A stretch of 64,000 bases of DNA from Diacronema lutheri (Eukaryota; Haptophyta; Pavlovophyceae; Pavlovales; Pavlovaceae), in the NCBI GenBank assembly GCA_019448385.1, contig JAGTXO010000003.1, positions 372,001 through 436,000 on the forward strand, in the 5' to 3' direction. Shown piece by piece: positions 1 to 64,000 of the stretch. Within the stretch, counting starts at the first letter, position 1, and each line of letters starts with the position of its first letter. A program made the position numbers and the translations under genes. The notes beneath the pieces are model-generated. The model saw only the letters and a program-made list of their open reading frames with translations, was not told the origin of the DNA and made no database searches.

Positions 1-1451
1 GCAAAGAAGCGCTTGGCCCTGGCAGAGCCCAGGCGCGGCCGGGCCGCGCGGGCGTGCGCGCAGGAGCGACGCGCCCGATGCGCGCGGCGTGCCGTGAGCG
101 CCGCCGTTGCCACCCGCGTGTCGTGTCGCCGCGCGCGCCGGTACGCCGTGCGCCACCTCACCTGTCCGCGTCCGGCAGGGTGCCTCGGCCGACGAACCGG
201 CTTGGCGTGAGCTTGTGGTACACGCGCCCGTCACGCTTCTGCATCTTGAGCATCCAATCGAGCCCGTACCGCGCCTCTTCGAGTACGTAGGGCATAACGG
301 GGTGCGCCCTCGGCAGGCCGTCCAGCTCGAGGCACTTGAGCGCGGGCGCATGATGCTGCCACGCGTGGAGCAGCACGCCGACGGCCATCGCCGTGTTCAC
401 AGTATACTTGCCGTAATCGCCAGCGTCATGGAAGCCGCCCGTGCCGTCTCTGTGGCGCTCGAGCCCTTCCTCGCCCGTGTGGCGCTCGTCGACAAACCCG
501 TCCTCCATGTGGCACTCGTCGTGTGCGAAGGGCCGGACCGAGATGCCGCGCAGGCTCGCGGTAACGAGGTCGGGATCGGAAAGCGGCTCGGTGCGCTGTC
601 CACAACGCGCCATGTAGAACGCCGCGAGCGCTTGCTTGAGCGGCGCGCGGTACACGTTCGCGTCGACGACGATGCCGGTCGAATTGCCGCCGCGCGTCTG
701 GAGGTCATACAGCCCAGCCGCCGTCACGTTGGAGAAATCGACAAAGCACGCGCCCACCCTGCGCGTTTCGTGGCGTAGGGGGGTCGGCGGTTGGCTTGAC
801 GCGTGCGCGCAGGCTTGCGCGCCGAGCGAGGGCGTGCCGCATGGCCGCGCACCTCTCGAACGGATGCGTTGAGCCGTCGTCTGGCGGCTCGCGCGGCGCC
901 TCGGTCACGCCGCGCGCGACCAGCGAGCCGTCCGCGTGGCGGCGCAGCTCCCACTCTTCGCCGCACGGCTCGGCGCTTAGCACGGTTGCAACTTTGCCGA
1001 CGTCGTGCGGCATGTAACCCACTGTGTCCATCGCACTGAGGAACGGGCCCGCCGGCCTCGGCCGCTCCGCCCACGAGGGGATGCATACATCCGCCCATTT
1101 GCAGCCGCTCGGCGCGCACGTGCCGCCGCGGTATGCGACGGCGGTGTGCCAAAGCGGCGTCGCCCAGTCGGGCTGAAGGGCAAGCAGCGATCCCTCCGCT
1201 GCCCTGCCCGTGCCGCACTCCTGCGCGCACACGACGCACAGGCAGTCGACGAGTCCGACGCCGCGATGAACGTCGCCCAGCGTCGTCCCGTTGATCGTTT
1301 GCCTCAGGCCTGCGCCGCGGCAGGCTCTGCCCGGGCAGTTAGCGCAACGCACAGGCGAGCCGGTGGCTTCAATCGGCGACGCGGGGCTCGGCGGCACGGT
1401 GGCGCGCGCGCATGCAAGAGCGAGTGCGAGGCGCGCGATCGGCAGGTGCAT
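1..1451 (-). CDS. Glycoside hydrolase family 9 (endoglucanase-like), partial at window edge
   Basis: This is a secreted beta-glucan hydrolase. The proposed exons are 1451-853, 758-162 and 18-1, with the 3' part beyond the left edge. The start gives a signal peptide (MHLPIARLALALACARA). An N-terminal Ig-like CelD_N domain follows, seen as GYMPHDVGKVATVL. The catalytic domain then begins, with the GH9 hallmark GGFHDAGDYGKY, whose two Asp residues hold the attacking water, and YGLDWMLKMQ. Intron 1 (852-759) starts GTGCGC and ends CAG, phase 2, giving HPFER joined to VGACF. Intron 2 (161-19) starts GTGAGG and ends CAG, giving LPDADR joined to AKRFF, a normal GH9 continuation. The acid Glu would lie outside the window. 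The family call is firm; cellulose, mixed-linkage or other beta-glucan as substrate is open. Confidence 0.85.
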
Positions 1452-1704
1452 TTTGATGGGAACTTTTTTGATCGAGTTTCGCGCGCTCCGAGTCCGGGAG
1501 GCCGGGAATTGGGGAGTGGTGGCCGACGCCCCGACGCTTCCACGCGTAAGCCGTCATGAAGCTGACGTGGCGCGGTGCAATCGGGGCTGGCACCAACAGC
1601 GGCGTCGCGGCGCCCGTCTGCCCCGCGCGCCGACAGTGAAGCGATCAACTTGACTCAAGACGGGCACGCGCAGTCGGAACGCACCTGGCAGGCTGGCACG
1701 CCGC

Positions 1705-3060
1705 TTAGTACTCCTCGCCCTCCTCCTCGCCCGCGCCCTCAGCCGACTCGGCGCCGACCTCCTCGTAGTCCTTCTCGAGCGCGGCAAGGTCCTCGCGCGC
1801 CTCGGAGAACTCGCCCTCCTCCATGCCCTCGCCGACGTACCAGTGGACAAAGGCGCGCTTGGCGTACATGAGGTCAAATTTGTGGTCGATGCGCGAGTAG
1901 AGCTCGGCGAAGGCCGTCGAGTTGGCCTCCATCGTGACGGCGCGCATCACCTTTGCGAGGTCGCCGCCCGGCACGACGGTCGGCGGCTGGTAGTTGATGC
2001 CGCACTTGAAGCCCGTCGGGCACCAGTCGACGAACTGGATGGTGCGCTTGGTCTTGATCGTGGCGATGGCCGCGTTCACGTCCTTGGGCACGACATCGCC
2101 GCGGTACATCATGCAGCACGACATGTACTTGCCGTGACGCGGGTCCACCTTGACGAGCTGCGAAGCGGGCTCGAAGACGGCGTTCGTGATCTCGGCGACG
2201 GACAGCTGCTCGTGGTAGGCCTTCTCGGCGGAGATGATGGGCGCGAAGGAGGAGAGGACGAAGTGGATGCGCGGGTACGGCACCAGGTTGGTCTGGAACT
2301 CAGTCAGGTCGACGTTGAGCGCGCCGTCGAAGCGGAGCGACGCGGTGAGGCCCGAGATGATCTGCGCGACGAGCCGGTTGAGGTTCGTATAAGTCGGGCG
2401 CTCGATGTCGAGGTTGCGGCGGCAGATGTCGTAGAGGGCCTCGTTGTCGACCGTGAACGACACGTCCGAGTGCTCGAGCAGCGAGTGCGTCGAGAGCACC
2501 GTGTTGTACGGCTCGACGACGGCGGTCGAGATCTGCGGCGACGGGTAGATCGTGAACGTGAGCTTTGACTTGCGGCCGTAGTCGACGGAGAGGCGCTCGA
2601 GGAGCAGCGAGGAGAGACCCGAGCCCGTGCCACCGCCAACGGCATTGAACACGAGGAAGCCCTGCAGGCCCGTGCAGTTGTCCGCGAGCTTGCGGATGCG
2701 GTCGAGCACGAGGTCGATGATCTCCTTGCCGACCGTGTAGTGGCCGCGCGCGTAGTTGTTGGCGGCGTCCTCCTTGCCCGAGATGAGCTGCTCGGGGTGA
2801 AAGAGCTGGCGGTACGTGCCTGTGCGCACCTCGTCGATCACCGTCGGCTCGAGGTCGATGAAGACGGTGCGCGGCACGTGCTTGCCCGAGCCAGTCTCCG
2901 AGAAGAAGGTGTTGAACGCGTCATCGCCGCCGCCGATCGTCTTGTCCGACGGCATCTGGCCGTCAGGCTGGATGCCGTGCTCAAGGCAGAAGAGCTCCCA
3001 GCATGCGTTGCCGAACTGGATGCCGGCCTGGCCCATGTGGATGCAGAGGCACTCGCGCAT
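1705..3060 (-). CDS. TUBA: Alpha-tubulin
   Basis: Alpha-tubulin is the GTP-binding half of the microtubule dimer of cytoplasm, spindle and flagellar axoneme. The 451-residue uninterrupted protein has the family's usual length. It begins [15 protein letters not shown] and carries Lys40 in the acetylation loop ([11 protein letters not shown]). The GTP-binding tubulin signature GGGTGSG lies in the N-terminal half, and Glu in [13 protein letters not shown] is the alpha-specific residue that triggers beta-tubulin GTP hydrolysis. The C-terminal tail is acidic and ends in EEY, so it can undergo detyrosination. No intron is needed. The gene is tail-to-head with the GH9 gene (253 bp between). Identification is essentially certain; which paralogue it is cannot be told from one window. 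Confidence 0.98.
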
Positions 3061-3411
3061 GGCTGGTAGACGGTGACCCGGGGGGCTTTTGAGTCGACAC
3101 GCGGGCTGCGCGGCGAACGGCGCAAAGAAAAGAGCGAGGGTCGGGTGGGCGGTCAGCGTTCGAGCGCAAATAAACCGACGGCAAGCCGCGCGGAGCGCGG
3201 TCGCGTGGCCTCGCGCGAGACTCGCCCATGACCGCGCGTAGGAGCCCGCACCTTGTCAACGCCTTTGACAACGGCGTGGGAGCCGTTGCTTGAAAACGGA
3301 CGTCCGGACTTAATAGGTCCGGCTCTGCTCGAGGTGCGAATGCCGAATTCGCCCCAGCGGAGAAGCCGAGTCGGTGCCCTCCGCCTCAGCGACCTTGTCC
3401 ACGGACGCAGC
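3061..3411. other. Intergenic: alpha-tubulin 5' flank up to the tandem array
   Basis: This single-copy stretch lies between the tubulin start and the first array unit. It should hold the tubulin promoter, since the gene reads leftward. I see no convincing TATA box or other named element. Confidence 0.5.
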
Positions 3412-4071
3412 GCGCACGTGCCGTTGACAAGGCCCTGATGCGCAAGCTCGGCAATCGCCCGTTCGTTTGACGATGTAGGCGGTGTTACTTACCGCTCGGC
3501 ACGAAAGTTTTGCCAGGCGGAGGGCCGACGTCAGCCTCGGGAAAGCCAGTCGGTCGTCGCGGGCGCAGCTGCTCATCTCGCGACGCGGCATTGCAAAGGC
3601 ACGCGAGCATCAGCAGTTCCTCACCATGCGACTATTGCTCGTCACACAACGTGTTCGCCAAGCGCTCGATGGACGGCAGTCGACGGATTGGAAGGCACGC
3701 CTCGCGTCACGGTGTGCTACGCGTCGGTTAACGTGCGGAAGAGAGCCGTGTCGGAGGGCAGCCGGAGGCAGGCGGTGCGCCACTTGCGCGTCCATCCGCG
3801 ACCGTCCTAAAGCCTGCCTCTGAGATCCATCTGGTCACAGTCGCTGCGCGTCACGAAAGGGTTGCGCTGTCGCCGGCTCTCAAGCGCTTGTGCGCGCTCG
3901 GAAGTGGCGGACAGCAAGTCAGCGGCGACGGAGTCACGTCGGTGAACGCGGTCATGCGCCGGGTGCGCCGCATTGCGGCAGCATGATGACGGCGTGCGTC
4001 CCACGCTTCCGGCAGGTGGGCGGTGACGATGGCACAGTCGCGGAGCGCGGCGTGCAGTGAGCGGCAAGGCT

Positions 4072-6108
4072 CTACTTCTTCTTCTTCTTGCCCTTCTCAC
4101 GACGGCGAGGCGGCGGCGGGCTGGGCGGCGGGCTGGGCGGTGGCGGGCTGGGTGGTGGCGGGCTGGGCGGCGGGCTGGGCGGCGGGCTCCGGATGATAGG
4201 CGCGATGCTCGGCGGCGGCGGGCTGGGCGGCGGCGGGCTCGGAGGAGGAGACGGTGGCGGCGGGCTAGGCGGCGGCGGGCTCGGAGGAGGGGACGGTGGC
4301 GGCGGGCTGGGCGGCGGCGGGCTGGGTGGTGGGCTTGGCGGCGGCGGGCTTGGCGGTGGTGGGCTCGGAGGTGGGCTCGGCGGCGGCGGGCTGGGCGGCG
4401 GCGGAGATGGCGGCGGAGATGGCGGCGGCGGGCTGGGCGGTGGTGGGCTCGGAGGTGGGCTCGGCGGCGGCGGGCTTGGCGGCGGCGGGCTGGGCGGCGG
4501 AGATGGTGGCGGCGGGCTGGGCGGTGGTGGGCTGGGCGGCGGAGATGGCGGCGGCGGGCTCGGCGGTGGTGGGCTTGGCGGCGGAGATGGCGGCGGGCTG
4601 GGCGGCGGGCTCGGCGGCGGCGGGCTTGGCGGCGGCGGGCTCGGCGGCGGGCTTGGCGGTGGCGGGCTCGGTGGTGGCGGGCTGGGCGGCGGGCTCGGCG
4701 GCGGCGGGCTGGGGGGCGGCGGGCTGGGTGGTGGGCTTGGCGGCGGCGGGCTGGGCGGCGGCGGGCTCGGCGGTGGGCTCGGCGGCGGCGAGCTCGGCGG
4801 CGGCGGGCTCGGCGGCGGGCTGGGTGGCGGCGGGCTCGGTGGTGGCGGGCTGGGCGGTGGGCTCGGCGGCGGCGGGCTGGGCGGTGGCGGGCTGGGCGGC
4901 GGGCTTGGCGGCGGCGGGCTCGGTGGTGGCGGGCTCGGAGGTGGGCTTGGCGGCGGCGGGCTGGGCGGTGGTGGGCTGGGCGGCGGGCTTGGCGGGGGTG
5001 GGCTCGGTGGTGGCGGGCTCGGTGGTGGGCTCGGCGGCGGCGGGCTCGGCGGCGGTGGGCTGGGCGGCGGGCTGGGCGGCGGCGGGCTCGGCGGCGGCGG
5101 GCTCGGCGGCGGGCTCGGCGGCGGCGGGCTTGGCGGCGGTGGGCTGGGCGGTGGGCTGGGCGGCGGCGGGCTCGGCGGCGGCGGGCTGGGCGGCGGGCTC
5201 GGCGGCGGCGGGCTCGGTGGCGGTGGGCTGGGCGGCGGGCTGGGCGGCGGCGAGCTCGGCGGCGGCGGGCTCGGCGGCGGGCTCGGCGGCGGCGGGCTCG
5301 GTGGCGGCGGGCTGGGCGGCGGGCTCGGCGGCGGCGGGCTCGGCGGCGGCGGGCTCGGCGGCGGGCTGGGTGGCGGCGGGCTCGGTGGTGGCGGGCTGGG
5401 CGGTGGGCTCGGCGGCGGCGGACTGGGCGGTGATGGGCTGGGCGGCGGGCTTGGCGGGGGTGGGCTCGGTGGTGGCGGGCTCGGTGGTGGGCTCGGCGGC
5501 GGCGGGCTCGGCGGCGGTGGGCTCGGCGGCGGGCTTGGCGGTGGGGGGCTCGGCGGCGGCGGGCTCGGTGGTGGGCTCGGCGGCGGCGGGCTTGGTGGCG
5601 GTGGGCTCGGCGGCGGGCTCGGCGGCGGCGGGCTCGGCGGCGGCGGGCTGGGCGGCGGGCTGGGCGGCGGCGGGCTTGGTGGCGGTGGGCTCGGTGGCGG
5701 GCTGGGCGGCGGCGGGCTCGGCGGCGGCGGGCTGGGAGGTGGGCTTGGCGGCGGCGAGTCTGGGAGTTTGCATTTGCCGACGACAAGCTTCTTGCCGTCG
5801 GCAAACTTGACGACCTCGGTGCACACGTACGGATGGCAGCATGGTTTGAAGATGCTGCACTGCACCTTGCCCGAGACGCACGGCGGAGGGCTTGGCGCCG
5901 GCGCGCTGCGCTTGCACTTGTTCACGATCTTCACCTTGCCGTTCTTCTTCGTGCGCACGATCGGCACGCACATCGTGGGCGCGCAGCACGGCGGCTTGTC
6001 GCCGCCGCAGTTGCCTCTTGATTTGCAGCGGCCCGTCGCTGCTGGTTCGGCCGGGACGTACGCGGCCGTCGCGACGGTGGCGAGCGCGAAGAGGACGAGG
6101 CCGCGCAT
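4072..6108 (-). CDS. Secreted double-knottin / Ser-Pro stalk protein, copy 1
   Basis: The 678-residue product has no named family that I recognise. A signal peptide (MRGLVLFALATVATAA) is followed by two six-cysteine modules. The first is spaced C-x5-C-x6-CC-x4-C-x17-C and the second C-x6-C-x5-CC-x4-C-x16-C, the inhibitor-cystine-knot (knottin) pattern. A stalk of over 500 residues, built of SPPP and SPPPP runs with a 14-residue (42-nt) period, then runs to a basic tail, RRREKGKKKKK. One SIAPIIRS interruption lies near the tail. In green algae such Ser-Pro rods are hydroxylated, arabinosylated wall or matrix glycoproteins (extensin/pherophorin-like), so an extracellular rod with a disulphide-rich head is likely. 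The tail might bind acidic polysaccharide. Function is inference; secretion is well supported. Confidence 0.9.
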   Translation of the reverse strand: MRGLVLFALATVATAAYVPAEPAATGRCKSRGNCGGDKPPCCAPTMCVPIVRTKKNGKVKIVNKCKRSAPAPSPPPCVSGKVQCSIFKPCCHPYVCTEVVKFADGKKLVVGKCKLPDSPPPSPPPSPPPPSPPPPSPPPSPPPPSPPPPSPPPSPPPPSPPPPSPPPSPPPPSPPPPSPPPSPPPPSPPPPSPPPSPPPPSPPPPSPPPSPPPPSPPPPSPPPSPSPPSPPPPSPPPSPPPPSPPPPSPPPSPPPPSPPPPSPPPSPPPPSPPPPSPPPSPPPPSSPPPSPPPSPPPPSPPPPSPPPSPPPPSPPPPSPPPSPPPPSPPPPSPPPSPPPPSPPPPSPPPSPPPPSPPPPSPPPSPPPPSPPPPSPPPSPPPPSPPPPSPPPSPPPPSPPPPSPPPSPPPPSPPPPSPPPSPPPPSPPPPSPPPSPPPPSSPPPSPPPSPPPPSPPPPSPPPSPPPPSPPPPSPPPSPPPPSPPPPSPPPSPPPPSPPPPSPPPSPPPSPPPSPPPPSPPPPSPPPSPPPPSPPPPSPPPSPPPPSPPPPSPPPSPPPPSPPPPSPPPSPPPPSPPPPSPPPSPPPPSPPPPSPPPSPPPPSPPPPSPPPSPPPPSPPPPSPPPSPPPPSPPPPSIAPIIRSPPPSPPPSPPPPSPPPPSPPPSPPPPRRREKGKKKKK

Positions 6109-7593
6109 CTCGTTCTCCGTAGCAGATTTTCGCGCTTCTCACTGCTGCGCTTTGAGCGGGCTATTTGTGTGATGGGGCATTGCCAAGTATACGCGGCTTA
6201 TTATAGCGCGCGACGCGGATCCCATGTGGCATGTGGCCCTGCACGACATCAAGCGAGCACACAGTAGCGCGCTGACTCCTGCTTCAGTTGCAGCAGCGGC
6301 CGAGTGAGCGGTGCCGATGGCGCTGCCGTCGCGTGATCTTTGCAGATTTTATCCCCTGTCTTTGCACTCTACAGTCGCGTGCGCGCACACGCTTGCGCCC
6401 GCCTCTGCAGCCTCTGCCCTTGCCGCTGCAACGCGCGTGAATCGCGCAAGCTTGCGTGAACGAATGCGCAGCTGAAGCTGCAAGCGCATGCATACGGGCT
6501 GCGCTGCTGTGCGTACCGTGCGTGCTCAGCATGCCTCCACCGGGCGCTATGTCGAGAATGAGGCCAGCACCGCTGTTGCGCGCGCGGGGGCACGCGCGTC
6601 CGCTTCGTCAGCCTTGACCACGGCGCGTCTGTCGACGCTCATATTGCGGAGCGCAGTCGGCTCGGCGTCGAATTGCGCCCGTCGTGCATCCGAGCGCTTC
6701 CAAACCAGCGACTCTCTTATGCGAGCGGCGCGAGGCTCGTCTCGCGCGAGAGCTGCCAATCTTGTTCGGCTCTACATGCTGTTACCAGCTCATCTCCGAG
6801 TGAACGCGCTTAGCGGCCAGCCACGTCTGCACGCACGTGCTGTTGACAAGGCCCTGATGCGCAAGCTCGGCAATTGCCCGTTCGTTTGACGCGCGAAGAT
6901 AAGTCTGTCAACAACGCGCGTGCCCCCTCCTCAGGAAAGCCGCGTGCCAGAAGACCATACACGCGTGGGGGTGGCGATTGTAAGGTGGGGGCGGCGATTG
7001 TACGCGGCGTTACCGCTCGACACAAAAGTTTTGCCAGGCGGAGGGCCGACGTCAGCCTCGGGAAAGCCAGTCGGTCGTCGCGGGCGCAGCTGCTCATCTC
7101 GCGACGCGGCATTGCAAAGGCACGCGAACATCAGCAGTTCCTCACCATGCGACTATTGCTCGTCGCACAACGTGTTCGCCAAGCGCTCGATGGACGGCAG
7201 TCGACGGATTGGAAGGCACGCCTCGCGTCACGGTGTGCTACGCGTCGGTTAACGTGCGGAAGAGAGCCGTGTCGGAGGGCAGCCGGAGGCAGGCGGTGCG
7301 CCACTTGCGCGTCCATCCGCGACCGTCCTAAAGCCTGCCTCTGAGATCCATCTGGTCACAGTCGCTGCGCGTCACGAAAGGGTTGCGCTGTCGCCGGCTC
7401 TCAAGCGCTTGTGCGCGCTCGGAAGTGGCGGACAGCAAGTCAGCGTCGACGGAGTCACGTCGGTGAACGCGGTCATGCGCCGGGTGCGCCGCATTGCGGC
7501 AGCATGATGACGGCGTGCGTCCCACGCTTCCGGCAGGTGGGCGGTGACGATGGCACAGTCGCGGAGCGCGGCGTGCAGTGAGCGGCAAAGGCT
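6109..7593. other. Spacer between copies 1 and 2: promoter side of copy 1, 3' flank of copy 2
   Basis: This spacer holds the upstream region of copy 1 and the downstream region of copy 2. The first part is duplicated almost exactly at 9673-10397. About 90 bp above the start codon is an AT-rich patch, CTTATTATAGCG (about 6198-6209), the best TATA-like candidate. Open frames here are short, repeat with the spacer and show no protein signature, so I call no gene. Confidence 0.6.
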
Positions 7594-9672
7594 CTACTTC
7601 TTCTTCTTCTTGCCCTTCTCACGACGGCGAGGCGGCGGCGGGCTGGGCGGCGGGCTGGGCGGTGGCGGGCTGGGTGGTGGCGGGCTGGGCGGCGGGCTGG
7701 GCGGCGGGCTCCGGATGATGGGCGCGATGCTCGGCGGCGGCGGGCTGGGCGGCGGCGGGCTCGGAGGAGGAGACGGTGGCGGCGGGCTTGGCGGCGGCGG
7801 GCTCGGAGGAGGGGACGGTGGCGGCGGGCTGGGCGGCGGCGGGCTGGGCGGTGGGCTTGGCGGCGGCGGGCTTGGCGGCGGCGGGCTCGGAGGAGGGGAC
7901 GGTGGCGGCGGGCTTGGCGGCGGCGGGCTGGGCGGCGGAGATGGCGGCGGCGGGCTGGGCGGTGGTGGGCTCGGAGGTGGGCTCGGCGGCGGCGGGCTTG
8001 GCGGCGGCGGGCTGGGCGGCGGAGATGGCGGCGGCGGGCTGGGCGGTGGTGGGCTCGGAGGTGGGCTCGGCGGCGGCGGGCTTGGCGGCGGCGGGCTGGG
8101 CGGCGGAGATGGTGGCGGCGGGCTGGGCGGCGGCGGGCTTGGAGGCGGAGATGGCGGCGGGCTCGGCGGCGGGCTCGGCGGTGGTGGGCTGGGCGGCGGC
8201 GGGCTGGGCGGCGGAGATGGCGGCGGCGGGCTGGGCGGCGGCGGGCTCGGCGGCGGGCTTGGCGGTGGCGGGCTCGGTGGTGGCGGGCTGGGCGGCGGGC
8301 TCGGCGGCGGCGGGCTGGGGGGCGGCGGACTGGGTGGTGGGCTCGGCGGCGGTGGGCTCGGCGGCGGCGGGCTCGGCGGTGGGCTCGGCGGCGGCGGGCT
8401 CGGCGGCGGTGGGCTCGGAGGTGGGCTTGGCGGCGGTGGGCTGGGCGGCGGCGGGCTGGGCGGCGGAGATGGCGGCGGCGGGCTTGGCGGCGGCGGGCTC
8501 GGAGGTGGGCTTGGCGGCGGCGGGCTCGGCGGCGGCGGGCTCGGCGGCGGGCTCGGCGGCGGCGGGCTCGGCGGCGGTGGGCTGGGCGGTGGGCTCGGCG
8601 GCGGCGGGCTCGGCGGCGGCGGGCTCGGCGGCGGGCTCGGCGGCGGCGGGCTGGGCGGCGGCGGGCTGGGCGGCGGGCTGGGCGGCGGGGGGCTCGGTGG
8701 CGGCGGGCTGGGCGGTGGGCTGGGCGGCGGCGGGCTCGGCGGCGGTGGGCTCGGCGGCGGGCTTGGTGGCGGCGGGCTCGGTGGTGGCGGGCTGGGCGGT
8801 GGGCTCGGCGGCGGCGGACTGGGCGGTGGTGGGCTCGGCGGCGGGCTTGGCGGGGATGGGCTCGGCGGCGGCGGGCTCGGTGGTGGGCTCGGCGGCGGCG
8901 GGCTCGGCGGCGGTGGGCTGGGCGGCGGGCTGGGCGGTGGGGGGCTCGGCGGCGGCGGGCTCGGTGGTGGGCTCGGCGGCGGCGGGCTTGGTGGCGGTGG
9001 GCTCGGCGGCGGGCTCGGCGGCGGCGGGCTCGGCGGCGGCGGGCTGGGCGGCGGGCTGGGCGGCGGCGGGCTTGGTGGCGGTGGGCTCGGCGGCGGGCTG
9101 GGCGGGGGTGGGCTTGGCGGCGGCGGGCTGGGCGGCGGGCTCGGCGGCGGCGGGCTTGGTGGCGGCGGGCTCGGCGGCGGGCTTGGCGGGGGAGGGCTTG
9201 GCGGAGGCGGGCTCGGTGGTGGGCTCGGCGGCGGCGGGCTTGGTGGCGGTGGGCTCGGCGGCGGGCTTGGCGGCGGCGGGCTCGGCGGCGGCGGGCTGGG
9301 AGGTGGGCTTGGCGGCGGCGAGTCTGGGAGTTTGCATTTGCCGACGACAAGCTTCTTGCCGTCGGCAAACTTGACGACCTCGGTGCACACGTACGGATGG
9401 CAGCATGGTTTGAAGATGCTGCACTGCACCTTGCCCGAGACGCACGGCGGAGGGCTTGGCGCCGGCGCGCTGCGCTTGCACTTGTTCACGATCTTCACCT
9501 TGCCGTTCTTCTTCGTGCGCACGATCGGCACGCACATCGTGGGCGCGCAGCACGGCGGCTTGTCGCCGCCGCAGTTGCCTCTTGATTTGCAGCGGCCCGT
9601 CGCTGCTGGTTCGGCCGGGACGTACGCGGCCGTCGCGACGGTGGCGAGCGCGAAGAGGACGAGGCCGCGCAT
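7594..9672 (-). CDS. Secreted double-knottin / Ser-Pro stalk protein, copy 2
   Basis: This 692-residue paralogue has the same signal peptide, the same two six-cysteine modules and the same RRREKGKKKKK tail as the copy at 4072-6108. Its N-terminal 120 or so residues look identical to copy 1. The stalk is 14 residues longer, one repeat period, and differs in the order of GGC-type variants in the DNA, showing that the stalk changes by unequal exchange or slippage while both ends are held constant. One SIAPIIRS motif is present just before the tail. It reads leftward like its neighbours and has its own complete copy of the spacer, so it should be independently transcribed. Confidence 0.9.
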   Translation of the reverse strand: MRGLVLFALATVATAAYVPAEPAATGRCKSRGNCGGDKPPCCAPTMCVPIVRTKKNGKVKIVNKCKRSAPAPSPPPCVSGKVQCSIFKPCCHPYVCTEVVKFADGKKLVVGKCKLPDSPPPSPPPSPPPPSPPPPSPPPSPPPPSPPPPSPPPSPPPPSPPPPSPPPSPPPPSPPPPSPPPSPPPPSPPPPSPPPSPPPPSPPPPSPPPSPPPPSPPPPSPPPSPPPPSPPPPSPPPSPPPPSPPPPSPPPSPPPPSPPPPSPPPSPPPPSPSPPSPPPSPPPPSPPPPSPPPSPPPPSPPPPSPPPSPPPPSPPPPSPPPSPPPPSPPPPSPPPSPPPPSPPPPSPPPSPPPPSPPPPSPPPSPPPPSPPPPSPPPSPPPPSPPPPSPPPSPPPPSPPPPSPPPSPPPPSPPPPSPPPSPPPPSPPPPSPPPSPPPPSPPPPSPPPSPPPPSPPPPSPPPSPPPPSPPPPSPPPSPPPPSPPPPSPPPSPPPPSPPPPSPPPSPPPSPPPSPPPPSPPPPSPPPSPPPPSPPPPSPPPSPPPPSPPPPSPPPSPPPPSPPPPSPPPSPPPPSPPPPSPPPSPPPPSPPPPSPPPSPPPPSPPPPSPPPSPPPPSPPPPSPPPSPPPPSPPPPSPPPSPPPPSPPPPSIAPIIRSPPPSPPPSPPPPSPPPPSPPPSPPPPRRREKGKKKKK

Positions 9673-11157
9673 CTCGTTCTCCGTAGCAGATTTTCGCGCT
9701 TCTCACTGCTGCGCTTTGAGCGGGCTATTTGTGTGATGGGGCATTGCCAAGTATACGCGGCTTATTATAGCGCGCGACGCGGATCCCATGTGGCATGTGG
9801 CCCTGCACGACATCAAGCGAGCACACAGTAGCGCGCTGACTCCTGCTTCAGTTGCAGCAGCGGCCGAGTGAGCGGTGCCGATGGCGCTGCCGTCGCGTGA
9901 TCTTTGCAGATTTTATCCCCTGTCTTTGCACTCTACAGTCGCGTGCGCGCACACGCTTGCGCCCGCCTCTGCAGCCTCTGCCCTTGCCGCTGCAACGCGC
10001 GTGAATCGCGCAAGCTTGCGTGAACGAATGCGCAGCTGAAGCTGCAAGCGCATGCATACGGGCTGCGCTGCTGTGCGTACCGTGCGTGCTCAGCATGCCT
10101 CCACCGGGCGCTATGTCGAGAATGAGGCCAGCACCGCTGTTGCGCGCGCGGGGGCACGCGCGTCCGCTTCGTCAGCCTTGACCACGGCGCGTCTGTCGAC
10201 GCTCATATTGCGGAGCGCAGTCGGCTCGGCGTCGAATTGCGCCCGTCGTGCATCCGAGCGCTTCCAAACCAGCGACTCTCTTATGCGAGCGGCGCGAGGC
10301 TCGTCTCGCGCGAGAGCTGCCAATCTTGTTCGGCTCTACATGCTGTTACCAGCTCATCTCCGAGTGAACGCGCTTAGCGGCCAGCCACGTCTGCACGCAC
10401 GTGCTGTTGACAAGGCCCTGATGCGCAAGCTCGGCAATTGCCCGTTCGTTTGACGCGCGAAGATAAGTCTGTCAACAACGCGCGTGCCCCCTCCTCAGGA
10501 AAGCCGCGTGCCAGAAGACCATACACGCGTGGGGGTGGCGATTGTAAGGTGGGGGCGGCGATTGTACGCGGCGTTACCGCTCGACACAAAAGTTTTGCCA
10601 GGCGGAGGGCCGACGTCAGCCTCGGGAAAGCCAGTCGGTCGTCGCGGGCGCAGCTGCTCATCTCGCGACGCGGCATTGCAAAGGCACGCGAACATCAGCA
10701 GTTCCTCACCATGCGACTATTGCTCGTCACACAACGTGTTCGCCAAGCGCTCGATGGACGGCAGTCGACGGATTGGAAGGCACGCCTCGCGTCACGGTGT
10801 GCTACGCGTCGGTTAACGTGCGGAAGAGAGCCGTGTCGGAGGGCAGCCGGAGGCAGGCGGTGCGCCACTTGCGCGTCCATCCGCGACCGTCCTAAAGCCT
10901 GCCTCTGAGATCCATCTGGTCACAGTCGCTGCACGTCACGAAAGGGTTGCGCTGTCGCCGGCTCTCAAGCGCTTGTGAGCGCTCGGAAGTGGCGGACGGC
11001 AAGTCAGCGGCGACGGAGTCACGTCGGTGAACGCGGTCATGCGCCGGGTGCGCCGCATTGCGGCAGCATGATGACGGCGTGCGTCCCACGCTTCCGGCAG
11101 GTGGGCGGTGAGGATGGCACAGTCGCGGAGCGCGGCGTGCAGTGAGCGGCAAAGGCT
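9673..11157. other. Spacer between copies 2 and 3
   Basis: This is a near-perfect duplicate of 6109-7593 with an offset of 3564 nt, including the TATA-like patch (about 9762-9773). No separate gene is supported. Confidence 0.6.
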
Positions 11158-11455
11158 CTACTTCTTCTTCTTCTTGCCCTTCTCACGACGGCGAGGCGGC
11201 GGCGGGCTGGGCGGCGGGCTGGGCGGTGGCGGGCTGGGTGGTGGCGGGCTGGGCGGCGGGCTGGGCGGCGGGCTCCGGATGATGGGCGCGATGCTCGGCG
11301 GCGGCGGGCTGGGCGGCGGCGGGCTCGGAGGAGGAGACGGTGGCGGCGGGCTTGGCGGCGGCGGGCTCGGCGGCGGGCTTGGCGGCGGGCTTTGTATGAT
11401 GGGAGCGATGCTCGGCGGCGGCGGGCTCGGTGGCGGCGGGCTGGGCGGCGGAGAT

Positions 11456-11486
<31 letters not shown>

Positions 11487-12375
11487 GCGGCGGGCTCGGA
11501 GGCGGCGGGCTTGGCGGCGGCGGGCTGGGCGGTGGGCTTGGCGGTGGGCTCCGGATGATAGGCGCGATGCTCGGTGGCGGCGGGCTGGGCGGCGGCGGGC
11601 TCGGAGGAGGAGACGGTGGCGGCGGAGATGGCGGCGGCGGGCTCGGAGGAGGTGACGGTGGCGGCGGGCTGGGCGGCGGCGGGCTCGGCGGTGGGCTTGG
11701 CGGCGGGCTTTGTATGATGGGAGCGATGCTCGGCGGCGGCGGGCTTGGCGGCGGTGGGCTTGGTGGCGGGCTTGGCGGTGGCGGGCTTGGTGGCGGTGGG
11801 CTCGGGGGTGGGCTGGGCGGCGGCGGGCTGGGCGGCGGGCTGGGCGGCGGGCTCGGCGGCGGCGGGCTGGGCGGTGGCAGGCTCGGCGGCGGGCTGGGTG
11901 GCGGGCTGCGGATGATAGGTGCGATACTCGGCGGCGGCGGGCTTGGCGGTGGCGGGCTCGGCGGCGGGCTGGGCGGCGGTGGGCTTGGCGGCGGCGGGCT
12001 GGGAGGTGGGCTTGGCGGCGGCGAGTCTGGGAGTTTGCATTTGCCGACGACAAGCTTCTTGCCGTCGGCAAACTTGACGACCTCGGTGCACACGTACGGA
12101 TGGCAGCATGGTTTGAAGATGCTGCACTGCACCTTGCCCGAGACGCACGGCGGAGGGCTTGGCGCCGGCGCGCTGCGCTTGCACTTGTGCACGATCTTCA
12201 CCTTGCCGTTCTTCTTCGTGCGCACGATCGGCACGCACATCGTGGGCGTGCAGCACGGCGGCTTGTTGCCTCCGCAACGTCCGCGTGATTTGCAGCGGCC
12301 CGTCGCTGCTGGTTCGGCGGGGATGTACGCGGCCGTCGCGACGGTGGCGAGCGCGACGAGGACGAGGAAGCGCAT
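11158..12375 (-). CDS. Secreted double-knottin / Ser-Pro stalk protein, copy 3 (short stalk, IAPII motifs)
   Basis: The third array member has 405 residues from the Met at 12375, chosen because it directly starts the signal peptide MRFLVLVALATVATAA; an in-frame Met 15 codons upstream would add charged residues before it. The cysteine modules match copies 1 and 2 with a few changes (CKSRGRCGGNKPPCC, KIVHKC). The stalk is much shorter and is broken five times by SIAPIIRS or SIAPIIQS, where the other copies have this motif once. The motifs space the Ser-Pro blocks at intervals of roughly 30-60 residues. Its 5' flank differs from the other units, so it may be regulated differently. It is an expressed-looking divergent paralogue, not a pseudogene: the frame is intact. 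Confidence 0.88.
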
Positions 12376-12434
12376 TTTCTTCTTGAGACGAGTTTCGCGC
12401 CTTGCCGTCGTCGCCGACACCCCTTTTTTCCTCC

Positions 12435-12435
<1 letters not shown>

Positions 12436-12470
<35 letters not shown>
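12436..12470. repeat. Homopolymer C tract, 35 nt
   Basis: An uninterrupted run of 35 C sits between the start of copy 3 and the stop of the next leftward gene. On the minus strand, the transcribed sense, it is a G run. The length in the assembly may not be exact, because such tracts are hard to sequence. Confidence 0.9.
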
Positions 12471-12481
12471 TTTGTTTTTCT

Positions 12482-13978
12482 TCATTTCAGCAGCCCGAGC
12501 GCCGTGCCGACGCGCGATGCGACGCTGAGCACTGCAAGCGAGAGCGCGCCCGTCTTCAGCGTCGGCTCGGGCACGTCGAAGCCCTCGACGATCAGGCCGT
12601 CGCGCACGCGGTACATGGACGCGCCGCGCGCGAATGGGAGCGGCGTGCCGTCCGCCAGCTCGACGTGCCAGCGCGTGCCCACCAGCTCGCCCGACGCGGC
12701 CACGTCGTCAAGAACGAATCGGACGGAGCCGGGCAGCGCGGCCGCGCACTTGTCGAGATGGCGCGCGAGCGCGTCCCGGCCGACGAACTTGCCCGCGAAG
12801 AGCGTGTCCTCGTACACCACATCGGCCGACGCGCAGTCGACGGCCTCCACCATCGCGCGCCGGTTCCACGCGTCAAAGTAGGCGCGCACGGGCGCGGCCG
12901 GGTCAGACGCGTCGCGCGTCGCGCTCCACGGCAGCCGCACCGGCGCGGCTCGTGCGCGCAGGGGCGCGCGCGCAACTGATGCCGCATTCGGCCGCGCTTG
13001 CTCGCCACCCCCGGCTCTCGACGCGAGGGGTTGGAGCGCGGGCCTGCTCGCGAGGTACCACGCGAGGCCGAAAAAGGGTACGGTCGAGCCAATGGCGGCG
13101 AGGCGGCGTGTCTCAGCGGTGGACGCGCCCGCGCCGCGCCGCGCCAGGTCGTCCGGAATCAGCGCGCCCTGGTACACGGCGAAGACCGCCATGTCGACGA
13201 GGAACGACGAGCCAAGCCGGTCGGCGGAGAGAAGCTCACGCAACGACTCGGTCCGCCTAGCGAGGTCGCCAAACTCCGGCCGGCCGAGCGCGCCCCACGC
13301 GAGCGCGCCGACGCCAAGCGCGCCGAGCACGACGGGCAGCGCGCGCGACTCGGCTGCGCGCTCGACTGCACTCAGCGCGCGCGCGCCGACGCGTTGCGGC
13401 GCTGGCTCGCGCAGCGCGAGGTAGGAGAGGTACACGGGCGCGGTCAGAAATTGCATCGCGAGCAGGAATGGTCCGAACGGACGCGGCTGCGAGCGGCCGT
13501 CGACGAGCAAGCCCGCAAAGAGCGCCGCCCAGATCAGGTCAAAGTTGAAGATTGCCTCGAGGCCCGGGTGCAGCGTCGGCCCAGCGCCGGCGAGCGGCAG
13601 AATCAGCCAAAAGTTGGTCGAGAGCTGGAAGGCCTCGCGCCATGTGGCCGGATCGAGCGTGAGCGCGTTCGGACCCGGAATCGCGTCCGACACGAACACA
13701 AAGTAAACGTACGCCACGAGCGCCGCGACGAGCGCCGGCGTGGAGAAGAGCGGCTGCGACGGCACCGCAATCGGCGCCGCGCTCGGCGACGCTCGTGACG
13801 ACCGCTCGTCGCGCCCATCGTCGGCCACGGCGCGCGGCGCGCAGCGAGACCGCCATGCAAACCTGGGCACGCCCACAACTGACGCCACGCAGCGCACCCG
13901 CGGCGCCAGAGGTGCGCGGGGCGCCACAGGTGCGCGATGCGCCAAGGCGCACGCCACGAGCAAGACGAACGAGACCAT
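12482..13978 (-). CDS. Predicted plastid polytopic membrane protein with C-terminal NTF2/SnoaL-like domain
   Basis: The 498-residue product starts at 13978 because that Met opens a signal peptide ([17 protein letters not shown]) followed by an Arg/Ala/Pro-rich transit-like stretch, the bipartite pattern for a complex plastid. An earlier in-frame Met at 14182 lies inside the divergent neighbour and adds no targeting signal. Membrane segments follow, including [56 protein letters not shown] and [11 protein letters not shown]. The last 120 or so residues ([15 protein letters not shown] to IVEGFDVP) fit the SnoaL-like NTF2 fold: a cone-shaped ligand pocket or dimer module. The membrane part I cannot assign to a named family. 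A role at the thylakoid or envelope is inferred only from targeting. It shares an 82-bp divergent promoter with Trp-tRNA synthetase. Confidence 0.75.
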
Positions 13979-14060
13979 TCGGTCCGCCCGAGAGGATTCG
14001 CCGCTGACTTTCAAAGCAGTTTCGGTGCGTGGCCGCCATCCCACGACACCTTCACGCGGG
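13979..14060. promoter_or_regulatory. Divergent intergenic promoter region, 82 bp
   Basis: Only 82 bp separate the start codons of the minus-strand membrane protein and the plus-strand Trp-tRNA synthetase. The two genes must share promoter DNA or have overlapping 5' leaders. No TATA box is visible. Confidence 0.6.
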
Positions 14061-15284
14061 ATGAGCGCGCCGCTCGTGCCGACAGAGCCGGCAGCGGCGG
14101 ATGCGGCGCCGGCGGCCACGGGGGATGATGACGACGTGGTTGATCCTTTCAATGTCACGTCCGCGTCGAGCACGGGGATCAACTATGATCGGCTGATCGT
14201 CAAGTTTGGCTCGACCGCGATCACCGAGGACATGGTCGCGCGCCTCGAGCGCGTGACGAACATGCGCGCGCACCCATGGATCCGGCGCGGCATCTTCTTC
14301 TCGCACCGCGATCTTGGTTCGATTCTCGACCACGTCGAGCGCGGCGGCCGCATGTACCTGTATACGGGGCGCGGGCCGAGCTCGGAGGCGCTGCACCTCG
14401 GGCACCTCGTGCCGTTCATGTTCACAAAGTACTTGCAGGACGCGTTCAAGTGCCCGCTCGTCATCCAGCTGACGGACGACGAGAAGTTCCTGTGGAAGGA
14501 CCACTCGCTCGCCGAGACGTACCGGCTTGGCAAGGAGAATTGCAAGGACATCATCGCGTGCGGCTTTGACATCAGCCGCACGTTCATCTTCTCGGACTAC
14601 GAGTACGTCGGTCATATGTACCCGAACATCGTGCGGATTCAAAAGACGTTCACCTACTCGACGATCAAGGCCGCGTTCGGCTTCTCCGACTCGGACAACG
14701 TCGGCAAGCACGCGTTCCCTGCGGTGCAAGCCGCGCCGTCCTTCTCGTCCTCCTTCCCGCACATCTTCGGCGCCGACGAGCGTGTGCCATGCCTGATCCC
14801 GTGCGCGATTGACCAGGACCCGTACTTCCGTCTGACGCGCGACGCCGCGCCGAAGCTCGGCTTTCTCAAGCCCGCGCTCGTCCACTCCAAATTCTTCCCG
14901 TCTCTGCACGGCTTCGGCACGAAGATGAGCGCGTCGGACGAGTCGAGTGCCATCTACGTGACGGACACGCCAAAGCAGATCCGGGACAAGATCGTCAAAT
15001 ACGCCTTCTCAGGCGGGCGCGACTCGGTCGAGGAGCACCGCCGGCTTGGCGCCAACCTCGCCGTCGACGTGCCGTTCGCCTACCTGACGTTCTTCCTCTT
15101 TGACGATGAGCGGCTCGAGCGGATCCGCGCGGAGTACTCATCGGGACGGATGCTCACGGGCGAGATCAAGGCGGAGCTCGTCGGCGTGCTGCAGCCCCTT
15201 GTCGCGGCGCACCAGCGCGCGCGCCTCGCCGCGACCGACGAGGCAGTGCGCACCTTCATGTCTGTGCGCAAGCTCGACGTCTAG
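14061..15284 (+). CDS. WARS1: Tryptophan--tRNA ligase, eukaryotic cytosolic type
   Basis: This class Ic synthetase charges tRNA-Trp. The 407-residue product starts at 14061; the reading frame is open further upstream but that extension overlaps the divergent gene and has no conserved content. The Rossmann fold carries the HIGH-type motif in [14 protein letters not shown] and the KMSKS-type loop KMSAS, as in the archaeal/eukaryotic WARS branch. Other eukaryotic-type blocks include [23 protein letters not shown] and [15 protein letters not shown]. The N-terminus is short, without the WHEP domain found in animals, and shows no targeting signal, so a cytosolic enzyme is expected. Identification is very secure. 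Confidence 0.97.
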
Positions 15285-15440
15285 CAGTCAGTGGAGCCTG
15301 AATGGCCCCACTCCTTGCCGTCCCTCGCGTTCACCGCGCAGGTGGCACGCCTGCGCCTGCAGAGGCGCGCGCGTCTCCGGCTGCAGCACAGGCGGGCACG
15401 GCTTGGGCTTGGGCACAATGTCTCTGACATTTCGCACAGC

Positions 15441-15983
15441 TCACAGCTCCTCCTTTCCCTCCTTCCCATCAGCGTTGAAATCACCCAGGTCTCCCCGCTT
15501 CAGCATGTCGTCGAGATCTCCCGGCCGGAAGACCTGATGGTCGCGCCAGACGCGCGGGAGCATCGCGCGAGCGGACGCGCGCTGACGCGAGCGTGAGTGC
15601 AGGCAGCAGGGCGCACCGCGAGGGTGCGCCTCGCGCGGGCGGCGGACCTTGATATTGTCCATGCCTGGCATGCCCTTGAGACTTGCAAGGATGTCGTCGA
15701 TAGACTTCTCCTTGCCATCGTCAGCGGAGGCACCGCTCTTCCCCTTGGCTTTGTGCGCCGTCGGCTGCTGCTCCTCGGGAAGGTCAGGCAGGTCTACTGA
15801 CTGCTCGCACATCTGCACAAAGTCAGCTTTCTCCGCGCAGCCCTCGCACTTCTTGCCCTTGCGCGCGAGGAACTGCTTGAGCTCCTTGCTCTTCATCGAG
15901 CCGCAGTCCACCTCATTCGCGGCCGCACACCCGAGCAGCGCGAGCAGCGCGACGCTCGCGCATTTCCGCACCGCCATGGGCAT
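15441..15983 (-). CDS. MANF/CDNF-type SAP-domain protein of the ER (KEEL tail)
   Basis: This is a small secretory-pathway protein. A signal peptide (VALLALLGCAAA) follows the start at 15983, with an equally good Met at 15977. A single helical SAP-like module follows, KSKELKQFLARKGKKCEGC, matching the C-terminal half of animal MANF/CDNF including its CxxC (CEGC). A linker and a helical tail end in KEEL, an HDEL-like ER-retrieval signal. A 114-nt in-frame intron (15647-15534, GTCCGC to CAG) is likely, joining DNIK to VFRPG; retained, it would add 38 Arg-rich residues. Spliced length is about 143 from this start. Animal MANF also has an N-terminal saposin-like domain, which is absent here. An ER-stress or chaperone role is inferred. 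The gene is convergent with Trp-tRNA synthetase. Confidence 0.75.
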   Translation of the reverse strand: MPMAVRKCASVALLALLGCAAANEVDCGSMKSKELKQFLARKGKKCEGCAEKADFVQMCEQSVDLPDLPEEQQPTAHKAKGKSGASADDGKEKSIDDILASLKGMPGMDNIKVRRPREAHPRGAPCCLHSRSRQRASARAMLPRVWRDHQVFRPGDLDDMLKRGDLGDFNADGKEGKEEL

Positions 15984-16116
15984 GTGGTTGTAAAGTCGTT
16001 CGTGAAGCGCCACCCTTTCATTATGGGTACACATCTATCAGAATCCCCATAACTGGACGGACAGGTGCAGTCTTTGGTACTATGGGTATGAGTTAACGGC
16101 GTTTTTTTTTATTAAC

Positions 16117-16320
16117 ACTAACGACGCTTACAGGCGGGTCAGCAGGAGGGGCGCGCACGGGGCCGAGGCTGGACAAACGGAGCGAGCGAAAGGGCGCACG
16201 CAACATCAGGCCGAAATCAGGGCGTCGACCCTGTGCACGCCGGCAGCGGGAACGGCCGGGACGGCAAGGACGTGGCAAGACGCGTCATGGGCGGACACCC
16301 ACACACGCCTAGCCACCCCT
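16117..16320 (-). repeat. Dispersed repeat, copy A (204 bp)
   Basis: Read on the minus strand this segment matches 53940-54114 on the plus strand almost base for base, apart from one block of about 29 nt present only here (around 16136-16165). The match starts at AGGGGTGGCTAGGCGTGTG and ends at TAAGCGTCGTTAGT. It has no open frame of note. The other copy lies inside a terminal-inverted-repeat element, so this is probably a relic of the same mobile family. Confidence 0.85.
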
Positions 16321-16327
16321 TTTTTTT

Positions 16328-16348
16328 GGGGGGGGGGGGGGGGGGGGG
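16328..16348. repeat. Homopolymer G tract, 21 nt
   Basis: A run of 21 G, preceded by a T run, lies directly beside the end of dispersed repeat copy A. Confidence 0.85.
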
Positions 16349-16441
16349 CGGGGGGCGGGGTTTGGGATGGCTGCGGGTGGATCGACCCCTCGTAGCCACA
16401 GTCGGCTAAGGGGTACTAAGGGTCGCCGGTGAACAAATATG

Positions 16442-16484
16442 GCGCGCACTCCTCTTCTGACGACCCAAGAAGAGGAGTGCGCGC
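16442..16484. other. Perfect 17-bp inverted repeat with 9-nt loop
   Basis: The arms GCGCGCACTCCTCTTCT and AGAAGAGGAGTGCGCGC are exact reverse complements separated by GACGACCCA. Such a stem would be very stable as RNA or cruciform DNA. It lies in a gene-free stretch roughly 600 bp downstream of the CXXC gene's stop. Confidence 0.85.
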
Positions 16485-17079
16485 GCCGCGCGGTGAGCGT
16501 GAGCGAACAACGGAAGCTGCTTGGTGAAGGATGGACAAGTGGGCTTTTCACGGCGACGTGGAATCGCGACGCTCGCAGCCACCGTTGCGGCGCGGCGCGG
16601 CGCGGCTCGGCGCGGCGCGGCTCGGCGCGCGCGCTGCGTGGCTCGAGCCGCGCCGCGCGCAGCCGGCCGCGCAGGCGGGCCCTCGCGCGCAGCGCGATTG
16701 CGCAGATGCGGAAATAGCGTCGCTCGGGGCCGCACTCGTCGGCCACATCGTGCTCGCTCGCCGAGCAACAGAGCGCGCGCTCGCGCGCGCGCGATCGTTG
16801 CGCACGCCATGGTCGGGCCGCCGGAGTCCGGGCCACCAGAGTCCGATCGCCAGAGGCTGCGTTGCGAGCAGCACGGCAGCTCAAGCGCTTGGCCGTACGT
16901 GTGGGTGCGCGCGCAGAGGCGCGCTGCGCATGGCGGCGCCGAGCCGCGAGGCGTAAGGCTCCGTGGCAGCCGCTCGGCGCGGCAGCGAGGCGGGGGCTAC
17001 CCCTCGCTGACCGGTGGGCGGAGCGCACGGCTCGCGGCACGCACGGTGAGCGCGGCCACCCGACGCGCCGGCGCGCGCC

Positions 17080-17862
17080 TCAAATGATCGGGCCGGGCAT
17101 CGGTTGCGGCCCTGGCGGCGTGCCTTTGAAGAGCGAGACGGGCTGGCGGAGCGGCAGCCCGCGCACATTTGGCGAGAGGCACTTGCGGCCAGTGCACGCC
17201 TGCTTCTTGATGCCCGGCCCGCCAAACTTGGGCTTGTCCATGCAGTTGGTGCACTTGCCACAGTCTGGCCGCAGGCAGTTGGCGCACGTGCCGCAGCGCG
17301 AGCCGCGCAGCTTTTTGGTGCGGCCGTCCTCGTCCTCGTCGTCGTCCGAATCGCGCTCCATGTGCTCGGCGTGCTCGTCGGGCGTGCGCTTGGTGCCGGT
17401 GAGCGTGCTAAGCACCTCGGCGGCCTCGCGGCCCGTCGGTGAAAGCGCCACGTCGTCGAAAAAGTGCGCGCCGCTCGGCCCTCCCGCCGCGTCGGGCAAC
17501 GGCATCGGCGGCACGTGGATGAGCTGCCGAGATGGGCCATGCATCGGCGAAAGGTCCGTCATGTCGGGCGAGAGCGGCGTAGCGGGCAGCGCGGCGGAGG
17601 GGGCGGAGCGGCCGGACGAGGGCGCCGTGCTTTCCCGCCCGCCTGCGCCACCCGCGTTCGTTGGTCGCCGGTCCTCTGACATGGGCGTCGGGCGATCGGC
17701 AGCGGAGGCTGGCTCGGGCGGCGCGTACGCGCGCCGCCCGGACGGCGCGGGCGCGAGACCGTCGGTGGGCGTGGTCATCGCGTCGGCCGAGCCGCGTCGG
17801 TGCGCGGCGAGGCCCTGCGCCTCCGCCTCATCGGAGCCGCGCTGCTCGACGCGGCGGGCCAT
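17080..17862 (-). CDS. CXXC zinc-finger protein (CpG-DNA binding)
   Basis: The 260-residue, mostly disordered protein ends in one zf-CXXC domain of the MLL1/CFP1/DNMT1 type. Cysteines are in CGTCANCLRPDCGKCTNC, then the KFGG motif and the closing C-x4-C of QACTGRKC. That domain binds unmethylated CpG through its KFGG-side loop. The N-terminal two thirds are Pro/Ser/Ala-rich with an acidic run (DSDDDEDEDG) followed by a basic KKLRG that could be a nuclear signal. No PHD, SET, methyltransferase or F-box domain is fused, so it probably acts as an adaptor in a chromatin complex. In so CpG-rich a genome, the target choice is of interest. Its start lies 135 bp from the divergent RsmI gene. Confidence 0.85.
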   Translation of the reverse strand: MARRVEQRGSDEAEAQGLAAHRRGSADAMTTPTDGLAPAPSGRRAYAPPEPASAADRPTPMSEDRRPTNAGGAGGRESTAPSSGRSAPSAALPATPLSPDMTDLSPMHGPSRQLIHVPPMPLPDAAGGPSGAHFFDDVALSPTGREAAEVLSTLTGTKRTPDEHAEHMERDSDDDEDEDGRTKKLRGSRCGTCANCLRPDCGKCTNCMDKPKFGGPGIKKQACTGRKCLSPNVRGLPLRQPVSLFKGTPPGPQPMPGPII

Positions 17863-17957
17863 CGGTGCTGTGGTGGGCAGCCGATGAGAGCCCTCTCGGG
17901 AACACGGCGGCCGCCCAAAACTGCTGTGAAGAAGCTCGGCGTTTTTCGACGCCGCGC

Positions 17958-17970
17958 ATTATACTATTTT
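17958..17970 (+). promoter_or_regulatory. TATA-like box upstream of the RsmI-type gene
   Basis: ATTATACTATTTT is an isolated AT-rich patch about 30-40 nt before the ATG at 17998. It is the clearest TATA-like element in the window, but the short distance means the transcript leader would be only a few bases long. Confidence 0.4.
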
Positions 17971-17997
17971 GCGGTTTTCCTCTTTGGGGGCGCAACG

Positions 17998-19182
17998 ATG
18001 GCGGCGATCGCGCGAACATCGGCCGCTGTGTGGGTCGCGGTTGTGGTGGGGGCGCGGTTTGCGAGCGGCCGCGGCGTGCCGGGTGGGCTCGGCGCACGTC
18101 GTGCGAGCGCACGGCGTGTCAGTGCGCCCGCCCGCGCGCGCGCGCGCGCTGCCGCGCCGGCGGGCGCGGCGGGCGCGGCGGGCGCGTACGGCGGCGTGCG
18201 CGCCGCGGCGCGCGGCACGGTCTACTTTGTCGCGACGCCGATCGGTCACCTCGACGACATCACGCTGCGCGCGCTGCGAGTCCTTCGCGACGCTGACGTG
18301 ATCGCCGCTGAGGACACGCGCCGCACGGGCGTGCTGCTCGCGCACCACGGGATCAGCGCCAAGAAGCTGGTCTCGCACCACGAGCACAACGCGCACGCGA
18401 GCGTGCCCGAGCTGGTGCGCCGCGCGCGCGACGAGGGCGAGGCGATCGCCCTCGTCTCCGACGCGGGCACGCCCGGCATCTCCGACCCGGGCGCGCGGCT
18501 CGCCGCCGCGTGCGTCGAGGCGGGCGTGCCGGTCGTCCCGCTGCCGGGCGCGTGCGCGGCGGTCGCAGCGCTCTCGGTGGCGGGCGCGTTGGGCGAGTGG
18601 GTCTTCTTCGGCTTTGTGCCCGCCACCGGCGCCGAGCGCCGGCGCGCGCTCGCGCGCGTCGCCGCCGAGCCGCGTGCGTGCGTGCTTTACGAGGCGCCGC
18701 ACCGGCTGCTCTCGACGCTCAGCGGCCTGGCCGCGCGCGGCGACGGCGGCGACGGCGGCGACGGCGAGAGCGGCGGCGGCGGTGGCGGCGGTGGCGACGG
18801 CGCCGCGCGCGGCGCGCGCGCAGGCGCGCGCGGCGTGCTGTGCGCGCGCGAGCTGACCAAGCTGCACGAGGAGCTCTTCCGCGGCACGCTCGACGGCGCG
18901 CTCGCGCACTACGCCGACGGCGGCGCAGGCGTGCTGCGCGGCGAGTTCACCCTCGTGCTGCTACCCGACGCGGCGCTCGCGGCGCGCGGCGAGGCGGACG
19001 CGGACGAGGCGCGCGACCGGCTTGCCGGCGCGCTGCTCGCTGAGCACGCCGCTGCGGGCGCGCGGCTGTCGGCGGCCGTGCGCGACGTGTGCGAGCGCAC
19101 GGGCGCGCCGAAGCGCGAAGTGTACGCGCGCGCCCTCGCGCTGTGGGGCAAGTCGCCGCCGGCAGCACACGAGGGCGCGTAG
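17998..19182 (+). CDS. rsmI: RsmI-type rRNA (cytidine-2'-O)-methyltransferase, organelle-targeted
   Basis: This SAM-dependent tetrapyrrole-methylase-fold enzyme 2'-O-methylates C1402 of bacterial-type 16S rRNA. Motifs are VYFVATPIGHLDDITLRAL (start of fold), AAEDTRRTGVLL, SDAGTPGISDPG, PLPGACAAV and VLYEAPHRL, all in RsmI order; the C-terminal helical region is present. A low-complexity Gly/Asp/Ala insertion of about 30 residues (near 18742-18830) is not usual in the family. The first 60 residues form a hydrophobic segment (SAAVWVAVVVGARF) then an Ala/Arg-rich stretch, consistent with a signal peptide plus transit peptide, so the substrate is probably plastid 16S rRNA. The start at 17998 was chosen for that leader and for the TATA-like box just upstream. 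Length is 394 residues. Confidence 0.92.
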   Translation: MAAIARTSAAVWVAVVVGARFASGRGVPGGLGARRASARRVSAPARARARAAAPAGAAGAAGAYGGVRAAARGTVYFVATPIGHLDDITLRALRVLRDADVIAAEDTRRTGVLLAHHGISAKKLVSHHEHNAHASVPELVRRARDEGEAIALVSDAGTPGISDPGARLAAACVEAGVPVVPLPGACAAVAALSVAGALGEWVFFGFVPATGAERRRALARVAAEPRACVLYEAPHRLLSTLSGLAARGDGGDGGDGESGGGGGGGGDGAARGARAGARGVLCARELTKLHEELFRGTLDGALAHYADGGAGVLRGEFTLVLLPDAALAARGEADADEARDRLAGALLAEHAAAGARLSAAVRDVCERTGAPKREVYARALALWGKSPPAAHEGA

Positions 19183-19271
19183 ATGCAAACTTGACATGTT
19201 TTCTGTCATGCGTTTTGCTCCCAAAAGGGGTACCCCCATAGTTCCATAGGACCGGTACTTTAACCGCACAC

Positions 19272-22200
19272 ATGCTACGTCATCAGTATGCGCGCGGGTA
19301 TGGAACACCCGCGCCGCTCATGCTCGTGCTCGCGCTCGCGCGCGGCGCGTGCCCCACGGCGGAGCCGGCGCTGCTCGACGCGCTTGCGCCGCGGCTGTTC
19401 CTCGCGCCCGGCTCCGCTGGCTATATGGTCGGCGCGCCGTTTGACGCGCCGCCGGGCGCGTTTGCCGTCGGCTTCTTTGCGGGCGCGGCGCCCGGCGCGG
19501 CGGGCGCGGTGGGCGTCGTCGTCGACGGCGTCGAACTCGACGCGAGCGCGCCGTACACACTCGCTGCCGCACGCGCCAGCGCGCTTCGCGTGCGCGCGCG
19601 CGCCGACGTGCTGCACGCGGACGTGAGCGGCGGCGCGCCATCGCCTCTCCGAGTCGTCTTTGCAGCGGCGGACGCGGCCGGCCGGCCGATCGTCGATGCG
19701 ACGTCGCTCAAGGCCTCGCTGACGGTCGCGTTGGCGGACGACGGCTCGGCGTATTGCACCGGCGCGTGGATGGGCGAGGGCTGCGCCGAGCGCGGCTGCG
19801 TGCCGTCGGCGCTCGGTGAGTGCGCCGGCCTCGCCGCCGAGGCCATACGCGCGGCCGCGCTCTCGCAGTGCATGTGCGCGCCGGGGCCGATAGACGTCGC
19901 GGCGGGCACGGGTGCGTACGCGGAGTACGAGCCGCCGGCGCCCGTCTGCATCCTGCACGCCGCCAACGGCAGCTCCGCCATCCTCGCCGGCTCGGTGCTC
20001 GCGCAGCACGACGCGCTGGGCCTGCCCGCTGGCGAGTTTGCGTTTGCGACGGGCGAGTGCGCGCTCGACGTGCCTCGCGCGTGGTTCTTGCCGGGCGTGG
20101 CGCGCAAGCTGAGCGCGACCGTCGCGCTCTCGTACGACGGCGGCGTGTCCACCGCCGCGAGCGCCGCTGCGCCCGTCGAGCTCGCGCCGCTCGCGCGCGC
20201 CGAGCCGCCGCCGGCGGGCGCCGTTCGCGCCACGTGGTCGGGCGCGGGCGCCTTCGCCGGCGGCGAGCTCGCCGTGCTGTTCGAGCTCAACGCGGCGAAT
20301 GGGACGCTCTCGCGCGTTGACGTCGCGCTCGAGTTCGAGTCCTCTCTCCTCTCGCTCAGTCGTGTCGACATCCCCGCGTCGCTCAACGGCTCTGTGACGC
20401 GCGAGGGCGCCGGCGCGTCCGCCGCCGCGCTCGTGCTCGTCGCGCGGCCGCCGGCGGGTGAAGCGAGCGCGTTGCGCTCAGACACGCTGCGCCTCGCGAC
20501 GCTTACGTTCGTTGTCGCGGCCGGTGCGGCCGATGGCTTGAGGGTCGACGCGCTACGCATGCGCGTCCCCGCGCTCGCGCTCGCGCCCGACGGCAGTGGC
20601 GGCGGCGCGGCGGCCACCGACGGCGTGCCCGGCGTCGCGCTCGTCGACGACGGCAACGTCACGAGCCTGAGTGCAGGCACGGCGAGCGGCGCGCTGCTCG
20701 TGCGCGCGCCGCGCCGCGCGCTGCTCGCCCTCGGCCTGGCGGAGGCGGTGAACACGGCAGTGCTTGGCGGTACGCCCGTGCTGTCGCAGATCAGCGCGAT
20801 CGCCTTCAGCGATGATCCAAACGATGGGGTGCGCGGCGCGAATGCGTCGGCGCTGCGCTGCGAGCTCGAGAGCGCCGTCGCCGATGGCGGGGGCGATGGC
20901 GCGTCGCTGCCGCGCGCGGTGGCCGACGCGGGCGCGTTTGGGCCCTCGGGCTGCGCGCTCCGCCTGACGCACAACCACTCGGCCGGCAGCGCGGCTGTCG
21001 TCGTGCGCGTGCACGGCACGGACGGCGGCGTGGACACCGTCGTGCTACGCGTGTGGTACCCGCAGGCGGTGCGCGTGCGCCTGCAGCGCGGCGCGCTCCG
21101 GCGTGTGACGCGGCAGGGCAACTCGGCGAATAACGGCAACTCGGCGAATAACGGCAACTCGAACGCGTGCGGCGACGGCGGCGGCAACAGCGTGCTGCTG
21201 CAGAGCGCGCACGTCGCAACGCTCGCCACGTTTGGCGGCACCGGGCTACCGACGACGTCGCTCGTCGACGTGACGCGCCTCGCGCCGCCGAGCGTCGCCA
21301 ACGCGGCCGTCGCGGCCGTCGTCGTGCAGGCGCGCACGGGCCTTGCGACTGTGCGTGCGGCCCCCGACACGATCGTCGGCACGAGCGCGCACACCGCCGT
21401 CGTCTGCTGCGAGCTGCTCGCCGCGGCGACGACGGTCGCGCGCGCGGCGGGCGCGCCGGCCGACGCGGACGTATCACTACGCAGCATGTCCGTTGCGCTC
21501 CTCGCGAACGAGACGGTCAACACGTGCGACCTGCACCTCCGCCCTTTTGAGCGGCCGGTGCTTGCGGGCGCCTCGGCGGCCGTGGATTTGGGCAAGGGCA
21601 CTGGTGCGTCGAGCTCGGCCGGCTTCTTGGTCGCGGAGCTTGGCTTCTCGTTTGGCGCGCTCGGCGAGCTCTCGACTGGCGCGCACGTCGTGGCGTTTGC
21701 GCAGCTCGACGATGGCGGTCGAGTCGAGCTGCCGCCGTCGCAGCTGGAACTCACGGCGCGGAGCGCCTTCTTCACAGCGGCGCTCGTGCCTACGCTGCCG
21801 ACCGCCTCGGCGCTCAGCGCGCGCCGGGACGGCTGGCGGCTGGCCATTGCGCCTGACGCGGCTGCCTACGGCAGCGTGGGTGCATGGCTTGATGGCGAGT
21901 GGCGGACGTGCGTCACCGGGCCGAGCACCGCCTTGCTGCAGGGCGCGGCCGTGACGATCGCGCTGCCGTGGCCGGTGCTCGTGCACATCGTGGCGACGCC
22001 CGTCTGCGCGAGCGGCAGCCGGATCGGCGCGTGCAGCAGCGCGGCGCGCACGGCGGCGAGCGCGCGCGCCTCGGACGCGCCCGCCAACGCGTCCTCGCCC
22101 GCGTCGCTCTGGTTCGTCGCGCCACCGGGCTCGCTCGCGACCGAACCGCCCGTCGACACGCCGATCGCCTTCGACTTTGCGACGACGGTCGTGCTCAGCG

Positions 22201-25200
22201 ACGGCAGCTCGATCGCAAGCCATCCGCTCGTCGTGCACGCGCTTGCGAGCGGCTCGACCGCGTGCGCCGCGCTCGCCGGCGCGCGCGTGAGCGTGCTCGC
22301 CGGCGCAGGCGAGGGCGATGGCAGCGCGGCGGGCGCGTGCACGCACGTTGAGCTCATCGCGACGCTCTCCCACGGCCTCGCGCAGCCGCTCGGCTCGAGC
22401 CTTGTTGTGCCGATGCAGCGCGTGCTCAAGCTCAGCTTGGGCGTGCGCGCGGCCGACGCGCTGTCCGAGGCGCCGGCGCTGCCGTGCGCCGCCGGCTGGG
22501 CGGAGGTGGCGCTGTTCGCGCACCTCTCGCTCGCGCACGCCGCCGAGTACGCGGCGCGTACGGCGGCGTCGAGCAGCTTCGTGCCGCTCGTGCTTTCCAT
22601 GCTGCCGCTCACCGAGACGGATGATGGCGCGCCGTATGTGCAGGCGGGCGGCGCGGGCACGTACGGGCTGGACGCGAGCGCGTCGGTCGGCGCGGTGCTC
22701 GACGTGCGCGCGCGCGCCGCGCTGCCCGGCTCGGCGCCGCGGCTGCTCGGCCGGCCGATCGCGCCGGGCGTGCACGAGCTGAGTGCATCCTGGCGCGGGC
22801 TCGACGCGCCGCCGCTCAACCTCACCGCCACGACCGACGTGCTCGGCATCGCGAAGCTCACGCTCGAGCTGCACGACGGCGAGTCGGCGCGCGGGGCTGG
22901 CGCGACTGCCGCCTCGCTCTCCAATTTTGTGGGCGTCGCCAACGAGTCGCGCGCTCTGCTCGCGAGTGTGACGTTCACGAACGGGCTCGAGCTGCGCGAC
23001 GTGGCGTCGCTGCCGTACGCCGCTGGGATGGTCGCCTTCGCCTCGGAGCGGCCGCAGGCGGTGAGCGTGTCGCGCGCCGACGGGCTCGCAACGCTGCGCG
23101 CAAATTGGCACGAGCGCGTGCGCGCAACCGTCGCGCTCTCGTGCGCGGACGGCGGCAACGTGTCCGGGGCGCTCGACATCGCGCCAAACCTGCGGCCGCG
23201 CACTTACGACATCGACGTGGGCGAGGGTGAGGGCGTGCCGCTCGCGCAGCCGCGCGCGGGCGAGCCGGTGGCCGTGCCCGTCTACGCGCAGCTCGGCGCG
23301 GGCGGCGCGCTCGGTGCGGTCGAGCTCGAGTTGCGCTACGACGCCTCGCACCTCGACGCGCTCGAATGCGCGCCCGCGAGCGCCCATTTTGAGTGCACGC
23401 TCGACGACCCGCGCGGCGTCGTGCGCATCGTGGGGGGCAACGTTGACGGCGCGATGCCGCGCGCCGAGCGGCTGCTGCTCGCGACGGTCTACCTGAGTGC
23501 GCGCCAGCCGGCCATCTCGCTGCTGAGCGGCTCGATCATCGACATGCTCGTCGTTGACGACGCGCCCGCTGGCGCGGCAGACGGGCCGGCGACCACGCGC
23601 GTGCGGCACGCCGCCGTCGTTGCCGCCGCTGGTCCCCTGCTCGCGCTCCCGTACGGCGCGGACGCGTCGGCTCTGCCCGAGAGCAGTTACGCGCTGCTCG
23701 ACGCGCTCATCGCGCAGGCGCCGCCACCGCCGCCGTCGCCGCCCGCGCCGCCCACGTGCGCGCCGTGCGCGGCGCGCGCGCCGGGCGACGTGGACGGCGA
23801 CTGCACGCTGAGCGCGTACGACGCCTGGCTGCTCGCGAGGCTTGCGAACGGCACGCGCACCGCGGCCGAGCTGTGCGACGGCGCTGTGCTCGACGACGGC
23901 TCGCTCGACGTAACGCTCGACGGGGCGCTCGACGCGGCCGACGCGGCTTACCTCCTGCGCGTGCTCGCGCGTAAGGCGCGCTTGGTCATGAACGCGTCGG
24001 TGCAGTCCGGCGCGCTGCTCCCGGCCGTCGACGAGCCGGCGTCAAACGAGACGATCGGCGCGTCGATCCGCTTCTCCGCGCTGCTCGCGATGGAGGACGG
24101 CGCGGCTGCAACCGATCCGAATCGCACGCGCGTGCGCGTCGAGATCGCGCTGCCGTGCGACGCACCGACGGCGGACACGCCAAGCCCGCTCGCGCACAGT
24201 GTGAGCGTCGTGAGCGTCGGCGCGTTCGACGGGTACGCGGATGAGGGCAGCCGCAACGCGCTCGGGACGGCAGAGCACGTCGGCGGCGGGCGGTACGTGT
24301 TCGAAGCGGCGCTGCTTGGCGGCGTGCCGGCGTGGTGCGAGGGGACGGTGGAGCTCGCCTTCATGGTCGAGACGGCGGCGGCCGAACGCGCGAGCGCGAG
24401 CGATGGCGCGCCCGTCGACGCGTCCCGCTTCCACGCCTTCTTTGGCTCAAGCGGCGTGCCGTACGCCGCACTCGGCTCATCGTTCCGCCCGTTTGCGAGC
24501 GTCGAGCTGCGCGGGCTTCAAACGAGCCAACCGCCGTCGTCGCCGCCGAGCTTACCGTCGAGCCCGCCGCCGCTCAGCCCGCCGCCCAGCCCGCCGCCCA
24601 GCCCGCCGCCCAGCCCACCGCCCAGCCCACCGCCCGGCCCACCACCCAGTTCACCGCTGCCCAGCCCGCCGTCTAGCCCGCCGCTTAGCCCGCCGTTAAG
24701 GTCGCCGCAGAGCTCGCCGCCCAGCCTGCCGCCGCCCAGCCCGCCGCCGAGCCCGCCGCCACCTAGCCCGCCACCGCCCAGCCCGCCACCGAGCCCGCCA
24801 CCCAGCCCGCCACCGCCCAGCCCGCCACCACCGTCCTCGCCGCCCAGCCCGCCGCCAAGCCCGCCGCCGAGCCCGCCGCCCAGCCCACCGCCCAGCCCAC
24901 CACCCAGTTCACCGCTGCCCAGCCCGCCGTCTAGCCCGCCGCTTAGCCCGCCGCCAAGGTCGTCGCAGAGCTCGCCGCCCAGCCTGCCGCCGCCGAGCCC
25001 GCCGCCGAGCCCGCCGCCACCCAGCCCGCCACCGCCCAGCCCGACACCGAGCCCGCCGCCCAGACCGCCGCCCAGACCGCCGCCTAGCCCGCCGCCACCG
25101 CCCTCGCCGCCCAGCCCGCCGCCAAGCCCGCCGCCGAGCCCGCTGCCCAGCCCGCCGCCGCCAAGCTTACTGCCCAGCCCGCCATCCTTCCCACCGCCCT

Positions 25201-28200
25201 CCCCGCCGCCCAGTCCACCACCGCTCAGCCCGCCATCAAGCCCACTGCCGCCCAGTCCGCCGTCCGCGCTGCCACCGAGTATGCCGCCCTCACGCCCGCC
25301 GTCGGGCCCGCCGCCGCGTCGCCCGCAGGGCCCGCCGCCGCCGCCGCCGCCGCTCAGGCCGCCGCCTGGCCTGCCGCCAAGCCCGCTGCTCAACCCTTTG
25401 CCGCCGCCGAGCCCGCCGCCGAGCCCGCCGCCGCGGCGCCCGCCGCCGTCTCCGCCGCCGCGCCCGCCGCCGAGCCCGCCGCCGCCAGCGCCGCCGCCGC
25501 GCCCGCCGCCGCCGCCTCGCTTCGAGCCGTTCCCGCCGCCACAGCCGCCGCACTCGCCACCGTCGCCGCCCCGGCCGCCCGCGGCGCCGCCTGCGCCGCC
25601 CGCGCTCCCGTTCGCGCCTCGCCTCCGCTCGGCGTCTCTTGATAGTTCCGCGACGCAACTTGTGCTCCGCTTTGATGCGCGCCAGCCGACCAATCGCGCG
25701 GGGATGGTGGGCGTGCAGTCGTGCGCGCGCGCGCTCGACGGCGCGACGGTCGCGCTGCTGCGCGGGAGCTCGTCCGCCGAGCCGTCCTGCTTCTGGCCCG
25801 ACGGCCACACGCTGCTCGCGCAGCTGCACGTGCGCACGGCGCTCACGACCGCCTCGCGCGTGCGCGTGCGCGACGGCGTGCTCGCGCCTGCCTCGCTCGA
25901 GGGCGGCTGCCCGCACCCGCTCTGCGCCGAGGGCGATGGGCTCGGTGCGACGCTTGACGCGACCGCACCCTGCGGCGCGGGCGGCGCGTGCCCGACGCCC
26001 GTCGCGCTCGCGTCGGCGCCTGCCGAGCTCTCCGACTGCCCGGGCGCGACGCTGACGGTCGACGCGTCGGGCTCATCAACGGGCGGGATCGGCCCGCCGC
26101 GCTACGAGTGGCGCGTCGACGAGGCGATGACGACGAGCAACGCCGCCGCGCTTGACGCGTTCGCGCGCTCGCGCGGCGCGCACGACGCGGTGATGACGAT
26201 CGGCTCGTCGCTGCTGCCCGCCGCGCCCGAAGGTGGCGAGAGCGTCTTCGCTTTCACCCTGGTCGTCGTGTCCTTCTTGGGCGTTCGCTCCGCGCCCACG
26301 TCGGTCGTCGTCCGCCGCTCGTCGCGCGGGCCGATCCCAACGGTGCGCATTGACGGCCCGTCCGTGCGGCGCGCGCGCTCGTCCGTACCGCTCGCCGTCT
26401 CCGCGTCTGCGCTGCTCGCGCCGTGTTGGCAAGACGCGGCGCTCGTCGACTTCTCGTGGGCGGTCGAGCCCGCGCCTGCGCTGAGCATCGCGCCCTACGC
26501 GGCAGGCGGCCGGCTCAGCCTGCCGCCCGGCGCGCTCTACGCGGGCCGGTCGTACGCGCTCACGGTGCGCGGCGCGATGGCGTCGCGACCGAGCGCCTAC
26601 GCCGAGGCGACGGTGCTCGTGATCGTGCGGCACGAGGCGCTCGTCGCGACAATCGCCGGCGGCAACAGGCGCGCGCAGGCTTCTCGGCCGATCACGCTCG
26701 ACGCGCGCCGCTCGGCCGATCCGTCCGTGCTGCCGCCGGCCGAGCGCGCGCCGCTCGCCTTTGAGTGGACTCTCAGCCGCTGGCCGAGCGTGCCGTCCAG
26801 CGCGGACGGCGAGCGCGTCGTCGCGCTGCCCGACGGCGCGGCGGGCGGCGCGCTCGTGACGCTTCCCACCGGCTGGCTGCCCGCCGGCTCCTACGTCGCG
26901 ACCGTCCGCGTCTCGAGCGCGGACGGCCGGTCGGCGACGGCGTCGGCGTCGCTCGAGGTCGTGTTGCTGCCCGTGCCGACCGTCGTGCTCGAGACGCTCG
27001 GCGCGGGGAAAGCGTCGGCGGACGAGCGGCTGTCCGTGCGCGTGCTGCGCGTGACCCTCGAGGATGCAGAAGCTGCGACCGCCGCGCTCGTGCTCGCCGG
27101 GCTGGCGACGAGCGCGGCGGACGCGGCCGCGCGCGGCATCTCATCGGCGCTGCTGCCGTGGGTGTACGCGTGGGACGTGTTCGCGCTCGGCGACGCGCAG
27201 AGCGGCGCGGAGGGCGCGCCGCCAGCGTCGGTGGCGGCCGCGCCGCTTGACCTCGCCGATCCGACGGTGAGCTCGACTGGCGGCGCGCGGCCAAACCTCG
27301 TGCTGCTGCCCGGCGCGCTCGCACCCGGCGCCGTGTACGCGCTGCAGCTCACCGTCTCAACTGCGGGCGTGCAGCCCGAAGCGGTCACGCTGCGCGTCGC
27401 GATCAATCGGCCGCCCTACGGCGGCGAACTGCGCTGCGAGCCGCTCGACGGCGAGGCGGCGACGACGCGCTTCGAGCTGAGCGCGGTGGGCTGGACGGAT
27501 GACGACGAGAACGATTTGCCGCTCCGCTACTCGTTCGCGTACCGCGCGCTCGAGCACGGCGCGGACGAGAGCGCGCTGCTCGGCGAGCTGCGGCTGGACG
27601 CGTCGGCGGGCGTCTTCCTCTCGGCGGGCGAGTGGGCGCTGCTCGTGCGCGTCACCGATCAGCACGGTGCGGCCGCGCTTGCCGACGCGGCAAGCACCGT
27701 GCGCGTCGCGCCCGCGCGCCTCACCGACGCGACGCTCACCGACATGATGAGCACGATCGACTTGGCCGCTGCCATCGGCGAGTCGGACGTTGTGCACCAG
27801 GTCGTGCGCGCACTCGCTGACGGGATGGCGCGCGCGGTGGACGGCACGGGCGACTACTGCGCCAACGGCACGCTCACGGGGAGCGACGCGGCCGACGCCG
27901 CCGCACGCGCGAACGGCAGCGCGCCCTCGTGCGAGCTGCTCGCTCTCGCGTCGGCGCGGGGCGCGCGCACGACGATGCTCGGTCAGCTGTTGCGCGCGCA
28001 GCAGGGCATGACGCTGCCGTCGCTGACGAGCGTGCGGCTGTGGGCTGAGTCAGTCGCCGCCGTGATCCGCACGTCCGACCAGCTCGACGCCGACGGCCAG
28101 CTCCTCGGCGCCGCGTACGTGCAGCTGCTTGCGAACGCGTCGACGAGGACGGGCGTGGACGAGCGCTCGGCCACCCACATGGCCGCTTCGCTCTCGGCGC

Positions 28201-31200
28201 TGCTCGTCGCGGACGCGCGTGGCTTTGGCGCGGACGGCGTTGTCGCCGAGCGCGACGGCCTCGTCGCAGACGCGGCGCGCACGCTCGGCGTCGGGCTGCT
28301 CGTCGGCGCGCTCGCGGGCGAGGCGGCGCGCGAGGCGTCTGCCGAGCTCGTCGCCGTCTCCGTGCGGCGCGCGCTCGCCGCCGAGGCGGGCGCGCTACTG
28401 CTCGGCCTGCCGGGCGGCGGCGTGGGTGGCGTGCGGCTCGGTACCACCGCCATCGCCGCAGTGGGCGCGCCGCCCGCCGGCGTCGACGTGCGCATGGCGC
28501 TCTTCTCCGCCGACGTGCACGCCTCGGAGTATGCGGCGGCGCGCGCGGCCGTCGGCGCGCCGAGTCAGGTCAACGGCACGCTGGGCAACGCGAGCGTGCG
28601 CGCGTCGAACGCGTCGCTCGTCGACTACGCGCTCGCCTCGCCCATCCTCGCGCTCGCGCTCGGTGCGTCGGCCGACGGCGGCGGCGCAGGCCCGGTGGAG
28701 GCGGAGGTGCGCGGTCTCGCACCCGCCATTCTGATCCTGCTGCCGTACGAGTGGGCGGCCGCGGCGGCGCAGCCGGGGCCGGCTGGTGAGGCGGGCGACT
28801 GCTCCGACTGGGACGGCTGCTCGCGCCGCGGCGCGTGCGTGCGCGGTGGCTGCGCGTGCGACCCGCCGTGGGAGGGCCCGTCGTGCCGTGAGCGTGTGGC
28901 GTGCCACTTTTGGGACGAGGCGTCGCTCGCGTGGTCTGCGGCGGGCGTGGCGACGGTGGGCACGGCAGCGGAGGCGGCGGCGCTCGGCGTGGCCGCGCCG
29001 CCGGCGGGCACGCTCGGCTGCCTTACGACGCACCTGACCGACTTTGGTGGCCTGCGCGTGCCCACCTCGCTCGACGAGGTGCGGCAAGACGTCGAGTCGA
29101 TCGCGGTCAACACGCTCTCGCTCAGCGACGTGGCCGTGCTGCGCACGCCCGGTGCACTGCGTGACAGCCCGTGGATCTACGGGCTCGTCTTCGGCATTGC
29201 CGCGCTGAATGCCTTCCTCCTGTTCGTCGCCTTCTTCGTCGACCGACGGATGCGCGTGGCGGATGCCAAGGCGGCCGCGGCCGTCGAGCCCACAGCGGCC
29301 GGCACGGCCGGCGACACACCGGCCGCGCGTGCGCCCGCCAAGTGGTCCGAACGTGCGCGGCGCTGCACGGCTGAGCTCGTCGACGGCTCCACGCCGCCCG
29401 CGCCGAGCCACGCCGACGTGGCCGACGGCAGCGATGAGGTTGCGTGCGCACGGGTGTCGAGCACGCGTGGTGGCTGCGGCGGCAGCGGCGCGGGCGGCGG
29501 CACGGCCGCGGCTGGCGAGCTGCTGCCGAGCCGCAAGGCGTCGCTGCGCGCGCGCGACCTCGTCGGTCGCGTCGCCAACTCACTCGAGGTGCGCCTCGAT
29601 CAGGTCGACGCGGCCGCGCGCGACGCGCGTCTGCGCGCTGCGCTGACCATTGAACGGCACGCACGCGGCTGGCTGCAGCGACGAGCGGTGGCGCACGTGC
29701 GCGCGCTCAGGGCGGAGCGCGAGGCGGCGGCGGCGATGGCGGCGAGCACGGAGCACCGCTTGACGCGCTGGATGCGGCAGCTTGGCGATGCGATTATCGT
29801 CGAGCACACGCTCCTCGCGCTGTGGACGGCGGACGGCACGACGTCGCTCCGCACCGAGCACGTGCAGGTCCTGCTCAACACGCTCTTGCTGCAGCTGCTG
29901 CTCGGCTGCGTGCTCTACTCTGACGAGCCCAGCGACGGCACGACAAGCGTGCTCCAGCTCGTGCTCATCGCCGCGCTCACCGCCGGCATCAGCGCGCCCG
30001 CGCTCGTCGCGTTCAAGCTCAGCTTCGCGCTCTCCAAGGACGCGCCACCGCGCGCGCTCGATCGGCTCTTCCGCGGGCTCAAGAAGCTTGCCGAGCTGCC
30101 CGTGCGCGGCGCGTCGCAACGCTGGTCGTCGCCGCGCACGTCAAATCCCTCGGCCGGCTGGCGCGGCGTGCGCCGCGCGGCACGCGCGCGCGGAGCTTCG
30201 CGCGCCGAAGGCAGTGCGCCCGCTGGCGCCAACGGCAGCTGCAGCGCGGAGCGCATGGCCGAGTCACGCATGCTGCGCGCACTCGTCTCGCCCGCCAAAC
30301 GCGCGCACCGCTCGGCCGCGCCGCGCGGCCGCGATCGCATCGTCGCCGCACCACCCGCGAGCGGTGAGCCGGCCGCGGCCGCAGCCGGCGGTGCGTCGGG
30401 ATCGCCGCGCGCGCGCCACGCGCCGTCGCTCGGCCCGGCCGACGCCGTGGGGGCGCAGCACGCGCGCTCCGTGCCCGAGCGGAGCTCGGCTGAGTGCGCT
30501 GGCGCGTCGCGCGCGGTGCCCCGTGAGGAGGGCGAAGGGGAGGGAGGGGGAGCCGACGACACGCGGCCCCACAACGGCCCTGTCGCCGCACGCGAGGATG
30601 GGAGCGCGCACGCCATGCCAAGCGAAGCGCACGCGGCGGACGCTGCGACCGCCGCGGCTGCCGCCGCGGCTGCCGCCGCTACGCACGCGGCGGCGGCGAG
30701 CACATATGCGACGCATGCGTCGCCCGATCCTCCCGCGCCAATGGCGCTGCAACGGCTCAGCGGGCCCCCCGTGCGCTCCCCGCGGCAGCTGGCCGGCCTC
30801 GGCCCGTCGGCGCGCGGCGCGCGTGTGTCGGCCGCGGTCGAAACGCTGCGCGGCGCCGCGCCGCGAGCATCGCCGCCGCCCTCGCCGCCAGCCACGCCCG
30901 CCAAGGGCACGGACGGCGCGACGGCGTGCGCGCGCGCGCCGCTGCCAGGCGCCACGGCCGCGCCGGTCGCAAGCGCCGAGCGCCGCGCGGCCGTCTCGCC
31001 GGTCAGCTCGACGCGAAGCGCTGCGCGTGCGCGCACGCGAACCGAGCCGGTGCGCGTGAGCGCGGGCGCTTCCGCATCGTCGGCCGACGCGCCGACGCGC
31101 GCCTGCTTGACTCGCGGGGCGGCGCGCGCCTCGTCGCCTTCGCGGCGCTCGCGCCATCAGACGGAGGAGAGCATGGCGGCGGTGCGCGGTGCGATGCGGT

Positions 31201-31861
31201 ACGTCGACACGGACGGCTCGGGCGCGCTGAACATGGCCGAGCTGCGCGCGCTTCTGCTGCACCTCGGCGAGGAGGTGCAGCCGCACGAGCTCGACGCCGT
31301 CTTTCAGAGGCTCGACCGCGACGGCGATGGCCGGATCGACTTTGACGAGCTCGAGCGGTGGTTGCGCAAGCGCAAGCTCGTGCGCGCCGCACGCGCGATC
31401 CGCCTCCGCGTTCGCCTCAAGGCGCCGCGGGGGGGGGGGGGGGGGGGGGAGGCGATCCGCCTCCGCGTTCGCCTCAAGGCACCGCGGGGGGGGGGGGGGG
31501 GGGGGGGGAGGGGGGGGGAGAGGCGATCCGCCTCCGCGTTCGCCTCAAGGCACCGCGGGGAGGGGGGGGGGGGGGGGGGGGGGGGAAGGCGATTCGCCTC
31601 CGCGTTCGCCTCAAGGCACCGCGGGGAGGGGGGGGGGGGGGGGGGGGGGGGAAGGCGATCCGCCTCCGCGTTCGCCTCAAGGCGCCGCGGGGGGGGGGGG
31701 GGGGGGGGGAGGCGATCCGCCTCCGCGTTCGCCTCAAGGCACCGCGGGGAGGGGGGGGGGGGGGGGGGGGGGGAAGGCGATCCGCCTCCGCGTTCGCCTC
31801 AAGGCGCCGCGGGGGGGGGGGGGGGGAGGCGATCCGCCTCCGCGTTCGCCTCAAGGCACCG

Positions 31862-31893
<32 letters not shown>

Positions 31894-32572
31894 GGGGGGG
31901 GGAGAGGCGATCCGCCTCCGCGTTCGCCTCAAGGCACCGCGGGGAGGGGGGGGGGGGGGGGGGGGGAGAGGCGATCCGCCTCCGCGTTCGCCTCAAGGCG
32001 CCGCGGGGGGGGGGGGGGGGGGAGGCGATCCGCCTCCGCGTTCGCCTCAAGGCGCCGCGGGGGGGGGAGGCGATCCGCCTCAAGGCGCATTTGCATTTGC
32101 GCCGCATTTGCGCCGCGGCTGGCGCGTGCGCGCGAGCGTCGGCGCGCGCTTACCGCGCGCGCGCCACGCCGCCATGCGCGCCCCGCCGCCGCGGCAGGTG
32201 GAGCACGCGCGCGAACGACGCACCAAGGTGTGGCGCCGGTGCAAGCCAAGTCGCCGCACGCGCGTGGTGCTTGCGTGGCTCTTCATGCTGAGCGTGTACG
32301 CGCTGCTGTCGGCGCTGGTTGTCGCGTACGGCCGGCAGTTTGGCGACGCAAAGGTCGCGGCGCTCGTGTCGTCGTGGGGGATCGGGCTGTCGCAAACGTT
32401 TGGGATCGAGGAGCCGATCATGATCGTCATCTCGCAGATCGTCCCGGCGGTGATGGAGGCAATCTCACAGAACGAGGCATGCGGCGCTGTCGTACACGAG
32501 GTGATGAATTCCTTCCTCGCGCGCGCGGTCTCGTCGTGCGTCGCGTCGATCCACGGCCTGTACTGCAAGTGA
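19272..32572 (+). CDS. Giant surface receptor: cohesin-like / dockerin-like / Pro-rich / REJ / EGF / GPS / EF-hand, polycystin-1-like
   Basis: The proposed product is about 4160 residues from exon 19272-31379 and exon 32198-32572. The start has a hydrophobic leader (MLVLALARGACP at 19320 may be the true Met). In order I see: Ig/BIG-like beta domains; a cohesin-like domain (about 23180-23560); a dockerin-like pair (GDVDGDCTLSAYDAWLLARL and DAADAAYLLRVL, 23785-23970); a Ser-Pro-rich stalk (24530-25620); a REJ module with NRPPYGGELRCEP and DLPLRYSFAYRA (27400-27555); an EGF-like module (CSRRGACVRGGCACDPPWEG); and a GPS autoproteolysis motif (CHFWDE to HLTDFGG, 28893-29050). Then come TM1, an IQ-like helix (ALTIERHARGWLQRR), further spans, a disordered cytoplasmic part, two EF-hands (DTDGSGALNMAE, DRDGDGRIDFDE) and a last span in exon 2. 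REJ plus GPS is typical of polycystin-1 relatives; no PLAT domain was seen. A cell-surface Ca-linked sensor is inferred. Confidence 0.8.
31395..32088 (+). repeat. G-run minisatellite filling an intron
   Basis: Eleven full copies and one short copy of GCGATCCGCCTCCGCGTTCG plus CCTCAAGGC(A/G)CCGC are each followed by a run of about 8-30 G, sometimes broken by one A. The block lies between the EF-hand codons and the last exon of the giant receptor. The proposed intron 31380-32197 (818 nt) starts GTGCGC, ends GCAG and is phase 0 on both sides, joining KRKL to VEHARERR. It is far longer than other introns here. The G runs are on the transcript strand, so nascent RNA could form G-quadruplexes. The reading frame happens to stay open through the repeat for a long way, which would mislead simple gene calling. 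Confidence 0.85.
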
Positions 32573-33271
32573 AGAGCGGCAGCACGCCGAAAATCGACCC
32601 GCAGCAGCAGCCCTTTCATGTTGGCCGACAGCGAATTGACTGTGACTCATTTTAAAGGGGTGTATGCCGTTGGGCGGAAGTACCATGAAGTCCAAGGCGC
32701 GCCGCAACGTCCATGGTGTCGGGGATGCAATTTCTCGGTGACCCCGCGCTTGGCGCCGCTGCGCGCCGCGCGCGTCCGCGTAGTCCGCGCGCTCGACGCA
32801 AACGCCGCGTACGTCCATCTACGTGCGTGCGCACCTGAGCGCCGCTGTGCGCGCGCTCCCCTCGCGCCGCGCCGTGCTGGCGCTCATCGTTGCCACTGAT
32901 CCTCGCAGCTTTCACGGCCGCGCGCCGCCGCGAGCCTCGCACGCGGGCGCGACCGTTGTTGGTGCGGCAACATCCGAGCGAGAGACTAGGTCGAGTCATT
33001 CGTGCGGCAGCGCTCTGCTGGCTGGCAGCCGCACCCCTGTGCGCGGAGCGGCTCCCGGGTGGCGCGCAGTTTGCGGCTCCGGCGGACGACGCGCCGTACA
33101 ATCGCGAGCTCGCGGGCGCACTTCCGAGCGAGCTCAACGTCGGCGCTGCCACACGCTCCATGTGCGACCGCATGCGGCGTGGCCTGGGCGCACGCGGCTC
33201 GGCCGTACTCAGTCGCGCAATCGCCCGCTCATCTGCCCCGTCTGCTCTGCGCGCCGCGCGCCGCGCGCAGG
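32573..33271. other. Intergenic / 5' leader between the two giant genes
   Basis: About 700 bp separate the first giant gene from the first confident codon of the second. A short hydrophobic stretch (ALCWLAAAPLCA, near 33015-33050) in another frame could be the signal-peptide exon of the second gene, but I see no in-frame ATG for it. A TTTTAAAGGGG patch lies at about 32650. Confidence 0.4.
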
Positions 33272-36200
33272 ATGCTGCACGAAACGAGTCCTAGCAGCGC
33301 AGTCACTGCAGGGCCGGCCGCCATGCCCAGGCGTAGCTTGGTGAGAGAAGGCGCGGTGGTGAACGCGCTCGTCGTGGAGCCGATACCGCCCCCTTGGCCA
33401 ACCCCGTCGCCGCCCAGCTTGCCTTCGCCACCTTCGGCCCCTCCGCCGCCTCCACCGCCCCCGCCGGCCCCGTCGCCCCCGCTGCCCCCGCCGCCCCCGC
33501 CGCCATTCAGCTGCACGTCGCCTGGCGTCACGGTGACGCTCGCAGTGCTTTTCGACGCCTCCTCATCCGACAACGTTGTCTATCTGCTCGACCGCAACGG
33601 CAACGTGGACGCGCCCGAGTTTGTATACGTGGGCGAGGCGGAGAGTGCAAACGCCCTTTTAAGCAAGAGTTTCTGCCTCGGCCCTGGCGACTACCGGTTT
33701 GGACTGGTCAGCGGCCGCATGCCTGCGCCAGCCCACGCCAGCTCGCGCCTTGCTGGCGTCGCGTCGCTGACACGTTCCGCCCGCCCGTGCGCCCCCTGCG
33801 TCCGCATGTGGACGAGTCGCTCGACGGCCTCATCCTGCCGGCTGCGTGGACGCTTTCCATCGCCGGCGTCCAGGTGGCGAGCGGCGGCCAGTTCGCGGAG
33901 CTTGAGCGCGACACGTTCAACTTTGCGCTCGCTGGCACGCCCATTCCGCCGCCGCCGCCGCCGCCGTCGCCGTGCGGCGGCTCAACCGAAGTGGTGCAGG
34001 TCGCAATCGTGCCGGGAGCGGCGCCGTCCGCGACGGCGTGGGAACTGACCGACGTCGACACGGCGAATGTCATCCTGAACGGGACGGGCCTCACGGGCGG
34101 CGGGTTTGTGTGCGTCGCGCTCGGCACCAACTTACGCTTTGCCACCTACGGCACCGACGGAGAGGGAGGAGGATTTCGCGGGGATTTGACCGTGTCGGCG
34201 GGCCCGCGGCTGGTGAAGGCGGGCGAATTTGCCGGTGGCGAGGCCGTTGACTTCACGGTCGGGCCATACCCGGCGTGCAACGAGGACGAGTTACGCGTGC
34301 GCGTGATCGTCAGGCCCGACAAGTTCCCGTCGGAGACGTCGTGGTCGCTCACTGACACAGACACGAGTACGGCGATCGCGAGCGGCACGACCGGCGAGTA
34401 CTCGCGCTGCGTGCAGACGGCGACCAACCTGCGCTTGGACGTCAGCGACTCGTTCGGTGACGGGCTGTGCTGCGCACACGGCTTTGGATCGTTCTACGTC
34501 GAGGTGGGCGCGTGGCTCGTGGCGGAGGGCGGCGTTTTTAGCTTCAAGGCCAATGCCACCTTGAGCGTCCTGCAGCCGCCGCTGTTGCCCCCACCGCCCA
34601 GCCCGCCGCCTTCACCGCCACCAAGCTCGCCGCCCAGCCCGCCACCGAGCCCGCCGCCGTCGCCGCCGCCATCTCCGCCGCTCTCCCTGCCGCCACCTCC
34701 CGGCTGCTTTGACGAGGCGGGTGAGGAGTGCGCCTTCATCACGTGTTTGAGTAACGATGGGCAAAGTATGTGCAAGCGCACCTGCGAGCTGTGCGGCGCA
34801 GAGCTTCCGCCAAGCCCGCCGCCATCATTGCCGCCCAGCCCGCCGCCCAGGCCGCCGCCCAGCCCGCCGCCCAGCCCGCCGCCCAGCCCGCCGCCTAGCC
34901 CGCCACCCAGCCCGCCGCCCAGGCCGCCGCCTAGTCCGCCGCCCAGCCCGCCATCAAGCCCACCGCCCAGTCCACCGCCGAGTCCGCCACCCAGCCCGCC
35001 GCCCAGCCCGCCGCCCAGCCCGCCGCCCAGCCCGCCGCCCAGCCCGCCGCCCAGCCCGCCGCCATCGCCGCCGCCTAGGCCGCCGCCTAGCCCGCCGCCC
35101 AGCCCGCCACCGAGCTCGCCGCCATCGCCGCCGCCCAGCCCGCCGCCCAGCCCGCCACCCAGCCCGCCGCCCAGCCCGCCGCCCAGCCCGCCGCCCAGCT
35201 CGCCGCCATTGCCGCCGCCCAGCCCGCCGCCTAGCCCGCCGCCACCAAGCTTACCGCCCAGCCCACCGCCGAGTCCGCCACCCAGCCCGCCGCCCAGCCC
35301 GCCGCCCAGCCCGCCGCCCAGCCCGCCGCCCAGCCCGCCGCCCAGGCTGCCACCGAGCCCGCCGCCGAGCCCGCCGCCCAGCCCATTGTCACCGTCACCC
35401 TCGCCAGCCCCGTCGCCTGCGCCATGCATCGACCTTGGTGGCAGCGAGTGCCGTGAGCTGGGGTGCGATTCAGCCTTCGCGCAGGCAAGCTGTCGACTTA
35501 GCTGCGAGCTATGCGCCCTGCCGCCGCCACCACCGCCGGCGCCCGCGCCCGCGCCACCGTCGAGCCCACCGCATTTGTTTTCAGGTGCGAGTGCGCTGTG
35601 CGCCATCGCCGTCACCGGCGTGTTGGCTGACTGGGACAAGAGCGTGACTGCGGGCGTCGAGCGGCGTGAAGCGTTCGCGCGCGCGGTGCAGCGCGGGCTG
35701 GGCGTCGAGCTGACGCCCACCGTCGAGGGGGCGAGCAGCTTCGAACAGAGCAGCGCCGTTGGTAACGCCGTCCCTCGCCGCGACGCGGGCGGCGCGGTCG
35801 GGCTGCGCGCACGGGGCCGGCGCCTGCTCTCGCGCGACGCAGAGCAAGGGGGCGAGCACGGCGGCGCAAACGGCGCCCATGGCGACGCTGGCGCGCTCCA
35901 AGCGACGCGCACGGCGGGGTCGGGCGCCCGCCTCACGTTTACAGTGCGCATCGAGCGCGTGTACGATGCCAACGCGGCGCGATCAAGTTTGCTCGGCCGC
36001 GCGGCCGACGTGTCGTCCGAGGTGGCGCTGGCGCTGGATGAGGTGGTGCTCGAGGCGATGAGCGTCCTCTCCGTGCAGTTAAGCCTGGCACCGCTCCCGC
36101 CGCCGAGCCCGCGCCCACCGCCATCGTGGACAAGCTACGAGCTGCCCGCCATCGGCGCTCTCCTCGCGTCCGCCACGGACGGCGCGCCCGCGCCCGTCGT

Positions 36201-39200
36201 TGCGCGGCTAGGCGCGCTGCTGCGCAACGCGCGCCTCGCGGGCGCGCCGTCCTTCGTCCTGCCGCCCATGGAGCTGCGCGCGCGCAGCATCTCGCTTGTC
36301 CAGCTCAGCGCGGCCGTGCCGCCCGGCTCGACCGTGAGCATCCGCGCGGAGCTGCTCGGCGCCCGGAGCGTCGGCTCGCTCGGCTCATGGGCGATCATCT
36401 ACCCGGAGACGCTCGTCGCGCTGCGCGCCAAGCTGCGCGTCCTCGTGTCCGCGCGCTTGGCCGAGCTGTGGCCGTCGCAGCTGGGCGCCACACCTATGCC
36501 GCAGTACGAGCTGCCGCCTCTCGCGCAGTGGCGGGCGAGCACGCTCGGTGCCGCGCTGTGGGCGCTGCACGTCGAGCGCATCGGCGCGCCCGCGCAGCCG
36601 CAGGTGCAGTGGGCGAATCGCACGGCCGAGCTGCAGCTGCAGCGCTCGCAGCTGGGCGCAGCGCCGAGCAGCACCGTGCTGCTCGCGCTGCTCGAGGGGC
36701 AGCCTGTCGCGCCGGCTGTCGAAGCGCTGCTCGGCAACCTCTCGCTGCCCTCCTTCTTTACGCCCAGTCCGCCGCCGATGCCGCCGCCCTCGCCGCCGCC
36801 CGCGAGCGTGCGCCGCCGAGCGTCCGCTGACGACGGCGCGTGGCCGCTGGTGGGCGTGGCCGACGGCGCGGCGTTGCTGCTGGCCGACGCGCCGGCGCGC
36901 GCGTCCGATGCGAGCGGCGGCGGCGGCGAGCGCTCCGCGCCGCCACCGTCGCACGGCCGGCGCCTCGCGCAGGGTGCGCCCGCCGCGCGCGTGAGCTTCC
37001 GCTTCGCTGAGACGGTGAGCCGCGCAGACCTGGCGATCGCCAACATCAGCGTGCAGAACGCCTCCGATATCGGCACGACCATCTCGACGTCGGTCGTCGT
37101 CGTCGCGGTGGCGAGCGCGGCCGCGTCGATTGTGTCGAGCGCGCTCGCTGCGAACATCGTCGTCTCGGCGGGCTCGTCGTCGGCGAGCGCTGCGGCGGGC
37201 GTCGCGGCGTCGTTTGCGCCAGGCGGCGCGTCGGGCGGTGTGGGCTCTGCGATCGTGCTCTTCTCGCAGCTGCAGTTCATGCACGCGCTCTCGTTCGCGC
37301 CGGTCGAGCTGCCGCGCGCGTACACGCAGTTCCTCGCCTCGTTCCAGTGGGCCAACCTCCTCGTGCTGCGGCTCGGCTCGTGGTCGTGCGAGTCGGACGG
37401 GACGGCGGACGAGCTTGCGCTCAACTACCCGCACCTCTACGCCGCGCTCGACGCGTCGGGCCTGAGCGCCGAGGCGTACTTTGCGTCCAACTCGCAGTCT
37501 GTCCTTGTCGCGCTCGCCGCGGCCATCGTGCTCTCCGCCGGCGCGCACATCGCGTGGCGCGCGCTGCGGGGCGAGGACGTGCCGCCGGCCCTCGCGCCGC
37601 CAAAGTTGCAGGTCGCCGTCGCCTTCGCCGCCTACCAGGGCCTCGCGCTCTCGTGCCTCGTGCTGCTCGTCGCCGGCAGGTGCGATGGCGCGTACGTCGC
37701 CGCCGCGGCGTGCGTCCTCGCGTTTGGGCCGGTGCTCTTCGGCTGTTGGCTGGTGTACGCGCTGTCGTCAAAGGTGATTGGCTCGCCGCTCGTGCTCTGG
37801 CAGCCGTACGACGTAAAGCGCGTGCGCGACCTGCTGCAGCGGATGCGCGAGCGCGACCTGGCCAAGCGGATGCACGCACGCCTCGGCTCCCGCGAGGGCT
37901 TCGCCGAGCGCTGCGCGCTCAAGCTGAGCTCGACCGTGCGCCAACTGCGCCTCGCGCGGATGCTCGTGACGCACACGGGGTTGTGGCGGCCGCGCCACCC
38001 CGCCGAGCCGATGCCCAGCGAGACGACGGCGCTCGCGAGGGCGGCGCGCATCGTCCGAGACTGCGCGCGACCCGTCGAAGCGACGCTCGATCGCCTGCGC
38101 CTGCGCGCGGCGCCGCCGCCGCCCGAGGTGGACGCGGGCGGCGAGAACGGGCAAGCGCTCATCGATCGGCTCGGCCCCATCTTTACGAGCCGCACGGGCC
38201 CACTCGTCCTGCACCTGCCCATCGAGCTCGCACGCGTGCTCGTGCGCACGGCGGTGCTCGTCTGCCTGCCCGTGCGCCTCGCCGACGCATCCGGTGGGAT
38301 GCTGCTCGGGCTTGAGGCGGCGGACGTGGCGATCATCTTGCTTCTCGCGCCTTTCGGCTCGCGCGCGGAGAATTTGACGCGCGGTGTCATCGCGGCGACG
38401 CGCCTTGCGCACATCGGCGTGCTTTTCGGAGGGCGCTGGTCGGGGCTGCAGCCCGTGCGGATCGCACTCGCGGCCGCGCTCGTGCAGATCGGTGCGCTGC
38501 TCGTGCTGAGCGTGCGCGCCGTCACGCAGGCGGTCTCCGAGCTCGCGCGAGCGATCCCGCGCGGCGAGCTCCTCGGCAGCGCGCTCAAGCTCCTCGACGA
38601 CGCGCCCTTCGCCGAGTCGCCCCTCGTGCTCCCCACCGGCGCCAGGCCGACGCGCGAGACGCTCGCGCAGCTGCTGCTCGCGTGCGTCGGCTTCGTCATC
38701 GCCGCCTACCCGAGCGCGAAGGGGACGGCGACCGACGCGGCGAGTCGCGCGTACATCCGCGGCTACCGTCTCGCCGGCCTGCCGCACCCGGGCAGGCGAG
38801 GCGGCTGGGCGAGTGACGTGAGCGCTGCGTGGCGGAAGGCGCGCCGCCGCCTGTGCCGACCGTCGCGCCGCGCTTCCGGCGGCGGCGGCGTGGCTCGCGC
38901 GCGCGCGCCGGCGCACGCGCCGGGGCTCAGCCCGCCGCCCTCGCCGCCGCGGCCTCAACCGCCGCGCGGCCGAGCGTCCGCTCGCGAGGCGGGTGAGGCG
39001 AGCGAGGCGGGCGAGGACGACGACGAGGAGGAGGACGACGAGGCGGCTTTGCTGTACGGCGAAGGAGAGGCGCTCTTGCGCGCGCATGCCAACGGCTGCG
39101 CCGTACTGCAGCAGCACCTGCAGGAGGAGGCACGTGAGCGCTGGCTCGTTGCGCTGTCCGGTGTGGCGGGCAGCCAGGACCGGCCTCCGACGACCGCCGC

Positions 39201-41262
39201 CGCGCTCGAGACGCTCATCGGCGTGGTGGATGCAATGGTGGGCGAGCAGGTCTCGCAGTCCCTCACCGTCGCGTGCGAACTGCGCGGGCTCGGCGGCGAC
39301 TCCGCGACGGTGCTCGTCGAGGCGCTCGCACCGATCGCGCAGCGCGTCTTCGCCAGGTCGATTCGCGCGGACGCGATCAGCGCGCTCTTGCGCGTGCTGC
39401 CCACGCGCGGGCTGCCCGAGATCGAATTGCTCACGCGCGGCGAGGGCAAGCAGAAGGCGGGGGCGCGCGCGGGGCTCTCGGTCGGCGCGGGCCTACGCTC
39501 GGCCGCGGAGATGGTGCTGCGGCGCGGCAGGACGGTCGACGAGCTGCGCGTCTCGCGCTCGATGCCCGCGCGCGTGCAAACCTGGCTGCTCGGAGACGAG
39601 CTGCTCGCGCGCAACCCACGCCTGCGCCGGGCGGTCGATGCGCGCGCCAGGATGGAGGCGGACGGGCGATGCAAGGCGACGGGTATCGATGCAGAGGCGG
39701 GCGCCGTGATGCCGGGCGCGCTCGCGCGCGTGATTCCCGCGCCTGCCGACGCGGAGCACGACAGGCGGGGGCGCGCGTGGCGCGTGCGCGCGCTCGCGCC
39801 CGTGCCGGCGGCGGCGGGTGGCGCGGCACGTGCGCGCCCGGGCCAGGCGCCACGCCAGGCGGACGGGGCCAAGGGCGTGCAGCGCGGGAACGCGAGCTCT
39901 ACCGACGGTGGCGACGAGGACGGCGATGACAGCGCTCGCCCTGCCGCCCGCCGCCCGTCAGATCGGCCTTCCGCCGAGTCGGGCGACGAGCGCGAAGGCA
40001 GCGCGCTCGTCAGCGTGCAGGACGCGCTGCTCTACCTCGCCGCGGCCTCGTCGCCGCACCTGCGCGCGGGCGATGGCGACTCGGCGCTGCGCTCGAGCGA
40101 CGGCCGCGAGACCCGACGCGTGGCATGCTCGCCCGGCGGTGACGCGGCCGAGCTGCTGCTCGCCATCCAAGCGCTGCATCGTCTTTCGATGAGCGCGAGC
40201 ACGAGCGCACTCGGCGACGCCAATGCGCCCAGCGCGTCGCCCGCGGCTGAGCGCGCCACGACAGAATTGGCGCCGAAGGGTGAGACGCCCGCAGCTGATC
40301 ACGTCGCCGCGCGTGCAGCCGATGGCGCGGCCGGAGGCGCGGCGGGTGCCCGTTTGCGCGAGCGCGCGCGCCTCGCGAGGACGGCTGGGGCGCCGACGTC
40401 TGAGCGCGTCCGCCGGCTGCTGCTCGAGCGGCTGGCAGAGGCGGGCGTGCGCCGCTTTTGCATCGCGACGGACGCCGAGGCCGTCGAATGGCTGCGCGTG
40501 CGCCTGCCGATCGCCAGCCTCGACCTTCGCGCGCCGCCAGAGCAGGCGCGGCCGCGGCTGCGCGCGCTGCTGCGTTCGGCGAATGCGCATGGCTGCGCGA
40601 CGCTGCGCTCGATCCTGGCCGATCCCGAGGCACACGGCGTGGACCTCGCGCTCGCGCATTCCTTCGTCGAGGCGGTCTACGAGCTGATCTGGGAGGGGGG
40701 CACGCCTTCGCGCAAGGTCGAGCTGACCGTGCTGCGCGGTCCGAGGCGCGCGCGCCCATCCGCACTGCTGCGCGTGCTCGGCCCGCCGCTCGCGCCGCAC
40801 GTCTCCCTCGCGGCTGTCCGCGCACCAACCGAGGCTGCGCGCGACTCCAACCGACAGGAGGGCGCGCGCAGCACCGCCTCCGAGCCGTCGCTCGTGCGCG
40901 ACGAGTGGACGGCGCGCGCGTGGCTCGTCCACCCGCGCCGGCAGCGCGCGCATCGTGCGGACCTCGCCGCATTCCTTGTCGACCGGCAGGGCGTGCTCGC
41001 CGTGCCGGGCGCGCTGTCCGCACACGAGCTCGCCGCCGAGCTCGAGCGCGCCGCCGACGCGAGCATGGCGCTCGTGCTCGAGCAGGTGGCGGCTGGCGTG
41101 GCCGTCTTTGAGGCATCGCGCACGGCGCAGCCCGGAGCTCATGCTGGCGCTCCGCCGAGCGGGCGAGCGGCACCGCCGCCTACCGCGGACAGCGCTGCGC
41201 AGCCCTCGCCTGCTGGCGTGCCGTACGCGCAACCCTACGACGAGCTCGAGCGTCGGAACTGA
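33272..41262 (+). CDS. Giant membrane protein with GDGxCC beta domains, ShKT-like modules and multi-span C-terminus
   Basis: Proposed exons are 33272(or earlier)-33706 and 33817-41262, about 2,600 residues; the 5' end is uncertain and a signal-peptide exon may lie upstream. The 110-nt intron (GTCAGC to GAG, phase 0) joins YRFGL to SLDGLILP, restoring the first of three similar beta domains; the third shows the motif DSFGDGLCCAHGFGSF. Ser-Pro-rich stalks (34580-34710, 34806-35420) alternate with two ShKT-like six-cysteine modules (CFDEAGEECAFITC and CIDLGGSECRELGC). From about 37060 come several hydrophobic spans (for example SVLVALAAAIVLSAG, LSCLVLLVAG, CVLAFGPVLFGCWLVYAL, DVAIILLLAPFG), then a long charged cytoplasmic part. 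The order resembles large TRP-like membrane proteins of protists, but I cannot assign a family with confidence. A cell-surface or mechanosensory role is only inference. Confidence 0.65.
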
Positions 41263-41328
41263 GGCCAGAGGCTTGCACGATCAACAGGGTGCGCAGCGCG
41301 CAACCTTTGAACATGACCCTCCCCGCTT

Positions 41329-41357
41329 CCCCCCCCCCCCCCCCCCCCCCCCCCCCT
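41329..41357. repeat. Homopolymer C tract between convergent genes
   Basis: A run of 29 C lies 66 bp past the stop of the giant + strand gene and about 100 bp before the stop of the convergent RNA-binding protein gene. It resembles the G tract between the convergent pair at 46358-46396. Confidence 0.85.
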
Positions 41358-41453
41358 ACGGTGGTCAGCGTACGGTGGTCAGGTGACTGCCGCCAGCTTG
41401 AGTGCCCACGTGAAGGCCGTCCGCACGTACGTCAAGAGCAAGCGCTGAGGGCC

Positions 41454-41715
41454 TCACACCTGCCCGGCCGCGTCAACCGGCAGCGCGCCGTACGCACCGT
41501 GCGCCGGGAAGGCGGGCGCACCGCCCTGCGCGCCGAGCGCGTGCCCATAGCCGACGGCGCCGTACGGCCCGGCGGCGGGCGCGGCGCCCCCCGCGCCCGC
41601 GACGTTCGGCGCGTAGGGCGAGGCCGCGGCTGCGTGCGCGAACGGCGCGCGCATCGCGTGAGTGCCAAATGAGCCGCCGCAGCTGCCGCAGCCGCCACAG
41701 CCGCCCGCGCTTGCG

Positions 41716-41759
<44 letters not shown>

Positions 41760-43289
41760 CTGGGCGTGGTGTGCGGCGTATTGTGCGTGCGTGTGCTGCT
41801 GCATCTGGTTGCAAACGAAGAGCATCTCGCGCAACGAGCAGCGCACAAACTCAGGCGAGTTTGGCATCCCGGGTGCAAGCACCGCGTGCGCGGCCGCCGT
41901 GCCGTACGCGGCCGCGCGCGCCGCCTCCGCCTCCGAGCTCAACAGCGCGTACGCATAGCCTTTGCAGCCAGCGGCCGCGCACCGCGCGCGCGCGCAGCGG
42001 GTGGCGCGTGGATCGGACGTGAGAAGGGTGCAGGGGGAGCGGGCCGCGCGATCGGACGCGCCGGCGCGACGCGCGCGGCGTGCGCGAGCGTGCGCACCGG
42101 ACGGCGCGTCTTTCTGGAAGACGAGGCGGATGGCGGAAGGCGGGATCGCCGGCTGCGCGCCGCGCAGGAAGGCGCCGATTGATTCCTCCGTCTGCTCGGC
42201 AGAGAGGCCCTTGATACGCACGCACACCTGGCTGGTTGCGACCAGAGTCGTAGAGAGGTGCGGCGCCAGCTCAAGCGGGTGCGCGATCGCCCAGTCCATC
42301 GCCATCCACGCGTGCGCGCGCCCTGCCGCGCCCGCGCTCGCCACGCTCGCCTGCCCGGCGGCGGCCGCTTTCATGTCGGCTGCGGCCGCCGCCTTCACGT
42401 CGACCCACCGGTTGCCCAGCTGGTGCTTGTCGCGCTTGAGCGCCGCCGCCGCACCCTCTGCCGTCTCAAAGAGCACGAACGCCTCGCCCGTCGACCTACC
42501 GTCCGGGTGCGTAAGAAGCAGCACGCCGCTCGGCGAGCCGCCGCCGCCGACGCCACCGCCGGTCGCCGGCGCGGCCGCGGCCTGCGCGCCGTCGATCGGA
42601 ATACCCGCGAAGAAGGCGGCGAGGTCGGCGGCGGTCGTGGCCCACGGGAGCCCGCGCACCTTCACGACGCGCCGCTCGTCCTCGCCGCCCGCGCCCGCGG
42701 CGGCAGCCGCAGCCGTGTGGCTGGCCGTGACGGCGAGCATCTCGCCCTTGGTCGCCGCGAAGATCTCGATGTAACGGCCGCGCATCTCCTTGCGGTGCAG
42801 GTGTAGCGCGGCGGTCGCGGACTGCTCCGAATCAAACTCGACGTACGCCTCGCCCGTCTGCCGCCCGTCCGCGCGCGTGTTGATCCGCACTGCGACGATC
42901 TCGTGGCCGGCGAAGAACGCGCAGATGTCGTCGCTCGTCGCGCCCCACGGCAGCCCGCGCATCCGCACGAGCGCCTTGGAGCCCTCGGTCGCGCCGGTGG
43001 AGGACTCGCAGCGCTCAAACTCACCCTGCTCCGTCTCGAACACCTCGAGGTACCGCTTCCCCATCACCTGCTTGTTGAGTGCGAGCGCGGCGGCGAGGTG
43101 CTCGACTTGCAGCCGCACAAACGCCTCGCCGCTCGCGTTGTAGCGCAGCGCGACGTCGGCGAGCTCGAGCGTGACGCTCTGGGCGAAAAAATCGCGCACC
43201 TGCTCCTGCGTCGCGGAGTACGGTAGCCCGCGCACGCGCACGTACGCGCGCGCGCTGTCCGTCGACCGCTCGCGCTTCCCGTCAGCCAT
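41454..43289 (-). CDS. ESRP/hnRNP-H-like protein with quasi-RRM domains
   Basis: This is a nuclear RNA-binding protein of the Fusilli/ESRP/hnRNP F-H group, which bind G-rich RNA and steer alternative splicing. Exons are 43289-42098 and 41959-41454 (565 residues). The start at 43289 (MADGKRERSTDS) lies just before the first domain. Three qRRMs begin with the group's diagnostic RGLP motif: RVRGLPYSATQEQV, VRMRGLPWGATSDDI and VKVRGLPWATTAADL. A fourth, more divergent RRM (VRIKGLSAEQTEESI) is split by the 138-nt intron (GTGCGC to AAAG, phase 1), joining DAPSG to YAYALLSSEAEA. The C-terminus is Ala/Gly-rich with an alanine run and CGGCGSCGG. Binding of G runs is notable given the many G tracts in transcripts here. 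A 59-bp divergent spacer separates it from the next gene. Confidence 0.88.
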
Positions 43290-43348
43290 CACGAGGGAGT
43301 GCCCCCACACGGCCCCGAGTTCCGCTTTCAAGTCGACTGCGAGGCGCC
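43290..43348. promoter_or_regulatory. 59-bp divergent promoter region
   Basis: The start codons of the ESRP-like gene and the helical-repeat gene are only 59 bp apart on opposite strands, so both must use this DNA. No element is recognisable. Confidence 0.55.
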
Positions 43349-44710
43349 ATGCTCGTCGAGGCGGCGGCGACGCCACCTGGCCGCGCCCACGACGAGGGCG
43401 TGCTCTCGCGGCTGGAGGACATGCTCACCGCCATGCGCGAGAGCGGCCGACGCGAGGCTCGCTTCCTCCGCGCAGTCGCGTCGCTCGAGTCGATCCTACG
43501 GACGGCGCGCGAGCGGCGGAGCGCGCGAGCGTTCCGCGTCTGGTCGGCGCGCGCGTCCGAGGGCGCGGTGAACGGCGAGCTGATCTTCGAGCGTGGCGTG
43601 CTGATCGACTCGTTCACGCGCGCGCGGCTCAAGGGTGAGCGGGCGAGCGCCGCGACGCTGCACGCCGCACGAGCCCTCGCACTGCGTGCGTGCGCGTGCC
43701 AAGGGCGCCTATCCGCGCGCGCGGCGCTGCGCGCGTGGACGCGCTGGGCGCTGCTCTCCGAGCGCGACTATTTCATGCAGGCGGCGGTGCGCCAGATCGG
43801 CGCCTCGCGCGCCCACTCGCTCGCGCTCGCCAGCAGCGCCTTCCTGGTCGGGCACAATTCGCTCGCCCTCTCGGCGGCGCTCTGCTCCTGGCGGCGCGCC
43901 GTCGACCTCCTCGGCCGCGTGCGCGAGCAGCAGCAGCGCGTGCTCTCGGTGCACGAGAGCGTGCTCGCCGAGCTGCGGTTGCGCGCGCTCCGCGTCCTGT
44001 CGTGCGCCGACGCTTTGCGCACCGCGCACCTCGCGCGCCGCCTGTCGCGGTGGCGGAGCGCCGCGTCGGCCATCGGCGCGGCCGAGATTGCAATCGCGCA
44101 GGCGCGTCACCACGTGCAGGCAGCGCGGCGCGTGTGCGCGCTCGTCGGCTGCCTTGCCGCGCGCGAGGCGACGAACGAGACGCGGCTGCTTCGCGCGCTC
44201 GGTCAATGGGGCCGCACCGTGCGATCGCGCCTCGCCGCCTCCCTCGCGGACGAACGCCGTGCGGCGCAACGGCACGTGCGCGTCGCGCTCGCCGCTTCGG
44301 CGCGCTGGCGCGCGGCCGCCGCCGAATGCCCGGCGCGCGTGGCCGACACGGCGGCCGCGCCACGCGCAGCGGCCATGGATGGCGCGGCGGCCGCGGATGC
44401 GCCCGAGCCCTGCGCGCCCGTCGAGTTGCACCGGCCACACGCGCACAACTGTAGCTGCGCGCGCTCGCCGTCGGCCGCGGCGTCGCTGGACAACGGCGCG
44501 GCCAGCGGGGCGGCCTTAGATCTCTCGCGCGCCGAGCGGAAGCCGCAGCCCTCCGTCGGCACGCCGCACGAGAGCGACGCGCTGCAGCTGCTCCTCGGAG
44601 TCGGCGCTCGCTCGGCTCGGTCGCCGTCGGCCATTGGGGGCTCAGAGGCCCTCGGCGCCGCGCTGCGCGAGGGCCACCCGCCGGACCTCTCGCGCCATTT
44701 CACCTTGTGA
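43349..44710 (+). CDS. Alpha-helical Trp-repeat protein, Sfi1-like
   Basis: I recognise no named family with certainty. The 453-residue protein is almost wholly helical and carries regularly spaced Leu-x6-Trp type repeats: AFRVWSARAS, ALRAWTRWAL, ALCSWRRAVD, LSRWRSAAS, LGQWGRTVR and ASARWRAAA, about 30-60 residues apart. This matches the pattern of Sfi1-type repeats, which bind centrin along a long helix at basal bodies and centrosomes. The last 130 residues are disordered. The start is the first Met of the open frame and is placed close to the divergent ESRP-like gene. A basal-body role is inferred; the flagellar genes elsewhere in the window show that such a structure is likely present. Confidence 0.6.
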   Translation: MLVEAAATPPGRAHDEGVLSRLEDMLTAMRESGRREARFLRAVASLESILRTARERRSARAFRVWSARASEGAVNGELIFERGVLIDSFTRARLKGERASAATLHAARALALRACACQGRLSARAALRAWTRWALLSERDYFMQAAVRQIGASRAHSLALASSAFLVGHNSLALSAALCSWRRAVDLLGRVREQQQRVLSVHESVLAELRLRALRVLSCADALRTAHLARRLSRWRSAASAIGAAEIAIAQARHHVQAARRVCALVGCLAAREATNETRLLRALGQWGRTVRSRLAASLADERRAAQRHVRVALAASARWRAAAAECPARVADTAAAPRAAAMDGAAAADAPEPCAPVELHRPHAHNCSCARSPSAAASLDNGAASGAALDLSRAERKPQPSVGTPHESDALQLLLGVGARSARSPSAIGGSEALGAALREGHPPDLSRHFTL

Positions 44711-44758
44711 GTTGTCGCGCTCATCTCGCGCGGGCCTCGCGCGCGCTCACAGAATTTT

Positions 44759-44785
44759 ATTATTGGGAATAATCAATTTTAAAAT
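44759..44785 (+). promoter_or_regulatory. AT-rich palindromes upstream of the sulfotransferase gene
   Basis: Two adjoining palindromes, ATTATT-GGG-AATAAT (44759-44773) and ATTTTAAAAT (44776-44785), form an AT island in otherwise GC-rich DNA, 59-85 bp before the start codon. It is a good candidate for a core promoter or factor-binding site. Confidence 0.45.
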
Positions 44786-44843
44786 CTGGCCTTGCACCGC
44801 GCAAAGCGCGACGCGATGAACCGGCCATGACCGGCGTGGAGGC

Positions 44844-46345
44844 ATGGCCGGCGTACTTCTTCTGGTTGGTGTCTGCGCGCCACCGGGTGTCTGGGAATAC
44901 GACGCCGCGTGGGCGGCACGGCATCCCACCGACCACGACGCGATCGCGCGCGCGGTGGCGCCCGACATCTTCTCGCCGCCGCCGCTCGGCGTGCCTCTCG
45001 GCGGCCCAGCCTTCAACGCGTCGTTTGCGAACCCGTGCTGGCACGAGGAAGGCACGCGCAAGCTGCGCTGCCTTCCCGCCTTTTACCTGATTGGTGGCTT
45101 TCAATGCGCCGTGCACGATCTGGGCCGGCGGATCGCGCTCTCGGCGGACGCGGTGACGCCCGCAAACATGTTCCACGCGTTCTGGTCGTCGGGCGCAGGC
45201 TTTGGCGGCGATTGGGGCCGATTCGTCCGGCTGATGGACAAGGCGGTGCCGCGCATCCAGCGGCAGCCACGCAGCGCGCTCGCGTTCATCGCAAACCCCG
45301 CCATGCTGGCCTTCACTTGGGCGGAGCACGCGCGCGTGCACGACTCGTTTGCGCGCACGGTCGGCGCTTGCTGGAAGCGGTGCCGCAAGGAGCTCCAGCC
45401 GTCCGAGGTTGCCGAGCTGTGCAAGGACAAGAAGTACAAGCTCGACCACTGCCTGCGCCTCGCGTACGAGCAGGACCCGGCGTCTGCCGTCGGCCCCGCT
45501 GGCGTCGAGTTCACGCTGCCCCAGCTGATGCGGCGCGCGCACGGCGCCAACGTGAAGCTCGTCGCCCTGCTGCGCAACCCGGCCGACCGGCTCTGGTCGG
45601 CATTCTTCTCGTACGGGCAATTCCGCGGCAAGTACGGCGACGGCGAGGCCGGCGTCGCCGCCTACTTTGCCGAGCAGTCCGCCGCCTTCGCACGCTGCGC
45701 GTCGCGTTACGACCGGCGCACGTGTGCGCTTCGGCTCGAGTCGCTCGGCCAGGCGTGGCAGGACATCTTCTGTGCGAGCGAGGCAGGGGGCGCGCGGCAG
45801 CCGCGGCCGAGCGCGGGAAGGCACGCGTCCGGTTGCTGCCGCCGCTGCTCAAGCCGTGCACGCTCTCACCGGCCGCCCGCCGCGCCGCATCTCAGCGCTG
45901 CGCCCGCCCCCCTCGCGCCGAACCGTGCCGCACCGCTGCGCCAGACCACTGCGACCAGCTCATCAAGTCGATGTACTCAGTCTTCGTCCACGAGTGGCAG
46001 CTCGCCTTTGGCCCGGCGCGGCTGCTGCTCGTCCGCTCGGAGGAGTACATGAACGTGCAGACGACGGGCGCGGCGCTCGGCAAGGTGCTGCGCTTCGTCG
46101 GGCTGCCGAGCGACGACGCGGCGGTCTCGGCGCTCATTGCGGGCAGGGTCAAGTCGGGCGCCTCGCGCGGCACGCGCGCCACCCACGCGCGATCGTGGAC
46201 CATGTCCGTAGAGTTGCGCGCGCGCATCGACGCCTTCTACGCGCCGTTCAACGACCACCTCGCCGAGCTGAGCGGCGATGACGCGTACAGACGTTGGCCC
46301 GTGCACATGCCCGCCACGACGCCCGACGGCTCGCCGCACAGGTAG
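44844..46345 (+). CDS. Carbohydrate sulfotransferase-like protein (CHST15-like)
   Basis: The protein transfers sulfate from PAPS to a glycan in the Golgi, judged by resemblance to the CHST15/GalNAc4S-6ST group. Exons are 44844-45771 and 45945-46345 (442 residues). The 173-nt intron (GTGCGAG to CCAG, phase 1) joins DIF to YHCDQLIKSMYSVFVHEW. A short hydrophobic leader (MAGVLLLVGVC) could be a signal anchor. The 3'-phosphate-binding motif is clear as VALLRNPADRLWSAF, and LLLVRSEEYMN is the usual later block. The 5'-phosphosulfate loop is odd: FYLIGGFQCAVHDL replaces the usual K-x-GTT, so the key Lys is missing. It may be a diverged or inactive family member. It is convergent with CDP-diacylglycerol synthase. 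Confidence 0.8.
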
Positions 46346-46357
46346 CTCTTCGGGGAA

Positions 46358-46396
<39 letters not shown>
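46358..46396. repeat. Homopolymer G tract, 39 nt
   Basis: This is the longest pure G run outside the minisatellite, starting 12 bp after the sulfotransferase stop and lying between two convergent genes. Confidence 0.85.
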
Positions 46397-46397
<1 letters not shown>

Positions 46398-46541
46398 GGG
46401 GCTCCCTTCGGGAACCCATGCGCGATGCGCCGCTGGCTGTGAAGCCCCGGCCGCTCTACAAGGAACAGATTTCGCTGAAGCCTCCCTTCGGCGTCCCGTG
46501 CGCGGTGCGCCGCTAGCTGTGCCGCCCCGGCCGCTCGACGC

Positions 46542-48244
46542 TCAGAGGCCGCCGTCCGCCTTGAGCTTCGCTTTGAGCTCGCGGTAGAGGACGAGCTGGT
46601 CGTCCTTGGACAGGCGCGAGATCGTGCTGAGCATCGAGTTGACGGAGAACACCTCCATCCTGCGCGAGCGCCCCGCCCGCGCGGCGCGGACGCGCGTCGG
46701 CCGCATGGCCGTGCGCGCGCGGCGCGCCGTGGCCGCGGCAGGCGCGCACCTGACAAAGGCGTTGAGGTAGACGGTGGTGAAGAGGGCCATGAGCAGCTGG
46801 CAGTCCATCCTGTCCATCACGCCGCCGTGGCCGGGGATCGTCTGCTCAAAGTCCTTCACCTTGTACGCTCGCTTGATCGCCGACGCGAGGTAACCGCCAA
46901 AAGGGGCCACAAGGGAGGCAAAGACGCCAAAGCCAATCCCATGCACCTGAATGGGGAAGAGCTCGACGGAGGCGCGGCCAAGGAGCGGCTGTAGCACCTC
47001 GGGCACCACCTGATACTCCTTCGGTCGGAAGAGCGGGAAGCCCGACGAGAAGTCGAAGGCGTCTTCCGCGTGGCAGTGCGGGATATTGTCAAAATCGAAG
47101 AGCTGACAAATCAGGCCAGGGTACCGCCACATCAGGCGCGGCGCGAGGACGGCCCAGAAGACGGTGAAGAGGCCGCCGCCGATGAAGCCCTCCCACGTCT
47201 TGTTCGGCGAGAGCCGCAAGAACTCGCGCTGCGCGGCGGTCGAGCGCGCGCGCGGCGCGGCGCGGTCACGCACAGGCGCGCGCCCCGGACGCGCGTTGCC
47301 GCGAGGCGGCCGCGCGATCGCGGGCGCACGCGCGGGGGGGGAAGCGCGCGGCGCACCTTGATGAGCTTCCGGCCAAAGGCCTGGCCACAAAAGTAGGCCA
47401 TGCAGTCGTTGACAACGACGAGCGAGACGGGGTAGACGAACCAAAAGAGGCCGGTGAAGATGTTGGTCACGACGGCGTGCAGCTGGCCGACGCAGATCCA
47501 CACCGTCACCATCGTCCACGAGAGCTGGCCCATCTGGTACTTGTAGTAGTGCTTCTTGAAGGAGAGGACAGTCAGGATGAATACCGCCGAGTAGCTCAGC
47601 AGCGTGATCACCTCGTGGTTGTCGATGAAGAAGGCGAAGACGGCGAGGCGGTGCTTGCGCCGATGCAGCCATTTCGAGAGCGGCGTTGGCATCGTGTTGG
47701 ACAGCGCGTCGCCGTAGCTGAAGAAGATGGCCACAGCGAACCAGAGCCACTGGATGGTGCGAAACATGGGCACCTCAGACGACTTCTCCGTCCGATAGCG
47801 CACCATCGTCACCTCCTTGAAGATCATCACCTGGATCACAAACACGAGCGCGCACACGGCGAGGTGGCCGAGGTAGAGCACGCACAGGGCGGCGGCGAAC
47901 ATGGCGGCGGCGGAGGTGGCGCGCACAAGCTTCTTGTAGCGCTTCTTCTCAGCCAGCCCCGCCGCCGTCGTCTCCGCATCATGTGGCGGCGCCGCTCGGT
48001 CCGCCGCGGCCTCGTCGGCGCTCTGGTCGCCGTCGCCGTCGCCGTCGTCCGTCTCGCCGAGCTCCGACTCGAACGAGTTGGCGCGCACGAGCGTGCCCGC
48101 TGGGCCCAGCCGCATCGGCAACGGCCGCACCGGCGGCTCGCGCGTGCCGGGAAAGGACGCGCGCTGCGACGGCGGCACCAACCGCCGCCGAAGCGCGGCC
48201 GGAGAGGCCGTCGCCATCGCGGCCTCTCGCCGTCCACAAGTCAT
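46542..48244 (-). CDS. CDS1: Phosphatidate cytidylyltransferase (CDP-diacylglycerol synthase), eukaryotic type
   Basis: This integral ER membrane enzyme makes CDP-diacylglycerol from CTP and phosphatidate for phosphatidylinositol and related lipids. Exons are 48244-47357, 47222-46750 and 46659-46542 (492 residues). The family signature is complete: SAIKRAYKVKDF then IPGHGGVMDRMD. Multiple spans include FAAALCVLYLGHLAVCALVFV and VFIL. Intron 1 (134 nt) joins FGRKLIK to FLRLSPNKTWEGFIGG and intron 2 (90 nt) joins YLNAFVR to MEVFSVNS; both start GTGCGC. The start at 48244 was preferred over one at 48409 that overlaps the upstream gene; 48217 is also possible. The N-terminal 110 residues are polar and Asp-rich, as in animal and plant ER forms. 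The C-terminus has the usual short helical tail. Confidence 0.95.
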
Positions 48245-48360
48245 TCTTCTGTTGGACGACCGCGACTGGGACCGGGACTCGACTACGGAACTACAAACGG
48301 CCGGGCCCCGTACGCTCCTGCCGTGCCCGGCTGGGCCGTGATCCGTCGTGCGTGCCGGCG

Positions 48361-49134
48361 TCACCTCGGCGGCGTGTTGGGTTCCGTCGTCGCGGGTGCG
48401 GCGGCGCACAGCGCCACGTCGAGTACGGCGGACCGGTCGGGGGCGCAGGTCGAGGTCGCGAGGGCAGTCGGAGGCGTAGATCCGCCGCCATCCTGCAGCA
48501 TGGCCTGCAGCGTGCGGATGAACTCCTTTCGCCGACGCTGGACGGCTTCGGCCGTCACCGCGCTCCGCACCGCATCCGCAACCTCGTCAACGTCCTTGCC
48601 GACGTGCGCCGCGCACACGTCGGCAATCGCGATCGTGTACATGCCGCAGTCGTACCCGTTCTGCTGCTGCGGCGTGGGCACGGCCACGACGCGCGAGTGC
48701 GACGCGCCGAGCAGCGGAGCCACGCGGCGCGCGAGATGCTCGGCCGCGCGCAGGTTGAGGTGCGACAGCGAGTCGAAGGCGAAGAAGGCGTCTGGCGGTT
48801 GGCGGTAGAAGGCGAGGAGCGACCAGTGCGTGCCGCCAGCGTCGTCGGGCTCGTCGTGGTCCGAGACGGGCATGAGGACGAGCTGGCGCGTCTCGAGCTT
48901 GAGCGGTGCAAAGAGGGATGGCAGCTGCGTAGGGTCGGCGAGCTGCGCGATCATGTAGGCCTCGGAGGGGCCGACGCAGAGCACGCGCTCGTCAGGCGGC
49001 GCGTGCCGCGCCCGCAGCAGCTCGAATGCCGCCGCGATCAGCTGGTCGTTGATCCAGCGAGGCGGCACGAGGAACGCAATGTCCTCCCGGCAGAGCGAGA
49101 CATCGCCGATCTGCACGTTGCGCTCTGCGCCCAT
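48361..49134 (-). CDS. SENP8: NEDD8-specific protease SENP8/NEDP1
   Basis: This C48 (Ulp1-fold) cysteine protease matures NEDD8 and removes it from cullins and other substrates. From the start at 49134 the catalytic residues are His103 (GGTHWSLL), Asp121 (AFDSLSHLN), a Gln in PQQQNG and Cys163 (YDCGMY), almost the same numbering as the human protein. The N-terminal block DVSLCREDIAFLVPPRWIND matches the NEDP1 start, which is why this Met was preferred to one 34 codons upstream. The length is 257 residues, longer than the animal form because of a Thr/Ala/Pro-rich tail of about 40 residues. It runs in the same direction as the CDP-diacylglycerol synthase gene, whose start is 117 bp away. SUMO specificity is unlikely given the NEDP1-like short N-terminus. 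Confidence 0.93.
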   Translation of the reverse strand: MGAERNVQIGDVSLCREDIAFLVPPRWINDQLIAAAFELLRARHAPPDERVLCVGPSEAYMIAQLADPTQLPSLFAPLKLETRQLVLMPVSDHDEPDDAGGTHWSLLAFYRQPPDAFFAFDSLSHLNLRAAEHLARRVAPLLGASHSRVVAVPTPQQQNGYDCGMYTIAIADVCAAHVGKDVDEVADAVRSAVTAEAVQRRRKEFIRTLQAMLQDGGGSTPPTALATSTCAPDRSAVLDVALCAAAPATTEPNTPPR

Positions 49135-49972
49135 CCCGCCCTCGGCGGGGGCGGCGGGGGGCGCACGGTGCGCGCACCACTCTGCGGCGCGGCGCGCCCG
49201 GAGGGCAGCGGGGCGCGAGAGGGCGCGTGGGCGCACAGGCGAGGGACGGGGCGGGGGGCGCGCAGGTCCGCGCGGCGAAGAGGGGTAGGGGGGAGAAGGG
49301 GGGGGGCGGGGGGGGGGGGCGGGGCGCAGGCAGGGTGCGCTGTGCCCGTCCGTGCGGTCGGCTGGTGATGCATGTTTGTCTCTGTGTGGGAGTCACAAAT
49401 GCGCCCAGTCGGCGGGGCCGATCGCGCTTGTGCTCGGTGGGAGAGCTCGTCATTCCGCGGACGGGCGCGCGCGCGCGCCGTGGCCTCGGCATTGGTAGAG
49501 TGAATGGTCTTCTCGTCAGTCTCCATCCGAGTGGTGCATGGGTTGCTCGTCACAGGCCGGCGCACGCGGGGGCAGCGCGCAGTGCGGCGTGCGCGCGCGC
49601 GCGTGCGCGCGTGCGCGCTGGTGCGTGTGCGAATTGTGGTGACCAGCACGCCGATGAATGCGGCACGCCGGTGAATAACAAGACGGCGCCGCCCGACTTG
49701 GGCGGCCCTTTGTGCCGAGCGACAAGCAGCGCGCGCCCGTGGGAATGGCAGGCGCATGCCGACTCTAGAGTGCTCGAAAAGTGTGGGGGCGGACGCGCGA
49801 GGCATGCCGCGCGACGGGAGCGAGCGCGGGTGCAGCCATACCTCGGGAGGAGTGTGCCACGAGGATGGCTATCGGACACAGGCTTTTGGGGCTGTGTCGG
49901 ACACCAGTCCTGTCGGAACCACTATGACTACTGGATCAACTGTCAGTGTGCACGTCCGCGGACCGCGGCCCA
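49135..49972. other. Intergenic: G-rich tracts and Z-DNA-prone repeat
   Basis: No gene is supported. The part near 49284-49322 has several G runs broken by A or C. At about 49589-49631 alternating GC/GT dinucleotides (GTGCGCGCGCGCGCGTGCGC) form a classic Z-DNA-prone purine-pyrimidine tract. The promoter of the SENP8 gene should lie in the left part. Confidence 0.6.
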
Positions 49973-50653
49973 CTACGCAGCCGTCGAGCCAAGCGCCTCG
50001 ACGAGGCTCTGGTGCGGAGGTAGCTCGAGGCGCGAGGGCGCGATGATCACACCGTCACGATCCGCCGCGAGCCAGTGGCCGCGCCGGAAGACCACGCCAC
50101 CGAACGCGACGGGCTCACCGATTGCGCCGAATGCCCGCTTGTGCGATTTTGCGGGGTGGGTGCCGAGCGCCTTCACGCCGAGCTGCAGGCAGCCAAGCGC
50201 CGCCGCATCACGGCACAGCCCGTTGACGACAACGCCCGCCCAGCCGTTTGCGACCGCCAACTCGGCGATCTGGTCGCCGAGCAGCGCGCAGCGCGTCGAG
50301 CCGCGCCCGTCCACAACGAGCACGCGCCCGTCGCCTCGGGTCGACAGCACCGCGCGCACGCTTGGGTTGGAGTCGTCGCACGTCACGGTCTCAATCTCGC
50401 CAGCGAACGCGCTGACGCCGCCGTAGTCGACGAGCACGAGAGGAGGCGCGTTCGGCAGGACCTGAACGCCCGGCGTGAGCGGCGCTGTGCTGCCACGTAG
50501 GCGACTGGCATCGCCTACGTGCACGTCGCACAGGTCGGCGACGGAGGCGAACGCGCGCAACGCGTGGCGCGCCGCAGAACGTGTCGACCGGATCGCGGCA
50601 CACGCCGACGGAAGGACGGCTGGCATTTTCTTGGTGAGATTTGCAACGGGCAT
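49973..50653 (-). CDS. RraA-fold protein (HMG/CHA aldolase-like)
   Basis: The RraA fold covers divalent-metal-dependent 4-hydroxy-4-methyl-2-oxoglutarate/oxaloacetate lyases and the bacterial RNase E inhibitor. The 226-residue protein has the full set of blocks: DVHVGDASRLRG, VLVVDGRGSTRCALLGDQIA, NGWAGVVVNGLCRDAAAL, LGVKALGTHPAKSHKR and FGGVVFRRGHWLAADRDGVI. The conserved Arg-Asp of the metal/substrate site (GLCRD) is present, so enzymatic activity is plausible. The first 30 residues are basic and hydrophobic without acids (KKMPAVLPSACAAIRSTRSA), compatible with a mitochondrial presequence. Plant relatives show aldolase/decarboxylase activity; an RNase-regulator role in an alga is less likely. 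No intron is required. Confidence 0.9.
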   Translation of the reverse strand: MPVANLTKKMPAVLPSACAAIRSTRSAARHALRAFASVADLCDVHVGDASRLRGSTAPLTPGVQVLPNAPPLVLVDYGGVSAFAGEIETVTCDDSNPSVRAVLSTRGDGRVLVVDGRGSTRCALLGDQIAELAVANGWAGVVVNGLCRDAAALGCLQLGVKALGTHPAKSHKRAFGAIGEPVAFGGVVFRRGHWLAADRDGVIIAPSRLELPPHQSLVEALGSTAA

Positions 50654-50750
50654 CCGCGGCCATCGCCCACTCCCTGGCCGGGCTCAACGCGCTCAGGAGG
50701 CAATCGTGGAGGCGGCGCCCGACCGCGCGGGGATAACGGAGCCCGCGGCG

Positions 50751-50999
50751 ATGGCCGTGCCCACCCCGCCGCGCATCGCGGTCATGGACTCTGCGGGCGA
50801 AGTCGGCGAGGAGGTGCGCGGCGAGAAGCTGCAGGCGCCTCCCAAGGCTCCCGTTGGCAAGCTCGCGATGCCTACGAGCGGGCTGCTCGCGGTGAATAGC
50901 GCCGATCTAGACGTGGTGCTCGCTGAGACGTATCGTGAGGGCGTCAAGAACCCGGGGTGGGACGACCACGCCGCTGCCAGTACCTCGAGTAAAAAGTGA
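50751..50999 (+). CDS. Small unknown protein (82 residues), tentative
   Basis: I do not recognise this product. The frame uses codons with G or C in the third position like neighbouring real genes, and the translation has ordinary composition (MAVPTPPRIAVMDSAGEVG at the start, ETYREGVKNPGWDDH near the end) rather than the Arg/Ser/Ala mixture of spurious frames here. The frame is open upstream but the first good Met is at 50751, 97 bp from the divergent RraA gene. It may be a small soluble protein or the last exon of something longer. Confidence is low. Confidence 0.35.
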   Translation: MAVPTPPRIAVMDSAGEVGEEVRGEKLQAPPKAPVGKLAMPTSGLLAVNSADLDVVLAETYREGVKNPGWDDHAAASTSSKK

Positions 51000-51484
51000 T
51001 GGCAGCGGACGCGCATGCGCGGACGCGCGCACGGGCTCAGCGAGCTTTGCGCGGCAAGCAGGCCTGGGAGCTCGGCGACCTCTTCCTCGGGATTGCAACG
51101 GTGTCTCAACATCTCCGCGTCATTCATTGCCGACCGCCTTTACGCCGGGCCCGGGACGGCCGACGGCGCAGTCGGAGGAGTAGCTCCCATGACCATTTTG
51201 GCAGTCGGAGTAGTCATCAGGGTGCGACTGCCGCTTGTGAGAGTCGCGAGTCGCGACCGTGTTTCTTTTGGTTCGTCTTTACGCCGTACCTGCCGCTCCG
51301 CGTGCCCTGCGTCGGTGCGCGTTGCGACTTTCGAGCATGCAAGCCCAAGGAGGTGAAAGAAACGTGCACCCAAAGAGGCGCGGCGCCGTGCCGCGCTCGA
51401 GCAGCAGCGCATGCGTGCGACTCGAAGGGCCGGGCGATCGGGACGACGAAGCCGCCAGGCACGAGGAAGACTAAGGCGGGTAGC
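51000..51484. other. Intergenic, nothing recognised
   Basis: Frames here are short and of biased composition, and I see no RNA gene or repeat. Confidence 0.5.
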
Positions 51485-52028
51485 TTACGCAGACGGCTCG
51501 GGACCGGGCGCGCTGCCCGCCGCCGGCGCCGCGGGCGCCTCAGGCGCCTCAGGCGCCTCGTCCGCGAGCGGGTCGTAGCCCGCGGCCGCCGCGCGGGAGA
51601 GGGCGAGGATCGCAGCCTTGCGCGGCTTGCCGAGCCACACGGCCTTGCGCGTCGCTGTGCGCGTCTTGCTCTGGCGCTTCTTCGGCACCGCCATGAGCAC
51701 CGAGCTGGTACGCTGCGCAATGCGCGGGCTGCGCACCGATGCGGCAGCGCGCGGTAAACGCGAGGGTGAGAAGGGCACGCGGGCGGGCCAGGCGTTCGGC
51801 TCGCGCCACGCTCGCGAGGCGCTGCGCGATCTGTGGCCAGCTGGACGCACACGCGTCGCGGCGCCGCGCTGCTCGAGGGCGTTTGTAGGGGACGGCACGG
51901 CGGGCGCACCTGTCGAGCACCACCGTACCCACGCAGATGCGAGCGGACCGCGCGGCCAGCGGCGAGAAGCCTGCGCACGCGCCGAAGAGGGCGAAGAGGC
52001 TCAGGAGACGGACCAGCATGGCGAGCAA
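51485..52028 (-). CDS. rpl32: Plastid ribosomal protein bL32, nuclear-encoded with bipartite presequence
   Basis: bL32 is a bacterial-type large-subunit ribosomal protein of the plastid. Exons are 52028-51910 and 51704-51485, 112 residues after splicing of a 205-nt intron (GTGCGC to CCAG, phase 2). Exon 1 encodes a signal peptide, LVRLLSLFALFGACAG, followed at once by FSPLAARSAR, the Phe-first transit peptide of complex plastids. The join reads TVVLD-SSVL and leads straight into the mature protein, MAVPKKRQSKTRTATRKAVW, an unmistakable bL32 start. The C-terminus carries a Pro/Ala-rich extension of about 30 residues not found in bacterial bL32. In many algae this gene remains in plastid DNA, so this looks like a gene moved to the nucleus. 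It is divergent from the CWC2 gene by 87 bp. Confidence 0.9.
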
Positions 52029-52115
52029 TCAGGAGGAGACGTGCCAAAGCGTCCTCTTTTGTTCGGATTTTCTCCATCGTTGTCCGGATCCCTCCAACCC
52101 GAGTCCGTAGCAACG

Positions 52116-53639
52116 ATGGCCGATGGCGCCCGCCAGAAGCCCGTCGACGCGCCAGCTCCCTCGGCGCGGTGCGCGCCGGGCTGGTACGCGCACGGCGCAG
52201 GCGAGCGGCCCGCGCGCGTGCAGCTCGATCTGAGCTCCATCCGTCTGCAGGCCGCTGAGGTCTCGGGCGATTACAACATCTGGCATGGCAGGTACGCGGG
52301 TGACCGCGGTTTTGCGCGCTCGGCGCCGGCCGCGACGCGCTGCCACCTGGACACGGACGCGGGGCTGACGCTCGCGGACCACACCGAGTCGAACGCGCCC
52401 ATTTGCCTCCACTTTGCGCGCGGCGCCTGCGCATACGGCTCCGGCTGCAACTTCCGTCACCGCGCGCCGCTCGACTCGGACGAGTCGTCGACGGAGACGC
52501 GGATCGACGTCTTTGGCCGCGAGCGGCACGCGAGCTTCCGCGACGACATGGGCGGCGTTGGATCGTGGGCGCGGGACCAACGCACGCTCTACGTCGGTCG
52601 CGTCTGTGTGCTCCCCTCCGAGTCGGAGGTGCACGCGACCGTGTACAACCACTTCTCCGAGTGGGGCGAGATTGACTACTGCCGCGTGCTCATGGCAAAG
52701 GGCTGCGCCTTCGTCTCGTACAAGCTGCGCTGCGCGGCCGAGTTTGCGAAGGAGGCGATGGCAGACCAGGCGCTCGAGCACGACGAGCAGCTCAACGTGC
52801 GCTGGGCCACCGAGGACCCCAACCCTCGCGCCAAGGCCGAGCGGCTGCGCGTGTCTGCGCAGCTCCTCCTCGCGGCGATGCGCGCGCGCGGCCACGCGCC
52901 CCCCGCCGCGCCGTACGCCGACGGCAGCTTGGATGAGGGCGAGGAAGACGCGGAGAAGCGCGCCGCCAAGCGTGCACGCCTCGGTGGCGCCGCCGCCGAG
53001 GGCGGCGTCGCGAGCGCCGCGGCGCCACGGACGCGCGCAGAGGCGGAGGCGGAGGCCGTGGCGCTCGCCGCCGCCGCCGAGGAGGAGGCTGAGACGGAGG
53101 CGGCGCTCGCCGCCGCGCAGCGCGAGCTGGAGGCGGCGAGCAGGCTCGACTCGATCTTGGGCCGAATCGATGGCGCAAAGCCGGGTGAGACGAGCCCGCC
53201 GCACCGCTCGGCCGCTCGGCCGCCGCGCACGCCGTCGGCCTGCGCGCCCGCCTCTTCCGTCCGCGCGCCGCCGGACAGTGGCGCTCCGCCGGCTGCAGCG
53301 TCGCCCGTGCCGTCGGCAGACGACGACGCGCCGGACCTGCCGCCTGGCGTCACGCAGCTGCACGCCGCACCTGCGCCGCCCGCCACCGTCGCGGCCACGC
53401 CCTCCGAGTGGGTGGGGATGTGGGACGGTGCCAGTGGGCAGCCATACTGGGCCAATCCGCGCACGGGCGAGTCGCGCTGGGCGTGGGAGTGGGCGGGCTC
53501 GTGGGCGCAGAACGCACAGCCGGAGGTGACGGCAGGGCACGAGCAGTGGGCAGCGCACGCGGGCACGAGCGCTGCGTACACGCACGCGCAATGGGCCGTG
53601 ACGCCAGCCGCGTCCGCGGGGCCGCACGCGCCTAGATGA
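52116..53639 (+). CDS. CWC2: Pre-mRNA-splicing factor CWC2/RBM22-like with C-terminal WW domain
   Basis: CWC2/RBM22 contacts U6 snRNA and the intron at the spliceosome's catalytic centre. The 507-residue protein begins at 52116; the frame is open far upstream but overlaps the bL32 gene. In order: the Torus-type N-terminal region (YNIWHGRYAGDRG), a CCCH zinc finger with C-x8-C-x5-C-x3-H spacing (CLHFARGACAYGSGCNFRH) and an RRM (RTLYVGRVCVLP, KGCAFVSYK). A coiled, Ala/Glu-rich helix (about 53030-53160) follows. The C-terminus has a clear WW domain, WVGMWDGASGQPYWANPRTG then ESRWAW, unusual for CWC2 but like that of Prp40, where WW domains bind proline-rich splicing factors. It probably adds a protein contact. 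The stop lies 24 bp before an inserted repeat element. Confidence 0.92.
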   Translation: MADGARQKPVDAPAPSARCAPGWYAHGAGERPARVQLDLSSIRLQAAEVSGDYNIWHGRYAGDRGFARSAPAATRCHLDTDAGLTLADHTESNAPICLHFARGACAYGSGCNFRHRAPLDSDESSTETRIDVFGRERHASFRDDMGGVGSWARDQRTLYVGRVCVLPSESEVHATVYNHFSEWGEIDYCRVLMAKGCAFVSYKLRCAAEFAKEAMADQALEHDEQLNVRWATEDPNPRAKAERLRVSAQLLLAAMRARGHAPPAAPYADGSLDEGEEDAEKRAAKRARLGGAAAEGGVASAAAPRTRAEAEAEAVALAAAAEEEAETEAALAAAQRELEAASRLDSILGRIDGAKPGETSPPHRSAARPPRTPSACAPASSVRAPPDSGAPPAAASPVPSADDDAPDLPPGVTQLHAAPAPPATVAATPSEWVGMWDGASGQPYWANPRTGESRWAWEWAGSWAQNAQPEVTAGHEQWAAHAGTSAAYTHAQWAVTPAASAGPHAPR

Positions 53640-53939
53640 CATTGATGGGCATTTCGCCATTTGTGGCGTGCCCAGATAGCGGCGCTTGCCACGCTGGCGG
53701 CGGGTGGCGGTGCGCTTCGCGGCGGCGACAGGGGGCTGCGACGCGGCGGGGAGGGCGGCGGCTCGCTGGCGGCGGGCGTCGCGCTCTGCAGCGGCGGCGG
53801 GCGGCTTGGCGACGTGGCAGGCGGCGGCTCGGGGGTGGCGGTCGTCGCCGACGATCTTCGGGCCTCGGCGTGCGCGTGCGCGTCGGCCGGTGGTGTGGTT
53901 GACGGCGGCCACCGGTGCGGCGGCGCGCGGGCGGCGGCG

Positions 53940-54114
53940 AGGGGTGGCTAGGCGTGTGTGGGTGTCCGCCCATGACGCGTCCTGCCACGTCCTTGCCGTC
54001 CCGGCCGTTCCCGCTGCCGGCGTGCACAGGGTCGACGCCCTGATTTCGGCCTGATGTTGCGTGCGCCCTTTCGCTCGCTCCGTTTGTCCAGCCTCGCCTG
54101 TAAGCGTCGTTAGT
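53940..54114 (+). repeat. Dispersed repeat, copy B (175 bp)
   Basis: This is the plus-strand match of 16117-16320. It lacks a block of about 29 nt found in that copy; otherwise differences are few. It lies inside the terminal-inverted-repeat element. Confidence 0.85.
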
Positions 54115-54299
54115 ATATTGTAGTCAGCACCAGCTGCGGGGGAATCGAGTAGCCACCAATGTCGTCGATCCCCGCGCATCCCGGTCACCAGCGAGCGGGC
54201 AGCGAGGCGGTGCGGGCCCAGAGGCCCGCCCGCGCCTAGCCGCCACGCACCGCCGGGATAGAATACCCATATCGGTTTCGTTGTCGCGGCGCAGTTTTG

Positions 54300-54339
54300 A
54301 TAGATAAACGGCAAAACGTGTTTTTCCGTTCTATCTGGG
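54300..54339. other. Imperfect inverted repeat inside the mobile element
   Basis: GATAGATAAACGG and CCGTTCTATC can pair as a stem with a 3-nt bulge, around a loop rich in A and T runs (CAAAACGTGTTTTT). It lies in the only AT-rich part of the element and overlaps its internal copy of the terminus. Confidence 0.5.
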
Positions 54340-54910
54340 CAGGATCCCGCACTGCCGCGCGGGCGGGGCGCGATGTTGGCGCCTGTCGGGGGCGCGTTGT
54401 CGCGGGCACTCGTCGAGCGTGGCGCGTTGTTTGCCCGAATGGTGCTCGACCCAACCGACCTCGTCCTGATGGCCGGGTCAGGGAGGTGTCATCGATGGCG
54501 GGTGTGAGTGGCGCGCGGGCGTGCGCGCGGGCTCGGTCGCGCCCAGTCGCATGGCAGGCATGACGGAATTGACCATATCGGCAGCACTTGGCGCGCGCGA
54601 CGCGACCGAGTCCTCGCTCGCGCCCGCGCCGCCGCCGTCTGTCGACTGCTGCTCAATGGTGTCGCCCTGCGCGTGAGCGCGGCGGCGCGTCAGGGGGGGG
54701 GGGGCGGGCTATGGAAGGGGCGGGCGCTCTATCCGGGCAACCTTTTTCTCAGCGACCATTACACACCATATCTCGCCGAGTTCTTCGCACCTGAAGACAA
54801 ACTTGGTGCCAATCGACGCGGCTCGTCGAGGCGGACGCAGGGCCGCGCTCTCGGCCGTATTCTATCTGGGCACGCCACATTTCTTCTCCCCGCTCTGAAG
54901 TCTGAACCCT

Positions 54911-55852
54911 TCACCGTGAGCGCACGCCCCGCTCTGCCGACGCCCGCTGCACCTGCGAGCTCCGCCGCCCCTGCACCACATCAGGCTGCGGGTGCACCTC
55001 GAAGGCGCAGCCAGGCGCTCCGCGACCTCGCGCGCCGCAGCATGGCCAGATGCCATCCCCGCCTGGCGGCTCCCGCGAGATGCAGGCCGTGCTGACGGGC
55101 AGCGCGCGCGACGGCACGCTGGTCGCGATGGCCGCGAGCGGCTGCTCCGCCGCGCGCGGCTGGCCCCTGCGCGCGAGCTCCTCAGCTGAAATCAGCCTGC
55201 GGTACGTGTCCGGTCCAGGTCCCTCTCCGCCGGCGCCAGCGCTCGCCGCTCGGCCGCGCACACTGCCAGCGCGCACCAACCCGACCGCGCGCTCGCCCGC
55301 GTCCGGGAGGAAAAGGGAGGGGTGCCGCCTGCACCCGTACGCGTGGTTCAGCTCCGGGACGTAGCGCATCCCGCAGCGCTCGCACAGGATCGGTGGATGC
55401 GGCGCGAGGCCGCGCGCCTCACGCGCCACGCGCCGCCCATCCTCCGCGTACCGCTCGGCGAACACGTGGCCGAACGCGTCGACGGCGGCGAACGCGCCCA
55501 CGCGCTTGTTGTCCTCCCATGCGCCAACGGCGGCCGCGCCGGACGGAGCTTGGAATACACCCGTGCCGTGCACTCGTCCGCCGCTGAACGCGCCGACGTG
55601 CTGCGAGCCGTCTGGAAGCAGCAGGGCGCCGTCGCCATGCGGCGTGCGCCCGTCGGCCGCGACGACGCCAATGTAGAGCGCGCCGCCGCCACCGAGCGCC
55701 ACGACGCGGCGTGGTGGCGCGCCCTTTGAGCTTTGATGCAGGGCCAGACGTCGGCGCGCGAGCAGCTTGGCGCGGGCAAGCGCCTCAAGTGCATCGTTCG
55801 CCGCGGCCGCTTCCGCCCAGACCGCCTCGTCCTCAAAGTCCGCAGCGCGCAT
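54911..55852 (-). CDS. MORN-repeat protein with CHORD-like zinc-binding segment
   Basis: The 313-residue protein begins with a charged helix. About two to three MORN repeats follow (GALYIGVVAADG, GDGALLLPDGSQHVGAF, HGTGVFQAPSG, VGAWEDNKRVG), a motif found in proteins at membranes and along cilia. A Cys/His segment comes next: CERCGMRYVPELNHAYGC and RRHPSLFLPDAG, then after about 90 residues WPCCGARGRGAPGCAFEVHP. The order C-x2-C, C-x2-H-P, W-x-C-C, G-C-x4-H resembles a CHORD-type zinc-binding domain with a long insertion. Part of the insertion could be an unspliced intron, but I could not fix its borders. A ciliary role is suggested by the divergent SHIPPO-repeat gene 59 bp away. The combination is not one I know. 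Confidence 0.65.
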   Translation of the reverse strand: MRAADFEDEAVWAEAAAANDALEALARAKLLARRRLALHQSSKGAPPRRVVALGGGGALYIGVVAADGRTPHGDGALLLPDGSQHVGAFSGGRVHGTGVFQAPSGAAAVGAWEDNKRVGAFAAVDAFGHVFAERYAEDGRRVAREARGLAPHPPILCERCGMRYVPELNHAYGCRRHPSLFLPDAGERAVGLVRAGSVRGRAASAGAGGEGPGPDTYRRLISAEELARRGQPRAAEQPLAAIATSVPSRALPVSTACISREPPGGDGIWPCCGARGRGAPGCAFEVHPQPDVVQGRRSSQVQRASAERGVRSR

Positions 55853-55911
55853 GGAACGCCGTTACAGGTGCTCAGCATGGGGCGTGTTTGACGATCGCGC
55901 GTACGCACGTC
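55853..55911. promoter_or_regulatory. 59-bp divergent promoter between two flagellar-type genes
   Basis: The MORN protein and the SHIPPO-repeat protein start codons are 59 bp apart on opposite strands, so their transcription is probably coupled. No motif is recognisable. Confidence 0.5.
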
Positions 55912-56943
55912 ATGTCGCCGCGATCCGTTCGGGTGGAGCTGCCGCAGCACTTCGGCCTGCCGCCGGGCACGAGCATGATACAGTCGTTCGGCTCGACCCA
56001 GCGTCGCGACGCGCTCGGCCGGCACGGCGACCCCGACGTGCGCGGCCTCCTGGGCAGCGCGCCCCGAGAGGTGAGCAAGCCGACGTCCGTCGCGGGACAG
56101 TTCCCGCGCGCGATGCGCTTCGCGCGACACGAGGAGGACGCGCACCCCGGGCCAGGCGCATACTCACCACCCAACATACACAGCAATTCGGGCTCCCACT
56201 TTCCGCCTCGGTCGTTCCAGCGGCCGCCAACGCGCACAGGCCACCCGCCCGGCTTCAACTCGAGCGCGCCGCGCGAGCTGCAGCTCGGCGCGGGGCGTGA
56301 GCAGACTCCCGGGCTGATATACTCGCCGGTCGACGCATTCGTCAGCACGGTGCACGCCACGCCGAGCGAGCGTGCGCTAGCTTCTGCCCGCGCAGGCGCG
56401 CGCGCGCGATGGGCGGACACGGCGCCGAGCGCGGTCTTTGCGACGAGGGCGCCGCGCGTCGGTGCGTCGAGCATCGGCGCCGAGTCGGACGCGCCCGGGC
56501 CGGCGCATTACAACCTGCCGGCCAAGTGGCCGCCCGGCCCACCGCTCGTCGACCCAGCCCGGCGCGTCACCGCGTTCTCCGCCGCAGAGCCGCGCTTTCG
56601 CCCCACGAGCCAGGGCGGCGCGCGAGTGCTCACCGGCGTCCAGGGCGACCGGCGCTCGTGGCCCTCACCTTCGCGTACCTACCGCGCGGCGAGCTACACT
56701 GGCGTCGAGCGCCCGACCAGCTCGATCCTCGCCTCGTCGGCCAGCTTTGCCGGCCCGCCGCGCTGGCGGGCGCAGCGGCCGGTCGCCGGCGCGCTCGGCT
56801 CGGAGCAGCACGCGCGCGCCGTCGTCAAGGCGATCGCGGAGGCGCCCGTCCCGGCGGGCAGTCAGGCTGCACGTTGGCCCAAGGGCAACCAGTACATGGC
56901 GCGCTTTGAGGCCCGGTGGCGCGCCGTGGCGCTTTCCGAGTGA
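55912..56943 (+). CDS. SHIPPO (sperm-tail PG-rich repeat) protein
   Basis: STPGR proteins sit inside or along axonemal microtubules in flagella. The 343-residue protein starts at MSPRSVRVELPQHFG; longer in-frame starts overlap the divergent gene. It shows the PGP-x-Y motifs of the family: HPGPGAYSPPN, QTPGLIYSPVD and DAPGPAHYNLPAKWPPG, spaced through a disordered Arg/Ser/Pro-rich chain, with ARRVTAFSAAEPRF and TYRAASYTG as degenerate repeats. It is compact and intron-free. Together with the neighbouring MORN gene and alpha-tubulin it supports a flagellated organism. An axonemal inner-lumen role is inferred from the family. Confidence 0.78.
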   Translation: MSPRSVRVELPQHFGLPPGTSMIQSFGSTQRRDALGRHGDPDVRGLLGSAPREVSKPTSVAGQFPRAMRFARHEEDAHPGPGAYSPPNIHSNSGSHFPPRSFQRPPTRTGHPPGFNSSAPRELQLGAGREQTPGLIYSPVDAFVSTVHATPSERALASARAGARARWADTAPSAVFATRAPRVGASSIGAESDAPGPAHYNLPAKWPPGPPLVDPARRVTAFSAAEPRFRPTSQGGARVLTGVQGDRRSWPSPSRTYRAASYTGVERPTSSILASSASFAGPPRWRAQRPVAGALGSEQHARAVVKAIAEAPVPAGSQAARWPKGNQYMARFEARWRAVALSE

Positions 56944-56967
56944 ATTCATCATGTCGGAGTCGGACAA

Positions 56968-57696
56968 TCATTCCTCGTCCTGATGGCGAGGCAGTTCACC
57001 CGGGAGCGCGAGCAAAACCACGGCGCCGCCGCTCTCAGCCAGCCTGGCTGGGCTCATGTCGGCGAGTGGCTGCACGCGCCAATCGGTCAGGCCGGCCACT
57101 CGGAAGAGTGCCGCCTCTTCAGCACGGTGTGACCCGGCAAAGCGCGCGGCGAGCACCGCCCATGCGGGCTGCGCTGCGCGGAATGTCCCTTGCCCGAGGA
57201 CTCGGTGGCCGGGCCGCGGCTGGCCAAGCGCCACTGCGAGAACGGCGGCGCCCGCCTCGTCTCCAAACTCGGCGACGAGGCGCTCCGAGCCGACGTCCTC
57301 GACAAAGGCGCACAGGCCGGGCAGCGCGGCAATGGCCGCGCGCGCCCCGCGCCGGCTGAGCGCGTGCTCCACCAGAGGCAGCGCCGCGCGCATTGGCAAT
57401 GCTTCGTGCGTGGCCACACGCCGCATAAGCGCGTCCGGCGCCCGCGCCTCGAGCGACGCAAGCGCGACCGACGGCGCCGCCTTGCTCCTGAGCGTGAGCT
57501 CCCAGCTGCCATCGCTTGTGCGCTCCTCGCACACGGTCGCGTCGGCGAGTAGCGCGCGTAGCCGCGCATGCTCAACGTCGCGCGCCGCCGCCTCCGACCA
57601 GACGGCGCGCGCAGCCAGCGCCGCGCCACGGGCGGTCAGCGCCGCGCCGTGCGCCGCTGACATCCGGCCAATAAGGATGGCCGGCACCATCATCAT
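56968..57696 (-). CDS. Unknown protein, 242 residues
   Basis: I do not recognise this family. The frame has a normal amino-acid mix and G/C-ending codons throughout, and it is the best candidate in this interval. The N-terminus is a long Ala-rich helix (GAALTARGAALAARAVWSEA). A beta-like stretch follows (CEERTSDGSWELTLRSK), then helices, GLCAFVEDVGSERLVAEFGDE and a C-terminal LADMSPARLAES. No signal peptide or membrane span is convincing, though the first Met run (MMMVPAILIG) is hydrophobic; the Met at 57663 is an alternative start. It is convergent with the SHIPPO-repeat gene, with only 24 bp between the stops. Confidence 0.55.
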   Translation of the reverse strand: MMMVPAILIGRMSAAHGAALTARGAALAARAVWSEAAARDVEHARLRALLADATVCEERTSDGSWELTLRSKAAPSVALASLEARAPDALMRRVATHEALPMRAALPLVEHALSRRGARAAIAALPGLCAFVEDVGSERLVAEFGDEAGAAVLAVALGQPRPGHRVLGQGTFRAAQPAWAVLAARFAGSHRAEEAALFRVAGLTDWRVQPLADMSPARLAESGGAVVLLALPGELPRHQDEE

Positions 57697-58138
57697 TTCT
57701 CTCCACAGTGATGTTGTTCACTTTGGAACATGTATAGATGGTCAAGCCAAATCCGATCAGGGGCACGATCGAGCGCCCCGAGTGCAGCGCGGGCCATTCG
57801 GAAGGACGTCCTTGTGAGGGAGCTCTTCGCGTTTGGCGAGCGGGGGAGCACGACGCGCAGCGTTGCTGCGGCGGCGTGCGGGCGGCGAGCAGCGGTCGGG
57901 CTGCTCGCGACGAGGCCGGAGCAGACGGCGCCGTGGCCGCCGGCGCAGGTGACGCGCGCCGACGAGCCGTAGCGAGCGTCCGTGATCCGCACGGCGGTTG
58001 GAGCGGGCCGGCTGGTGCGGCGCGCTCGGCCACGGGTGGCGGCGTGCACGGGCGTGCCGAATGCGGTACGCGTCGCCAGCCGCGCGCGACCTGGGCAGAG
58101 CCCGCAAAGCGTCGACCGCTGCGCGGCTCGGCCGTGCG
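57697..58138. other. Region 3' of the Fanzor gene; candidate guide-RNA region
   Basis: No convincing protein gene is seen. This DNA lies immediately downstream of the Fanzor stop on the same strand. In TnpB and Fanzor loci the guide RNA is commonly transcribed from the 3' end of the nuclease gene and the element end beyond it, so the RNA and element boundary would be expected here if the locus is still active. I found no clear terminal repeat. Near 57715-57745 the sequence turns AT-richer. This assignment is inference. Confidence 0.35.
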
Positions 58139-61100
58139 TCAACGCCGGCCGCGCTTCGGCCCGCGCGCGCTGCCGCCGCCGGCACTGGCGCTGGCAGCTC
58201 CGCGGGCGGGGGTGCGGGCGCGAGCGCCGCCGCCGCCACCGTCGCCGCGCCCGCCGCCGTCGTCGCCACCGCCGTCGCCGCCGCCGCCTCCCCCGCCGTC
58301 ATCGTCGTCGTCGCCGCCGCCGCCTCCGTCGCCGTCGCCGTCGCCGTCGCCCTCGCCGCCGCCGCCGTCGCCGCTGCCGTCGTCGTCGTCGTCGTCGTCG
58401 CCCTCGTCGTCGCCCTCGTCGTCGCCGTCGCAGTCGTCGTCGCAGTCGTCGCCCTCGCCGTGCACCATGCGCTCCTCACGCTCCCACACCTCGCCGCGCG
58501 CCCACCAGGCGAGCACGAGGGCAAAGCGCTCAGGCGTCGACGTGGTGTCGCGCCCGGCCGCGTGCGCCGCCATGTCGTGCACGTCGTAGAAGATGTTGCG
58601 CGCGGCGTTGTAGTCGCGGTGCACGGGCTTCTTGCCGCCGTTGCACGCCGGGCAGATGACGAGCGCGTGCACCGTGCGCGTGCCGCCCTTTGCCACGGGC
58701 AGGCGCGGGTTCTGCGCGAGCTCCGCGCCGCAGCGCTGCAGCCTGCCGCCCTTGGCGAGCCGCGGCATCGAGCAGTGCATCGACGTGTACGGCTCGGGCA
58801 CGAAGACGGCCGCGACGCCGCGCCGCCGCAGCTCGCGCAGCAGCCCCACCTGGAAGGCGGGCGGCGCGCCCTTGGGCTGCGCGCCCTTGTGGTCGCGCAG
58901 CCACTTGCCCACGCACACGAGCAGCCGGTCGCGCGTCACGCCGTCGACGCAGTGCGCCGCGATGAGCGCCTCGGCGACGCGCGCCGCGTTGGACCGCCCG
59001 CCGCTGTCGCGCCGCCAGCGCTCCTTCCGGCGCGCCGGCGCGTCGTACACGTGCTCGGCGGCGCGCTCGCGCACCCGCGCGCTCTCGCGGTGGAAGGCGT
59101 GGAACTCGCCCTCGCCGAGCACCTTGGCGCTGTGCGCCTCGCCAAGCCGCGCCTCGTCCGCCTCCACGCTGAACTCACCGCCGCGCCCGTCCTTGCGCAC
59201 GCGCCGCCGCGCCGCGTTGGTCTTGGCCGTCTCGCGCGCAAAGCCCGCGGCGCGCGCGCGCGCGCGCTGCGTGAACTGCCGCCAGACGGCCGCCCGCCCG
59301 ACGTGCGCAGAGTAGGTGGTGATGTTGCCCATGTTCGGGTCGGCCGCGACGACGACCGCCGCCTCGACGTCGATCGCCCGCCGCAGCTCGGAGCCGAGCG
59401 CGACGGCGATGCGCCCGTCCGGCCGGCGCCAGCGGTGCAGGACGCCCGAGCCGCCGGCCGGCGCCTGCGCCTTCGGCACGAGGACGGTCCCGACGGCGTG
59501 CACGGCGACGCCATCTGTCACCACCGACTTGACGGGCTGCCGGCCCGGAAGCGGCACGCGCGGCAGCGGCGCGAGGCCAACCCACGAGCGCCGCGCGTGC
59601 CACGGCAGATCGGCCGGCGGCCGCTCGCGCCCGGCGTAGTCGAAGACGCGGTTGGAGATGTCGAAGCGCGTCGCAAAGACCGCGTACCTGACGCGCACGT
59701 CCGACATCGGCGGGGTGTTGCCGTTTGTGCCTGTCCACCTGATCGGCTCACCATCGTGGTCGCGCAGGTCCAGCGCCTTGAGCCGCGCGCGCAGCTCCTT
59801 GCGCTCGTCGTCCGGGAGCGTCTCCCAGATGGCGTTCGCGGTGAGGCGCACGTTGCGCGGCACCTGCGCGCAGCGCGCGGCATGCGAGCGCGCGGGCGCG
59901 TGACCAACCTGGCCGCGGGGCGGCGCGCACGGCGGCGGCGCGCGCGCTTGGGCGCTCGGCGGCGGCAGCGGCAGCCGCGCCTCGCGCGCACATTGTGCGT
60001 GCGCAGTGGCGCCACATTGTACCGCGGCGGCCGGTCGGTGAGCTGCGTGTACAGGCGCGCGAGCCGGCAGAGCAGCGCCTGCCCCTCGGCCACGTGCTGC
60101 AGGTTGCGGATCTGCACGAGGAAGTAGCGCGTCGTGTGCCGGTCGTAGTTCCACCTATCCGTGGGCGCGCACTTGTAGTCGACCTCGTGGAGGACCATGT
60201 CGGGCAGGTGGCGGTCGAGCGCGGCGGGGCAGCCGACGCGCGCGCCCTCCACGTCGCCGCGCAGCAGCCGCTCGCACAGCTCGCGCACGCGCACGTTTCG
60301 CTGCATCTCGGGCAGCGCGACGAGCGCCTCGTCGCGCTCGACTGCCGCGCGGACGACGTCGCGGAGCAGCCCGTTCACGACGCGCGATGGGTGCATCAGG
60401 CACGCGGTGGACACCTGCGTCGCCTCCTCCCTGAGGATCTCCGTGAGGCCCACCGCGCAGACGGGCTGGACGCCCTCGGCCATCTCGCCGACGGCGCGCG
60501 CCGTCGCCGCCTTGGTCTGCGCGGCGGCTTGCTCGGCGGGCTTGCCTCGGGGCGCTGCACCGTACCTGCTCTCGTCCTTGTGCCAGCCGATGGCCGAGAA
60601 GATCGCACGGACGGTTCCCTTGTCCATCGTGGTCGACGTGTGCACGCTGGTCGACGGGCCGCCCGACGCCGCGCCGACGGCCTGCGCGCTCGCCACCGCA
60701 GCCTCGTCGCGCACCACCTTGTTGATGACGCGGTACGCCTGTGTCGTGAGCCTGTGCACGGCCGCCGCGATGCGCCGCAGCTCCGTCCGCGCACCGGGCT
60801 GCGCCGTCACCGCCTGCGGCCCCGCGTTGAGCGTCGAGCGCTTGACCACGAAGCCCGGGAGCACGCTGCCGCGCGTGCGCGCCGTCGCGCCGCCGGCGGC
60901 GCGCGCGCTCGGCGCAGCGGGCTCGTCCACGCGCGCGCGCTCGACGCCGCGCGCGCGGCTAACGCTCGGCGCGCGCGCGCCCGCGGCGTCGCGCGCGCTC
61001 GCGGCGGCACCCGCCGCGGCGCGCTCGCCCGCGGCGCCCGACACGCCGTGCGCGCGAAGCGGCGCCGACGCCAATGCCGACGCCGCGCCCGCGCCGCCGC

Positions 61101-64000
61101 TGCCGCTGCCCGATCCGCCCGCGCGCCGCTTCTGCTCGTCGCGCGTCTTGCGGAACTGGGCGACGAGGTCGCTGCTCACGTTGGCCTCAGGCTCCCACGT
61201 GTCGGCGCTCTCGTCGTAGCCCCGCCACCTGATCCGGAACTGGAACGTCACCCTCTTGCCCGCCTTGCGGCGCTCGTCGACGACCGCCTCGACCTCGTAC
61301 GTGCGCGCCTCCTCGTCGACGCTCGCGCCCGCCGCGCTCGCGCCCGTGTCCGGCCACCCAGCGACCGTGCCGCCCAGCCTCTCGGCGGCCGCGCGCAGCT
61401 GCCGCTCGCGCTGGGCGGCCGCGGCGCCTCGCGCGACCAGCGCGGGCAGCATGCCCGCGCCGCCCGCGAGGCCGTGCGCGCCGACGCTGGCGGTCATCAG
61501 CGCGTCGAGGCACGCGAACGTTGCGAGCGCACGCGCGCCATCGTCGCCGCCGCGCGGCTGCGAGCGCACGACGGGCGATGGCCGCGGCTCCCCCTCGGCC
61601 GCGAGCAGCGCCCAGATCGCACTGGCCAGCGCGACGGCATGCGCGCCGACCGCGACGGCCACGTCCGCGTCGAGCGGCGCAAAGTCGTAGCGCACGAGCG
61701 CGGCCGGGCGCGAGTCGTCCGTCGGCCGGTCGGCGACGAGCAGCCCGACCGGGCGCGGCGGCTCGCCGGACGGCGCGGCGACGGGCACGCAGAGGAGCAC
61801 GACGAGCAGGCGCGGCGTGCCGCCGAGCAGCGCGCGCGCGGCATCCGCCCCGTCGGCTCCGCCGCGCGCGGCCGCGGCGAGCAGCTCGGCCGCGCGCGTC
61901 GGGCCCAGCGCCGTGCGCGCGTCCTTGCGCGCGCGTGCGCGCGCCGTGTACGCGGCGCAGGCGTCGTCGAGCACCGCCGCGCTGGGCGCGGTGCCAGTCG
62001 TCGCCCACGCGCGCAGCGCGTCGCGCACCCGCGTGACGATCGCCTGGTCGACCGCCGCCTCGCCGGCAGCGTGCGCCGGCGCGCACGCCGGCGGTGCGGC
62101 GGCAGGCGCGAGCGCGGGCGCGCCGTCGGCGCCGTCAACGCCGACGGCGCCGTCGGCGCGCCGCCACGCGAGCTTCGCCTCGATCTGCTGCCGGACGGCG
62201 TGGCAGTGCCGGTCGATGCCGCGCGCGTCGTCGAGCGCGGCCAGCGCGTCCTCAGCGGCGGGACGGCCGCTCGCGTCCGCGACGGCCTGCAGGCAGAGCA
62301 GCGCGGCCGCACGCGCGTTGCACGCGCTCTGCGGCTCGGGCGCGAGCGCGTGTTCGAGCTCGAGCGGCGACGCGCCTCGCGCCGCGGCGATCGCGTCCAT
62401 CAGCACGTCCAACCGCTGCACCAGCGCCCTGTGCGCGTCGCGCGGCGCGCCCGTCGACGGCGCGCGCGAGCGCGTCGCCACGAGCCCGAGCGCGCGCGCC
62501 GGCGCGCCCGCCGGCGTGTGCAGCACGAGCAGCGCCGCGCCCGCCAAGCTCGCGTTGCGCGTGACGAGCGCGAAGATGCGCGTCGCCTCGTGCGCGCCCA
62601 CCGACGCCCAGATCGCAGCGCGATCGGCGTCCGTCTGCGCGTCGCACAGATCGCGCACGTCGTCCGGCGCGAGCAGCGCGCCGCCGCCGGCGGAGCGCGC
62701 GACGATCGCCCGCGCCTCCGCCACGAAGACGGCCTGCGGCAGGTCGGCGTGGCGCGCGTCGACGATGGCGCGCGTCGCGTGCACGCCGAGCTCCACGCCG
62801 CGGTAGAAGGCGCGCGCGTTGGCCGCGCGCGCGTGCGCCGGCCGTCCGTCCGCGTTGCGCCTCGCGCGCGCCTGCTTGCTCGTGCGCGCGAGGCCGTCGC
62901 GTGGCGGTGGCGGCAGCGTAGCGAGGAAGCGCGCGGTGGGCGGCGGCGCGCGCACGCCGCGCTGCCGCCGTGCGATGGCCGCGAGCCGCCGGCCCGCCGC
63001 GCTGCCGCCCGCGCCGACGTGCTGCCAGCGGTTGAGCGCCGCCGGTGGCGGCGGCGGCGGCGGCGGCGGCGCGGCGGCGGGCGGCGGCGCGACGGCGGGC
63101 GGCGGCGCGGCGGCGGGCGGCGGCGCGGCGGTGGGCGGCGGCGCGGCGGCGGGCGGCAGCGGCGGCGGCGCGCCGGCGACGGCAGCACCAGTCGGCTTGT
63201 CCGCCCACGCACCCGAGACGCTGTCCCAGGCCTTGCCCGGTGGCGCGCGCCCACGCGGCCGCGGGTGGCGGGCTCGAGCGGCGGGGGGCGGGCGGCCGGC
63301 GCGCCAGTCGAAGACAGGTGCAACCGTGGCGGCAGGCGCCGAGTGCCGCGCGTCGGTCACAGAGCGCGTGGTGCGCGCGGCGACCGTCGCGCGCATGGCG
63401 GGCGGGCGGTGAGCAGCGCCCGCCGGCGCGCCGGCGGGCGCGGCAGCCGGCGCGCCGGCGGGCGCGGCCGCCTCGAGCCCGGCGGAGGCGCCGCGCTTGC
63501 GCTTGCGCGTGCCGCCGCGCGTGCGCCTGCGCGCGCGCCCGCCGCGCGCCCGTTCGGCCTGCGCGTCGCCAGCCGCGTCGCCGGCCGCGTCGCCGCGCCG
63601 CACGTAGACGACCGCGAACGCCTCCTCGCCGGTCCCGTCGACGCCGCCGCGCGCGCGGCGCAGGACCGACCGCCACTGCAGCCGCCGCGCGCGGCCGGGC
63701 TCGCACGCAAACCAGCGCCCACCGCGCCTGACGACGGCCACAAAGTCGTCGTCGCGCCGCCCGCGCCGGCGCGTGCGCAGCAGCACGCACTGCACGTCGA
63801 GCCAGCCCTCGTGCCAGTCGGCCGTGCTGGGGGCGACGCGAATCGACTGCGGGAGCTCGACGCCAAAGCCGGCGAGGCGCACGATGTGCGCGACGATGAC
63901 GCTCGAAATGGCGGGGGCGCTCGACGGGTCGCCCGCTGCAGCGAGCCCCGCCTCGCCCCAGTGCTCACGCGTGACGCAATCCGCGTCCTCGACGTGCACG
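58139..64000 (-). CDS. Chromodomain-Fanzor fusion (RuvC-fold TnpB-like nuclease), partial at window edge
   Basis: Fanzors are eukaryotic relatives of TnpB/Cas12 that cut DNA guided by RNA. Exons are 64000-59992, still open at the right edge, and 59863-58139; the 128-nt intron (GTGCGC to GCAG, phase 0) joins PLRTHN to VPRNVRLTANAIW. At least 1,911 residues are encoded. The RuvC triad is visible: Asp in VVAADPNMGNITT (59341-59339), Glu in VFVPEPYTSMHC (58795-58793) and Asp in HRDYNAARNI (58615-58613). Cysteines in MHCS, QRCG and CPAC form the zinc ribbon, with a stretched first knuckle. TDGVAVHAVG is another Fanzor block. Upstream in the same frame is a chromodomain (YEVEAVVDERRKAG, FRIRWRGYDESADTWEPEAN, about 61136-61310) and a long Ala/Pro-rich extension with a (PPPAAA) tract (63045-63180). 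The tail is an Asp/Gly run then KRGRR, perhaps nuclear targeting. Confidence 0.88.

Follow-up and report, generated by a model that had tools for sequence, protein, structure and literature searches.

The window analyzed here is a stretch of 64,000 nucleotides from the genome of the haptophyte Diacronema lutheri (C4:372001-436000). Its end contains, on the minus strand, the 3' terminal 6.3 kb of a mobile element (57732..64000) that continues for another 15.2 kb beyond the window, to C4:451196. This segment holds the 3' part of a giant frame that begins beyond the window, at C4:443115, and runs without a stop on the minus strand for 3,865 aa, to window position 59518 (among the three copies read, frame lengths are 3,865, 4,518 and 4,907 aa); its start is thus outside the window. 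In order, the giant frame encodes a putative exonuclease of the RecE/lambda type, a chromodomain and the N-terminal region of a predicted Fanzor nuclease, followed across an intron by the RuvC and zinc-ribbon part of the nuclease. The 3' part of exon 1 that lies within the window (59992..64000, minus strand, as are all features below) includes the chromodomain (61147..61299), an Ala/Gly/Arg-rich linker (60871..61146) with zero in-frame ATG codons, and the Fanzor N-terminal region (59992..60870), which by position corresponds to the WED/REC part and ends with PLRTHN. An intron of 128 nt with GT...AG termini (59864..59991) separates the 3' end of exon 1, ...PPRYNVAPLRTHN, from the 5' start of exon 2, VPRNVRLTANAIW, so that ...PLRTHN is joined to VPRNVRL...; we take PLRTHN/VPRN to be the equivalent of a conserved Fanzor1 stretch. 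Exon 2 (58139..59863, 574 aa) encodes the C-terminal part of the nuclease (the rest of WED, RuvC and the zinc ribbon) and an acidic Gly/Asp tail followed by the stop. The 3' non-coding stretch with the element end ...GACCATCTATAC occupies 57732..58138. Elsewhere in the window, at ~3489-12023, self-comparison reveals tandem repeats, with overlapping 5-kb blocks that are 93% alike and shifted by 3.5 kb, plus many shorter repeats.

One frame with a single short intron

A continuous frame with a single short intron encodes both the chromodomain and Fanzor. Both parts of this claim, made in the original prediction, hold: the frame is stop-free from a chromodomain recognized by Pfam (46.4 bits) into the Fanzor N-terminal region, and the 128-nt GT-AG intron leading into the RuvC/zinc-ribbon part recurs at all loci compared. 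That description of the locus missed the high-copy mobile element as well as its exonuclease domain and PIF1 helicase. Exon 2 is found at no fewer than 96 places in the genome, 98-100% identical (416 candidates, of which 96 were scored), and the chromodomain profile at least at 150 places (260 candidates, of which 150 were scored), with 146 of the 150 among the matches listed scoring 53.7-55.2 bits, the range that also includes four inspected loci of the chromodomain-Fanzor family. Among the matches listed, at least 68 of the 96 Fanzor exons are accompanied by a chromodomain on the same strand at a distance of 1278, 1287 or 1289 nt; 11 of the other 28, including the window copy, were examined and all 11 have one. 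At each of the 20 fetched loci (the best 20 of 96, the window copy among them, comprising 17 distinct sequences), the frame is open from the chromodomain to PLRTHN, the 128-nt intron has GT and AG at its ends, and exon 2 encodes 521-576 aa. Four of the eight chromodomain loci fetched are other genes that lack the DTWEPEA word; the other four belong to the chromodomain-Fanzor family and all keep the frame and splice sites, one of them being a copy already in the set of 20. Given that the frame and the splice structure are kept across loci, the join between the chromodomain and Fanzor is not an assembly accident.

The joined sequence of exons 1 and 2 is also present within an annotated D. lutheri protein, KFE25_006464, the sole named protein match; the genome annotation was produced with BRAKER2 and RNA-seq according to the available part of the genome paper (PMC8379373). 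KFE25_006464 (P0001) is a SAM-domain gene model, the first ~100 residues of which are a Fanzor piece that spans the intron junction; possibly, this piece is an exon captured from the element, or else the gene model is fused. No annotated protein that spans both the chromodomain and Fanzor was detected at E <= 0.001 among the 8,000 candidates scored (the query was the 1560-2022 part of a frame of 2,084 aa).

Long open frames are weak evidence of coding when taken alone because the D. lutheri genome is GC-rich (43,502,671 bp in 103 contigs, 73.25% GC, as given in the part of PMC8379373 available) and antisense frames longer than 1,000 aa (1,154 and 1,759 aa) are open at this locus as well; an open frame was accordingly rejected as sufficient proof of coding. 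The case for coding rests on the domain matches, the splice structure common to 20 of 20 loci, and indels that keep the frame. Between copy A, the one in the window, and copy B, the aligned frame contains indels of 3, 3, 30, 24 and 12 nt and two close indel pairs, 5+1 and 29+4, each totalling a multiple of three; outside the frame, these copies differ by a 2-nt indel in the intron and a 2-nt indel in the 3' non-coding stretch. Third codon positions are not enriched in SNPs among copies A, B and C, so selection is argued mainly from the indels. Across the 20 loci, non-synonymous and synonymous differences number 20 and 14 in the exon 2 core, against a neutral ratio of 2.54, and 33 and 11 in the larger Fanzor N-terminal part, against 2.60; by these counts, only exon 2 leans to constraint.

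The distribution of methionines bears on the strongest rival explanation, namely, that the giant frame encodes a polyprotein or gives overlapping products, such that Fanzor is made separately, by internal start or proteolysis, and the chromodomain does not act together with the nuclease. An ATG at 60627, past the chromodomain, has A at -3 and G at +4, which is a strong context, and a shorter, separate nuclease could start there; at each of the 20 loci, 192 or 240 aa separate the DTWEPEA word of the chromodomain from the first methionine past it. A start at 60627, however, would remove ~80 aa of the presumed Fanzor N-terminus, and this methionine is absent in one of the 20 copies. The window copy contains no methionine between the chromodomain and the Fanzor N-terminal region, and the same holds for the interval from the chromodomain to GSVLPGF in 13 of the 20 loci, those where the GSVLPGF word was found. 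Separate products are further compatible with the unusual size of a protein that exceeds 4,000 aa and with the presence in the element of a domain of the UCH-type deubiquitinases (33 bits vs a cut-off of 23.9; L038:4359-5852), a cysteine protease family. The protein homologs P0011 and P0012-P0015, the latter four from the exon 2 start, are likewise predicted as stand-alone frames, which is the usual behavior of gene callers on intron-containing DNA. On balance, separate production of the nuclease appears rather unlikely, and the reading preferred here is a single giant protein that combines the exonuclease, the chromodomain and the nuclease.

The chromodomain and the nuclease

The segment at 61299-61147 matches the Pfam chromodomain profile (PF00385) with 46.4 bits, compared to a cut-off of 25.1, and its closest PDB matches are the chromodomains of CDYL, CDY1 and HP1, with E-values down to 1.1e-10. 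In the PDB alignment, residues Y, W and Y align with aromatic positions of HP1 that presumably form the aromatic cage of the latter. At the sequence level, these matches confirm the predicted identity of the segment as a chromodomain. Polymorphism does not indicate purifying selection on this domain: the 20 loci contain 14 non-synonymous and 0 synonymous differences in the chromodomain and linker, which are small counts from young copies. The chromodomain could then be a passenger that was caught in the frame and kept by recent descent from one ancestor, with no guiding role. The 98-100% similarity of the exon 2 copies implies that their common structure reflects common descent, as this explanation holds. 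Nevertheless, the match far above the cut-off, the retained aromatic positions, and the single SNP in the 211 nt at the chromodomain vs 26 in the following 1,129 nt between copies A and B all speak against a mere passenger, which we consider improbable compared with a chromodomain that works as part of the giant protein.

For the nuclease, the comparison draws on the available parts of three papers, PMC3627910, PMC10432273 and PMC10711439, which we take to be Bao & Jurka 2013, Saito 2023 and Yoon 2023, respectively. Exon 2 contains the published TnpB/Fanzor pattern, D-X(125,275)-[TS][TS]-XX-C4-X(5,50)-RD (PMC3627910), in the form of D175, a gap of 184, TS360, cysteines 364, 378, 404 and 407, a gap of 8, and RD416-417. 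The RuvC catalytic residues claimed in the original prediction are present, as D175 (59339..59341), E357 (58793..58795) and D417 (58613..58615), the aspartate of the RD. The four zinc-ribbon cysteines (58643..58774) lie within a match to the Pfam TNB profile (PF07282, 28.4 bits vs a cut-off of 26.3, over 58592-58831); the second pair is C404xxC407, but the first is C-x13-C, not CxxC. According to the part of PMC10711439 that was available, a TDG motif in WED and an alternative glutamate six residues before the zinc finger are signatures of Fanzor/Fanzor1. Both are found here: the glutamate, six residues ahead of the first zinc cysteine (E357-PYTSMH-C364), is kept in P0011-P0013, the homologs that reach that far, and the TDG motif (59510..59518) reads VVTDGVAV in the window copy and P0011 and is TDG in P0014 and P0015, SDG in P0012 and VDR in P0013. 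The RuvC-I motif is DPN in the window copy and P0011, DTG in P0012, and DPG, the Fanzor1 form, in P0013-P0015. P0011, an ENA protein from a 2,435-base contig, is 98% identical to the exon 2 protein, and P0012-P0015 are 43-50% identical to it. Relatives in viral contigs were sought by pattern matching, and 0 of the 12 matches encode one.

A search of PDB sequences with exon 2 yields no Fanzor match and only a weak one to Cas12f, at E 0.01 with a profile. Structure prediction of the nuclease module, proposed as a check together with the original prediction, yields a low-quality AlphaFold model for exon 2 (pLDDT 46), so the Foldseek comparison, in which Cas12f ranks first but at E 0.04, is only a hint. 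The motifs are best compatible with the C-terminal part being a Fanzor1-like RNA-guided nuclease for which catalytic activity is predicted.

The 3' non-coding stretch and element end (57732..58138) are a candidate source of an omega/re RNA. In the parts of PMC10432273 and PMC10711439 available, the guide RNA of TnpB/Fanzor elements is described as derived from the 3' end and reading into the flank, and nuclease cleavage is proposed to enable copying of the element by recombination. The last 200 nt of the element fold with a z-score of -2.1, with 5 of 200 shuffles as good, and the 3' end matches no Rfam family. Known Fanzor1 adjacent motifs include CATA and TTAA (PMC11423790, available in part); the resemblance of the TATA-type ends of the element to these motifs is suggestive only.

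The mobile element

The element in the window spans C4:451196-429732 (21.5 kb), and its copies range overall from 21 to 31 kb: copy B (C4:227727-196671) is 31 kb long, with ~8 kb extra in the middle, copy C is 26.5 kb long, and several other copies are near 21.5 kb. The ends, set by aligning three copies and then short flank stretches of more, are TATATAGGGCGCGGTCC at the 5' side (TATATAC... in copy C) and GACCATCTATAC at the 3' side, and each is found at 40 or more places in the genome. Homology stops abruptly, with sharp 5' ends in 22 copies and sharp 3' ends in 21 (1 of these at a contig end), and the flanks differ among the 22 copies, save for a few with a common dispersed repeat end. Among these 22 copies, no target-site duplication is seen, and no clean empty site was identified via one flank repeat, which itself is the end of another dispersed repeat. 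A ~60-base dispersed sequence ending with CGCCGTTAGTATAA (L081-L094) has at least 40 matches besides the query and resembles the terminus of a different repeat family; the 5' end of the Fanzor element directly adjoins it at C27:47960-48030. Contigs C1, C6, C13 and C57, as seen directly, start or stop at the 3' terminus of the element or about a dozen bases from it; C5, C10, C12, C26, C29, C80 and C83 do likewise, as judged by the chromodomain-to-contig-start distance, and several other elements have their 5' part at a contig start. Such breaks at element termini are probably an assembly limit because the longer copies exceed the read N50 of ~24 kb implied in the available part of the genome paper (PMC8379373).

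The putative RecE/lambda-type exonuclease domain is located in the giant frame ~1,100 aa upstream of the chromodomain (C4:436992-436665; also L031:8441-9013). The best match is the PHROG RecE-like profile, which has no curated cut-off, with an E-value of 1.7e-13; the matches to TIGR03033 (3e-6, 27.4 of 68 bits) and to Pfam YqaJ (E 0.0065, 17.2 bits vs 22) are below the respective cut-offs. The window copy contains SPDGL...VEVK (C4:436713-436665), in agreement with D...ExK, which we take to be the active-site motif of RecE/lambda exonucleases (YqaJ). The AlphaFold model of this domain is poorer still than that of exon 2 (pLDDT 36). Near the 5' end, the element carries a PIF1 helicase gene (84 bits, plus Pif1_2B; L038:7976-9361), in the window's own element at C4:447794-448132, with ~300 aa preceding the PIF1 domain in its frame. 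PIF1 is found at 150 or more places in the genome, partly outside the Fanzor element. Two further stretches of the element, P0002 and P0007, look cysteine-protease-like by eye, with no match to such a Pfam family.

No transposase, tyrosine or serine recombinase, DDE transposase, reverse transcriptase or Helitron Rep was recognized by Pfam in the frames scanned, that is, all six of L038, six of L039:4001-8640, and selected listed ORFs of L010, L031, L032, L038 and L039. This result bears on two other explanations. One is an autonomous Helitron (Helitron2) carrying Fanzor, as in Chlamydomonas; Fanzor1 is known from Helitrons (PMC3627910, in the part available), and both the PIF1-type helicase and the lack of a visible target-site duplication would fit. 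However, the element has no match to Helitron_like_N/Rep (PF14214), the only one found in the genome being on C63, and no Helitron1 ends (TC/CTRR); the best inverted match of its ends is 6 bp, equalled in 562 of 2000 shuffles, and the terminal hairpins are unconvincing, with end fold z-scores of -1.6 and -0.4. On these grounds, Helitron identity was rejected, and we regard it as improbable. The other is a chromovirus-type LTR retroelement that adjoins an unrelated Fanzor. Chromodomains are known to occur as accessory domains in polyproteins of LTR elements (PMC6338049, in the part available) and are common on integrases of this type, but reverse transcriptase, RNase H and integrase are absent from the frames scanned and one pair of ends encloses all the parts. 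Contradicted by the missing reverse transcriptase and integrase in these frames and by the common ends, this explanation was rejected and has hardly any probability left.

Proposed mechanism and comparison with known systems

The reading that we favor, at a probability of about 45%, is that the locus forms the 3' terminus of a large mobile element whose giant protein, composed of a RecE/lambda-type exonuclease, a chromodomain and a C-terminal Fanzor1-like nuclease, acts by cut-and-copy with chromatin docking. The 3' non-coding end would yield the guide RNA, with the guide part read from the flank; Fanzor would cut unoccupied target sites, the exonuclease would resect the break, and the element would be copied in by helicase-assisted recombination, following the cut-and-copy model put forward for TnpB/Fanzor elements. 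PIF1-family helicases support recombination-dependent replication. The chromodomain might dock the complex on methylated histones and so bias where it cuts or stays. A bolder version, which is an improbable but attractive extrapolation, would make this a self-contained system of chromatin-addressed RNA-guided homing, in which one giant protein reads a histone mark, cuts a site that matches its guide and resects the break, so that an element of no more than 31 kb, equipped with its own helicase, would be copied into sites through recombination with no classical transposase involved.

The arrangement bears on the question of why transposons carry Fanzors: the nuclease shares a frame with a histone reader and with an exonuclease that probably resects breaks. 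Given this single-frame combination of nuclease, exonuclease and histone reader, the many near-identical copies, the cultured alga and the small genome, the cut-and-copy idea is directly testable. It further points to an exonuclease and a chromatin reader as possible natural partners of RNA-guided nucleases acting in eukaryotic chromatin. As the original prediction had it, no chromodomain-Fanzor was found described in the open-access literature, a scope outside of which lie most subscription papers and preprints; the words "chromodomain" and "chromo" occur 0 times in the available text of PMC10432273, PMC10711439 and PMC11423790.

The closest comparisons are with four kinds of known systems. 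Similarly to the Helitron2 elements CRe-1,2,3 of Chlamydomonas, in the available part of their description (PMC3627910), the D. lutheri element combines a Fanzor1 with a PIF1-type helicase and shows no target-site duplication at full-length ends; unlike them, it has neither a Rep match nor convincing Helitron ends. With chromoviruses it has in common a mobile-element protein bearing a chromodomain, which may direct this protein to chromatin, but in D. lutheri the partner is a predicted RNA-guided nuclease, and integrase and reverse transcriptase were not found in the frames scanned. The Fanzor1 nucleases of eukaryotic transposons, as far as the parts of PMC3627910, PMC10432273 and PMC10711439 describe them, are similar in the published motif pattern, the alternative glutamate, the TDG motif and the intron-split gene within a mobile element. 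The window copy departs from known Fanzor1 in its RuvC-I DPN, in the first zinc pair, which is not CxxC, and in that no transposase was recognized in the frames scanned; moreover, a putative RecE-type exonuclease and a chromodomain precede the D. lutheri nuclease in its frame. PpFz1, a Fanzor1 with an FRI domain that contacts a host cyclophilin (PMC11423790, in the part available), also has an added domain, but as an insertion in RuvC, whereas the D. lutheri chromodomain is located upstream of the whole nuclease. Fanzor1 nucleases in eukaryotic transposons are known, and what appears to be new in D. lutheri is the joining of a chromodomain and an exonuclease to Fanzor.
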